Positions 1-48,432 of a stretch of DNA of 48,432 nucleotides are shown one piece after another. This DNA is from Candidatus Loosdrechtia aerotolerans (GTDB lineage: Bacteria > Planctomycetota > Brocadiia > Brocadiales > Brocadiaceae), in NCBI GenBank assembly GCA_021646405.1, contig SOER01000023.1, positions 1-48,432 on the forward strand, read 5' to 3'. How positions within the stretch are numbered: position 1 is the stretch's first letter; every line of letters starts with the position of its first letter. The notes under the pieces are model-generated. The model was not told the origin of the DNA. It did no database searches and saw only the letters and a program-made list of their open reading frames with translations. The translations under genes and the position numbers were made by a program.

Positions 1-15
1 AACATTTTTGTTTTC

Positions 16-114
16 GCATAATTTTATGATCCTGAAATTGATTACAAAATACTTTCTCTTTCTTTATATTATCGCATAAAATTATGCTTTTTAAAGATTG
101 GCCATAGGCCAATC
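16..114. repeat. AT-rich inverted repeat plus hairpin upstream of the glycan locus
   Basis: The 241 bases before the first gene hold no coding sequence that I recognise. Positions 16-28 (GCATAATTTTATG) and 75-87 (CATAAAATTATGC) are perfect 13-bp inverted arms. Positions 96-114 form a hairpin with 8-bp arms (GATTGGCC / GGCCAATC) around a 3-base loop. The hairpin could end a transcript coming from the left, but it has no T-tract, so it may equally be a REP-like unit. The first gene's promoter should lie between 115 and 241; I could not pick a convincing -35/-10 pair. Confidence 0.5.
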
Positions 115-241
115 GCGTAAGTCCTAAATATAAAATACTATCAACTCATTTTACGGCACACTTTTTGATCCCTCACAGTTTAAGTTTAAAGATAATTCTC
201 CCTATCAGAACAAATTTTTCTTTTGAGGTTTAAACCAGAGA

Positions 242-1015
242 ATGAATCGCATCAGATCATTGACGTATTATTTCGATTTGATATACCACCTCGTAAAGTG
301 TGATTTTAGTTTGCGTTATAAAGGGTCAACGTTCGGGGTTCTCTGGTCAATCATGCTCCCACTGGCGCAATTGTTAGTACTCGTTTTTGTCTTTAAAAAG
401 GTCATCCCGCTTGACATAGATGCTTATCCGGCCTTTGTTTTTAGTGCACTACTACCGTGGACATGGTTCAGCAGCAGTCTTAATACAGCAAGTAGACTCT
501 TTATTAATAATCGCGGTCTTCTGTGGCGGCCAAATTTTTCACCAGTTAATCTCATTATCGTAAACACCCTGTCAAATCTGCTCATCTATCTCATAGTGAT
601 GCCAATTCTTTTTGGTGTATTAATTTTTTATGGACGGGCGATAACATTAACGATCCTGATACTTCCTCTGTTAATAGTGATCCAGGGTATCTTTATAGTC
701 GGTCTTGGTCTAATCATTGCGACCCTGAACGTCTTTTATCGGGATGTGGAACATATTGTGAATGTATTCCTTATGCTTCTTTTCTATCTGACACCCGTTT
801 TTTATTGGTCTCAGGATATTAGCAAGGATTATTATATCCTCTATAAAATAAACCCGGTTGCAGTCTTGATCCAGAGTTACCGATCAATCTTCTTTTATAG
901 CACATACCCGGACTGGAGCTCATTATTGCTTTTAGGTATTGCAAGTATAGCTATGTTTGGCCTCAGTTATTTTGTTTATAACCGCCAGTTGCACAACGTT
1001 ATTGACACAATCTAA
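242..1015 (+). CDS. ABC-2 type polysaccharide export permease (Wzm-like)
   Basis: This 257-residue inner-membrane protein has the size and hydrophobic pattern of ABC-2 permeases that export O-antigen or capsule chains. The N-terminus carries the short amphipathic stretch typical of the family (DFSLRYKGSTFGVLWSIM, about residues 21-38), followed by about six membrane segments. The late hydrophobic segment with YLTPVFYW, near residue 182, is also a family signature. The ATG is preceded by only a weak GAGG 15 bases upstream. A Wzt-like ATPase follows 106 bases downstream on the same strand, so the two probably form one exporter that moves undecaprenyl-linked glycan across the inner membrane. The assignment to ABC-2 polysaccharide export is firm; the substrate is unknown. 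Confidence 0.9.
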   Translation: MNRIRSLTYYFDLIYHLVKCDFSLRYKGSTFGVLWSIMLPLAQLLVLVFVFKKVIPLDIDAYPAFVFSALLPWTWFSSSLNTASRLFINNRGLLWRPNFSPVNLIIVNTLSNLLIYLIVMPILFGVLIFYGRAITLTILILPLLIVIQGIFIVGLGLIIATLNVFYRDVEHIVNVFLMLLFYLTPVFYWSQDISKDYYILYKINPVAVLIQSYRSIFFYSTYPDWSSLLLLGIASIAMFGLSYFVYNRQLHNVIDTI

Positions 1016-1121
1016 TGGTAGTCTAAAGAATAAAAAACTTATGGTAACAGGAAACGCCTCAAGCATCCCAACTATCGGTAACAAAGCTGAATAGCACTTC
1101 ATAAAAACGTAGGAGTACGAA

Positions 1122-2378
1122 ATGCCCCCCATTTTAATAGTGGAATCGGTCTCGAAACAATTCCAGATACAACATAATCGGCCTGTAACTCTTAAAGAAT
1201 CGATAATCCGGCGGTTAACTGGGCGTTATGACAAAAGCAGCACATTTTTTGCCCTCCGGGATGTCTCATTTTCGGTAGAGAAAGGCAGAACGCTCGGCAT
1301 TATTGGTCATAACGGTGCTGGTAAAAGTACCCTTTTACGTTTGCTCTGTGGATTGGGAAGACCTACAAAAGGACGTATCAAACGTTTAGGACAGATTAAC
1401 GGCTTACTTGAATTAGGGAGTGGTTTTCACCTTGATATGACCGGAAGGGAAAATCTTATTACCGGTGGTATCCTCAGCGGTCTCATGAAGCGACAGGTAA
1501 AAGAACAGGAACAGAAGATTATCGAATTTGCAGAATTAGAAGAATTTATTGATCAACCAGTTAGAACCTACTCTTCCGGTATGTTTCTGAGGCTTGCTTT
1601 CGCTACAGCTGTCCACTTCGATCCTGATGTCCTCATCATTGATGAAGTACTGGCCGTTGGCGATTCACGTTTTCAGAAGAAGTGTCTGGACCGGCTTGCA
1701 TCCTTTCATACCGATGGTAAAACCCTGATCTTAACTTCACATGATCCTGACCAGATAAAGAGCTTATGCGATGAAGTACTTGTACTGGAAGAGGGTCGTA
1801 AAGTAATGCAGGGGGATACGGAAAGTGCTATGAATTGTTACAATGACTTAATGCGCCAGCGTACAGAAAAGAGATCGGCACAACTCTTTGGTGAAACACT
1901 CCAATCAACCTTAACGCTAGAACAAAGTAACCGTATGGGGACGCAGGAAGCCACTATACGTATTGTACGCATGTATGATGCACAGGGAAAGGCTACCAGT
2001 GTTATGCGCAGTGGTGACAGTCTTACTATAGAACTCGAATACAGTATTACGGAATCACTATCCGATTTAGCCCTTAGCCTCGGTATCTATAATCAGGCGA
2101 ATGTTAAGTGTTTTGAAACGCAAATAACATCAATAAATACCACCCTTGGTCATCTGACACAACAGGGTAGTTTCAGCTGTCAGTTGCCCAAATTACCGTT
2201 GATCCCTGGACTGTACTATATTAATGTTGGTCTCTATCCCATCACTTGGGACTACGTTTATGACTATCACTGGCAAATGCATCCCTTGCATGTTGTAAAC
2301 GGAGATAAAGTACCATTATCCGAGATTTCTGGTGTGGTCTCCGTATATCCCAATTGGTCCCTTATACCAAAAGGTTAA
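1122..2378 (+). CDS. Polysaccharide ABC exporter ATPase with Wzt-type C-terminal domain
   Basis: The 418-residue protein has an N-terminal ABC ATPase domain (about 1-245) with Walker A (GHNGAGKST, near 62), signature motif (YSSGM, near 150) and Walker B followed by the catalytic Glu (VLIIDE, near 170). About 170 further residues (250-418) form a beta-rich domain of the Wzt C-terminal type, which in O8/O9a-like systems recognises the modified end of the glycan before export. The start has a good AGGAG eight bases upstream. It partners the permease at 242-1015. A cap-recognising domain here suggests export of a finished, terminally modified chain, which fits the methyltransferase fusion at 5053. 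The chemistry of any cap is unknown. Confidence 0.92.
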   Translation: MPPILIVESVSKQFQIQHNRPVTLKESIIRRLTGRYDKSSTFFALRDVSFSVEKGRTLGIIGHNGAGKSTLLRLLCGLGRPTKGRIKRLGQINGLLELGSGFHLDMTGRENLITGGILSGLMKRQVKEQEQKIIEFAELEEFIDQPVRTYSSGMFLRLAFATAVHFDPDVLIIDEVLAVGDSRFQKKCLDRLASFHTDGKTLILTSHDPDQIKSLCDEVLVLEEGRKVMQGDTESAMNCYNDLMRQRTEKRSAQLFGETLQSTLTLEQSNRMGTQEATIRIVRMYDAQGKATSVMRSGDSLTIELEYSITESLSDLALSLGIYNQANVKCFETQITSINTTLGHLTQQGSFSCQLPKLPLIPGLYYINVGLYPITWDYVYDYHWQMHPLHVVNGDKVPLSEISGVVSVYPNWSLIPKG

Positions 2379-2410
2379 ACATCTTGAACATATTGAAACC
2401 GGTAAAAATA

Positions 2411-5017
2411 ATGGATATTGAGCTTAGTCATAAGCTCGTTACTATTGCAGGCATAGATGGCTACAAATCTCTACAGGCAATAATCCGTCTGCACGGTACA
2501 CCGGTTGGATATATAACAGTACCTGTAATCAACGGCTGTTGCACAGCATTATCCCTCAGCAAGGTTATCGCAGAACAACAGGGACAGGCTATCATACATC
2601 ATATAGTAAGTGACAGATTAGTGGCATCATCCCAGCAGGAAGGGCTGCAGGGCAGAGATCTGTTTAACATACCGCATCCAACATACAATGGACATTTACC
2701 ACTTGTTACCATTGCGGTTTGCACCCGTAATCGTACAGCCGACCTGGCGCGATGTCTTGATTCCCTGAACTGTTTGGATTACCCCGCACTTGATATCCTT
2801 ATTGTAGATAATGCGCCAAGCGACGATACAACAAAACAACTGATTCATACCAGGTATTCAAATGTCCGTTATATCTGTGAGCCAAGGCCAGGTCTCGACT
2901 GGGCCCGTAACCGGGCAATTCTTGAGGCCCGTGGAGATATTATCGCCTATACGGATGACGATGTCGTAGTTGATCCGGGATGGATAAAAGCCCTGGCTAC
3001 CGTCTTTGCTGAAAATCCGGAGGTTATGGCGGTAACAGGACTGGTTGTACCATATGAACTAGAAACTGAAGCACAAATTCTTTTTGAACGGTATGGCGGC
3101 TTTACGCGAGGTTTTATATGCAAAAGGTATCGTGCAGAACGAAACAGCCGTATGCAACTAAAAACCTATTATGGCAATGTTGGCCAGTTTGGTACCGGTG
3201 CTAATATGGCTTACCGTCGCAGCTTGTTCGATAAAATTGGTTATTTTGATCCGGCCCTGGATGTAGGTACAGCCACCAATGGTGGCGGGGATCTGGAGAT
3301 GTTTTTTCGCGTACTGAAAGAAGGATACACCCTATTCTACGAGCCGAATGCCCTGGTACGCCATTGTCACCGGCAGACTTTTCGTGAACTGAAGAATCAA
3401 ATCACGAGTTGGGGCACCGGTTTCATAGCATGCATAGTACGGTGTGCTGCTGCCTACCCGGATGAACGTTTCTCTCTTCTCCGCCTGTGGTCCTGGTGGC
3501 TGCGGCGGAAGATACGTAGCCTGTTACTCTCCTTTGTCCGGCCTGCTCACTTTCAGCGTAGTTTAATTCTGACAGAACTATGGGGAGCTTTTATAGGTCC
3601 GTATCGTTACCTGAAAGCCCGATATACCGCTCGCGCTATTATGCGCACCTTTGGTGCTGTTCCACCGGTATCAACCCCGAAACGGTTTGCATCGGAAGAG
3701 ATCGTCCCGGGTCTTAATCACCAAAATGCTATAGCCGTACGGAGTATCGAATTAAACCAGCCCTTACATGCATTAACCGATGTAACCGATTATCCGAGGG
3801 TACGCATCTTTGTAAGACAGAATGATTGTCCCATAGGAAGCATAGATATTGTTAATCATTATCAGCCAGTCACTGAAAAACATCTCCAGGAAACTATCAG
3901 TGAGAAGTTTGCCATCAAACTGCTCAAACCAATCCTGATTCAACACCTTTTATCGTTGCAGGACAGAGCAACGGAAGATACATCTGCAAAATTGCCTAAT
4001 GATATTTCTGTATCAGTAGTGGTAGCAACCTATGACCGGCCAGACAATCTCCGTAATTGCCTGCAATGCCTGTTAAATCAGAAATCACAAAGATATATCG
4101 AGATTATTGTTGTCGATAACAATCCTTCGTCCGGCTTGACACCACCAGTCGTCTCTGAATTTCCGGATGTAATACTTGTGAACGAATTGCGCAAAGGGCT
4201 GGCATATGCACGCAATGCGGGTTTTATTGCCAGCAGGGGTGATATTGTCGTTGCAACAGATGATGATGTAACGCTACCCCGGGAGTGGCTGGAAAAACTT
4301 ATCGCTCCCTTCTCACAGGCAGATGTTATGGCTGTTACCGGGAACGTATTACCGATAGAACTTGAAACCGATGCACAGCATCTCTTTGAAATAGCGGGAG
4401 GGCTTGGACGGGGCTTTGAATTACGAGTGGTAAATGGTGATTGGTTCAAGCGATCCAGAAAGGCCGTACCAACATGGGACCTTGGCGCTACGGCTAACGC
4501 CGCTTTCCGTGCTGCTATTTTCAGCCATCCTGATATAGGCTTAATGGATGAGACACTTGGGCCTGGTATGCATTCGGGTGCTGGTGAGGATGCTTACCTT
4601 TTCTATAAAATACTGAAAGCAAATTATACAATCGTATATGAACCAGCGGCATATGTCTGGCACAAACATCGCAGAGACATGGCCGGACTGAGACGTCAAA
4701 TCTATAATTATAATAAAGGCCATGTTGCCTACCTCCTGACAACACTATTTAACGATCGTGATTTCCGGGCAATCGTGAGACTCGTGTACGAATTACCAAA
4801 GGGCTATTACTGGTATATTAAACAACGCCTCCGCCGGAAGATCGGCTATCCTCTGCCATTCATTTTTCTTGAAATTTTAGGGCATCTGGCCGGTCCCTGG
4901 TCTTTTTTGAAATCACAGTACCGTGTAAAACGTGAGGGTCGCAGCGGACGGTACATCCCGGTTCTGCAACGCCCGGGCAGAGAGGAAAAATTATTTACAG
5001 CAGCAAATAATATATAA
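2411..5017 (+). CDS. Bimodular family 2 glycosyltransferase with internal duplication
   Basis: The 868-residue protein is built from two copies of one module: an approximately 100-residue beta/alpha leader, then a GT-A fold family 2 glycosyltransferase. The first transferase starts near residue 97 (VTIAVCTRNR) with metal-site DDD near 182. The second starts near 533 (VSVVVATYDRPD) with DDD near 618. Matching pairs run through both halves, such as MAVTGLVVPYELETEAQ and MAVTGNVLPIELETDAQ. Each catalytic part ends in a basic tail. I place the start at ATG 2411, after the Wzt stop. A TTG at 2354 would add 19 residues and overlap the Wzt gene, but neither start has a strong Shine-Dalgarno. The protein probably adds two sugars, or one sugar alternately, on the cytoplasmic face; donors cannot be read from sequence. 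Confidence 0.85.
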   Translation: MDIELSHKLVTIAGIDGYKSLQAIIRLHGTPVGYITVPVINGCCTALSLSKVIAEQQGQAIIHHIVSDRLVASSQQEGLQGRDLFNIPHPTYNGHLPLVTIAVCTRNRTADLARCLDSLNCLDYPALDILIVDNAPSDDTTKQLIHTRYSNVRYICEPRPGLDWARNRAILEARGDIIAYTDDDVVVDPGWIKALATVFAENPEVMAVTGLVVPYELETEAQILFERYGGFTRGFICKRYRAERNSRMQLKTYYGNVGQFGTGANMAYRRSLFDKIGYFDPALDVGTATNGGGDLEMFFRVLKEGYTLFYEPNALVRHCHRQTFRELKNQITSWGTGFIACIVRCAAAYPDERFSLLRLWSWWLRRKIRSLLLSFVRPAHFQRSLILTELWGAFIGPYRYLKARYTARAIMRTFGAVPPVSTPKRFASEEIVPGLNHQNAIAVRSIELNQPLHALTDVTDYPRVRIFVRQNDCPIGSIDIVNHYQPVTEKHLQETISEKFAIKLLKPILIQHLLSLQDRATEDTSAKLPNDISVSVVVATYDRPDNLRNCLQCLLNQKSQRYIEIIVVDNNPSSGLTPPVVSEFPDVILVNELRKGLAYARNAGFIASRGDIVVATDDDVTLPREWLEKLIAPFSQADVMAVTGNVLPIELETDAQHLFEIAGGLGRGFELRVVNGDWFKRSRKAVPTWDLGATANAAFRAAIFSHPDIGLMDETLGPGMHSGAGEDAYLFYKILKANYTIVYEPAAYVWHKHRRDMAGLRRQIYNYNKGHVAYLLTTLFNDRDFRAIVRLVYELPKGYYWYIKQRLRRKIGYPLPFIFLEILGHLAGPWSFLKSQYRVKREGRSGRYIPVLQRPGREEKLFTAANNI

Positions 5018-5052
5018 CAGAAATAATGTTTTGTAATTTTTTATGAGGTATT

Positions 5053-6702
5053 ATGGATAATCAACCACTAATTTCTATCATTATGGGTTTTCTTAATGCC
5101 GGTAAGTTTATCCGGGAATCCATAGAAAGTGTATTTGCGCAGACCTATCATAACTGGGAGCTTTTGTTGATCGATGACGGTTCAACAGACACGAGCACAA
5201 AGATTGCCCGGCAGTACGCAAAACAAAATCCTGCGAAGGTATATTATCTTGAGCATAATGCTCACCAAAACCGGGGAGTATGTGCCTCACGAAACCTTGG
5301 TATCAGGAATGCAAAAGGTGAGTTCATCGCAATCCTTGATGCCGATGATGTATGGTTACCACACAAGTTAGAGCGACAGGTGTCAATTTTACACTCACAG
5401 TATGAAGCCGGTATGGTATACGGAGCCGCCCAATATTGGCGCAGCTGGACAGGCGATCCGGAAGATATCCAACAAGATTTTATACCAGAATCAGGTGTAC
5501 AACCGAATACTCTTATCAAACCGCCAGCATTGCTTACCCGCCTTTATCCGTTAGGAAGTGGTTCTGCGCCCTGCCCCTCTGATCTCATGCTTCGCCGTAA
5601 AGTAGTAGAGGATATCGGCGGATTTGAAGAAAGCTTCCACGGAATGTGCCAACTCTATGAGGATCAGGCATTTTTAGCGAAGGTATACCTTAAAGAGCCG
5701 GTATTCGTATCAAATGAGTGCTGGAGTAAATACCGGTTGCACCCGGATTCGTGTGATTCTGTTGTGATGAAGGCAGGACAATATCATTCTGTCCGAAAAT
5801 ATTTCTTAAACTGGCTAGCAGAGTATTTGTCCAATCAACAGATCAGGGACGTTCACGTATGGAAATCTCTTCATAAAGCACTACGGCCTTATCGTCATCC
5901 AATCCTGTATTCCATGTTGAATCACATCTCCTACCTTAAGGGGCAGAAGAAAAATATCTTAAAACGCATCATGAAGCGAATACTTCCCTTTCCTATACGT
6001 AACTGGTTGCGAAACCTCCGGCAGTACCGTCACCGTCCCGGGGTCGGTTCGGTACGTTTTGGTGATCTGCGACGGACAACACCTATCAGCCGGGAATTTG
6101 GTTTTGATCGGGGACTTCCGGTTGACCGTTATTATATCGAAAATTTTCTTGCCACTTATGCCGGTGATATCTCTGGTCGTGTACTGGAAATCGGGGACGA
6201 TTTTTATACACAAAAGTTTGGAGGTAACAGGGTGAGTAAACGGGATGTTCTTCATGTAACAGAAAGCAGCCCACAAGTTACCTTTATCGGCGACTTAACC
6301 TGTGCCGATCATATTCCGTCAGACATCTTTGATTGTATTATCCTGACACAAACGCTCCATCTGATTTATGACGTGCGTGCAGCGTTAAAAACCCTGTATC
6401 GCATACTAAAACCGGGAGGCGTTCTCCTGGCAACCTTCCCGGGTATCAGTCAGATTTCTGAAGACCAATGGGGAAACTCCTGGTACTGGGGTTTTACTAC
6501 CATGTCGGCCCACCGGTTATTCACAGAAATTTTTCCACAATCCGGTGTAACGGTCAAGGCTTACGGGAATGTGTTGACAGCGGCTGCTTTTATGTATGGA
6601 TTGGCAGCAGAAGAACTGAAACAGGAAGAATTTAATCACTATGATCCCATATATCAAGTCCTTATTACTGTAAGAGCTATAAAGAGCGGGGGAATAGCAT
6701 GA
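5053..6702 (+). CDS. Family 2 glycosyltransferase fused to a SAM methyltransferase
   Basis: Residues 1 to about 300 are a GT2 domain with the nucleotide-sugar motif DDGSTD (near 41) and DxD region LDADDVW (near 95). After a basic linker (about 305-340), residues 345-549 form a class I SAM-dependent methyltransferase: VLEIGDD near 377 is the glycine-rich SAM loop and LKPGG near 453 is the typical post-fold turn. The start has GAGGT six bases upstream. The last base pair step is shared with the next gene (ATGA overlap at 6699-6702), so translation is probably coupled to the deacetylase. A glycosyltransferase joined to a methyltransferase can add a sugar and then methylate it, either as a repeat-unit decoration or as a chain terminator. 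Which applies is inference. Confidence 0.85.
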   Translation: MDNQPLISIIMGFLNAGKFIRESIESVFAQTYHNWELLLIDDGSTDTSTKIARQYAKQNPAKVYYLEHNAHQNRGVCASRNLGIRNAKGEFIAILDADDVWLPHKLERQVSILHSQYEAGMVYGAAQYWRSWTGDPEDIQQDFIPESGVQPNTLIKPPALLTRLYPLGSGSAPCPSDLMLRRKVVEDIGGFEESFHGMCQLYEDQAFLAKVYLKEPVFVSNECWSKYRLHPDSCDSVVMKAGQYHSVRKYFLNWLAEYLSNQQIRDVHVWKSLHKALRPYRHPILYSMLNHISYLKGQKKNILKRIMKRILPFPIRNWLRNLRQYRHRPGVGSVRFGDLRRTTPISREFGFDRGLPVDRYYIENFLATYAGDISGRVLEIGDDFYTQKFGGNRVSKRDVLHVTESSPQVTFIGDLTCADHIPSDIFDCIILTQTLHLIYDVRAALKTLYRILKPGGVLLATFPGISQISEDQWGNSWYWGFTTMSAHRLFTEIFPQSGVTVKAYGNVLTAAAFMYGLAAEELKQEEFNHYDPIYQVLITVRAIKSGGIA

Positions 6703-7745
6703 GGATACGTGGATTGCGCACATTACGTCGCATTGCCCGGAGGATCAAAAAAGGCCCGGGCAGAAAGGCGCTTATCTTACTCTATCACCGTGTGGCTGAC
6801 GTATCATCAGACCCATGGTCTTTATGCGTTACACCCCAACGCTTTGCCGAACATCTTGAGGTTTTACAAAAACATACACAACCGGTACCGCTTCAGCAGT
6901 TAGTTCAAGCCCTTCACAGTGGACATCTTCAGGATAAGACAGTAGTCGTTACTTTTGACGACGGCTATGTTGATAATCTTCTGAACGCCAAACCGTTATT
7001 AGAACGATATACTATCCCTGCAACAGTATTCTTATCCACCGGATATATAGGAAATACCCGCGAGTTCTGGTGGGATGAATTGGATAGGCTCCTGTTGCAA
7101 CCCGGTATACTACCAAATAAGCTTTCTTTAAAAATCAATGGAGATGTCTGCCAATATGAGTTAGGTGAATCAAGTAAGTATACCGAAGAAGCTTTTCGGC
7201 GTTATCGTTATTGGACAGCCTGGGGAGAAGATATTCCCAGTATGCGCCATTCTCTTTATCGCTCACTGTATCATCAACTGCACCCTTTACCGGAAAAAGA
7301 ACAACAAAGTGTACTCAATGAATTACTCATATGGGCCGGTGCTGAACCGGTTAGCCGGCACACCTATCGCCCTCTTTCGTATCATGAAGTACATGCTTTG
7401 GTACAGGGGGGAATCATTGAGGTTGGTGCACATACTGTAACCCACCCAATACTCTCTGTACTCTCGTCAGATAATCAACAGGATGAGATCCGGCAAAGTA
7501 AAAACGATATTGAAAGAGTCCTGGGCTGTTCACCGGTAAGCTTTGCATATCCGTATGGCAGAGAGTGCGATTATACAGCAGGGACATCCGGTATTGTACG
7601 GGAGGCAGGGTTTCATTGTGCATGTTCTAACTTTTTTAGTGTTGTCCGCCAAGATACCGATTACTTTCAGTTGCCCCGTATTCAAATGAAAGACTGGAGT
7701 GGAAAGGAATTCTCAAGACATTTATCAGAATGGTTCGCTCTATAA
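6699..7745 (+). CDS. Polysaccharide deacetylase (NodB / carbohydrate esterase 4 family)
   Basis: This 348-residue protein has the NodB homology signature: a catalytic/metal DD pair in TFDDGY (near 86), the metal-binding HTVTH (H-x3-H, near 244) and the later FAYPYGR motif. There is no clear signal peptide; the first 30 residues are basic (RTLRRIARRIKKG), so it may act in the cytoplasm or be membrane-tethered. About 80 residues between the DD motif and the HxxxH motif form an insert also found in the O-antigen-cluster subgroup. It overlaps the upstream GT-methyltransferase gene by four bases. It probably removes N-acetyl groups from a hexosamine in the glycan made by this locus. Confidence 0.9.
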   Translation: MRIRGLRTLRRIARRIKKGPGRKALILLYHRVADVSSDPWSLCVTPQRFAEHLEVLQKHTQPVPLQQLVQALHSGHLQDKTVVVTFDDGYVDNLLNAKPLLERYTIPATVFLSTGYIGNTREFWWDELDRLLLQPGILPNKLSLKINGDVCQYELGESSKYTEEAFRRYRYWTAWGEDIPSMRHSLYRSLYHQLHPLPEKEQQSVLNELLIWAGAEPVSRHTYRPLSYHEVHALVQGGIIEVGAHTVTHPILSVLSSDNQQDEIRQSKNDIERVLGCSPVSFAYPYGRECDYTAGTSGIVREAGFHCACSNFFSVVRQDTDYFQLPRIQMKDWSGKEFSRHLSEWFAL

Positions 7746-7784
7746 TAATGCATATTCTTCTCTTCTATGCATAGGTATAATATT

Positions 7785-8792
7785 ATGACAAGCAATCCAC
7801 TCGTTTCTGTTATTATGATATTCTTAAATGCCGAAGTGTTTATCAAAGAGGCTATCGAAAGCGTACTTGCTCAGACGTACAACAATTGGGAACTCTTACT
7901 GGTAGATGACGGATCAACGGATAAGAGTTCTGAAATCGCACTACAGTATGTAAAGCAGTACCTCGGAAAGATACACTACCTCGAACATAAAGGTCATCAA
8001 AACTGCGGTATGAGTGCTTCACGTAATCTAGGTATTAAAAATGCACGGGGAAAGTATATTGCACTTCTGGATGCCGATGACGTATGGTTACCACAGAAGC
8101 TAGAACAACAAAGAGTAATTCTCGATTCACAACCTGACGCAGCCATGGTTTACGGGTCTACTCAAATGTGGTATAGCTGGACAGGAAATCCGGAAGACAT
8201 CCGGCGTGACCGTGCTCGGGTGCTAGGTGTCCAACCCGATACTATGATTAAGCCACCGGCATTACTTATTCTCTTTCTAAAAGGGGAAGCCAAAACACCG
8301 GCAACCTGCGGCGTGCTTATGCGGCATGAAATAATTAAGGAAGTAGGGGGATTTGAAGAGGCATTCCGTGGTATGTACGAAGACCAGGTATTTTTTTCGA
8401 AAGTATGCCTCAGGGCACCTGTATTTATAGAGAGCGGGTGTTGGGACAGATACCGGCAGCATCCCGATTCCAATTGCTTTGTTGCAATGAAAAAGGGAGA
8501 ATATCATCCTTTGCAACTAAACTCAGCTCATCTGAATTTTCTGAACTGGCTGGCAAAATATTTGCTAGATTATGGGTATGAGAACACTGAAGTCTGGTAT
8601 GCCCTTCAAAAAGCACTATGGCCATATCATCATCCGATCTTATATCACCTTTTTGAGTGTACCCGGAGGCTCACGATAATAGCCAAATCCGTTTGCATTC
8701 GTACAGGACGTTTTCAGTTTCGCTCTTTATTACAGTCATTACACCGGAAGTTCTGCCACAAAACCACACAATCACAAACAAATGATATGTAA
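7785..8792 (+). CDS. Family 2 glycosyltransferase, paralogue of the 5053 fusion's GT domain
   Basis: The 335-residue protein is a stand-alone GT2 enzyme with DDGSTD near 41 and LDADDVW near 96. It aligns along most of its length with the transferase half of the gene at 5053; shared stretches include AQTYNNWELL / AQTYHNWELL, SASRNLGI / CASRNLGI and PPALL. I start it at ATG 7785 because MTSNPLVSVIM aligns residue for residue with MDNQPLISIIM. An in-frame ATG at 7767 would add six residues without a better ribosome-binding site. The C-terminal 40 residues are basic and lack the methyltransferase. It lies 39 bases after the deacetylase gene and is probably co-transcribed. Donor and acceptor are unknown. 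Confidence 0.88.
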   Translation: MTSNPLVSVIMIFLNAEVFIKEAIESVLAQTYNNWELLLVDDGSTDKSSEIALQYVKQYLGKIHYLEHKGHQNCGMSASRNLGIKNARGKYIALLDADDVWLPQKLEQQRVILDSQPDAAMVYGSTQMWYSWTGNPEDIRRDRARVLGVQPDTMIKPPALLILFLKGEAKTPATCGVLMRHEIIKEVGGFEEAFRGMYEDQVFFSKVCLRAPVFIESGCWDRYRQHPDSNCFVAMKKGEYHPLQLNSAHLNFLNWLAKYLLDYGYENTEVWYALQKALWPYHHPILYHLFECTRRLTIIAKSVCIRTGRFQFRSLLQSLHRKFCHKTTQSQTNDM

Positions 8793-8857
8793 CATATTCC
8801 TCAGCAGCTAAGCAATATCGCCTGCAATAATCCTAAAATTCCTTATCATTAAATTTC

Positions 8858-9870
8858 ATATAAGTATTCTCAACTTTACTACAACACACGTATGATACCA
8901 AAAGTTAGTGTTATTATCCCTACATATAACCGTGCCCATCTTCTTCGTATGGCAATCGTCAGTATATTAAACCAAACATTTCAGGATTTTGAAATATTGG
9001 TAATAGACGATTGCTCAAATGATGGCACGCAGGAAGTTATCAGGGATTTTCATGACAAGAGAGTACAATACATACGCCATAAGGTAAACAAAGGAGAAGC
9101 AGGTGCCAGAAATACCGGTATACTCAACTCAAATGCTGAGTATATTGCATTCCTGGATGATGACGATGCATGGTTACCGGAAAAACTCATGCTGCAGGTT
9201 AATTTATTAAAAAAGTGTCCGCCGGAGGTAGGCGGAATATATACAAGTTGTATCGAAATAGATGGAATAAACAAGAGAACATCATGGCAAAGGACAGCCA
9301 CAAAAAGAGGATATATCTATTATGATATGTTTATTGAAAATTGTGTCGGAACACCATCTACCGTCATTGTAAGAAGAGAATGTTTCAAGAAGGTAGGTTT
9401 ATTTGATGAGAGTTTGGGATTTGGAACGGATTACGATATGTGGATCCGGATTTCAAGGGAATTCCGTTTTGAATATATTAAGGAACCCCTGGTTAAGTAT
9501 TATGTCCATAATAATAGAATCTCTTCTAATCTGGAGATAAGAATCAGATGCATGGAAAAGATACTGAAAAAATATTACCGGTTCTTTACTTTAAACCGTA
9601 AGGGCTACAGTCGTTTTCAGAGACGTCTCGGTGTACTCTATTGCTACACGGGAAATAACAAAAAAGGCAGGAGAATGCTTTTAAATGCTATTTTAATATA
9701 TCCATTTGAGATAAAAGGATATTTTAACCTCGGATTCTCTATACTGAATACGAATAATTTCAGGAGATTAATGGAGTTACAGAAAAAATTTTCAATAATC
9801 CACAAAGGTAAAGACATATCCTGACTGGAGAAATAGTTTCATTGAAATTTAAAATAACATGTTAAATTTA
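8858..9870 (+). repeat. Left copy of a ~1 kb tandem duplication
   Basis: This segment and 10014-11030 are near-identical direct repeats that each hold one GT2 gene with about 35 bases upstream and 45-60 bases downstream. Both begin at ATATAAG and end at GTTAAATTTA. By eye, 8917-9546 is identical to the matching stretch of the second copy, whereas both edges carry scattered substitutions. The two copies are separated by a 143-base spacer. Confidence 0.9.
8892..9824 (+). CDS. Family 2 glycosyltransferase, tandem copy A
   Basis: The 310-residue protein opens with VSVIIPTYNRAHLL, has the nucleotide-sugar motif DDCSND (about 38-43), DDDDAW (about 91-96) as its metal site and a GTDYDMW acceptor/base region (near 180). 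A tetratricopeptide-like helical tail (about 235-310) follows, as in many Wca/Eps-type transferases. No strong Shine-Dalgarno precedes the ATG. It is almost identical to the gene at 10051. The C-termini differ because this copy has one T fewer in the run near 9790 and so ends in FSIIHKGKDIS. It belongs to the glycan locus; which sugar it transfers is unknown. Confidence 0.88.
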   Translation: MIPKVSVIIPTYNRAHLLRMAIVSILNQTFQDFEILVIDDCSNDGTQEVIRDFHDKRVQYIRHKVNKGEAGARNTGILNSNAEYIAFLDDDDAWLPEKLMLQVNLLKKCPPEVGGIYTSCIEIDGINKRTSWQRTATKRGYIYYDMFIENCVGTPSTVIVRRECFKKVGLFDESLGFGTDYDMWIRISREFRFEYIKEPLVKYYVHNNRISSNLEIRIRCMEKILKKYYRFFTLNRKGYSRFQRRLGVLYCYTGNNKKGRRMLLNAILIYPFEIKGYFNLGFSILNTNNFRRLMELQKKFSIIHKGKDIS

Positions 9871-9871
9871 T

Positions 9872-9990
9872 GTTCTGCTATCAAACCTTTGTGGTGATGT
9901 AGAAACTATTCTTCAGCGTGCACGGGAAAAATTTCCTGAGGCAAAGTCAAGAATTATTTTTGAGTTTATCCAGTTTACGATGAACCAAAA
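9872..9990 (+). pseudogene. Remnant of an IS transposase (integrase-core fragment) between the GT copies
   Basis: Read in the frame of 9899, the spacer encodes a fragment containing VETILQRAREKFPEAKSRII followed by FEFIQFT. This resembles the part of the IS3/IS481-type transposase core that normally reads ...RAxEKFPxxxPRIISDNGPQF, with the catalytic DNG region degraded to FEF. No start, no catalytic Asp and no terminal repeats remain. I assign it from remembered family consensus only. It probably marks an old insertion that separates, or helped create, the duplicated GT genes. Confidence 0.5.
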
Positions 9991-10013
9991 CAAACCAAAA
10001 CACAACATATGTG

Positions 10014-11030
10014 ATATAAGCATTCTTAACTTTACTATAACAGCACGTTTATGGTACCAAAAGTTAGTGTCATTGTCCCTACATATAACCGTGCCCATCT
10101 TCTTCGTATGGCAATCGTCAGTATATTAAACCAAACATTTCAGGATTTTGAAATATTGGTAATAGACGATTGCTCAAATGATGGCACGCAGGAAGTTATC
10201 AGGGATTTTCATGACAAGAGAGTACAATACATACGCCATAAGGTAAACAAAGGAGAAGCAGGTGCCAGAAATACCGGTATACTCAACTCAAATGCTGAGT
10301 ATATTGCATTCCTGGATGATGACGATGCATGGTTACCGGAAAAACTCATGCTGCAGGTTAATTTATTAAAAAAGTGTCCGCCGGAGGTAGGCGGAATATA
10401 TACAAGTTGTATCGAAATAGATGGAATAAACAAGAGAACATCATGGCAAAGGACAGCCACAAAAAGAGGATATATCTATTATGATATGTTTATTGAAAAT
10501 TGTGTCGGAACACCATCTACCGTCATTGTAAGAAGAGAATGTTTCAAGAAGGTAGGTTTATTTGATGAGAGTTTGGGATTTGGAACGGATTACGATATGT
10601 GGATCCGGATTTCAAGGGAATTCCGTTTTGAATATATTAAGGAACCCCTGGTTAAGTATTATGTCCATAATAATAGAATCTCTTCTAATCTGGAGATAAG
10701 AATCATAGGTATGGAAAAGATACTGAAAAGATATTACCGGTTCTTTACTTTAAACCGTAAGGGCTACAGTCGTTTTCAGAGACGTCTCGGTGTACTCTAT
10801 TGCTACACGGGAAATAACAAAAAAGGCAGGAGAATGCTTTTAAATGCTATTTTAATATATCCATTTGAGATAAAAGGATATTTTAACCTCGGATTCTCTA
10901 TACTGAATACGAATAATTTCAGGAGATTAATGGAGTTAAAGAAAAAATTTTTCAATAATCCACAAAGGTAAAGACATGTTCTGACTGGAGAAATAGTTTC
11001 ATTGAAATTTAAAATAACGTGTTAAATTTA
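10014..11030 (+). repeat. Right copy of the ~1 kb tandem duplication
   Basis: Direct repeat of 8858-9870 in the same orientation. The core is identical by eye over about 630 bases. Differences cluster at the ends, including one extra T in the run near 10949 and a three-base length difference before the start codon. After 11030 the sequence is unrelated to that following copy A. Confidence 0.9.
10051..10971 (+). CDS. Family 2 glycosyltransferase, tandem copy B
   Basis: This 306-residue GT2 protein is the duplicate of the gene at 8892, with the same DDCSND and DDDDAW motifs. Apart from the C-terminus I see few amino acid changes: two conservative I-to-V changes near the start, and IRIRCMEKILKKYY becoming IRIIGMEKILKRYY near residue 220, plus Q to K near the end. 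The extra T in the run near 10949 shifts the frame and gives the tail FFNNPQR instead of FSIIHKGKDIS. The core fold should be intact in both. Either tail could be the original. Recent duplication or gene conversion is the simplest explanation. Confidence 0.88.
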   Translation: MVPKVSVIVPTYNRAHLLRMAIVSILNQTFQDFEILVIDDCSNDGTQEVIRDFHDKRVQYIRHKVNKGEAGARNTGILNSNAEYIAFLDDDDAWLPEKLMLQVNLLKKCPPEVGGIYTSCIEIDGINKRTSWQRTATKRGYIYYDMFIENCVGTPSTVIVRRECFKKVGLFDESLGFGTDYDMWIRISREFRFEYIKEPLVKYYVHNNRISSNLEIRIIGMEKILKRYYRFFTLNRKGYSRFQRRLGVLYCYTGNNKKGRRMLLNAILIYPFEIKGYFNLGFSILNTNNFRRLMELKKKFFNNPQR

Positions 11031-11110
11031 CTCTTGCATTGATCCCTTCATATATGATTGAATAATGTGTTTATAATTTTATCTTTTTACACATCCTTAT
11101 CTTAGAATAT

Positions 11111-14100
11111 ATGAATATCAGGAAATATTTCTCTTGTTTATGTCTGTTTTTGCTTACGCTTATTACTCTAACCTCCCTTACATATAGCCGGGAATATATT
11201 CATCATGAGATGGAGGTATTACTGCAACCGGATGAACACAGGTTGTCTGTTAAGGACACAATCACCCTTCCCGAGGCAATAGTGCCAGTACATGGTGGTG
11301 ATATATACTTCTCTCTCCATAGCGGACTACAACCTGCATCAGCAAATAAGGGGGTACGTATTACCCCTGAGATCAGAAAGCCTGATTCAACTGTTCCTGT
11401 ACAGGCAGGATATACACACGTGGAAGATTACCGGGTAACATTGCCTGCCGGCGTGCATTGCTTCACCGTACATTACCACGGAAAGATACATCACCCGATA
11501 CAACAAGGAGAACAGTATGCCCGTAGTTTTAGCGAAACGTTAGGAGCAATTTCTCCGCAGGGTGTTTATCTTAGCGGTTGTTCTTACTGGTATCCAAGGT
11601 TTAACGATGATTTGATAACCTTCACCATGAATGTTCGTGTACCTGATGCCTGGAATATGGTTACTCAGGGCGAACGATTCTTACACACTGAAGAGGATAC
11701 AGGGGTACACATAGGCTGGAGATCTGAAGAGCCACAGGATGAACTGTGCATTGCCGGGGGTAGGTTTACTGAATATCACCGGGATACAAACGGGGTGCAA
11801 GTCATGGCATTCCTACGGACACCGGATGAAACTCTGGCAGATAAATATCTGGAAACTGCAACTCTGTACCTCGGGATGTATCACAATCTCATTGGCCCAT
11901 ATCCATATAAAAAATTTGCTGTTGTTGAAAATTTCTGGGAAACGGGATACGGCATGCCCTCGTTTACCCTCCTCGGTACAAAAATCATCCGCTTTCCATT
12001 TATCCTGCATTCTTCTTATCCCCATGAAATCCTTCACAACTGGTGGGGAAACAGTGTCTTTGTTGATTATCAAACAGGTAACTGGTGTGAAGGTCTGACT
12101 GCCTATTTAGCCGACCACCTTATTCAGGAACAAAAAGGGACGGGAGCAGAATACCGGAGAACCGCCTTACAGAAATATACTGATTACATTATCAAGGGTA
12201 CCGACTTCCCTCTCGCAGAGTTCCGTACTCGTCACAGCCCTGTTACTGAAGCAATTGGATATGGAAAGGCCATGATGTTTTTTCATATGCTGCGTCTGCA
12301 GGTTGGCGATGATATCTTTACCCGCGCCCTTCAAAAATTCTATCGTGAGAATACCTACCGCCGGGCCTCTTTTGATGATATACGCCGTATTTTCAATGAT
12401 GTAACAGGCAAAAATCTTCAACAGGAGTTTGACCAATGGATAACAAGACCTGGTGCTCCTGTTTTACGGGTGAGGGATACATCGGCACAGTCCGGTACTG
12501 AAGGATATGTACTTTCCGCCATTATTGAGCAGGTACAATCCGGCCCTGCTTATACATTACAGATACCTATTGCAGTTACTATGGAGGGCGAGGAGTATGC
12601 CTACCAGGCTACTGTCACCATGGATACTAAACGACTGGAATTATCGCTCCCTCTCCCGTCACGGCCTTTACAATTAGATATCGATCCAGAATTTGATATC
12701 TTCCGAAGATTGGATCCCTATGAGATCCCCCCTGCGTTATCGAATTCATTTGGAGCAGAGAAAATACTCATTCTTCTCCCATCAACGGCTTCGAAGGAAT
12801 TGTTACAGGGATTTCAGGATCTTGGCGAATCCTGGCAAAAATCACGACCTGGCAAAATCATGATAAAACAGGATAATGAAATAGATACACTTCCTTCAGA
12901 TCATGCAGTATGGCTTCTGGGATGGGAAAACCAGTTTTTACCACAGTTCACTCCGGGCATTTTAGATTATCATGTAACTGTTTCAGACCAGAGTATCTCG
13001 ATTAATGGGAAGGCTGTCGAGCGCAACAAACATGCAGCAGTAATCACAACCCGCCATCCGGATAACCCGAATCTGACCCTGACGCTACTGGCGGCAGATA
13101 CTATAGCTGCCATATCGAAATTAAAAGAGAACCTGCCATATTACAGCAAATACAGCTACCTTTGTTTTGAAGGAGATGAGCTCCATAGTATCATAAAAGG
13201 CAACTGGCCGGTAATAAATTCACCCATGTCGGTTCCGGTATTACAACCGCGGGAACAGATCACAAAAGTGGAAAAAGGGAAACAGGCCCCCCGCCAGCCC
13301 CTGGCCCATCTGCCACTACTCTTTTCTGAAAAACGCCTGTTGCGGGATGTACAGTATCTTGCAAGTGAGAAATTGCAGGGGCGTGGTTTCGGTACACCCG
13401 GATTAGATATGGCTGCTGATTATATTGCCTCAGAATTCCAGAAAGCCGGTTTACAACCCTTTGATAATACAGATAACAGTTTCTTTCAGGTCTGGGAGGA
13501 TAGTGGTGACGAACCAGTGCGTCAGGTTATATTAAAAAACGTGATTGGAATTATTCCGGGAAGTGACCCGGAACTGGCAGAACAGAGTATCGTTGTGGGT
13601 GCACATTATGACCATTTAGGGTCGGGCTGGCCGGATGTGCACAAAGGAGATAAAGGGAAAATACACTATGGTGCAGATGATAACGCCAGTGGTGTTGCAG
13701 TATTACTTGAGTTAGCAAGATTATTTGGAAAAAATTGGAAACCCTCACGTACGGTAGTTTTTATCGCCTTTACCGGTGAAGAGGCCGGATTAAGAGGGTC
13801 CCGTTATTATGTCACCCATGAGCAGTACCTTCCCACGAACAAGATTGCAGGCATGGTAAACATTGATACGGTAGGAAGGCTGGAAGATAACAAACTGATG
13901 ATTTTTGGAACCGGATCGGCAAAGGAATGGGGCTATATATTCATGGGGGCATCGTATACTACCGGAGTGTCTGTTGAACCGATACCTCACGATTTTGGGG
14001 CAAGCGATCAAAAAAGCTTTCTTGACGCGGGTATTCCTGCTGTTCAGCTTTTCAGCGGTCCAAACCCGGATTATCACCGCCCTACCGATACTGTCGATAA

Positions 14101-14509
14101 GGTAAAACCTTCCAGTATGGTAAAAACGGCAAAGATACTCAAAGAGGTGATTGAATATCTCGCCCACCGCCCGGTCCCGTTAACTTCAACCCTGGAAAAA
14201 TCAAAGGGCCAAACGCCTGAAGGTCCGGAAAAAGCATCTGCCGGTAGAAAAGTCAGTTTGGGTACTGTGCCTGACTTTACATACCATGACAACGGATTCC
14301 GAATTAAGGGTATAGTACCAGGATCACCTGCAGAAAAGGCGGGACTTCACGACGGTGATGTTATCCTCACTATGAATGATATCCGGATCAGCGGTCTTCC
14401 CGATTTCTCCGGGTATTTGAAGAAGCTGCAACCGGGAGAAAGGATTTCCATCACCTTTATGCGGGACGGAAAACGGTACGAAACGGATGCCATAGTAGAA
14501 GAAAGATAA
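11111..14509 (+). CDS. Secreted M1-like / M28 dual metallopeptidase with C-terminal PDZ domain
   Basis: The 1132-residue protein has a Sec signal peptide (hydrophobic residues about 7-26). Residues 30-540 resemble M1 gluzincin aminopeptidases: HEILH at 305-309 is the HExxH zinc motif and Glu327 in WCEGLTAYLAD is the third ligand, 17 residues after the last His (18 is usual for M1). Residues about 730-1010 are an M28 peptidase with all five metal ligands visible: HYDHLG (832), DDNASG (857), GEEAG (889), NIDTVG (917) and YHRPTDT (988). Residues about 1050-1130 are a PDZ domain (GIVPGSPAEKAGLHDGDVI). It should act in the periplasm or at the surface. Both active sites look intact. Whether it cuts peptides for nutrition or for envelope quality control is unknown. 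Confidence 0.88.
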   Translation: MNIRKYFSCLCLFLLTLITLTSLTYSREYIHHEMEVLLQPDEHRLSVKDTITLPEAIVPVHGGDIYFSLHSGLQPASANKGVRITPEIRKPDSTVPVQAGYTHVEDYRVTLPAGVHCFTVHYHGKIHHPIQQGEQYARSFSETLGAISPQGVYLSGCSYWYPRFNDDLITFTMNVRVPDAWNMVTQGERFLHTEEDTGVHIGWRSEEPQDELCIAGGRFTEYHRDTNGVQVMAFLRTPDETLADKYLETATLYLGMYHNLIGPYPYKKFAVVENFWETGYGMPSFTLLGTKIIRFPFILHSSYPHEILHNWWGNSVFVDYQTGNWCEGLTAYLADHLIQEQKGTGAEYRRTALQKYTDYIIKGTDFPLAEFRTRHSPVTEAIGYGKAMMFFHMLRLQVGDDIFTRALQKFYRENTYRRASFDDIRRIFNDVTGKNLQQEFDQWITRPGAPVLRVRDTSAQSGTEGYVLSAIIEQVQSGPAYTLQIPIAVTMEGEEYAYQATVTMDTKRLELSLPLPSRPLQLDIDPEFDIFRRLDPYEIPPALSNSFGAEKILILLPSTASKELLQGFQDLGESWQKSRPGKIMIKQDNEIDTLPSDHAVWLLGWENQFLPQFTPGILDYHVTVSDQSISINGKAVERNKHAAVITTRHPDNPNLTLTLLAADTIAAISKLKENLPYYSKYSYLCFEGDELHSIIKGNWPVINSPMSVPVLQPREQITKVEKGKQAPRQPLAHLPLLFSEKRLLRDVQYLASEKLQGRGFGTPGLDMAADYIASEFQKAGLQPFDNTDNSFFQVWEDSGDEPVRQVILKNVIGIIPGSDPELAEQSIVVGAHYDHLGSGWPDVHKGDKGKIHYGADDNASGVAVLLELARLFGKNWKPSRTVVFIAFTGEEAGLRGSRYYVTHEQYLPTNKIAGMVNIDTVGRLEDNKLMIFGTGSAKEWGYIFMGASYTTGVSVEPIPHDFGASDQKSFLDAGIPAVQLFSGPNPDYHRPTDTVDKVKPSSMVKTAKILKEVIEYLAHRPVPLTSTLEKSKGQTPEGPEKASAGRKVSLGTVPDFTYHDNGFRIKGIVPGSPAEKAGLHDGDVILTMNDIRISGLPDFSGYLKKLQPGERISITFMRDGKRYETDAIVEER

Positions 14510-14543
14510 CCTTACTCCCTTGATCTATTTTCCTGTGAAAGAA

Positions 14544-15896
14544 ATGCGCAGTGAGAACACACATAATCTCCAAACTACAGTAAAATATTTTTTACCAGTA
14601 TTCCTGGGAATAGCCTGTATTCTGGGAGGTGTCTATGGTTGCACCAAACCACAAGCAAAAACAATCGTTATCGTTTCTCCCCACTGGGATGGTATAAAAT
14701 CAGAATTTTCCAGGGCATTTACTGCGTGGCATGAAAAGAACTTTTCAGAAACAATCGAAATCGACTGGCGCAATATCGGTGGTACCAGCGATAGCCTGAA
14801 ATATGTAATTTCACGTTTTCGGACTGAACCACGCGGTATTGGTGTCGATATCTTCTTTGGCGGCGGTATAGACCCGTTCCTCGAACTCAGCAGCGAGGGT
14901 CTCGCACAGCCTTACCACCCGCCGGCATCCATAATGGCAGGCATTCCCTCCACTATTGCCGGGATACCTGTCTATGACCCTGATTACCATTGGTTCGGCA
15001 CTGCCCTCTCCAGCTTTGGTATCGTTGCCAATGACCGTGTCATAAGAACCATTCACCTCCCCACTGTAAAGAAATGGTCCGATTTAACAAATTATTCATT
15101 GCAATCCTGGATCGGGGCAGGAGATCCGCGCAGTAGCGGAGCAGTCCACTATATGTATGAAATTATTTTGCAGGGATACGGATGGAATAAAGGTTGGGAA
15201 ATTCTTTATCAACTAGCAGGGAATGTTCGGTCCTTTTCTAAGAACTCCTCTATCGTAGCAAAAGAAGCAACATACGGGAACGTTGCCTATGCAATGGCTA
15301 TTGACTTTTACGGTCTCGTTCAGGTAAGCTCGGCGGGATTAAACACTATGCATTTTATCCTGCCTGAAGATTATACGGTAATAAACCCTGACGGAATTTG
15401 TATTTTAAAAGGGGCTCCCAATCAAATTTTTGCTGAACGTTTTGTAGATTTTGTTCTCTCAGAAGATGGTCAGAAATTATGGATGCTTCCTGTACATCAT
15501 CCAGAAGGACCATCCCGCTTTTCGATAGAACGGCTCTGTGTACGGCCGGACCTGTATGACCGGTTTTCTGCTATTACATCGGTTAGGATGAATCCTTTTA
15601 AGGTTCAGACTACATTCCGGTATGATGCGCATCTTGCCAGCAAACGATGGACATTACTAAACAGGTTAATTGGCGCAACGATAATTGATGTTCATCCCGA
15701 ACTTGTCGCTGCATGGAAAAAATCACAACATGACCTAAAACGCCTTCACGAGTTTAAGAAACCGTTCGTATCTGAGGAGGAACTATTTGCAATACTTGAA
15801 GAACTGAACGACACAGATAAAACCCGGCTCTATAATAAAAAGACCATCGAGTGGCAAAAAAAGGCCTTAGCAAAATTTCGAAAACTGACAAAATAA
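14544..15896 (+). CDS. ABC importer substrate-binding lipoprotein (family 1 solute-binding)
   Basis: The 450-residue protein starts with a hydrophobic segment ending in a lipobox (GVYGC, Cys near residue 33), so it should be a lipid-anchored periplasmic binding protein. The mature part begins TIVIVSPHWDGIKSEF, the usual first strand of iron/thiamine/spermidine-type binding proteins, with FFGGGIDPF and later GICILKGAPN in keeping with the fold. I choose ATG 14544; a TTG at 14520 would extend the frame but only adds residues before the signal peptide. A matching ATPase starts 23 bases after the stop and a double permease follows. The ligand is most likely Fe(III), but thiamine, polyamine or phosphonate cannot be excluded. 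Confidence 0.85.
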   Translation: MRSENTHNLQTTVKYFLPVFLGIACILGGVYGCTKPQAKTIVIVSPHWDGIKSEFSRAFTAWHEKNFSETIEIDWRNIGGTSDSLKYVISRFRTEPRGIGVDIFFGGGIDPFLELSSEGLAQPYHPPASIMAGIPSTIAGIPVYDPDYHWFGTALSSFGIVANDRVIRTIHLPTVKKWSDLTNYSLQSWIGAGDPRSSGAVHYMYEIILQGYGWNKGWEILYQLAGNVRSFSKNSSIVAKEATYGNVAYAMAIDFYGLVQVSSAGLNTMHFILPEDYTVINPDGICILKGAPNQIFAERFVDFVLSEDGQKLWMLPVHHPEGPSRFSIERLCVRPDLYDRFSAITSVRMNPFKVQTTFRYDAHLASKRWTLLNRLIGATIIDVHPELVAAWKKSQHDLKRLHEFKKPFVSEEELFAILEELNDTDKTRLYNKKTIEWQKKALAKFRKLTK

Positions 15897-15919
15897 TTTT
15901 TACTTATCATTGTATTTTT

Positions 15920-16969
15920 ATGAAAGTATCCCTGAACAATATAACGAAAACGTTTAACACAACCACTGCTGTTGATGCTGTAACAATGGAAATTGAAGAT
16001 GGCGAGCTTTTTTTTCTGTTAGGTCCCTCTGGCTGTGGAAAAACAACCCTTCTCCGTATTGTAGCCGGATTCTATCTGCCGGATGCTGGTGAGCTGAGGT
16101 TCAACGGGAAAGTTGTAAATACAGTCCCTCCCAATCAACGTAATACAGGAATGGTTTTTCAAAATTACGCACTCTGGCCACACCTCACCGTTGCTGAAAA
16201 TGTTGCATACGGTCTCGATGTACGTAAATTACCAACAGGAGAAAAACATCGCCGTGTGAGGGAAATGCTCGAGGTAGTCCGGATGGATGCTTATGCTGAT
16301 CGTATGGCTAACCAGCTCTCAGGCGGCCAGCAGCAGCGTGTGGCTCTGGCACGTGCTCTGGTGATCAAGCCAAATATTGTCCTCCTCGATGAACCGTTGT
16401 CTAACCTTGATGCCAAGCTGCGATTGGAACTCCGTGATGAGATAAAACGTATCCACCGTGAGTTTAACGTTACCATGCTGTACGTAACACATGACCAGAA
16501 AGAGTCGCTCTCCCTCGCCAATCGCCTTGCAGTTCTGGAAAACGGCAGGATCATGCAAATAGATACCCCGGAGAAGGTCTACCGGAGGCCGGTAAACCCT
16601 TTCGTTGGCGCATTTATCGGGGAAATGAATTTCATTGAAGGCACCGTCAGGACGAGACGAAGGGATATCATAGAAATTGAGACATCCATCGGAATCATCT
16701 ATAGCTCGATAGAAATTGACGTGGAGCCTGATAAATCAGTCCTTTGCGGCATCCGTCCCGAAGGTATACACCTATCAGAACTCAATGGCCAGTTTATGAT
16801 AAAAATAGAAACAGTTACCTATCTTGGTGAGATACAGCAATATACCTTTATTCTCAGGAACGGAGCAAAATGGAAGGCTATTGAAATAAATCCGAAACAG
16901 ATACGAAAGGAGGAGCAAATGATGAATATAACTATACCGCCCGAGAATGTGATCGTATTTAAAAAATAA
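15920..16969 (+). CDS. ABC importer ATPase (FbpC/PotA type)
   Basis: The 349-residue ATPase contains Walker A (GPSGCGKTT), Q-loop (FQNYALWPH), signature LSGGQQQR, Walker B with catalytic Glu (VLLDEPLSNLD) and the switch His (YVTHDQ). Residues from about 235 form a TOBE-type regulatory domain (GIRPEGIHL). A longer frame opens at 15851 inside the binding-protein gene, but ATG 15920 aligns with family starts (MKVSLNNITKTF) and lies just after the upstream stop. It energises the permease at 17351. The 381-base repeat-filled gap before that permease is unusual for an importer operon. Confidence 0.92.
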   Translation: MKVSLNNITKTFNTTTAVDAVTMEIEDGELFFLLGPSGCGKTTLLRIVAGFYLPDAGELRFNGKVVNTVPPNQRNTGMVFQNYALWPHLTVAENVAYGLDVRKLPTGEKHRRVREMLEVVRMDAYADRMANQLSGGQQQRVALARALVIKPNIVLLDEPLSNLDAKLRLELRDEIKRIHREFNVTMLYVTHDQKESLSLANRLAVLENGRIMQIDTPEKVYRRPVNPFVGAFIGEMNFIEGTVRTRRRDIIEIETSIGIIYSSIEIDVEPDKSVLCGIRPEGIHLSELNGQFMIKIETVTYLGEIQQYTFILRNGAKWKAIEINPKQIRKEEQMMNITIPPENVIVFKK

Positions 16970-17350
16970 TAAGCGCAGGAAAGGTTTCGACTGATAAATT
17001 GTCTGAAAAGTTTAAGCAAAAAGATGTAGCCGCATCCCTTTAGGGTGCGCCTCATGCTAAAGCACCAAATAACAAATTACAAATAACAAACAAATTCCAA
17101 ACAGCATGATTTGGTGATTGGAAAATTGGAATTTGGAATTTATTTGGGATTTGATGTTTGGAATTTCTATGAAAGCACCAAATCACAGAACATGGAACAG
17201 TGCTGTACTTTTTTTGGAGTTTGATCGTGGGTGTGCGCAGGCTAAAGACCTGCGGCTACATCAGGGATTACCTTTTCCCGGTTTCATCCTGAACTTTTCA
17301 GATAATTTCTGAGTGTCTCAAATTCCTGATTTCAAAATTTTTTCCTTCAT
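16970..17350. repeat. Repeat-filled spacer inside the ABC importer operon
   Basis: No gene is visible in these 381 bases. In order there is GTCTGAAAAGTTTAAGCAAA (17001-17020, shared with 35152 and 39262), a REP-like hairpin GCATCCCTTTAGGGTGC inside 17026-17049, a MITE-like AT-rich inverted-repeat unit (17071-17171), and a second REP-like block (17201-17259) with the stem GCAGG/CCTGC. The last block matches 42857-42914 closely. The spacer interrupts the ATPase and permease genes, so it was probably inserted after the operon formed, and it may reduce read-through. Confidence 0.75.
17059..17183. mobile_element. MITE-like element flanked by 12-bp direct repeats
   Basis: The 12-mer AAAGCACCAAAT occurs at 17059-17070 and again at 17172-17183. 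Between them lies a ~100-bp unit rich in mutually complementary CAAATTCCAAAC and TTTGGAATTT runs, able to fold on itself. A related unit (by eye roughly four-fifths identical over its core) lies at 35220-35320. The direct repeats could be target-site duplications; alternatively the 12-mer is part of a larger repeat. No transposase is present. Confidence 0.5.
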
Positions 17351-19096
17351 ATGTATACCTATAAAAACGAATCAATTATTCATAGTATAATCTTCGGCAT
17401 AGTCTTGTTATTTTTAGGGGTATTCCTGATCTATCCCGTTTTTTACCTCTTTAAAGTGACATTCTGGGGTGCTGACCAGGGAATCTGGACCTATTTTCAA
17501 TTAATTGTATCAAGCCCGCTCCAGAGAAGGTCCCTCTACAACAGCCTCTTTCTGTCCACATTCATTACCCTTCTCACAACACTTATTGCACTGCCAATGG
17601 CTTACTGGTTCACAAGGTACTCCTTTCCGGGGAAAGAGTGGGTACAGGCGTTTTCACTCATCCCCCTCATCATGCCCTCCTTTGTTGGTGCAATTGGAAT
17701 GAAACAACTGCTTGCAAGGTTCGGTTCACTTAACCTATTTTTGAACAAATTCGGTCTTATCTCGCTACAGCATCCGATTGACTGGCTCGGGAGCAGTGGA
17801 TTCTGGGGTATTATTATCATGAGCACACTCCACCTGTATCCGATCATGCTTTTAAATCTCCAGGGAGCACTGGCTAATATCGATGTATCACTCCTTGAGG
17901 CAGCAGAAAGCCTTGGTGCGAGTCCGATATACATCTTCAGGACGGTAATACTACCGCTTATTGTACCAGGATACTTTGCAGGAGCAGTTATTGTTTTCGT
18001 CTGGGCATTCACTGACCTCGGGACTCCACTTATCTTTGGATTTGACCGGGTTATACCAGTACAAATCTATCATAATCTTACAGAAATACACACAAATCCA
18101 ATGGGGTTTGCCCTCGTACTATTTTCATTGTTCCTTATCCTGCTTCTGTTTCTCATCTCAAAAAAATTTTTCGGCGGGAAAGGTTATGAAATGTCTGTCA
18201 GCGGATATATATCGGGCATTCAAAAACAAGCCTCAACAACCCAATCCTTTTTGATCCTCTCGGTTGTTTGCGGAATCATATTCCTGGCTTTATTACCTCA
18301 CATAAGTATAATCCTGCAATCACTTGCCGGCCGATGGTTTTTTACCATAGTACCGGAACACTGGACATTAACCAACTACCAATACATTTTCTCGTATCCG
18401 CTGACGGCAACAAGCATCAAGAACAGCCTATTTTTTTCTTCAATGAGTACACTCCTTGATTTGGTATTTGGTGTACTCATTGCTTACCTTGTTGCGAGGA
18501 AAAGAATACCGGGTGGAAATATCCTGGATATGTTGGCAATGTTACCTTTGATATTGCCCGGTCTGATAATAGCATTCAGCTATGTTGCCTGTTTTCATTT
18601 TCCCATTCAGCCTGGTATGTCATATCCGTTTTGGTATTATTGGCTCCATCAATTCCTTGATCCAACGGTGAATCCGACAATCCTCCTTATCATGAGTTAT
18701 GCAATAAGACGGTTACCTTACACAGTCCGGGCGGCATATGCAGGTTTTCAGCAAGCTCATATTACCCTGGAAGAAGCATCGCTCAACCTCGGGGCATCCA
18801 CCTGGTATACCATACGGAAAATAACCTTACCACTCATGACAACGACACTCATTGCGAGTGCAATTATGGCATTTTCTTTTGCAATGCTCGAAGTAAGTGA
18901 TAGTCTTATCCTGGCACAAAAGGAAAAATACTATCCTATTACGAAAGCTGTATTCTCATTAATTGAATTCATTGATCCTAACGCCCCTGCCATAGCCTCT
19001 GCTTTAGGTGTTTTGGGAATCGCCATTCTGTCTTCCGCAGTCTTTATCGCAAGTAAAATGCTGGGGAAATGGTTTGGATCTTTATTCAGAATATAA
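17351..19096 (+). CDS. ABC importer fused double permease (FbpB-like)
   Basis: This 581-residue membrane protein is two MetI-type permease domains in one chain, about 12 hydrophobic segments in total. Each half carries an EAA loop that contacts the ATPase: EAAESLGASPIYIFRTVILP (near 182) and EEASLNLGASTWYTIRKITL (near 476). The architecture is that of ferric-iron (FbpB/SfuB) and thiamine (ThiP) importers. No good Shine-Dalgarno precedes ATG 17351. It completes the transporter encoded by the two previous genes despite the repeat-rich gap. Confidence 0.9.
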   Translation: MYTYKNESIIHSIIFGIVLLFLGVFLIYPVFYLFKVTFWGADQGIWTYFQLIVSSPLQRRSLYNSLFLSTFITLLTTLIALPMAYWFTRYSFPGKEWVQAFSLIPLIMPSFVGAIGMKQLLARFGSLNLFLNKFGLISLQHPIDWLGSSGFWGIIIMSTLHLYPIMLLNLQGALANIDVSLLEAAESLGASPIYIFRTVILPLIVPGYFAGAVIVFVWAFTDLGTPLIFGFDRVIPVQIYHNLTEIHTNPMGFALVLFSLFLILLLFLISKKFFGGKGYEMSVSGYISGIQKQASTTQSFLILSVVCGIIFLALLPHISIILQSLAGRWFFTIVPEHWTLTNYQYIFSYPLTATSIKNSLFFSSMSTLLDLVFGVLIAYLVARKRIPGGNILDMLAMLPLILPGLIIAFSYVACFHFPIQPGMSYPFWYYWLHQFLDPTVNPTILLIMSYAIRRLPYTVRAAYAGFQQAHITLEEASLNLGASTWYTIRKITLPLMTTTLIASAIMAFSFAMLEVSDSLILAQKEKYYPITKAVFSLIEFIDPNAPAIASALGVLGIAILSSAVFIASKMLGKWFGSLFRI

Positions 19097-19231
19097 GAAA
19101 AAACAAATCATTACAAATACCCTTAAATTATCCTTGAACTCTCTTCCCTTTATATGGTTGAATATTCATAACAGAAGGCAGGTTAGCTCCACAAAAATCA
19201 CACCTACAAAACAACCGGGAGGTAGTGGCAT

Positions 19232-20746
19232 ATGGATAAAATAAAAGAAAAGGTAAAGGATCTGAAAGCACGTTTAGCAGAAATAAGTGACCTCAGTAAC
19301 GCCGCAGCCCTTCTCCATTGGGACCAGCAGACATACATGCCGCCGGGTGGTGCAGAGGCACGTGCCCGGCAATTAGGGACTCTGAACCGTATTGCACATG
19401 AAAAGTTTATTGATAATACGATTGGTGACCTTCTCAATGAACTTCAAGAATATGCCGGCAGCCTCTCTTACGATTCAGACCACGCAAGCCTCATACGGGT
19501 AACAAAACGTGATTATGATAAAGCACGCCGAATACCTCCTTCACTGATATCGGAAATTGCGGAAGCCAGTGCAAAAGCATTTGATGCCTGGCAAAAGGCC
19601 AGGGCAGAATTCAGGTTTGCCACTTTTGCCCCCCATTTAGAAAGAAATATTACATTAAAAAAGCGCTACGCTGAATGCCTGGGTTATACCAACCGTATTT
19701 ATGACCCGCTTCTCGATCAATACGAACCCGGCATGACGACTACCCAGATTGAGACGATTTTCATGAATATGAAACAGGAAATCGTATCACTTCTCCAGGC
19801 CATTACACCAAAAATGGATATTGTAGATAGTTCTTTTCTCCATCAAGCCTTTGATGAGGCAAAACAATGGGATATCGGAGTAAAAGTAGCACGACTGTTT
19901 GGTTATGCGTTCGAATGCGGACGCCTTGATCGTTCTCCGCATCCATTTACTACAAGCTTTTCAACAAATGACGTAAGAATTACCGCTCATTTTATGCAGG
20001 ATTATTTCCCTGCAGCTTTTTTTGCAATACTGCACGAGGTCGGTCACGCATTGTACAATCAGGGTATACGTTACGAACTTGAACGTACTCCCCTGGCGGA
20101 GGGTGCATCACTAGGTACCCATGAATCACAATCACGTCTGTGGGAAAACCTTGTTGGGCGTAGCCGTGCATTCTGGAAATTCTTTATGCCCCATCTGAAA
20201 GATGCCTTTCCGGAAGAATTTCACAATATCTATTCTGAAAATATGTACCGGGGAGTTAACCGTGTTGAACCATCATACATACGGGTCGAAGCAGATGAGA
20301 TTACCTATAACTTACACGTTATTATTCGATTTGAATTAGAAATTGCCTTGCTTGAGGATACAATAACAGTCGATGACCTGCCCTGGATGTGGGATAACAA
20401 GATGGAGGAATATCTTGGTATAATTCCACCAGACGATGTAAGGGGAGCACTCCAGGATATTCACTGGTCATCTGGCAGCTTCGGTTACTTTCCAACCTAT
20501 TCCATTGGCAATATTTTTGCCGCGCAACTATTTGACCACATAAAAAAAGAGATTCCGGATATCGAAGCATATATCGAGAAGGGAGGATTCCAAAAATTGC
20601 TTGATTGGCTCCATGAAAATCTTTATATCCATGGCAGAAAGTTTACCCTGAACGAACTTGCAAATAAAATCACCGGTAAACCATTACAAATAGACCCATT
20701 CATACAGTACCTAAAAAACAAGTTCGGCGAGATTTATGCCTTATAG
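19232..20746 (+). CDS. M32 family metallocarboxypeptidase (carboxypeptidase Taq type)
   Basis: The 504-residue length is standard for M32 carboxypeptidases. The zinc motif HEVGH (ILHEVGHALYNQG, near residue 267) and the downstream GTHESQSRLWEN with the third ligand Glu are intact, as are N-terminal LLHWDQQTYMP and the late IRVEADEITYNLHVIIRFELE motif. There is no signal peptide, so it should be a cytoplasmic enzyme that removes C-terminal residues from peptides. GGGAGGT nine bases before the ATG is a strong ribosome-binding site. It is monocistronic or loosely linked to the ABC importer upstream (135-base gap). Confidence 0.94.
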   Translation: MDKIKEKVKDLKARLAEISDLSNAAALLHWDQQTYMPPGGAEARARQLGTLNRIAHEKFIDNTIGDLLNELQEYAGSLSYDSDHASLIRVTKRDYDKARRIPPSLISEIAEASAKAFDAWQKARAEFRFATFAPHLERNITLKKRYAECLGYTNRIYDPLLDQYEPGMTTTQIETIFMNMKQEIVSLLQAITPKMDIVDSSFLHQAFDEAKQWDIGVKVARLFGYAFECGRLDRSPHPFTTSFSTNDVRITAHFMQDYFPAAFFAILHEVGHALYNQGIRYELERTPLAEGASLGTHESQSRLWENLVGRSRAFWKFFMPHLKDAFPEEFHNIYSENMYRGVNRVEPSYIRVEADEITYNLHVIIRFELEIALLEDTITVDDLPWMWDNKMEEYLGIIPPDDVRGALQDIHWSSGSFGYFPTYSIGNIFAAQLFDHIKKEIPDIEAYIEKGGFQKLLDWLHENLYIHGRKFTLNELANKITGKPLQIDPFIQYLKNKFGEIYAL

Positions 20747-20884
20747 CACGCCTCAATAAAAATACCTTTTCAGTAATTGAAATTACCCTTGCACTCTACC
20801 CTTCCTGCTGCTGTATAATACTCCGTATTTTCAGTCTGTGCATCGTAAAAATTTTCTCATATAGAACAGGGCTTTAGCTAATAC

Positions 20885-20892
20885 AAGGGGGA
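20885..20892 (+). promoter_or_regulatory. Strong ribosome-binding site supporting a TTG start
   Basis: AAGGGGGA lies five bases before TTG 20898 and is the main reason to begin the permease there rather than at an internal ATG. Confidence 0.65.
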
Positions 20893-20897
20893 TTGTT

Positions 20898-22457
20898 TTG
20901 CAGAAACACGGTTGCTTTCAGTGGTGGCGTAAGGGTGATTTAGACGGATTCTTTGGGCTTTTTATCGATAATATTATTCAGCTTATTCTTATTGTTGTTC
21001 TCTGCACTCAGTTATTGGGAATGCCGGGAGAACTTATTTACGGCAGGATACTCCCGGGAGTAGCAGTAAGTCTCCTGATCGGTAATATCTTTTATGCCTT
21101 TCAGGCAAGGTCTGTTTCACTGCGTACCGGACAGCCCCAGACAACGGCTCTCCCTTACGGTATCAATACAATATCCCTCTTCGCCTATATTCTTTTTGTA
21201 ATGAAACCAGTTGTTGAGCAGACAAACGATGTAGAATTAGCCTGGAAAGTAGGCCTGGCCGCCTGCCTTGGCTCGGGAATTATAGAATGCGGAGGTGCAT
21301 TTATTGCCGGCTGGATAAAACGTATAACTCCCCGTGCCGCACTCCTCACAACCCTAGCCGGCATAGCTGTTACCTTTATCTCCATGGACTTCTGCTTTCG
21401 CATCTTTGCAGATCCGCTAGTCGGTTTTGCACCCATTGCCTTTATCTTTCTTCAGTATATCGGGCGCCTTCGTTTACCTGCGGGAATTCCGGCAGGGCTC
21501 GTTGCTGTAGTCACGGGGACAGCACTTGCGTGGGGATTAGGAAGGATGGACAGTGCCGCATTAACACAGGCCATGGATGTTCATATTCAAATACCCAGAC
21601 CTTATATCATTGAATTAATACATACGGTAGCTTCACCTTACCTGTTAACGTTCCTGCCTGTTATTATACCCATGGGGCTTTTTAATCTTCTTGGATCACT
21701 GCAAAACCTGGAAAGTGCAGAAGCTGCCGGTGATACCTATTCGGTGAGAGATTCACTCGCAGTAAATGGACTGGGTACCATCGCAGCGGCATGTTTTGGA
21801 AGCGTTTTCCCTACGACCATTTACATTGGTCATCCAGGCTGGAAAAAGATGGGAGCCGGGGCAGGATACTCAGTTGCCAATGGCGTTGTTATTACCGTCC
21901 TTTCCCTTCTCGGACTTGTAGGATTCGTTTCTGTTCTGATTCCGGTTGAAGCCGGGGCTGCTATCCTTCTCTGGATAGGAATAACGATAACTGCTCAGGC
22001 ATTCCAGGCGACACCAAGGGAACATGCGCCAGCAGTAGTTGTTGGCTTTCTTCCGGCTATGGCAGCCTGGGCACTTCTTATCCTTGAAAGCGGCTTACGG
22101 AGCTCAGGGATGAATATTGGATCAATAGGACTGAAAGCACTCTCGGCTCAGCTCCCTATTGCCGGATTAATATCCCTGGAACGCGGTTTCATCTTTACCT
22201 CTATAATCCTGGCAGCCCTTACGGTAAGCCTCATCGAGAAAAATTATCTGGCTGCAGCTGCCTGGTCCTTTGCTGCAGCGCTCATTAGTACTACTGGGCT
22301 CATGCATGGCTATAAAATCACAAATGGTGCAATAGTGAATGCCTATGGCCCCTCCTATACATGGCCGTTTAGTCTGGGCTATCTTAGTATTACGGTGATA
22401 TTTACCGCCGTATGGCTATGGCAACGAAGAAAAAGCAACACCACACCTTTTTTTTGA
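20898..22457 (+). CDS. NCS2/AzgA-like xanthine/uracil permease family protein
   Basis: The 519-residue protein has about 12 membrane segments and resembles the purine/pyrimidine permease superfamily. ALPYGINTIS near residue 82 matches the conserved TAxPxGxN-type segment, and a second half-helix motif VFPTTIYIGHPGWKK lies near 306. The start is TTG at 20898, supported by AAGGGGGA five bases upstream and by lack of a sensible ATG. It belongs to a distant branch often annotated only as a putative permease, so the substrate is uncertain. It stands between the M32 peptidase and the MscS gene with over 140 bases on each side and is probably transcribed alone. Confidence 0.75.
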   Translation: MQKHGCFQWWRKGDLDGFFGLFIDNIIQLILIVVLCTQLLGMPGELIYGRILPGVAVSLLIGNIFYAFQARSVSLRTGQPQTTALPYGINTISLFAYILFVMKPVVEQTNDVELAWKVGLAACLGSGIIECGGAFIAGWIKRITPRAALLTTLAGIAVTFISMDFCFRIFADPLVGFAPIAFIFLQYIGRLRLPAGIPAGLVAVVTGTALAWGLGRMDSAALTQAMDVHIQIPRPYIIELIHTVASPYLLTFLPVIIPMGLFNLLGSLQNLESAEAAGDTYSVRDSLAVNGLGTIAAACFGSVFPTTIYIGHPGWKKMGAGAGYSVANGVVITVLSLLGLVGFVSVLIPVEAGAAILLWIGITITAQAFQATPREHAPAVVVGFLPAMAAWALLILESGLRSSGMNIGSIGLKALSAQLPIAGLISLERGFIFTSIILAALTVSLIEKNYLAAAAWSFAAALISTTGLMHGYKITNGAIVNAYGPSYTWPFSLGYLSITVIFTAVWLWQRRKSNTTPFF

Positions 22458-22623
22458 TATTTGGCATACGTTTTTCTAGTATGTATTTAATCAGGGGTAC
22501 GGAAGGACAACAAAGTGTATGAAATACCATCCATAATGTTGTACCACAAAAAATGTTTTACAGTTATGTGGGGCAATCATACTCTTAATTGAGCAATATA
22601 CCCAGGTTAACAGGGAAAGAAAT

Positions 22624-23661
22624 ATGATTCAATTCTTCTTGAGCCAGAAATTTTTTGGTAATACCTTATTTGATTATCTTGTCAGCGCCCTTATTTTTAT
22701 TCTGTCATTGATAGGTATCAGGATATTTCAAAATGTTTTTCTTAAACGGCTTATGATATGGACTAAAAACAGGAATATTATCATAGGGAATTTCATCGTT
22801 TCAAGTATTGAAAAATCTATTATTCCACTATTGTACTTCTGTGCTTTTTATTTCGGATTAACATACTTGAAATTGAACCTGTCCGTAATAAAAACAGCTA
22901 CTGTTACACTCATTATAATTATTACCTTTTTTACCGTACAGTTCGCCTCTGTCTTTGTGAATTCCCTGCTAAGGCACTATTGGTTAAGGACAGAAAGGAA
23001 AGAAGAAATCGCACCGGGTATAAGTATACATGTAATGACAACTATTATTAATATTATAATTTGGGGAGTTGGTGCAGCACTCCTCCTGGATAATCTTGGT
23101 TTTCAGATTTCGGCAGTCATTACCGGACTCGGTATAAGCAGCATTGCCATTGCCTTTGCAGCACAAGCTGTGTTAAGCGATTTTTTCAGTTATTTTGTTA
23201 TCCATCTTGATCGTCCTTTCGAAGTTGGCGATTTTATTACGGTCGATAATAAAACGGGGATTATCGAGAGTATTGGCTTAAAAACGACAAGGGTCTTGAG
23301 TCTGAGCGGAGAACAAATAATTTTTCCAAACTCGAATCTTACAAACTCCCGCATTCATAATTACAAGAAAATGGAAAAAAGAAGAGTCCTCTTTACAATA
23401 ACCGTACTACATCAGATACCTTTACAAAAACTGAAAGAAATACCCGCTATCATAAAAGCAATTATCAAAGACATTCCGGATACATTATTTGACCGGGCAC
23501 ATCTTCAATCGTATGAAGATTCTCATCCGGTTTTCGAGATTACTTACTATGTTATTGGACCGGATTACCATAAATATATGGATACTCAGCAGGAAATTAA
23601 TTTTCGCATATATGAGGATTTTGAGGCCCGTGGAATTACCCTGAGCAGACTCTCTTTTTAA
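22624..23661 (+). CDS. Small-conductance mechanosensitive channel (MscS family)
   Basis: The 345-residue protein has about four N-terminal membrane segments. The pore-lining Gly/Ala-rich helix and following beta domain are typical of MscS: SAVITGLGISSIAIAFAAQA (near 162), DFFSYFVIHLDRPFEVGDFI and later IIFPNSNLTNSRI. It opens on membrane tension and releases solutes during osmotic down-shock. GGGAAAG five bases upstream of the ATG serves as ribosome-binding site. Neighbours give no further hint of specialisation. Confidence 0.94.
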   Translation: MIQFFLSQKFFGNTLFDYLVSALIFILSLIGIRIFQNVFLKRLMIWTKNRNIIIGNFIVSSIEKSIIPLLYFCAFYFGLTYLKLNLSVIKTATVTLIIIITFFTVQFASVFVNSLLRHYWLRTERKEEIAPGISIHVMTTIINIIIWGVGAALLLDNLGFQISAVITGLGISSIAIAFAAQAVLSDFFSYFVIHLDRPFEVGDFITVDNKTGIIESIGLKTTRVLSLSGEQIIFPNSNLTNSRIHNYKKMEKRRVLFTITVLHQIPLQKLKEIPAIIKAIIKDIPDTLFDRAHLQSYEDSHPVFEITYYVIGPDYHKYMDTQQEINFRIYEDFEARGITLSRLSF

Positions 23662-23728
23662 AAAAACGAATAAATGCCCCCCCTCATAAACATATCAGTA
23701 CCGTGTTTCTGTTAAGGAGTACTTCATT

Positions 23729-24385
23729 ATGATAAAAATCAAAGTGCACTCAATTTCTTCAAGGTTACTATGCTTCATGGTATTATTCATAACCGGAATT
23801 GGTTGTGCCCCTGTTATATCGAAACAAACCAGGCAACAAGTAAATCCGGATCTCACTTTTCTGGAGGTATTAAAAGATCCTGAACGTTATAAAGGACAGA
23901 CAATCATTCTGAGCGGGATTGTTCTTGAAGCAAAGAACACGGACGAAGGTACTGTATTAGAGATTTTACAGACTCAGGCAGATTACCGCGGAGAACCGGA
24001 AGATATCGACAGATCCAGGGGAAGATTCCTCGCACGGTATGATGGTTATCTGGATACAAGCGTATATGAAAGAGGGCGTGGGGTTACTATCGCAGGTACA
24101 ATTGAAGGAACGAGGATTCAGCCACTAGGAGAAGTAGAATATATTTATCCCTTCATTCATGTTAAAGAAATATACCTGTGGCCCGCCCGAAGAATGTATC
24201 CCTATCCATACAGTTACTATGATAGATACCATTGGTGGAGAAGCCCTTTTTACTATCACCGCCACAGACACTTTCCACGGAGAAAGCTTGATAGAGAGGA
24301 CTCAAAAAAACAGGAAATTGGTATAGGAAAAGGAGAGCGGCGTGAGTTCAGACAGAGAAAATCAGATAAATCTAGAAAAAAATGA
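23729..24385 (+). CDS. Slp-family outer-membrane lipoprotein with basic aromatic tail
   Basis: A signal peptide ends in a lipobox (GIGC, Cys near residue 26). Residues about 35-150 match the Slp/YeaY lipoprotein family: FLEVLKDPERYKGQTIILSG, then ARYDGYLD and GTIEGTRIQPLGEVEYIYP. The last ~65 residues are unusual: a Tyr/Trp/His/Arg-rich run (WWRSPFYYHRHRHFPRRK) followed by a Lys/Arg/Glu tail. Slp proteins are starvation- and stress-inducible in enterobacteria, but no biochemical function is established. AAGGAG lies ten bases before the ATG. The tail might bind metal or peptidoglycan; that is speculation. Confidence 0.85.
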   Translation: MIKIKVHSISSRLLCFMVLFITGIGCAPVISKQTRQQVNPDLTFLEVLKDPERYKGQTIILSGIVLEAKNTDEGTVLEILQTQADYRGEPEDIDRSRGRFLARYDGYLDTSVYERGRGVTIAGTIEGTRIQPLGEVEYIYPFIHVKEIYLWPARRMYPYPYSYYDRYHWWRSPFYYHRHRHFPRRKLDREDSKKQEIGIGKGERREFRQRKSDKSRKK

Positions 24386-24487
24386 CGAACAGAAATATGG
24401 GTTTCCTGAAAATTGGCATATTTTTTGATGATTATTTTAAAATAAATTAATATAATCCTGCACTTAATAAAGGAGGGAGGTATAAGT

Positions 24488-25093
24488 ATGAGCAGAACTT
24501 ATCCATTCGTAGTATCAATAGTATTCGTAATAGGTTTTTTGTATGTAGGATGTACGCAGCCAGAAAGAAAACCCATGATGGAAGAATCAGCAATCGATAT
24601 CCAGGAAACCGAAGAAGTTGAAGAAGTGGAGACAGAAGTAGGTAAGGCGGTAAGATTTGCTCATGAGCTTTGGGATACTATGCAGACTGCAGAATACCAG
24701 GAAAACTGGCATATGTGGCCAGGCAAGGAAGCCTTTTATTCAGGGACAAGACCACATGGGACCTTGTTAACTACGTACGTAAACAATACAGCTTATGATG
24801 CGATTGTAAACGGTGAAGAACAACTGTCCAATGGATCGATAATAATAAAAGAGAACTATACGCCCGATAAAAACCTTACCACACTAACCGTCATGGAAAA
24901 GAAAGAAGGTTATAATCCCGATGACAATAATTGGTTTTGGGTTGCCTATTCTCCGGATGGCAGTATCAAAATGGCAGGTAAGGTCGATGCATGTATAAGC
25001 TGTCACGGAAAAGAGAGCGATAATGATTATATCTTCACCAGTACCCTTGATGAGGAATATGAGGAAGAATTTGAATTTTTTGAAGAAGACTAA
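24488..25093 (+). CDS. Cytochrome P460-family c-heme lipoprotein
   Basis: The 201-residue protein has a lipobox (YVGC, Cys near 22), an acidic linker, and a C-terminal P460-type domain (about 55-190) with LTTYVNNTAYDAI, NGSIIIKENY, LTVMEKKEGY and NNWFWVAYSPDG. The heme c site is CISCH near 176, followed by DNDYIFT. Family members bind one heme and several oxidise hydroxylamine or bind nitric oxide; in true P460 a Lys is crosslinked to the heme, and which Lys would do so here cannot be told by eye. A strong GGAGGGAGG lies nine bases before the ATG. It is a clear paralogue of the gene at 27361 and is related to 45323-46270. Confidence 0.85.
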   Translation: MSRTYPFVVSIVFVIGFLYVGCTQPERKPMMEESAIDIQETEEVEEVETEVGKAVRFAHELWDTMQTAEYQENWHMWPGKEAFYSGTRPHGTLLTTYVNNTAYDAIVNGEEQLSNGSIIIKENYTPDKNLTTLTVMEKKEGYNPDDNNWFWVAYSPDGSIKMAGKVDACISCHGKESDNDYIFTSTLDEEYEEEFEFFEED

Positions 25094-25261
25094 CGGGATA
25101 TAGTAAAACAACCATAGATAAAATTGAGTATGGGGAAAACATGAAATTTGGTTCATTAAAGTTCAATAAAGAGGAAATCATAATAATAGTTCAGCACAGA
25201 AAAATCCGTTGTGAGACGTCCAATCTCATCTAGAATATTTTTGACTGAATACGGTTAGCAA

Positions 25262-25966
25262 ATGATTCACAATTTCTTGAATATCTTTAAAGGCAGAGTG
25301 GCCTTATTGAAAAAGTCGTTGTTTTATGGAGTAAATACTGAACTTGAATGTTATGTTAAAGAAAATTATATAAGAAAGCTGCAACTTGGGAGTGGAGAAA
25401 ATATTTTGGCTTCATGGTTAAACACTGACCTGGAACCTCGAGATGGGGTATTCCTCCTTGATGTAACTAAGCCACTTCCTTTTGAGAAAGATGTTTTTGA
25501 TTATATATTTTTTGAGCATTTAATCGAACATTTAGAATATCTCCAAGGTATCAACTTATTAAAAGAATGCCATAGAATACTGCGGCATGGAGGTAAAATA
25601 CGTATTGCTACTCCCGATCTTGAATTTATTGTTAAACTCTATCATATAGAGAAGACCGAGTTATTAAAAAGATACATTGCTTTTTACGTTGATAATTTTT
25701 TATCTAATATTAAAATTTATGACGAAACTTTTGTTATCAATCTTTTTTTTAGAGAGTGGGGACATAAATTTATCTATAATTTCAAAATTCTGAGTAATGC
25801 GCTTAAACAAGTGGGATTTGTTAATATTACACACTGTAAAGTAGGGGAGAGTATGGATAAACATCTTCAAAATATTGAATCTCATGGGAAAGCTATAGGA
25901 ATAGAATTTAACAATTTAGAGACTTTTGTTATTGAAGCTACAAAAATCGGTTCTTCTCCCAATTAA
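25262..25966 (+). CDS. SAM-dependent methyltransferase, AT-rich, likely acquired
   Basis: The 234-residue protein is a class I methyltransferase of the type often found in glycan clusters. LQLGSGENILASWLNTDLEP (near 40) is the SAM-binding strand and loop, DYIFFEHLIEHL follows, and RILRHGGKIRIATPDL closes the core. The stop TAA shares its last A with the ATG of the M48 protease gene, so the two may be translationally coupled. Its base composition is visibly more AT-rich than its neighbours, with long A/T runs, which suggests horizontal transfer. There is no good Shine-Dalgarno before ATG 25262. The substrate is unknown. Confidence 0.85.
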   Translation: MIHNFLNIFKGRVALLKKSLFYGVNTELECYVKENYIRKLQLGSGENILASWLNTDLEPRDGVFLLDVTKPLPFEKDVFDYIFFEHLIEHLEYLQGINLLKECHRILRHGGKIRIATPDLEFIVKLYHIEKTELLKRYIAFYVDNFLSNIKIYDETFVINLFFREWGHKFIYNFKILSNALKQVGFVNITHCKVGESMDKHLQNIESHGKAIGIEFNNLETFVIEATKIGSSPN

Positions 25967-27237
25967 TGGAAAAATACCTTATTATCGTTTTTATTCTCTA
26001 CCTTCTTGTAACTGTTGCGGGTTATTGGCTCGACTATCTTAATCTTTCTCATCTGAAAAAATATGGTGCTATCGTTCCACATGCATTCCAGGGATATATC
26101 GATCAGAACATCCTCAATAAAACAAGGGATTATGTAGTAGAAAATACAAAATTTAAGATTGTTTCATCTGTTTTCCATACGATACTCCTTATTGTTTTCC
26201 TGTTCGGCGGTCTGCTCAACCTGTATAATTCATGGATCGTCTCTCTGGAACTCCCCTTCATTCTATCGGGATTAGTCTTTTTCTTACTTCTCTTTTATGG
26301 CGAGTCACTGCTCTCTATTCCCTTTGATCTTTACCATACTTTTAAAATAGAAAACAAATACGGTTTTACCACAACAACCTTCAAGCTATGGATAACTGAT
26401 TTGGTAAAATCATTCATAATATCCACTATTCTCGTGGCCATTCTCATATCAACAGGCCTTTTGATCATTCAGAAAAGCCCTCATTTCTGGTGGTTATGGG
26501 TCTGGTGTCTCTTCCTGGCATTCGGTATCTTAATGATGTATATTTACCCTTATATAATAGAGCCTCTTTTTAACAAAGTTACACCCGTTGAAGATGAATC
26601 GCTTCGGGAAGGTATACGGAACCTTATGCAGAAGGTTGGTCTGAAGATAAAAAAGATCTTAAAGATAGACGCCTCAAAGAGAACGAAACATACCAATGCC
26701 TATTTCACAGGTATTGGAAAGGTAAAAAGGATCGTCCTCTACGATACGCTCCTTGAGAAAATGAATAACGATGAAATTCTATCAGTACTTGCACACGAAA
26801 TAGGACACTGGAAAAAATGGCATCTTATAAAATACCTCATTCTTTCAGAGAGTATTGCTTTCATTGGAATGTATATATCATATCAGGTACTTCAAAGTGA
26901 TTTTCTCAGCAAACTTTTTTTCATAACGTATGATACCTTCTTTGTAAAGGTTATTCTTTTAAGTTTCCTGGGATCCATAGTTGCTTTCCCGTTTACACCC
27001 GTATTTAATTATTTTTCAAGAAGGAATGAAATTGAGGCAGATTTCTATTCATGCGAGCTTACAGGAAACAGCAAAAGCATGATAACCACCCTCATAAAAC
27101 TCTCAAAGGATAACCTTTCAAATCTTCACCCCCATCCTCTCTATGCAGCATTTCACTATTCTCACCCGCCTGTGCTTGAAAGAATAAGAATTATCAGGGA
27201 AAAGAGAATGGTTAACCAAACAAAACATAGTGAGTAA
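25966..27237 (+). CDS. M48 family membrane metalloprotease (Ste24/CAAX protease 1-like)
   Basis: The 423-residue protein has several membrane segments, a zinc motif HEIGH (LAHEIGHWKKWH, near residue 278) and the downstream ligand region NEIEADFYSCEL (near 354), as in Ste24-type M48A proteases. N-terminal segments and the conserved FGLL/YGFTTTTFKLWITD-like region near 127 fit this subgroup. In bacteria such enzymes act in membrane-protein quality control; prenyl-protein processing is the eukaryotic role. The start codon overlaps the stop of the methyltransferase by one base. Confidence 0.92.
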   Translation: MEKYLIIVFILYLLVTVAGYWLDYLNLSHLKKYGAIVPHAFQGYIDQNILNKTRDYVVENTKFKIVSSVFHTILLIVFLFGGLLNLYNSWIVSLELPFILSGLVFFLLLFYGESLLSIPFDLYHTFKIENKYGFTTTTFKLWITDLVKSFIISTILVAILISTGLLIIQKSPHFWWLWVWCLFLAFGILMMYIYPYIIEPLFNKVTPVEDESLREGIRNLMQKVGLKIKKILKIDASKRTKHTNAYFTGIGKVKRIVLYDTLLEKMNNDEILSVLAHEIGHWKKWHLIKYLILSESIAFIGMYISYQVLQSDFLSKLFFITYDTFFVKVILLSFLGSIVAFPFTPVFNYFSRRNEIEADFYSCELTGNSKSMITTLIKLSKDNLSNLHPHPLYAAFHYSHPPVLERIRIIREKRMVNQTKHSE

Positions 27238-27346
27238 CCCTTTTTCCATAAACTGTTTTTTGCCTGTTCTTAACCCTGAAAGGGTGAAATGATTGTAGCC
27301 CAAATTGTTACAGAAATTATAATGTTTTACAGTTCTTATCATTATT

Positions 27347-27353
27347 AGGAGGT
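27347..27353 (+). promoter_or_regulatory. Shine-Dalgarno that fixes the start of the second P460 gene
   Basis: AGGAGGT lies seven bases before ATG 27361. A GTG at 27352 in the same frame overlaps this motif and so cannot be the true start. Confidence 0.8.
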
Positions 27354-27360
27354 GATAGCT

Positions 27361-27993
27361 ATGAAAGGGATTCTTTTATTCCTGCTCGTAATACCACTAG
27401 CAATAAACTTTATCTTTTCAGGATGTGCAAAACCAAAGAAGGATACCGAAGCGAAGAAAGATAGGCCACCCGAAATGGTAAAAGAAGAATCTAAGGCTGA
27501 GGATATTGCCAATACCCTCTGGACTACCATACAAAATGAGGACTATCGGGAAAAATGGAATATGTGGCCCGGTAAGAAGGCCTTCTATCCCGGAACGGGA
27601 CCAACGGAACCGCACGGGATCTTGTTAACTACCTATGTAAACGATATAGCCCATGATGCAATTGTAAACAAAAAAGGCCAAATGCCTTACGGATCAACAA
27701 TTATAAAGGAAAATTACACGAAGAACAGAAGGATTATATCAATAACGGTAATGCAAAAAAGAGAAGGGTATGCCCCTGCCAAACATAATTGGTTCTGGGC
27801 CCAGTATACTCCCGGAGGAAAGGTTATGATTGTAGAAGAGCATGGCCGTACTATAAAATCAGCCGGAGAGATCGGCATATGTATCAACTGTCATGGTAAA
27901 CAGCAGAACAATGATTACATCTTCACAAGCCCTTTGAGGAACGAGGTACCCGGGGATGAAGAAGAGAACAGGGACGAAGAGAAAAATGACTAG
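27361..27993 (+). CDS. Cytochrome P460-family c-heme lipoprotein, second paralogue
   Basis: The 210-residue protein has a lipobox (FSGC, Cys near 22), a charged linker and a P460-type domain: MWPGKKAFYPG, LLTTYVNDIAHDAIV, GSTIIKENYT, ITVMQKREGY, HNWFWAQYTPGG, and heme c motif CINCH (near 178) followed by NNDYIFTS. It matches the protein at 24488 over the whole domain but has an insertion before the heme motif (about residues 158-168) and an acidic tail. The start follows AGGAGGT at 27347. Two paralogues flanking a methyltransferase and a protease suggest local duplication. It should be anchored on the periplasmic side. Confidence 0.87.
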   Translation: MKGILLFLLVIPLAINFIFSGCAKPKKDTEAKKDRPPEMVKEESKAEDIANTLWTTIQNEDYREKWNMWPGKKAFYPGTGPTEPHGILLTTYVNDIAHDAIVNKKGQMPYGSTIIKENYTKNRRIISITVMQKREGYAPAKHNWFWAQYTPGGKVMIVEEHGRTIKSAGEIGICINCHGKQQNNDYIFTSPLRNEVPGDEEENRDEEKND

Positions 27994-28100
27994 AATATCC
28001 TGTTGAAATGCAGATTTTAATCAAGCCGGCAAAACAAAAACTACCGGACAGGAATATCATAATGATAAGGGTGGATACTATTTTTACTCTCATGTCGTGA

Positions 28101-28841
28101 TCACGATTCGTATTTGACTTCCATAAGACACAAACCCTTCGCCGGTGCGGTGGGACCTGCCAGTTTTCTGTCCTTTGTATTGAGAATACCCTTTATATTT
28201 TCCCATGCAATTTTTCCCCTTCCAATTTCTATCAATGTACCAACAATGGTCCTTACCATATTATATAAAAATCCATCTGCCTCAATAGTAAAGTAAATAT
28301 AATTTCCCTCTTTCTTGATATCCAGCCTCTTTACGGTACGTACTCTGTCCTTCTCATACCGGGCCTTTGTTGTAAAAGAGGTAAAGTCATGGGTTCCGGT
28401 AAGGTATTTTGCGGCTGCGATCATTTTATCCATGCATAATTGAAACCCGCACACGTAACAAAACTTACGATTCAGGGATGTCCTTATCCAACTATTGAAA
28501 AGGGTATATTGATATACCTTGGATTTGGCACAGAACTGGGCATGGAAGGTTTCTGCCCCATCGGCTACCTTTTTTACGGTAATATCAGGTGGCAGATAAA
28601 AATTTATTGCAGGAAGCAACCTATCAACAGAAATATTCGAATGGGTCTTAAAATTTGCGACCTGACCAAAGGCATGGACCCCTGCATCGGTACGACTGGC
28701 ACCGTACAGTTTAACTTTTTCCTGAATGACCTGCTCTATTGCATGTGAGAGGACTTCCTGTACTGTTTTTTCTTTTTTTTGCCGCTGCCAGCCGGCATAA
28801 TGGGTACCGTCGTACTCTATCAAAAGCAGGATATTTCTCAT
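28101..28841 (-). CDS. truA: tRNA pseudouridine(38-40) synthase TruA
   Basis: The 246-residue enzyme converts uridines 38-40 of the tRNA anticodon stem to pseudouridine. The catalytic Asp lies in GASRTDAGVHAFGQ (near 53), the N-terminus reads LLLIEYDGTHYAGWQRQ as is standard, and MVRTIVGTLIEIGRG is the conserved C-terminal motif. The frame runs upstream to 28982, but those 47 extra residues have no counterpart in the family, so I start at ATG 28841. It converges on the P460 gene at 27361. The stop lies in the palindrome TCGTGATCACGA (28096-28107). Confidence 0.95.
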   Translation of the reverse strand: MRNILLLIEYDGTHYAGWQRQKKEKTVQEVLSHAIEQVIQEKVKLYGASRTDAGVHAFGQVANFKTHSNISVDRLLPAINFYLPPDITVKKVADGAETFHAQFCAKSKVYQYTLFNSWIRTSLNRKFCYVCGFQLCMDKMIAAAKYLTGTHDFTSFTTKARYEKDRVRTVKRLDIKKEGNYIYFTIEADGFLYNMVRTIVGTLIEIGRGKIAWENIKGILNTKDRKLAGPTAPAKGLCLMEVKYES

Positions 28842-29046
28842 ACAGTATCTTAAAATAATTACCGAATATAATACAGGTAAAATTGAAACATAAAAAATAA
28901 ACTCAATCAATGAAAAAGAACTCAACCATGACTTTATTTCATTTGAACAGGGATTGAAAGATACTATTTTTTTTGCTATCATGGCAACCCATTATTTCCA
29001 GGTAGGTATTTTTAACAAAATCAGCCTCTTTGGAAAGGAGAGCAGC

Positions 29047-29430
29047 GTGGAAAAATCAATTATCTCAACAAAAACTGCACCTGCAGCGATAGGACCATAT
29101 TCTCAGGCTGTTAAAACAGGGAACCTTATATTTGTGTCAGGACAAATCCCTATCTTACCTTCAACCGGAGAACTTATTCAGGGTAACATTCAACAACAGA
29201 CAAGGCAGGTATTGGAAAATCTTAAACATATATTAGAAGCAGCAGGTTCATCCCTTGATAATGTGGTAAAGACAACCGTCTTTATGAAAGATCTCAACGA
29301 TTATGGAGCTGTGAATGATGTATATAAAGAATTTTTTCAACAAAAGCCACCAGCCAGAGCGGCAATCCAGGCCGCACGTCTGCCAAAGGATGTTGATATA
29401 GAGATTGAGGCCATAGCCGTCAGCACTTAA
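29047..29430 (+). CDS. ridA: RidA family (YjgF/YER057c/UK114) enamine/imine deaminase
   Basis: The 127-residue product hydrolyses reactive enamine/imine intermediates such as those made by PLP-dependent threonine dehydratase. Family motifs are intact: [20 protein letters not shown] near the start, SGQIP, and the C-terminal [20 protein letters not shown] with the substrate-binding Arg. GTG 29047 gives the usual length and has AGGAG seven bases upstream. An ATG at 28954 in frame would overlap the truA leader region and add a non-homologous extension. It is divergent from truA. Confidence 0.93.
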
Positions 29431-29635
29431 AAAGAAATTTGACTTCACTTATAAAAACTGATACATTATATACCATTTGTATTTACACCGGAGCCTATAT
29501 CTATTACAATTATAAGAATTTACTGTATTTAGTTTTTTCAGTATTCGGGATTTTTCATGTATCTCTCCTTCTCAGGAGAGAATAACAACACCTATGGTGA
29601 AGAAGAATCTTATTTTTTAAGTTGGTCTATTTTAT

Positions 29636-31381
29636 ATGTTAAACATAACAACAAAAACAAAACACAGGGATATCTTTCCCGAGGTTGTAAATTTGCTCAA
29701 TAATTCAAAGAATTTTTTTGAGCGAATCGGTGCCTCAGCTATAGAAAAGAAGGTCGCAGAAATGCAATCACAACTTGAAGAACCCTTCTACTTATTAATC
29801 GCTGGTGAATATAACTCCGGTAAATCCAGTTTCATTAATGCCCTCTGCGGGGAACGCGTCCTTACTGATGGTCCAACTCCTACAACCAATCGAATTACCC
29901 TGCTAACCTATGGTGATAATGTCGAGGTTAAGGAGGTTGACGATCACCTGTGCAGGGCAACGTATCCCATGGAGCCATTAAAAGATATTACCCTTGTTGA
30001 TACCCCTGGTACAAACTCGATTATTCTGGAACACTCAACCCTGACAGAGAGTTTTGTACATAGAGCGGAGCTTGTGCTCTTTGTAACTTCCGCAGATCAT
30101 CCATTTACCGAAAGTGAACGTCAGTTTCTCCAACTCTTAAAATCAAAATGGGGGAGAAAGGTGCTATTTATCCTCAATAAAATAGACCTGAAAACAACGG
30201 AAGAATACAACGAGATTATTAGTTTCTTAGAAAAAAACTGTTACCGGCTGCTTGGTTTTGAACCAAAAATCTTAGCGGTATCTGCTAAGGATGCTTACAA
30301 AGCAAAGATTGAAGGGGATAAAGATCTTCTCGAGAAAAGCAGGATCCCAGAGGTTGAAAATTTCATATTTGATAAATTAGACTTAGATACAAAAATCGAC
30401 TTTAAACTGGTCAGTCCTCTGAAATACCTGTTTAACGTGTTTACAGAACTCCAGCAAAGTCTATCTGATAAGGTCAATAAATGTAACGCTGATATTAAAA
30501 GCATTGAACGGTTTGAAACACGGCTCAAGAATAAGAAACAGGATATGCAGGAATACGCTGTAAAATACAAAGATGAGATTAAGCTGGTGTTTTCACGATT
30601 AAAAGAAAAACTGGAAAACTTCCTGAATTCATATATCAATGTTAAATCAATTATTTTCTCCAAGGTAGGCCGGGAAAAAATCGATGAAAGGTTTAAGAAA
30701 GAAGTGTACGGACTCTTAAACCCGCAGGTTGATCTGGATCGGATTATTGACGATGTAGTTGATTATGTAGCAAGAAATAACCGTGCACTGTGGGAATTAG
30801 CAAAAGACCATATTGAAAAAGAGGCAGGGCTTGATCGAAGGGTAGGCAGCATCCTTGACGGGTATACGGACTATCGCCATGATGACCGGAAATATAATAT
30901 TGAAGTAGCCTTAAAGTCACGGTCGAAAGAATTCAGAGAACTAGACATCGATCGGGAATCAGCAAGGCTCAGCAGTAGTGTTCAGACCGGATTTGTCAGT
31001 TTTTTAGTAAACGAGACGTTTGCTGTTGGTATCGGGGTTGGCGGTATTATGGTACTCCCCTGGATTATCCCACCCCCTGTCACTATAGGAATCTCGGTGG
31101 CATTAGCAGCTATCGGATTCGCTATCTTTCCGAGAAAGAGAAAGAATTTTCGTTCTGAATTTATAAAACGAACAGATGCAATCTGTGAGCGTTTTGTCGA
31201 GTTTATGAAGTTTGAAATCGATAAGGCAATTGACCGCGTTATTGAGGATATTAGCAATAACATCTCATCATACCGGGATCTCCGCTGGACAGAAAGAGAA
31301 GAAATCGTCAGACAAGTATCTGAAGTAAACGTGTTATTGGAGAACGTAAAAAACCTTATGCGAAAAAGCGGTTTAAGCTAG
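29636..31381 (+). CDS. Bacterial dynamin-like GTPase
   Basis: The 581-residue protein has a dynamin-type G domain: G1 GEYNSGKSS (near 58), G2 Thr in TPTTNRITLLTYG, G3 DTPGTNS (near 122) and G4 NKID (near 181). A long charged helical region (about 265-450) and a hydrophobic hairpin (about 461-497, FAVGIGVGGIMVLPWIIPPP) follow; the hairpin probably inserts into the membrane. A final helix completes the stalk. Such proteins remodel or repair membranes. The next gene starts 11 bases after the stop, so the pair is likely one operon. No strong Shine-Dalgarno precedes ATG 29636. Confidence 0.88.
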   Translation: MLNITTKTKHRDIFPEVVNLLNNSKNFFERIGASAIEKKVAEMQSQLEEPFYLLIAGEYNSGKSSFINALCGERVLTDGPTPTTNRITLLTYGDNVEVKEVDDHLCRATYPMEPLKDITLVDTPGTNSIILEHSTLTESFVHRAELVLFVTSADHPFTESERQFLQLLKSKWGRKVLFILNKIDLKTTEEYNEIISFLEKNCYRLLGFEPKILAVSAKDAYKAKIEGDKDLLEKSRIPEVENFIFDKLDLDTKIDFKLVSPLKYLFNVFTELQQSLSDKVNKCNADIKSIERFETRLKNKKQDMQEYAVKYKDEIKLVFSRLKEKLENFLNSYINVKSIIFSKVGREKIDERFKKEVYGLLNPQVDLDRIIDDVVDYVARNNRALWELAKDHIEKEAGLDRRVGSILDGYTDYRHDDRKYNIEVALKSRSKEFRELDIDRESARLSSSVQTGFVSFLVNETFAVGIGVGGIMVLPWIIPPPVTIGISVALAAIGFAIFPRKRKNFRSEFIKRTDAICERFVEFMKFEIDKAIDRVIEDISNNISSYRDLRWTEREEIVRQVSEVNVLLENVKNLMRKSGLS

Positions 31382-31391
31382 GGGGAAAGAT

Positions 31392-32153
31392 ATGAGACTA
31401 GTAAGGGTACTTCCCATTGTTGTTTGTTTTATTCTGATTTCCTATCCGGTATTTGCAGCAAGCAACTACTGCCTGAATTGTTTTATTCAAATTGCAGAAG
31501 AAGAAAAATACTGTGTTGCATGCAAGGCTAAGTTATCCATTGATGAGTTAAAAACAACGGAAGAACGTCTCATTCACGCCGTTACGGTAGCCCGAAAAAA
31601 CTATCAGAATGCCCTGAATGAGCTACGGGAGCATTACCAGAGAACCGGTAATCAATTGCGCCTTCAGAAAGCGCGCAGGGAACTTGATGCATTAGGAAGA
31701 GTACCGCAACCGCTCTATACAGACGAAGGACTTGGAACCATTCAAACAGGGATAATATTACGTGATATTGAAGATGCGAATATCTTATTTAAAGATGCAA
31801 TGATGTACGGAAAGTCCCTGTGGAAAGAAAACCGCCTTACAGCCATAAAACGGTTGAAAAAACTCATGCAGGAATATCCGGAAAGCGATAAGGTGGATGA
31901 TGCCGCTTTCGAAATCGCAGAACTCTACGCAAGCAGTTATTTTAACGACTACGAGAGTGCAGCAGTATACTATTTAAAAAGTTATCAACTGAACCCGGAG
32001 ATTAAAAAACCATCGCTTTTTAATGCAGCAAAGATGTACGATAAACTGGCAGATTATAAGAGAGCCAGGGAAATTTATCAACAAGCAGCCGTCTACGGCC
32101 CTGATGCAAAATCACGGGAAAAAGCAAAGAAAAGACTATCAGTACTGGAATAG
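31392..32153 (+). CDS. Exported zinc-ribbon / TPR repeat protein
   Basis: A Sec signal (about 1-22, ending VFA/AS) precedes a four-Cys zinc-ribbon-like stretch: YCLNC and YCVAC, CxxC pairs 13 residues apart, near 27-46. A coiled-coil-like segment with KNYQNALNELREHYQRTG follows, and from about 130 on tetratricopeptide-like helices (KRLKKLMQEYPESDKVDDAA, YYLKSYQLNPEIKKP, AREIYQQAAVYGPDA). A zinc ribbon exported to an oxidising compartment is unusual. GGGGGAAAG precedes the ATG, 11 bases after the dynamin-like gene. It is probably a periplasmic scaffold; the function is unknown. Confidence 0.75.
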   Translation: MRLVRVLPIVVCFILISYPVFAASNYCLNCFIQIAEEEKYCVACKAKLSIDELKTTEERLIHAVTVARKNYQNALNELREHYQRTGNQLRLQKARRELDALGRVPQPLYTDEGLGTIQTGIILRDIEDANILFKDAMMYGKSLWKENRLTAIKRLKKLMQEYPESDKVDDAAFEIAELYASSYFNDYESAAVYYLKSYQLNPEIKKPSLFNAAKMYDKLADYKRAREIYQQAAVYGPDAKSREKAKKRLSVLE

Positions 32154-32179
32154 AACCTACTGCACGGAAGTGAGAACCT

Positions 32180-32680
32180 ATGCTCTTTGGGATCGGATAT
32201 GATATTCATAAACTTGTTGAAAACCGGAAATTAATCCTGGGGGGAGTTGAATTCGATTACCATCTTGGACTCCTTGGTCATTCAGATGCGGATGTAGTTC
32301 TCCATGCGGTATGTGATGCACTCTTAGGGGCTGCAGCGCTCGGGGATATTGGAGAACACTTCCCGGACAGCGATGAAAAATGGAGAGGGGTGTCGGGCAA
32401 ATCCCTTCTTCTAAAGGTTGCAGATCTTATCAAAGAACAACGTTACCGGGTAAACAATATAGATGTAATGATCCTCGCGCAAAGACCAACAATCGGAGTA
32501 AAAAAACTGGAAATGAAAAAAAATATTGCAGAGTGTCTTCAGATTGATACAAGGAGGATCAACGTAAAGGCAACAACCATGGAAGGGGTAGATGCTATTG
32601 GCCGGGGCGAGGCCATTGCTGCCCAGGCAATTGCAAGTCTCTGTGAAGATACGGAAAACGCATCCGATGATGTATCATAA
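32180..32680 (+). CDS. ispF: 2-C-methyl-D-erythritol 2,4-cyclodiphosphate synthase
   Basis: The 166-residue enzyme catalyses the fifth step of the MEP isoprenoid pathway, forming the cyclic diphosphate with release of CMP. The zinc ligands lie in GIGYDIHKL (Asp/His near 8-10) and LLGHSDADVVLHA (His near 42). GDIGEHFPDSD and the C-terminal TTMEGVDAIGRGEAIAAQA are conserved. Length is standard plus a short acidic tail. It follows the TPR gene by 26 bases and may be co-transcribed with the dynamin-like pair. Confidence 0.96.
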   Translation: MLFGIGYDIHKLVENRKLILGGVEFDYHLGLLGHSDADVVLHAVCDALLGAAALGDIGEHFPDSDEKWRGVSGKSLLLKVADLIKEQRYRVNNIDVMILAQRPTIGVKKLEMKKNIAECLQIDTRRINVKATTMEGVDAIGRGEAIAAQAIASLCEDTENASDDVS

Positions 32681-32839
32681 CACAGGACTTATTCATCCCG
32701 GGGAAAGGCAGGATGCTTCGCACTTCTATAACGGTGAAGGAAGGTTCCAAAACCAGTCACTCCTTTCAAAAAAAGAGCCCTATAACCCATAGATGGTACA
32801 ATATTTCTTGTAATTTTTAAAGGATACAACTACTTTATT

Positions 32840-33547
32840 ATGGCTATATGGAAAAGGAAAAAGAAGAAGCTAAAAGAATCTGAAGAGCATCCTCAAGAAA
32901 CAGAAACAAAAGAGATACCAGAAAACCTTCAGGAAACAGAAACAAAAGAGGCACCGGAAACTCCTCAGGAAACAGAAATAAAAGAAATACCCGAAAATCT
33001 TCAGGAAACAGAAGTAAAGGAAACATCTCCGGAAAACGCTTTCACGATAACGAAAGAAGAAGATACCACGTTAATAACAGGGACAGAAGAAACGCCTGTC
33101 AGCACTGCTGCCCCTGAAACAGAAACAGAAGAGCCATACCAGCAGGAAGAATTTATTACCGAAAAAATGCCCGAATTTGAAGTCGCGGAAACAGTTCGGG
33201 ATGATAAGGACAGTGGTGTGATACTCTTCGGAAGGAAGATCTCTGGTTTTGTAGGGAAGGGATTCTGGAGCGCATTGTCTATTGCTGTCCTCCCCCCCCT
33301 GTTCTCATTCGCTTTTGGTATTCTCATTATAGTATTTATGCTCATATTTCCACTCCTGGGTGCTATCCTCGTAGCATCTGTACCCGTAGTACTGGTAACC
33401 CTGTTCATCTTTTTTATTGCAATACCCGTACTGTTTCCCTTACTGATATTATTCCTGCTCATTACCGGAAAAGGGAGATTGGTTATCGGTTCAGAGGGAA
33501 AATGGGTCGGTATCGAACTATTTGGAAAAAATTACTCGATAAAATAG
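32840..33547 (+). CDS. Glu-rich repeat protein with C-terminal hydrophobic domain
   Basis: I do not recognise a family. The 235-residue protein starts with a basic KRKKKKLK run, followed by four tandem 12-residue repeats (PQETETKEIPEN type, DNA 32891-33037) and an acidic Thr/Glu-rich stretch to about residue 120. Residues about 145-210 are two or three very hydrophobic segments (FWSALSIAVLPPLFSFAFGI, then LLGAILVASVPVVLVTLFI). The tail GSEGKWVGIELFGKNYSIK is polar. It could be an inner-membrane anchor with a long, extended acidic arm. The ATG has AAAGGA about 14 bases upstream. Confidence 0.65.
   Translation: MAIWKRKKKKLKESEEHPQETETKEIPENLQETETKEAPETPQETEIKEIPENLQETEVKETSPENAFTITKEEDTTLITGTEETPVSTAAPETETEEPYQQEEFITEKMPEFEVAETVRDDKDSGVILFGRKISGFVGKGFWSALSIAVLPPLFSFAFGILIIVFMLIFPLLGAILVASVPVVLVTLFIFFIAIPVLFPLLILFLLITGKGRLVIGSEGKWVGIELFGKNYSIK
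32891..33037 (+). repeat. Four tandem 36/39-bp coding repeats
   Basis: Units at 32891-32926, 32927-32962, 32963-32998 and 32999-33037 each encode (P/L)QETExKExPE(N/T). The last unit has three extra bases. The unit length is a multiple of three, so copy-number change would not break the frame. Confidence 0.85.
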
Positions 33548-33623
33548 GAAATAAGGGATGGATAATTCAGAGGAAATTCCAAAAGAATAGGAATGAATAC
33601 CTATAAATTTTGCATAGTTGCCG

Positions 33624-35366
<1,743 letters not shown>

Positions 35367-36359
35367 ATGTATAGGCATGACAAAATCTCACGCAGGACAT
35401 TTCTCAAAACGGGTATTGCTGCAGGTGCAGGTTTTTACGGGTTATCCTATTTGAGTAGTCTGAAAAAAAGGCCTTCTTTTAAAAAACGGAAGGAACATCA
35501 GCTAAAGCCCGGACTCGTGGTTGCCCATGGAAACATTTCTGATCCGGCCCGGGAACTTCATACAATAAGAGAAATGGTACGGCGTGCCCTGAATGCCTTA
35601 GGCGGTATAGATAAACTCGTTTCCAGAGGTAACAGGGTCATTATCAAACCCAATATCGCCTGGAATCAGAGACCGGAATTCGCCGCCAATACCAATCCGT
35701 TTGTAGTAGCAGCCCTTGTGGAATTATGCCGTGAGGCAGGGGCAAGCGTAGTGAAGGTCATGGATAACCCCTGTTCGGTAAATCCTGAACCATCATATAA
35801 CAACAGTGGTATTGCCACATCGGCACGTCAGGCAGGTGCCGAGGTAATTTACCTTGATAAAAACCGCTTCACAGACTTTACCATCCCCGATGGCAAGATC
35901 TTAAAATCATGGTCTTTTTACGAAGAAATGGTCTACACCAATGAGGTTGATGTGCTTATTAACGTACCCATTGCCAAACAACACGGTACATCGCGTCTCT
36001 CTATGGGATTGAAAAATGTCTTTGGTATGATCGGAGGTGACCGCGGTAGCCTGCATACTGATATCCATCCAAAGATTACCGATCTCAATAAATTCGTCAA
36101 GATAGATCTTACCGTACTCGATGCCTTCCGTATCCTGAGAAATCATGGCCCTACCGGTGGAAGATTAGATGATGTTGATAATTCTCCGGACCGTGCACGG
36201 CGCATTATTATCAGTACCGACCCCGTTGCCGCAGATGCCTATGGTGCCACCCTGTTTGGCATTCAGCCCGAAGAGGTAGGATATATCCGTGAATCCCATG
36301 AACAGGAATTGGGAGAGATCGATTACAGGCGAAAAGGCTTCGAAGAATTATACGTCTAA
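35367..36359 (+). CDS. DUF362 domain protein with Tat signal
   Basis: The 330-residue protein begins with a twin-arginine signal (SRRTFLKTGIAAGAG, near 8-22), so it should be exported folded, possibly with a cofactor. The remainder is a DUF362 domain: RVIIKPNIAWNQRPEFAANT (near 90), VVKVMDNPC, PIAKQHGTSRLSMGLKNVFG (near 205) and DAFRILRNHGPTGGR (near 250). DUF362 proteins are widespread in anaerobes; some have ferredoxin domains, but this one lacks a C-terminal CxxCxxC cluster. No biochemical role is established. AAGGAG lies about 12 bases before the ATG. Repeat-filled spacers flank it on both sides. Confidence 0.87.
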   Translation: MYRHDKISRRTFLKTGIAAGAGFYGLSYLSSLKKRPSFKKRKEHQLKPGLVVAHGNISDPARELHTIREMVRRALNALGGIDKLVSRGNRVIIKPNIAWNQRPEFAANTNPFVVAALVELCREAGASVVKVMDNPCSVNPEPSYNNSGIATSARQAGAEVIYLDKNRFTDFTIPDGKILKSWSFYEEMVYTNEVDVLINVPIAKQHGTSRLSMGLKNVFGMIGGDRGSLHTDIHPKITDLNKFVKIDLTVLDAFRILRNHGPTGGRLDDVDNSPDRARRIIISTDPVAADAYGATLFGIQPEEVGYIRESHEQELGEIDYRRKGFEELYV

Positions 36360-36654
36360 TAATGAATCCCCCTGCCGCGAGATAAGAAATACCAAATACG
36401 AAGCATGAAATACGAAACAAATTCCAAAATACAAAAAATAGGACGCAGATGAACGCAGATAAACACTGATAAAGAAAAGAAATTTATTATCTGTTTTTAT
36501 CTGTGTGCGTCCGTATCTATCCGTGGTTAATTAATATGGTTTTTTAGAGAAGGTTTATGAAATCTGCGTTTCTCTGCGCAAATCTGCTTCCTATTTTTGG
36601 TTTTTAAGATTTGGAATTTAATACTGTTTCATTCCGGATCCCTCAGACAATCTC
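36360..36654. repeat. Repeat-rich spacer between convergent genes
   Basis: No gene is seen. It contains CAAATTCCAAAA-type runs, a GCAGATAAACACTGATAAAG repeat typical of dispersed bacterial repeats, TATCCGTGGTTAATTAATA at 36518-36536 (same 19-mer at 43921-43939), and near the right end TTTGGAATTTAATACTGTTT followed by TCAGACAATC (36643-36652), an inverted part of the GTCTGAAAAG repeat. It may act as a bidirectional transcription end. Confidence 0.65.
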
Positions 36655-39000
36655 CTATTGGAAAAGGTGTTTAACAAGTTTCGCTATTCCATAATAAGTA
36701 TAGCGGGCAGCATCCTCAAATATCGCAGGCAAGTAGAACGAGATTAAAAGGCCTACGATAATACCGATGAACACAAATCCCATATGACGCTTACTGCTGA
36801 CCTTAAAATCAGAAACGGTCCCCTTGTCTCTCTCGCCACTTTTGTGAAGCGGCTGGGCTGCAGCCTGTCTCAATAGCCAGAGAATAGCACGCAATATTGG
36901 CAGCATCAGGTTGGCCTGTACTATTTTCAATTGGTAAAAAAAAGGTTTTTCCCTGTATTTCCTGATCAACTCTTCAAGGGTTTGCAATATCCTGTTTATT
37001 TGAGGAATTACTATTCCCGCCTGAAGACTATCCATATCCTTTTCCTTAGGATCCCGGATGATATCTTTATCAAAAAGCCGGTACCTTGCATCGATTTCGT
37101 TTTCCTTTTCATCACACCACCTGGTATAATCTTCCCAAAAATTATCGGTAAAGATCCCTTTATCCATCTTTCCCTTCAACATCTCGCGTGCATTGTACTT
37201 TCCTATTATATAGTCATTTTTTCGCCAACGAAGATCCAATAGCCCGGCAAAATTCATCATCTTTATACCTGCAAGAGAGCCGTAATTCTTACTGTGATAA
37301 ATTCTCACAATGTTAATCCGTTCCCGTATCTGTATGTCAAAGGCAGCACGGATAGCCTCATCAAGGGAAACAAAAGATTCAATGTTTTTCATAAGCCCCT
37401 TCTTATTACCGAGTAGTTTTTTTTGAATCCACGATTCAATATCTTTACAAACCTCGAACGAAGACTTCAAAGATTCGCGAAGCCTTTCCCATGCGAATTC
37501 AAACTCCTTCCACGTCTCCGGAGAAAGCTCTTTCCGGTTGAGTTTGTAATCGTCTTCAATCCAGAAGGAAACTTGTCGAAACAAAAGCTGGGCATCTTTA
37601 ACACTTTCTACAGCCCTGTCATATTTCATAAGGAGGTCATTATCCTTACCTATCGTATTATTACTTACACGCTCGATTATTTCTTTTGAGATACCCTTCT
37701 GTATCTTACCGTCTCTGATCTGTGAGCAGCATTCATTGATTATCCTCCGGGGATCATGAAGATGAATATTCTTCATAATTGCTTTATGTTTATCCTTAAG
37801 ATCCTTCTCCTTTTCAGACCGCTCTTTTTCGTCTTCAAGTCTTCCCTTTCTTAAAAACCGGTAATGAAGTATAGTAATACACTTCAGATAATCAGGGAGG
37901 AGATACCTCAGACGTGCAGCCTTTATACCTTCATTCATTTTTCTGAACACACTGTTACCTTTTTGCGGCAGCTTTTGATATACGGAAGAGAACAGACCTT
38001 GTATTTCCGATATAAGGTCATTTACCTGTATAACCTGATAATTCATTTTCTGAATACGCCTCAGATCATAATAAATCCTCTCAGCCTCTTCTACCTCAAA
38101 AACGGTCAAAAGGGTTTCAACCGGATCAGGAGGGTGTTCAGGGTTTGAGCCCCATTCCTGATGCAGAAGTCTGTTATCAGTTGGTTGTGGTTCTGCAAAG
38201 AAGTACCACCATTCCCCCCCGATATTACTTGTCTCCATATAATCAATAGCATGTCCAAGGGGCTTATTATCAAGCCAACCCCCGTCCAGATACCAAAAAC
38301 GAAGCGGCATTTCTTTGTGGGTAACCCGTTTATACGTCCCTTCAGGAAAACTCGGACTTCGTGTAAAGTGTGGTGGGAATGCAGCCGGTGATGAGGTAGT
38401 TATCCTGGCAGTTTTCGTTATCTTCTCTAATATTGCAGTATTTCTGCTGCTCTCCCTTATATCACGTGCACTAAACTCAAAGACCTCTGTATGCCGGATG
38501 GTGGGGATCACCTCTCCAAATTCGGTTTCAGTTGCAGAACCGTACTCAACCGGTACGGCATCAAAGAAGCCATGCATATTCATACAGGTTATAAAAGTCC
38601 TCAAGTCATTACATAATCCCTCACCATCTTTTTTAATCAACAGGAATTTCTTGATTTCATGCTCGAGGATATCATTATTCAGGAATGAATGGACATCCTG
38701 GCCTCCCTTGTACTGAAGCATTGATAAGTCTTTAATATCGAACCATATACGCCGCATTTCCTGTATATGGAGAGAAGGGTCACCGGTATTTATCAATGTA
38801 GTTGACATAAGCAACGCAACCAGACCACCTGTAGACGTACCAGTGATAGCCTGTACATTTATGTCGGGTAGTTCCTCCCTTCTGGTTTTACAGAACTGGA
38901 TAAACCGTATAAACTCCTCCGCCATACCAGCCTCATATATTGCGAAGGAAATACCACCATAAAAGGTTATACCAATATTGATTTTCCTTGCTTTATTCAT
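36655..39000 (-). CDS. Large patatin-like phospholipase with C-terminal membrane segment
   Basis: The 781-residue protein has an N-terminal patatin fold: GGISFAIYEAG (oxyanion loop near 15), nucleophile elbow GTSTGG (Ser56), and the dyad Asp in YLDGGWLDN (about 239). After about residue 300 come ~450 residues of charged, helical sequence that I do not recognise. A membrane helix near the C-terminus (GFVFIGIIVGLLISFYLP) precedes a short tail. I start at ATG 39000, with AAAGG about nine bases upstream; the open frame extends to 39048. It resembles the patatin-related group that has long C-terminal extensions. Probable activity is acyl-lipid hydrolysis at the inner membrane. Confidence 0.85.
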   Translation of the reverse strand: MNKARKINIGITFYGGISFAIYEAGMAEEFIRFIQFCKTRREELPDINVQAITGTSTGGLVALLMSTTLINTGDPSLHIQEMRRIWFDIKDLSMLQYKGGQDVHSFLNNDILEHEIKKFLLIKKDGEGLCNDLRTFITCMNMHGFFDAVPVEYGSATETEFGEVIPTIRHTEVFEFSARDIRESSRNTAILEKITKTARITTSSPAAFPPHFTRSPSFPEGTYKRVTHKEMPLRFWYLDGGWLDNKPLGHAIDYMETSNIGGEWWYFFAEPQPTDNRLLHQEWGSNPEHPPDPVETLLTVFEVEEAERIYYDLRRIQKMNYQVIQVNDLISEIQGLFSSVYQKLPQKGNSVFRKMNEGIKAARLRYLLPDYLKCITILHYRFLRKGRLEDEKERSEKEKDLKDKHKAIMKNIHLHDPRRIINECCSQIRDGKIQKGISKEIIERVSNNTIGKDNDLLMKYDRAVESVKDAQLLFRQVSFWIEDDYKLNRKELSPETWKEFEFAWERLRESLKSSFEVCKDIESWIQKKLLGNKKGLMKNIESFVSLDEAIRAAFDIQIRERINIVRIYHSKNYGSLAGIKMMNFAGLLDLRWRKNDYIIGKYNAREMLKGKMDKGIFTDNFWEDYTRWCDEKENEIDARYRLFDKDIIRDPKEKDMDSLQAGIVIPQINRILQTLEELIRKYREKPFFYQLKIVQANLMLPILRAILWLLRQAAAQPLHKSGERDKGTVSDFKVSSKRHMGFVFIGIIVGLLISFYLPAIFEDAARYTYYGIAKLVKHLFQ

Positions 39001-39878
39001 AGGTAATACCTTTTTCAATTTCATGGAAAATGAAAAGGTAACCAACACTCAAAAACATTACAGAAACAACTGCGAAGCATCGTAAATAATATTGCATACT
39101 TAAATTGCGTTGTTACCACTGTGAAACAGTGATAAAATCTTTAGCAATTTCTGAACCAGACGGAAACAAATTTCATTTTTAAAAGTAACCCCTCTCTAAA
39201 TCACACTATTTGGAATTTGGAATTTGGAATTTCTTTGGTACTTTTGCTTAAACTTTTCAGACAGTCCCTAAGTATGAAACCGAATATATCCCCAACCAAC
39301 GAAGGACTATCCCGCCGGTTGCTGCGAGCGTCCTTCCAGAAAGAATCACAGCGGTTTTGGTGGTAAACTTCACCACGAAAAAGAGCTGGACATTGCTCAT
39401 CATGACTGATAAACTCCATATTATAGTTCTCAAGGATGAAACTGAATATACCCTCAACTGATGGAAGATGTGTTCAGACGAAGAGGTTCTCAACAATAAA
39501 TATGCATGCATTGAGACAATTCAGGATGCGGGAGAGGAGAGAGAAAAGACAAAAGTTCCCTCCCCCTTAATCCCCATCCGGATGGGGATTAAGGGGGAGG
39601 GAAAAGGATATAGCTCTGCACCAAGGCCTATGTTAACTTTGATGATACGATATATCAGCCTTTACAAGAAATTCCACAACGTAATAGGAAACCTCTCGAA
39701 TATCGGTTGCATGCATGTTGTGTGTAAAAAAACTTTTTGGACAACCCCGAAGATGAAATAGGGTTTGGGAACAAGATGACCCGGTTTGATAAATTCGTTT
39801 GATTGTTTATGAAAGTAAAGTAGAGCATTCACTTCCTTTAAGATATTTTAGGAACATCATTACAACAAGAACAAGAAG
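39001..39878. repeat. Long divergent spacer with inverted repeat, degenerate repeats and palindrome
   Basis: These 878 bases separate the divergent patatin and response-regulator genes. 39205-39262 carries the TTTGGAATTT run and the inverted 40-bp repeat also seen at 35152. Two related blocks, 39270-39308 and 39432-39468, share the pattern AAGKATGAAACYGAATATAY (K = G/T, Y = C/T), perhaps remnants of a lost gene. The perfect palindrome at 39556-39603 follows. Open frames here are short and show no family resemblance, so I call no gene. Confidence 0.6.
39556..39603. repeat. Perfect 48-bp palindrome
   Basis: Two 24-base arms with no spacer meet between 39579 and 39580; the centre reads AATCCCCATCCGGATGGGGA. 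The arms are C-rich then G-rich, so a transcript would fold into a very stable stem. It has no T-tract, so a simple intrinsic terminator is unlikely. Neither flanking gene explains it. Confidence 0.9.
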
Positions 39879-40559
39879 ATGAATATTCTTTTAGTTGAAG
39901 ATGAGGTCAAGATCGCTGTCTTTATCCGTCGGGCTTTGGTAGAACAACACTACAGTGTCCATGTAGTTCATAATGGTCATGACGCCCTCATTCAAGCGGA
40001 AATCCATCCTTATAATCTTATCATTCTAGACATTATGCTTCCGCAAAAAGACGGATTTACTCTGTGCGAAGAATTAAGAAACAACAGAGTAACTACTCCA
40101 ATCCTGATCTTAACGGTCAGGAACAGTCTTCACGATAAGGTCAGAGGACTTAACCTTGGAGCTGACGATTACCTAACCAAACCCTTTGAAATCGAGGAAT
40201 TGCTGGCAAGAACCCGTGCATTGCTCAGGCGCGATAAAACTGATAAATCAACCGTTTTAAAAGTCGCAGATTTAAGCCTCAATCAGGTCACCCAGGAAGT
40301 AACACGTGCCGGCAAATCCATTAAACTAACCTCCAGAGAATACACTCTATTACGTTATCTTATGCTGCACGCAAATGAGGTTGTAACACGGACCATGATT
40401 ACAGATCATGTCTGGGGTGAAGACTCTGCCGCTTTTACCAATGTTATTGACGTTTATATCAATTACATTCGCAACAAAGTCGATAAGGATTTTGACATAC
40501 CTCTTATTCATACTGTACGGTTAATTGGCTACACTCTGAAAGAACCCGGGGTTGTATGA
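39879..40559 (+). CDS. OmpR/PhoB-family response regulator
   Basis: The 226-residue protein has a receiver domain (acidic pair VEDE near 6-9, phospho-acceptor Asp51 in [13 protein letters not shown], Lys101 in LTKPFE) and a winged-helix DNA-binding domain (about 128-222) with [20 protein letters not shown] and [14 protein letters not shown]. It overlaps the kinase gene by four bases (ATGA), so the two are one coupled pair. It resembles the CusR/QseB-type branch that often controls metal or envelope stress genes. The DUF4168 and YHS genes just downstream are candidate targets by position only. Confidence 0.94.
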
Positions 40560-42058
40560 TAATTATCAGGCCGAATTCTATCCGGATAAAGATGGGAGTT
40601 CTTTCCACGGTTGTTTTGGGTAGCATTTTAATCCTGTATAGTCTGTACCTTTACTTCCAATTGCAGGACGTCCTGTACAGCAACCTCGACGCCGAGTTGA
40701 AGATTAAGGCGCATGAACTTGGTAAAACCATCAAGGCTTTTCAGGATACAAAAAGTCCGGGTGGCGATATTCATTATGCGGCGATCAAGGTTTTGAGTTT
40801 TGACGTCAACATGGATCAGGACGGCCCTGTTGCCCTGGCAGACCAGCAGTGGTTTCGCCTCATTAACAAATATGACTTATACAAAGATTACATTTCCGTC
40901 TTATCCCTTGGCGGACAATTCCTTGCCCAGAGCGCAAATATGCCCCCCGAACTGCAGGATCAATTTGCTGGATTGTTTACAAAGCATCACCGTATCCGTT
41001 CAACGTGGGATAGTATTTCCTATAACGGGAAAAAATTGAGGGTACTTCAAATGATGATGTTTGCCCGGGATAAGCCTCATTATCTTATTCAAATCGCAAC
41101 ACCAATGACAACAGTTAATCAGTTGCTTCAGAATCGTCTTTGGGGTATAGTAATCAGCATCCCGGTTGTAATGATTCTCTTCAGCATGGCCGGGTTCATG
41201 TTCGCGAATCATATCCTTCACCCTGTTCGCAAGATTACAGAGGCCGCTGAACGTTTGACACATGAAGATCTTTCACAACGTGTTAAGGTAACCCATGTTG
41301 ATTCTGAAATGTTATTCCTTGTAAATGCATTCAATAAGATGATTGAGCGTCTTGAGACATCCTTCAAACAGATGGCAAGTATTATCGCTTATATAGCACA
41401 TGAATTAAAGACTCCTTTGGCTATTATCCGGGGAGAAGGTCAAACTATTTTATACCGGCAGGAACAATCCCCGGAACAATACCGTGATGTAATTCAGAGC
41501 AGCATTATGGAAACTGAAAGGATGCTTCGGGTCATTGACGATTTGCTCATTACTACGAATATCTCTTATAATAAGGAAATTTTTCATATTCAACCGATAA
41601 AGCTCACCCAATTCCTGGAGGATATTTACCAAAAAAGCCAAATCCTGGCCGAACCGAAGAATATTCATATAGACTTTCGACGCCCTGAAAGGGATATAAC
41701 CATCAATGGAGATTCGATCCATTTAAGACGGTTTTTCTTCAACCTTATTGATAACGCTATCAAATATAGCTCTCCCGGGAGTGTTGTTAAAATTTTTACC
41801 AAACTTCAAGACGATGGCATTTTTATCTCTGTTCAGGACGAAGGAGAGGGTATTGCACCGGATGACCTGCCTTATATTTTTGAACATACATTTCAAAAGA
41901 AGCCGCATGAAAACGAGAATGACAGAAAACCGGTGAGATCCGGCCTTGGGCTTCACCTGTGCCGGGCAATTGCAGAAGCACATCATGGAAAGATTATCGT
42001 TGACAGCAAACCCGGAGAAGGTTCCACCTTTTCATTATTCCTGTCCTTAAAGAAATAG
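40556..42058 (+). CDS. Membrane sensor histidine kinase with HAMP domain
   Basis: The 500-residue kinase has membrane helices near 12-32 and 196-220 that enclose a ~160-residue periplasmic sensor. A HAMP linker (about 220-270), dimerisation/phospho-acceptor box with His282 ([13 protein letters not shown]), and an ATPase domain with N box [14 protein letters not shown]1 [11 protein letters not shown] and G2 [15 protein letters not shown] follow. It phosphorylates the regulator encoded just upstream. The signal sensed is unknown; the domain order is that of heavy-metal/envelope sensors such as CusS. Confidence 0.94.
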
Positions 42059-42288
42059 CTTCTGTTATTTTTAACACCAGACCAAATATTAAAAGATTTT
42101 AATTTCCTTCTAATCTTACCTTAAGAAATGCAGTGTTATAATCATAGTAGGATAATTCAATAATTTGATACGTATAGTAAACCGCTGCGTGAGGAGAGAA
42201 GGTGGTAAGACCGCATTTTGGTATAGATTAAAATTAGTAAGTATTTAATATTTTACAAAACGATAATAAGGAACAGGAGGAGATTGAC

Positions 42289-42705
42289 ATGAAGAAAATG
42301 ATTATAAAAAATTTACAATGGATAATCTTTGCTATATGTATTTCACCTTTAATATTAATTCCCGCACAAAGATGGAGCCAGGGACAATATGCACCGGAAC
42401 AGCCGACTACTCAAACTCCGGAACAGCCATCTGCTCAAACTGAAGTTTCGGATGATCAGGTTAATGCTATTGCCAGGGCACAAATTCAGATTATTCAAAT
42501 ACAACAGAAGTATAGCGCAATGCTCACAGAAGCAACAGATGATAAGGAACGGCAAAATGTTGTTCAGATGGCTAATGAAGAAATGGTTGCTGCTATTCAG
42601 GGAGAAGGGCTTAGCGTTGAGCTTTATAATAAGATTACGACTGCGGCCCAGAATAATCCTGAGCTGAGGAAACGCATTTACAGGGCGATGCAAGATCTTC
42701 AATAA
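42289..42705 (+). CDS. Secreted DUF4168 protein
   Basis: The 138-residue protein has a signal peptide (hydrophobic residues about 9-24), a short low-complexity linker with two PEQP(T/S)xQT units, and a DUF4168 domain (about 52-138; SDDQVNAIARAQIQIIQIQQ and ELRKRIYRAMQDL). DUF4168 proteins are small, helical and periplasmic, with no established role. AGGAGG eight bases before the ATG is a strong ribosome-binding site. The 230-base gap after the kinase gene should contain its own promoter, and control by the adjacent two-component system is plausible. Confidence 0.82.
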   Translation: MKKMIIKNLQWIIFAICISPLILIPAQRWSQGQYAPEQPTTQTPEQPSAQTEVSDDQVNAIARAQIQIIQIQQKYSAMLTEATDDKERQNVVQMANEEMVAAIQGEGLSVELYNKITTAAQNNPELRKRIYRAMQDLQ

Positions 42706-43226
42706 ATACAATAAAGAGTAAAATAATAGAACAGAAGTTCTTTGTAGTATCCGGAAGCATGATGCCCGGAGCTTAATAGGAAAATCCGTTTTAAATGGAT
42801 TAACCCAACCGAGTAGGAGACGAGATTTATCCCATATGCATCAAGCTAAGGAATTTTGCTGTACTTTTTTGATGTTTGGTCGTGGGTACGCGCAGGCTAA
42901 AGACCTGCGGCTACTTGTCGTTGCCGCAAAATGTAGCCGCATCCCTTTAGGGTGCGTTTCACGATAGCATGCGAAGTAGCGATATACTTTTTCTTGATGT
43001 AGAGAGAACGTAAAGGGTGCGCATAGCTGATAGCATAGTGAGGAAGGTACCTTAGCTTGATGCATATGGGGTTTATCCCCGTCTCCTTTCACATCGCTCA
43101 GACTTGTATACAAAAAGGTAGCGATTAAAATACAAGTTTAATAAAAGCCCTGGGCCATTTCTTCACTACAAAACACATCTGTAAGTTTTTGTTTCAACTT
43201 GACCATTTTAAAGAGAGGAGGTTGTT
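42706..43226. repeat. Spacer dominated by a terminal-inverted-repeat element
   Basis: Apart from the 271-bp element at 42816-43086, I see no gene. The last 60 bases (43165-43226) should hold the promoter of the YHS gene; its ribosome-binding site GAGAGGAGG ends at 43221. Confidence 0.6.
42816..43086. mobile_element. 271-bp MITE-like element with ~36-bp inverted ends and REP cargo
   Basis: The left end (42816-42851) and right end (43050-43086) are imperfect inverted repeats that share GGAGACG and then the exact 20-mer CCATATGCATCAAGCTAAGG. The interior carries two REP-like hairpins: CGCAGGCTAAAGACCTGCG (42891-42909) and GCATCCCTTTAGGGTGC (42939-42955). No open frame resembles a transposase, so it would be non-autonomous. 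The same terminal motif bounds another structure at 44893-45167. Confidence 0.7.
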
Positions 43227-43589
43227 GTGAACCGTATTTTACATACTGTTTTAGTATATTCTCTTATCGTTGGTTTTGGTAATGCATGTTTTGGCGGGAG
43301 CATATGGGCATATGAAAAAGATTGTGGAATGAAGCGTAAAGGCAGCGATGAATCAGCCGAGCATGTAATTCAAATAAAGGAAGAAGAAGGTGAGAAGGCA
43401 GAGGTTGTAAAAGACCCTGTATGTGGTATGGAGGTTCGTACTCCGGAAAAAGCATTATCAGCCGAATATGAGGGTAAGGTTTATTACTTCTGTTCCAACT
43501 ACTGTCAAAAAACCTTTAAAAAGACTCCGAAGGCCTATGTCCCCTATGATCCCTCAGAGTACGAAGAAATAAAAGGGTATATGCAGTAA
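43227..43589 (+). CDS. Exported YHS-domain metal-site protein
   Basis: The 120-residue protein starts at GTG 43227, with GAGAGGAGG five bases upstream. A signal peptide (about 1-29) is followed by a charged linker and a YHS domain (about 68-112): DPVCGMEV, then EGKVYYFCSNYCQKTF. The Cys residues match the metal-binding pattern seen in copper/heavy-metal transporters and in small YHS proteins. It should act in the periplasm, perhaps as a metal chaperone. The preceding kinase/regulator pair makes metal response a reasonable guess. Confidence 0.85.
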   Translation: MNRILHTVLVYSLIVGFGNACFGGSIWAYEKDCGMKRKGSDESAEHVIQIKEEEGEKAEVVKDPVCGMEVRTPEKALSAEYEGKVYYFCSNYCQKTFKKTPKAYVPYDPSEYEEIKGYMQ

Positions 43590-44165
43590 AGGTAAAGTGA
43601 ACCACGGATGAACACTGATAGAGAGCAGAAAGCTCCGGAAGAGCGGCGGCATGTTAATAGAATGGTTCATGGCTCATAGTTTTTAGTTATCAGCTATGAG
43701 CTATCAACTATATCTTCTCTACTGCTCCTCTGGAGCTCAAGAGTGGTACTCATTGTTTTTCTATTAATATATCGCTCCCAACGGAGCTTTCCACTGCAAG
43801 TATGTTTTTGAGAACCCCTTCATCTGAAAAACCTCTTGAATGTCAGTTACAAGGATACTACCATACTTTTTATAGACCAAATACCACCTTTTTGGTTGCG
43901 GCCAAAGGCCGCACCAGGTTTATCCGTGGTTAATTAATACTGTAACACAACCTGGTAAATCCGGAACGTAAGTACCATAATTATTCTTTCCTTTTTCAAT
44001 AACTACTGTATAACGCATATAACCTCGTTTCTTACTTTAGTCCTGCCTGTTTTCAATTATTTTGTAAATCCCTATCGTCTAACACACCATATTTTGCTAT
44101 CATAATGTTGTGGTGACGATAGCCTAACAATATGAACAATAGATTTAGAACAGCATAAAAAACAT
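43590..44165. repeat. Spacer with nested inverted repeats
   Basis: No gene is seen in 576 bases. An outer inverted pair joins 43600-43613 (AACCACGGATGAAC) and 43918-43931 (GTTTATCCGTGGTT). Inside it an imperfect ~33-base pair joins 43629-43662 and 43759-43790 (both carry AAAGCTCC and TTAATAGAA when read 5' to 3'). Near the right arm is the hairpin TGCGGCC/GGCCGCA with a three-base loop (43897-43913). The last 230 bases look like unique AT-rich sequence and probably include the promoter of the next gene. Confidence 0.7.
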
Positions 44166-44792
44166 ATGGGTAAGAAAAAAAAGAAAAAGAAGGTTACCCC
44201 GTTTAAACAAAAACTGAACAAATTGTATAGGGTGGTGGAATACGAAATTACCAGAAAAGGACTACCTGATCCTCAGATCGTAAGCCTGCCTGCAAAAGTC
44301 CAGCAGGAAATAGAAAATGTTCACTTTATGGTGCATGAAAATCCCTGGAAGGCCATTAGAAAACTCAAAAAATTAATTGAGACCTATCCGGATATTCCCC
44401 GGCTTTACAATTACCTTATCGCAGCTTATTCAGTCATTGGGAAACTAGAAAAAGCAGAAGCATTAGTGTTAGAGAGTTACAAAAAACATCCGGATTATCT
44501 CTTTGCAAAGTTAAATTATGCCGAAACCTGCATGAGTAAAGGAGAGTATGAGAAAATTCCTGAAATTTTCAACCACAAGTTTGATCTAAAACTTTTATAT
44601 CCTGAAAGAAATGTATTTCATATCAGTGAAGTAGTCAATTTTGCAGGGACCATAGGTTATTACTATATAAAAACAGGCAACCGTAAGGTTGCTGAACTTT
44701 ATTATAAAATACTAAATCAGCTTGAACCAGAAAGCCCAATGACACAAAGACTGAAAGAGGGGCTTATCTCATCAGAAAGCCCTGTAGATTAG
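44166..44792 (+). CDS. Small TPR-like protein with Lys-rich N-terminus
   Basis: The 208-residue protein opens with a poly-Lys run (GKKKKKKK), then consists of helices that look like three to four tetratricopeptide units (NPWKAIRKLKKLIETYPDIP, KLEKAEALVLESYKKHPDYL, AELYYKILNQLEPESP). There is no signal peptide. The exact family is not recognised; small TPR proteins of this kind usually mediate protein contacts. The basic start could touch nucleic acid or membrane. No Shine-Dalgarno is obvious. A large inverted-repeat element begins on the last base of its stop codon. Confidence 0.7.
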   Translation: MGKKKKKKKVTPFKQKLNKLYRVVEYEITRKGLPDPQIVSLPAKVQQEIENVHFMVHENPWKAIRKLKKLIETYPDIPRLYNYLIAAYSVIGKLEKAEALVLESYKKHPDYLFAKLNYAETCMSKGEYEKIPEIFNHKFDLKLLYPERNVFHISEVVNFAGTIGYYYIKTGNRKVAELYYKILNQLEPESPMTQRLKEGLISSESPVD

Positions 44793-45228
44793 TAATTACT
44801 CAGGTTCAAGGTTTAAGGATCAGGTAAGGAGCAAGACTGACCGCCCTGTGCTCTCTATAAACCTCCAAACAGATATTTTTGACGGCAATGTGCCCCATAT
44901 GCATCAAGCTAAGCTTCAGTAATTTGCTCGCTTGTTGTTGGCCTGTTCCCAAACCATGCGCAGAGCCTGCCTCTTCCTCTTGTTCCCAAACTCTGTTTGG
45001 GAACACAATGGGTATCGAAACTCTGTTTCGAGGATAAAACACGAAACAGAGTTTCGTTTGAAATGGTGTTCTCAAACAGATGCTTTGGCATACTCAGCAC
45101 ATGGTTTGGGAACAAGCCTGTGGCAGGCGCCAGCAGGCTAATAAGACTTAGCTTGCTGCATATGAGGCAATGCCCTACCCTACTTGGTTTTTAACCCTGA
45201 ACTCTGAACCTTGAACCTGAGCAGTTAC
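44792..45228. mobile_element. Triple-nested inverted-repeat element
   Basis: Outer arms 44792-44824 and 45196-45228 are imperfect 33-base inverted repeats sharing CTCAGGTTCAAGGTT. Middle arms 44893-44913 and 45147-45167 carry the same CCCATATGCATCAAGCTAAG motif (19 of 21 match) as the element at 42816. Inner arms 44945-44958 and 45101-45114 share GTTCCCAAACCATG. The centre holds a hairpin TGTTCCCAAA/TTTGGGAACA (44981-45005) and the 15-base inverted pair CGAAACTCTGTTTCG (45016-45030) / 45042-45056. No gene lies inside. Confidence 0.75.
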
Positions 45229-45322
45229 AAATCTTCTCTGTTTCGGCGAGAGGACTCGCCGAAACATCGAAAACGGTATCTTTTAGAAAAGTACTTTTTA
45301 GGCACCCCCCCGGCAGTACATT

Positions 45323-46270
45323 TTATGGAACGTATTTTGAAAAGATATAATCGTTATCTTTCATGGACGTATGACACATATAGCAGCCGGCAACGGGGTC
45401 ATCAATCTTTGATTGCAGCGACTCGCTGTCAAATCCATCAAAAATCCAACCTCCTGCTTCTGCTGCCGTTGAATCCTTTTTCATTGCAGCATACCAGATG
45501 ATATCCCCCTGAGAGATTACCCCATCCTCTTTCACCGGCTCATAGAATCCGACAATGACCTGGCTTCCATCCGGATACGTTCCGCTTGTTTTATTAGCCT
45601 GAAATCCGATATCATTAACATAAATCTGTTGAAACCCATACAGCGGACTCTCTTTATCCAGAATTACCTTGAAATTAGAATGCTGCCATGAACGGAAATC
45701 TACAGGAAAGGCAAAATCATTTGGTTCTGATTCCAATGATGCTTCATCCGGTGGATTAACTTCACCTGCAAACTCGGTAAAAACATACTCCCTGTTCTTT
45801 TTCGCCATATGACAATTGTAGCAACCACCAATAGGGTCACTTACGGTCGATGTGAATGTCTTACCATCAAAGCCATCGAAAATCCATCCACCAGTCCTTT
45901 CTGCTGTTGAGTCTTTTTTCATCACTGCATACCAGATAATGTCTCCCTGGGCAATATCATCCCCTTCCAGTATTGGTTCATAGAAACCAAGCAGTATGAT
46001 ACTCCCATCCGGATAGCCGCCGCCATTTTTATATGCCTCCAACCCCGTATCATTTACGAACACTTGTTGAAATCCATACAGAGGGCTTGTCTTATCCAGA
46101 ATAATTTTAGACGTTGCATGTGTCCAATTTTTATAATCTTTCGGGAATTCCAGTTGAGCAGCCTCTTTTACTGCAGGTTTAGTTTCCTCTGTAACGGTGT
46201 TTTTTGTTGTACATCCAATAAAACTACAGGTTAGAACAACAGCGAGAACACACAAGAATCTTTGCATCAT
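45323..46270 (-). CDS. Tandem-domain cytochrome P460-family di-heme lipoprotein
   Basis: The 315-residue protein has a lipobox (SFIGC, Cys near 20) and two P460-type domains of about 135 residues. Domain 1 reads FPKDYKNWTHATSKIILDKT ... YPDGSIILLGFYEPI ... IIWYAVMKKDS with heme motif CYNCH; domain 2 reads FPVDFRSWQHSNFKVILDKE ... YPDGSQVIVGFYEPV ... IIWYAAMKKDS with CYMCH. Either of two adjacent ATGs (46270, 46267) fits GGGAG upstream; the open frame runs to 46369 without a family counterpart. The two domains are close copies, from internal duplication, so the protein should carry two hemes. It is distinct in detail from the single-domain paralogues at 24488 and 27361. Confidence 0.87.
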   Translation of the reverse strand: MMQRFLCVLAVVLTCSFIGCTTKNTVTEETKPAVKEAAQLEFPKDYKNWTHATSKIILDKTSPLYGFQQVFVNDTGLEAYKNGGGYPDGSIILLGFYEPILEGDDIAQGDIIWYAVMKKDSTAERTGGWIFDGFDGKTFTSTVSDPIGGCYNCHMAKKNREYVFTEFAGEVNPPDEASLESEPNDFAFPVDFRSWQHSNFKVILDKESPLYGFQQIYVNDIGFQANKTSGTYPDGSQVIVGFYEPVKEDGVISQGDIIWYAAMKKDSTAAEAGGWIFDGFDSESLQSKIDDPVAGCYMCHTSMKDNDYIFSKYVP

Positions 46271-46370
46271 TGCTTCTCCCTTCTTTCTCACAAAATAGTT
46301 TCTTATAAATGCACACAATATTTCAAACGAGAATACAACCACCTTCCATCTACTCCGGGTATCCAGCACT

Positions 46371-46647
46371 ATCTTTATCCTTAATTTATTTCCTCCTTTG
46401 TAAAATTTTTCAGGATCTCAAAAACCGTGTACAGAGATTGTTCATAAGTACATAAGTTTACAACTATCTGTCATTCCGGGCCTGACCCACCATATTTTTC
46501 TGGTGTTTCAATACTTTGCAACACCTTCGTTTTTGGAAAAAACCTGAAAAGCTCCGTTAGGTGTGATATGTTAATTCGAGACCCATTGTGTTCCCAAATG
46601 GAATTTGGGAACACATAGACAAATAATCTGTGAACCATTAATAACTA
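46371..46647. other. Short spacer with a stable hairpin
   Basis: No gene is seen. Positions 46587-46615 form a hairpin with perfect 13-base arms (TGTGTTCCCAAAT / ATTTGGGAACACA) and a three-base loop. It lies after the stop of the reverse-strand repeat-protein gene and could end its transcript, although no T-tract follows in that direction. The TTCCCAAA/TTTGGGAA core recurs at 44981-45005. Confidence 0.65.
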
Positions 46648-48321
46648 TCAGTTTTTATTAGTAATATACTTAAGCCTTTTATTCTTTATATCATAATAAC
46701 TGATATGTATACTCCCTACTGAATCGACTGCCAGAGAAGTATACTTCCCTACACTTCCCTTACTATCAAGTGTCTTTAGCTCCCAGGAACCCAAACTCTT
46801 GACTGCATATTTGAGATCTTTTTTTGTGACATCAAAATAACTGATATGTACTCTACCCGATAAATCAATTGCTATAGAAGTATACGGACCTACATCACCA
46901 TTACTATCCACCGTCTCCGCCTCCCATGAACCGGTAGAGTATACCGCATATTTAAGATCTTTATTCTTATCATTATAGTAAGCGATATGAATCTTACCCG
47001 ATGAATCAGTGGTTATCGAAGTATATTTTCCCACACTTCCTTTTTTATCTACTTTTTTGCTCTTCCAAGAACCAGAGGCATTGGTTATATACTTAAGGTC
47101 CTTTCTGCTCTCATCATAATAACTGATACGCACATTATTTGACGAATCAACAGCAATTGAAGCAAATTTCCCTACTTTTTCGATGCTATCTATCGTTTCT
47201 TTTTTCCACGGACCGGAGAAACTTATAGCTGTAGCATATTTAAGATGCTTATTCGTTGCACCATAATAAACGATATGTATCCTGCCTGATAAATCGACTG
47301 CTATTCCAGAAAACCTTCCTACATCTCCCTTACTATCTACCGTCCTCTTTTCCCATGAACCGGAAGCATTGGTAGCATACTTGAGATTCTTTCTCTTGCT
47401 GTTATTATGGTAGTAGCTAATATGAGCTTTATCTGAGGAATCAAGCGCTATTGATGCATAATACCCTGCCTCTATTGATGAATCAACCGTCTCATAATTC
47501 CACGAATTGCCATCATAGTATGCATAGTAAAGATGATCGCCTCCATAAACAATATGAGGATAGTTATTACTGTCAATAGCCATTGCCCTCGGGTAAAAAT
47601 TTGAAATATCTCCGGAAGAATCTATCGTCTCCATATCCCATTGATCAGTGTCTTTCACATAAACAACTGTTATTGTATCTGTTCCTGTATTACCGGCTTT
47701 ATCCGTAGCTGTTACTGTAATCACATTATCCCCAGGTGATAATTTTATGTTAGAAATAGTCCAGTTTGTCGTTCCACTTGACGTTCCAACTCCACCGTTA
47801 TTATCACTCCATTCGATAGCACCTATGCCACTTGTGCTGTCTGATGCAGTACCTCCAAGGCTTATTGTACTATCTGAGGTTGTATAATCAGATTTATTCG
47901 TAGGTACAGTAATTTTTATAGTAGGTGAAGTTCTATCTAAAATAATAGTATCTTTTTCCCCTTCTGATACATTACCGGCCGCATCTTTATACCATACAAG
48001 TACTCTCCTCTTACCATCCTTCCTCTTTATTCTATACTTAACGTTAGCGTTGTAATTAGTAGTGGAGGATACAGATTCCCATACAGTATCAAAAGGAGAT
48101 GGTTGAGTAGAATTTTCAGAGCAATAATAACCCACTATTCCAACGTTATCTGTTGCGGAAAGACTTACAGTAACATTCTTGGAATTCGTATATGTATCGC
48201 CTCCGTTTATGCTTATTGAACCGACAGGTGGAATTGTGTCAAATACATCGCCTAGATTAATATCGACTCGTACTGGGATGCTGCTGTCATATGTAGATCC
48301 GTTACCTATAGTTAATAACAA
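46648..48321 (-). CDS. Ig-like / seven-repeat propeller-like surface protein, probably 5'-truncated
   Basis: The 557-residue frame starts with two Ig-like domains (IPPVGSISINGGDTYTNSKN, about 35-130, and SPTIKITVPTNKSDYTTSDS, about 130-225). Then follow seven repeats of about 43-48 residues with the pattern (D/E)-T-(V/I)-D-S...YxSIAxDSSxxxHISYYDxxxKDLKYA. Seven blades suggest a closed beta-propeller, but that is inference. The only start is a TTG at 48321 with no ribosome-binding site and no signal peptide, and a stop lies ten codons further upstream in frame (48349-48351). The N-terminus probably continued beyond and has been lost. Such proteins are normally exported and surface-attached. 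Confidence 0.75.
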   Translation of the reverse strand: MLLTIGNGSTYDSSIPVRVDINLGDVFDTIPPVGSISINGGDTYTNSKNVTVSLSATDNVGIVGYYCSENSTQPSPFDTVWESVSSTTNYNANVKYRIKRKDGKRRVLVWYKDAAGNVSEGEKDTIILDRTSPTIKITVPTNKSDYTTSDSTISLGGTASDSTSGIGAIEWSDNNGGVGTSSGTTNWTISNIKLSPGDNVITVTATDKAGNTGTDTITVVYVKDTDQWDMETIDSSGDISNFYPRAMAIDSNNYPHIVYGGDHLYYAYYDGNSWNYETVDSSIEAGYYASIALDSSDKAHISYYHNNSKRKNLKYATNASGSWEKRTVDSKGDVGRFSGIAVDLSGRIHIVYYGATNKHLKYATAISFSGPWKKETIDSIEKVGKFASIAVDSSNNVRISYYDESRKDLKYITNASGSWKSKKVDKKGSVGKYTSITTDSSGKIHIAYYNDKNKDLKYAVYSTGSWEAETVDSNGDVGPYTSIAIDLSGRVHISYFDVTKKDLKYAVKSLGSWELKTLDSKGSVGKYTSLAVDSVGSIHISYYDIKNKRLKYITNKN

Positions 48322-48396
48322 ATGAAACCGAACAGGAAATAAAATTGTTTAAAAGGATACTTCTGTACGTTATGAAAGTTTGTAAACAAGTTATAC

Positions 48397-48404
48397 GAGG
48401 AGGT
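48397..48404 (+). promoter_or_regulatory. Strong ribosome-binding site of a gene at the window edge
   Basis: GAGGAGGT lies five bases before ATG 48410 and supports a true gene start there. Confidence 0.75.
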
Positions 48405-48409
48405 ATCCT

Positions 48410-48432
48410 ATGCTTCAATTGGATCCGAAATG
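48410..48432 (+). CDS. Start of an unidentified gene, cut by the window end
   Basis: ATG 48410 follows GAGGAGGT and opens MLQLDPK before the window ends. Seven residues cannot be assigned to a family. Its position, just where the reverse-strand surface-protein gene loses its 5' end, makes the first gene of an inserted IS a reasonable guess. Confidence 0.55.

Follow-up and report, generated by a model that had tools for sequence, protein, structure and literature searches.

Several described systems resemble parts of the locus studied here. IS66 elements have ends that begin with GTAA (GTAAGCG) and produce 8-bp target duplications (PMC11946415). The IS231 subgroup of the IS4 family is recognised by the end consensus CAT-------AA--TAA--- together with a 10-12-bp duplication, and its members are known for modular cargo held between conserved ends (PMC2266710). 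REPIN/RAYT systems comprise inverted hairpin doublets in extragenic space that flank RAYT genes and share sequence with them (PMC3116915), and insertion sequences that land in REP palindromes are also known, for example ISRm22 of the IS4 family (PMC1525189). Here we analysed a stretch of 48,432 nucleotides from Candidatus Loosdrechtia aerotolerans (contig SOER01000023.1; hereafter the window) and propose that a palindromic block within it is very probably made of three nested non-autonomous mobile elements of unrelated kinds, called O, M and N from the outside inwards, and arose by successive insertion. Like the insertion sequences that target REPs (PMC1525189), this nest involves mobile elements inserting into palindromic repeats, but here target and insert are both miniature elements and nests run up to three or four deep. 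Within an incomplete search of the literature on nested MITEs or anammox MITEs the arrangement was not described, and both the O/M/N stacking and the use of a REPIN as cargo appear to be undescribed in the literature searched. The initial annotation had considered the block not to be a named element type, which seems to apply to the stacking but not to the layers, each of which is of a known kind (an IS66-type MITE, an IS231-type MITE or MIC, and a REPIN).

Anatomy and folding of the block

The block is situated between convergent genes at 44166-44792 (+) and 45323-46369 (-) and overlaps, with its first base, the stop codon of the former. A repeat search of the window found four concentric pairs of inverted repeats in it, one more than the initial annotation had counted; the concentric arrangement and the strong fold that had been described are both borne out, as the single strand of 44792-45228 is predicted to fold with -101.2 kcal/mol compared with -52.3 +/- 4.9 for shuffled sequences (z = -9.96), and none of 100 shuffles did as well. 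The outer element corresponds exactly to these 437 bases, running from GTAATTAC to CAGTTAC. An Rfam search of the block region matched no family; conceivably, the block might act as a bidirectional terminator for the two genes. The features are as follows.

44786-44824 and 45196-45234, inverted repeat 1 (outermost), arms 39 nt, 82%
44891-44931 and 45129-45169, inverted repeat 2, arms 41 nt, 76%
44940-44971 and 45087-45118, inverted repeat 3, arms 32 nt, 84%
44992-45030 and 45042-45080, inverted repeat 4 (innermost), arms 39 nt, 82%
44792-45228, unstranded, whole nested element, bounded by layer O (putative IS66-type miniature element), ends GTAATTACTCAGGTTCAAGG and CCTTGAACCTGAGCAGTTAC
44792-44880, plus strand, left part of O, aligns to the M-free O copies L048, L049, L087 and L083
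45165-45228, plus strand, right part of O, joined directly to the left part in L048, L049 and L087
44884-44895, plus strand, left M target duplication, mutated (GGCAATGTGCCC; the empty site of L048 reads GACAGGCAATGCCC)
44896-45164, unstranded, layer M, putative IS231/IS4-type miniature element of 269 bp, ends CATATGCATCAAGCTAAG and CTTAGCTTGCTGCATATG
45165-45175, plus strand, right copy of the M target, AGGCAATGCCC, same sequence as the L048 empty site
44940-45118, unstranded, layer N, putative REP/REPIN-like palindromic core with GTTCCCAAAC and GAAACTCTGTTTCG hairpins, arms from the repeat search
44992-45080, unstranded, innermost hairpin of N, from the repeat search and folding
42831-43070, unstranded, related M with other cargo (the 42816 element), exact CCCATATGCATCAAGCTAAG at both ends

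The three layers and their known counterparts

The source genome (G000) is a 3.26 Mb draft, in which copies were counted from searches and retrieved stretches. Its O ends, GTAAYTAYTCAGGTTC, define a family in which seven paired-end members have perfect 8-bp target duplications (L022, L025, L028, L033, L041, L058 and L083); the window copy has lost this duplication, none being left around 44792-45228. M-free copies of O occur at four sites (L048, L049, L083 and L087), and the two O halves of the window, when joined, align end to end with L048, L049 and L087. One full-length IS66 transposase was found in the genome (480 aa; NCBIfam IS66, 319 bits against a cut-off of 180), and the element that contains it (L089:918-2536) is bounded by GTAACTATTCAGGT and GTAACTACTCAGGT, the first 14 end bases of which are common to O, with no target duplication seen at this element. 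Given its GTAA ends and 8-bp duplications, which follow the IS66-family rule, and the matching ends of the sole full-length IS66 element, O is best read as a non-autonomous IS66-type miniature element, a link that rests on 14 bp of common end. Compared with the IS66 family and the MITEs derived from it, O differs in that most copies are shorter than 500 bp and carry no gene, and in that its ends run GTAACTA instead of GTAAGCG.

The motif CCCATATGCATCAAGCTAAG occurs in the window at 42831 (+), 43051 (-), 44894 (+) and 45147 (-, two mismatches), and thus at both the block and the 42816 element, around different cargos, just as the initial annotation had reported. The target of the 42816 element is GGGTTTATCCC (43069-43079), of which the left copy has decayed. 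Throughout the genome CCCATATGCATCAAGCTAAG is found 65 times at up to two mismatches, compared with no occurrence of a control read backwards, and M end motifs number 90 at up to three mismatches. The terminal 18 bases of M (CATATGCATCAAGCTAAG) fit the IS231-subgroup consensus at every conserved position. In addition, direct duplications of 10-11 bp, a length within the range of that subgroup, stand immediately outside CATATG in 19 of 41 end pairs (shuffled mean 0.98, maximum 5); 10 matches remained after a shift of one base, a consequence of the base runs in many flanks, and none after shifts of two to four bases. IS231A prefers the target GGGN5CCC. The nine 11-bp M duplications are bordered by runs of G and C, with GGGTAATGCCC fitting GGGN5CCC exactly and only some others coming near, and in two species of another genus (G016 and G017) the duplications are mostly 11 bp long (e.g. 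GGGTAATGCCC, AGGCTAAAGCC and GGGTTGCTTCC). Many M copies (L017, L026, L032, L038, L065 and L085) share the target CCCTCCCCCTTCATCCCCCTCCGGAGGGGGA, a repeated sequence that is in part palindromic.

M ends enclose at least three unrelated types of cargo in the source genome, including that of the 42816 element. Another cargo type lies behind the M-like end CATATGCATCAAGTTAGGCCTTCGGCGACTTTTGTC (L012, L031, L052, L069 and L086); it is probably present in high copy number and broke the assembly, since several contigs end some 110-200 bp inside it. The proposed modular end is real and surrounds unrelated cargo, but it is not of REP type, as CCCATATGCATCAAGCTAAG matches the ends of IS4 elements of the IS231 subgroup. 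Judged by these sequence features, M is an IS231-subgroup (IS4-family) miniature element that resembles mobile insertion cassettes. It shares the end consensus, the 10-12-bp duplications and the modular cargo with the IS231 subgroup and MIC231 of Bacillus cereus (PMC2266710), but is found in anammox-clade Planctomycetota and not in Bacillus, is shorter than 700 bp, contains no transposase and carries palindromic cargo, whereas IS231 cassettes carry genes.

A putative enzyme of the right type for M is encoded in the source genome by L104, a complete 1592-bp IS4-family element with a YREK motif and ends CATACGTGTTAAGYTAAG (CATACGTGTTAAGCTAAG and CATACGTGTTAAGTTAAG), which match the M ends at 14 of 18 positions and differ at 4. 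The target that it duplicated, the 10-bp GGATGAAGGG, also holds M copies: L026 and L065 on this strand, and L017, L032 and L085 on the opposite one. By the search routes used, none of 33 genomes of the family yielded an autonomous element with exactly the ends of M, an L104-like transposase was absent from the genomes of genus g6 at the threshold used, and distant blastn searches of M against a plasmid collection gave no match. Other candidate parents of M were rejected: the IS4 transposase L107 adjoins an M end, but its 26 relatives elsewhere have no M-like end pair; the transposase in the 1967-bp M at L085 belongs to a broken element of the IS1182 family that entered the N core; and the transposase loci of g6 yielded a single, chance-like end. 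The close relatives of the source genome's transposases are mostly from Brocadiaceae and other anammox-clade Planctomycetota.

The N core, GTTCCCAAACTCTGTTTGGGAACA...GAAACTCTGTTTCG...TGTTCCCAAACAGAGTTTGGGAAC, occurs at 26 places in the source genome, 18 of which have at least one M end nearby and 11 of which lie between paired O ends; the other 8 have no M end nearby, and such free-standing copies were confirmed by reading the sequence. N is an inverted REP doublet that is predicted to form a hairpin and is dispersed in extragenic space, and N-type palindromes stand on both sides of the RAYT genes L206-L209 in four genomes (G000, G006, G009 and G016). The two of these RAYTs that were tested, L208 and L209 (one from G016, one from G006), reach 106 bits with NCBIfam REP_Tyr_transpos against a cut-off of 80. 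Among the remoter RAYT relatives (L211-L221), most lie near another palindrome motif, TTCCCAAGCT. Because there are free-standing copies and the same palindromes flank RAYT genes, N is, as far as its sequence tells, REP/REPIN-like. The search for a REP-type Y1 transposase that the initial annotation had suggested thus led to RAYT genes, which go with the innermost core N only. Although N resembles REPIN/RAYT systems (PMC3116915) in its inverted extragenic hairpin doublets and in the sequence it has in common with RAYT flanks, it differs from them in that 18 of the 26 copies are near an M end, so that most of its spread looks like hitch-hiking, and in that the one N-flanked RAYT gene of the source genome is frameshifted.

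Among the 33 genomes, O is confined to the source genome apart from two marginal short matches, M is abundant only there and in genus g6, with rare matches in three others, and N is present in 21 genomes of 8 genera. G018 has 129 matches to M and none to N, and G019 has 33 to N and none to M; the three layers differ in distribution and are independent in this respect. In G022, the other surveyed genome of the source's genus, none of the three layers was seen at the thresholds applied, even though M and N abound in g6; this suggests that entry into the source genome was recent or lateral.

Insertion order and alternative explanations

The right flank of M, AGGCAATGCCC, equals the site that is intact in L048, an O copy with the exact empty M site, and the left copy is altered (GGCAATGTGCCC); hence M went into O and not the reverse. 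The order of insertion is thus readable for the two outer layers. Direct proof of nesting outside the window is provided by L180 (G017), where a 290-bp M lies inside a 512-bp M and both have perfect 11-bp duplications, GGGATTACGGG for the inner and GGGAGCAAGGC for the outer. The stacked form has also moved as such: an O end, a one-sided M, N and a second O end occur in this arrangement at no fewer than nine loci, and the O+M+N composite has perfect 8-bp duplications at five (L022, L028, L033, L041 and L058), so that it was itself transposed via its outer ends. Deeper nests occur as well. Four layers are stacked at L073, where a small insert (842-1146) bounded by CAGGCTGGGTCAAAT is found in N, within a one-sided M, within O, and at L085:1041-3007 the N core holds the IS1182-family element mentioned above, which is bounded by the same CAGGCTGGGTCAAAT ends at the same position in N, while the enclosing M keeps a perfect 10-bp duplication (CCCTTCATCC).

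We believe that these observations are best accommodated by the following history. An IS66-type O would have landed between the two convergent genes, and M would then have entered O at AGGCAATGCCC by cut-and-paste transposition, duplicating about 11 bp of its target and carrying as cargo the REPIN-like palindrome N, a type thought to be mobilised by RAYT proteins. N may have been acquired by M through RAYT-mediated insertion, and IS66, IS4/IS231-type and RAYT enzymes would act in trans on O, M and N, respectively. The concentric shape could then result from the inverted ends of each element together with the preference of M for targets bordered by G and C runs. What is documented at the level of sequence is the layers and their ends, the duplications around sister copies, the O copy with an empty site, the existence of each layer on its own, the distributions, the RAYT linkage and the movement of the composite. 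The missing outer 8-bp duplication of the window copy, the mutated left M duplication, the failure to find an autonomous element with exactly the ends of M and the limitation of the O-IS66 link to 14 bp count against this history. The successive insertion first proposed for the block is largely supported by the empty O copies with the exact target, the 10-11-bp duplications of M and the independent copies of the layers. Layers that always occur together, or that have no other copies, had been named as evidence to the contrary; neither is the case, although a fixed O+M+N composite has been amplified too.

A single composite palindromic element that evolved as one unit, for example a family of host structured RNAs or terminators, and was moved or copied whole would fit the recurrence of the composite with fixed junctions and 8-bp duplications, as well as the strong fold between convergent genes. 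We nevertheless consider this very unlikely, given that O, M and N each exist alone and with different distributions, that the M-in-M arrangement records separate insertion events, that Rfam offers no match, and that empty sites and duplications contradict it. Slightly less probable still is an expansion of REPs or BIMEs by RAYT alone, in which every layer would be REP-like and copied by one Y1 enzyme. The N-flanked RAYT genes of the source and related genomes speak for it, but O and M duplicate their targets (8 bp and 10-11 bp, respectively), as DDE transposases typically do and Y1 enzymes do not; moreover, no O-type end was found at the seven Y1 loci of the source genome, and the M-like matches at the scanned loci are at chance level, with 5 mismatches. 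Growth of the palindrome by replication slippage or template switching, with no transposition, is in our view scarcely credible as an account of the whole block. Slippage is a known hazard of long palindromes, self-extension is suggested by the look of some N copies (L080), L038 resembles a collapsed form, and slippage may account for part of N, but it leaves unexplained the direct target duplications, the exact empty site and the occurrence of the same ends around unrelated cargo.

Wider reading and neighbouring features

REPINs are usually regarded as bound to a single-copy RAYT gene and its host lineage. The N copies with an M end nearby indicate that REPINs can also be cargo of DDE-type miniature elements. 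A more far-reaching form of the nest, which we consider unlikely, is a chimera in which an IS66 DDE enzyme, an IS4/IS231 DDE enzyme and an HUH Y1 RAYT would each act on a different layer, a vertically kept REPIN would gain horizontal mobility within DDE miniature elements, and stacking would itself be favoured. From the block one can read which element was inserted into which, for miniature elements linked to three families of transposases. Nesting of this kind is also a simple explanation for the very long nested palindromes of bacterial genomes, and the case shows how risky it is to label a block like this as one structured RNA or as a novel element class.

The single open reading frame at 45323-46369 (minus strand), which has CYNCH and CYMCH (CXXCH-type) motifs, contains a tandem repeat at 45429-46102, the two copies of which are spaced 438 bp apart and are 72-77% alike. 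A further imperfect palindromic block, with AACCACGGATGAAC / GTTTATCCGTGGTT and GCGGCATGTTAATAGAA / TTCTATTAATATATCGC, lies at 43600-43931 of the window and is probably the third block that the initial annotation had counted.
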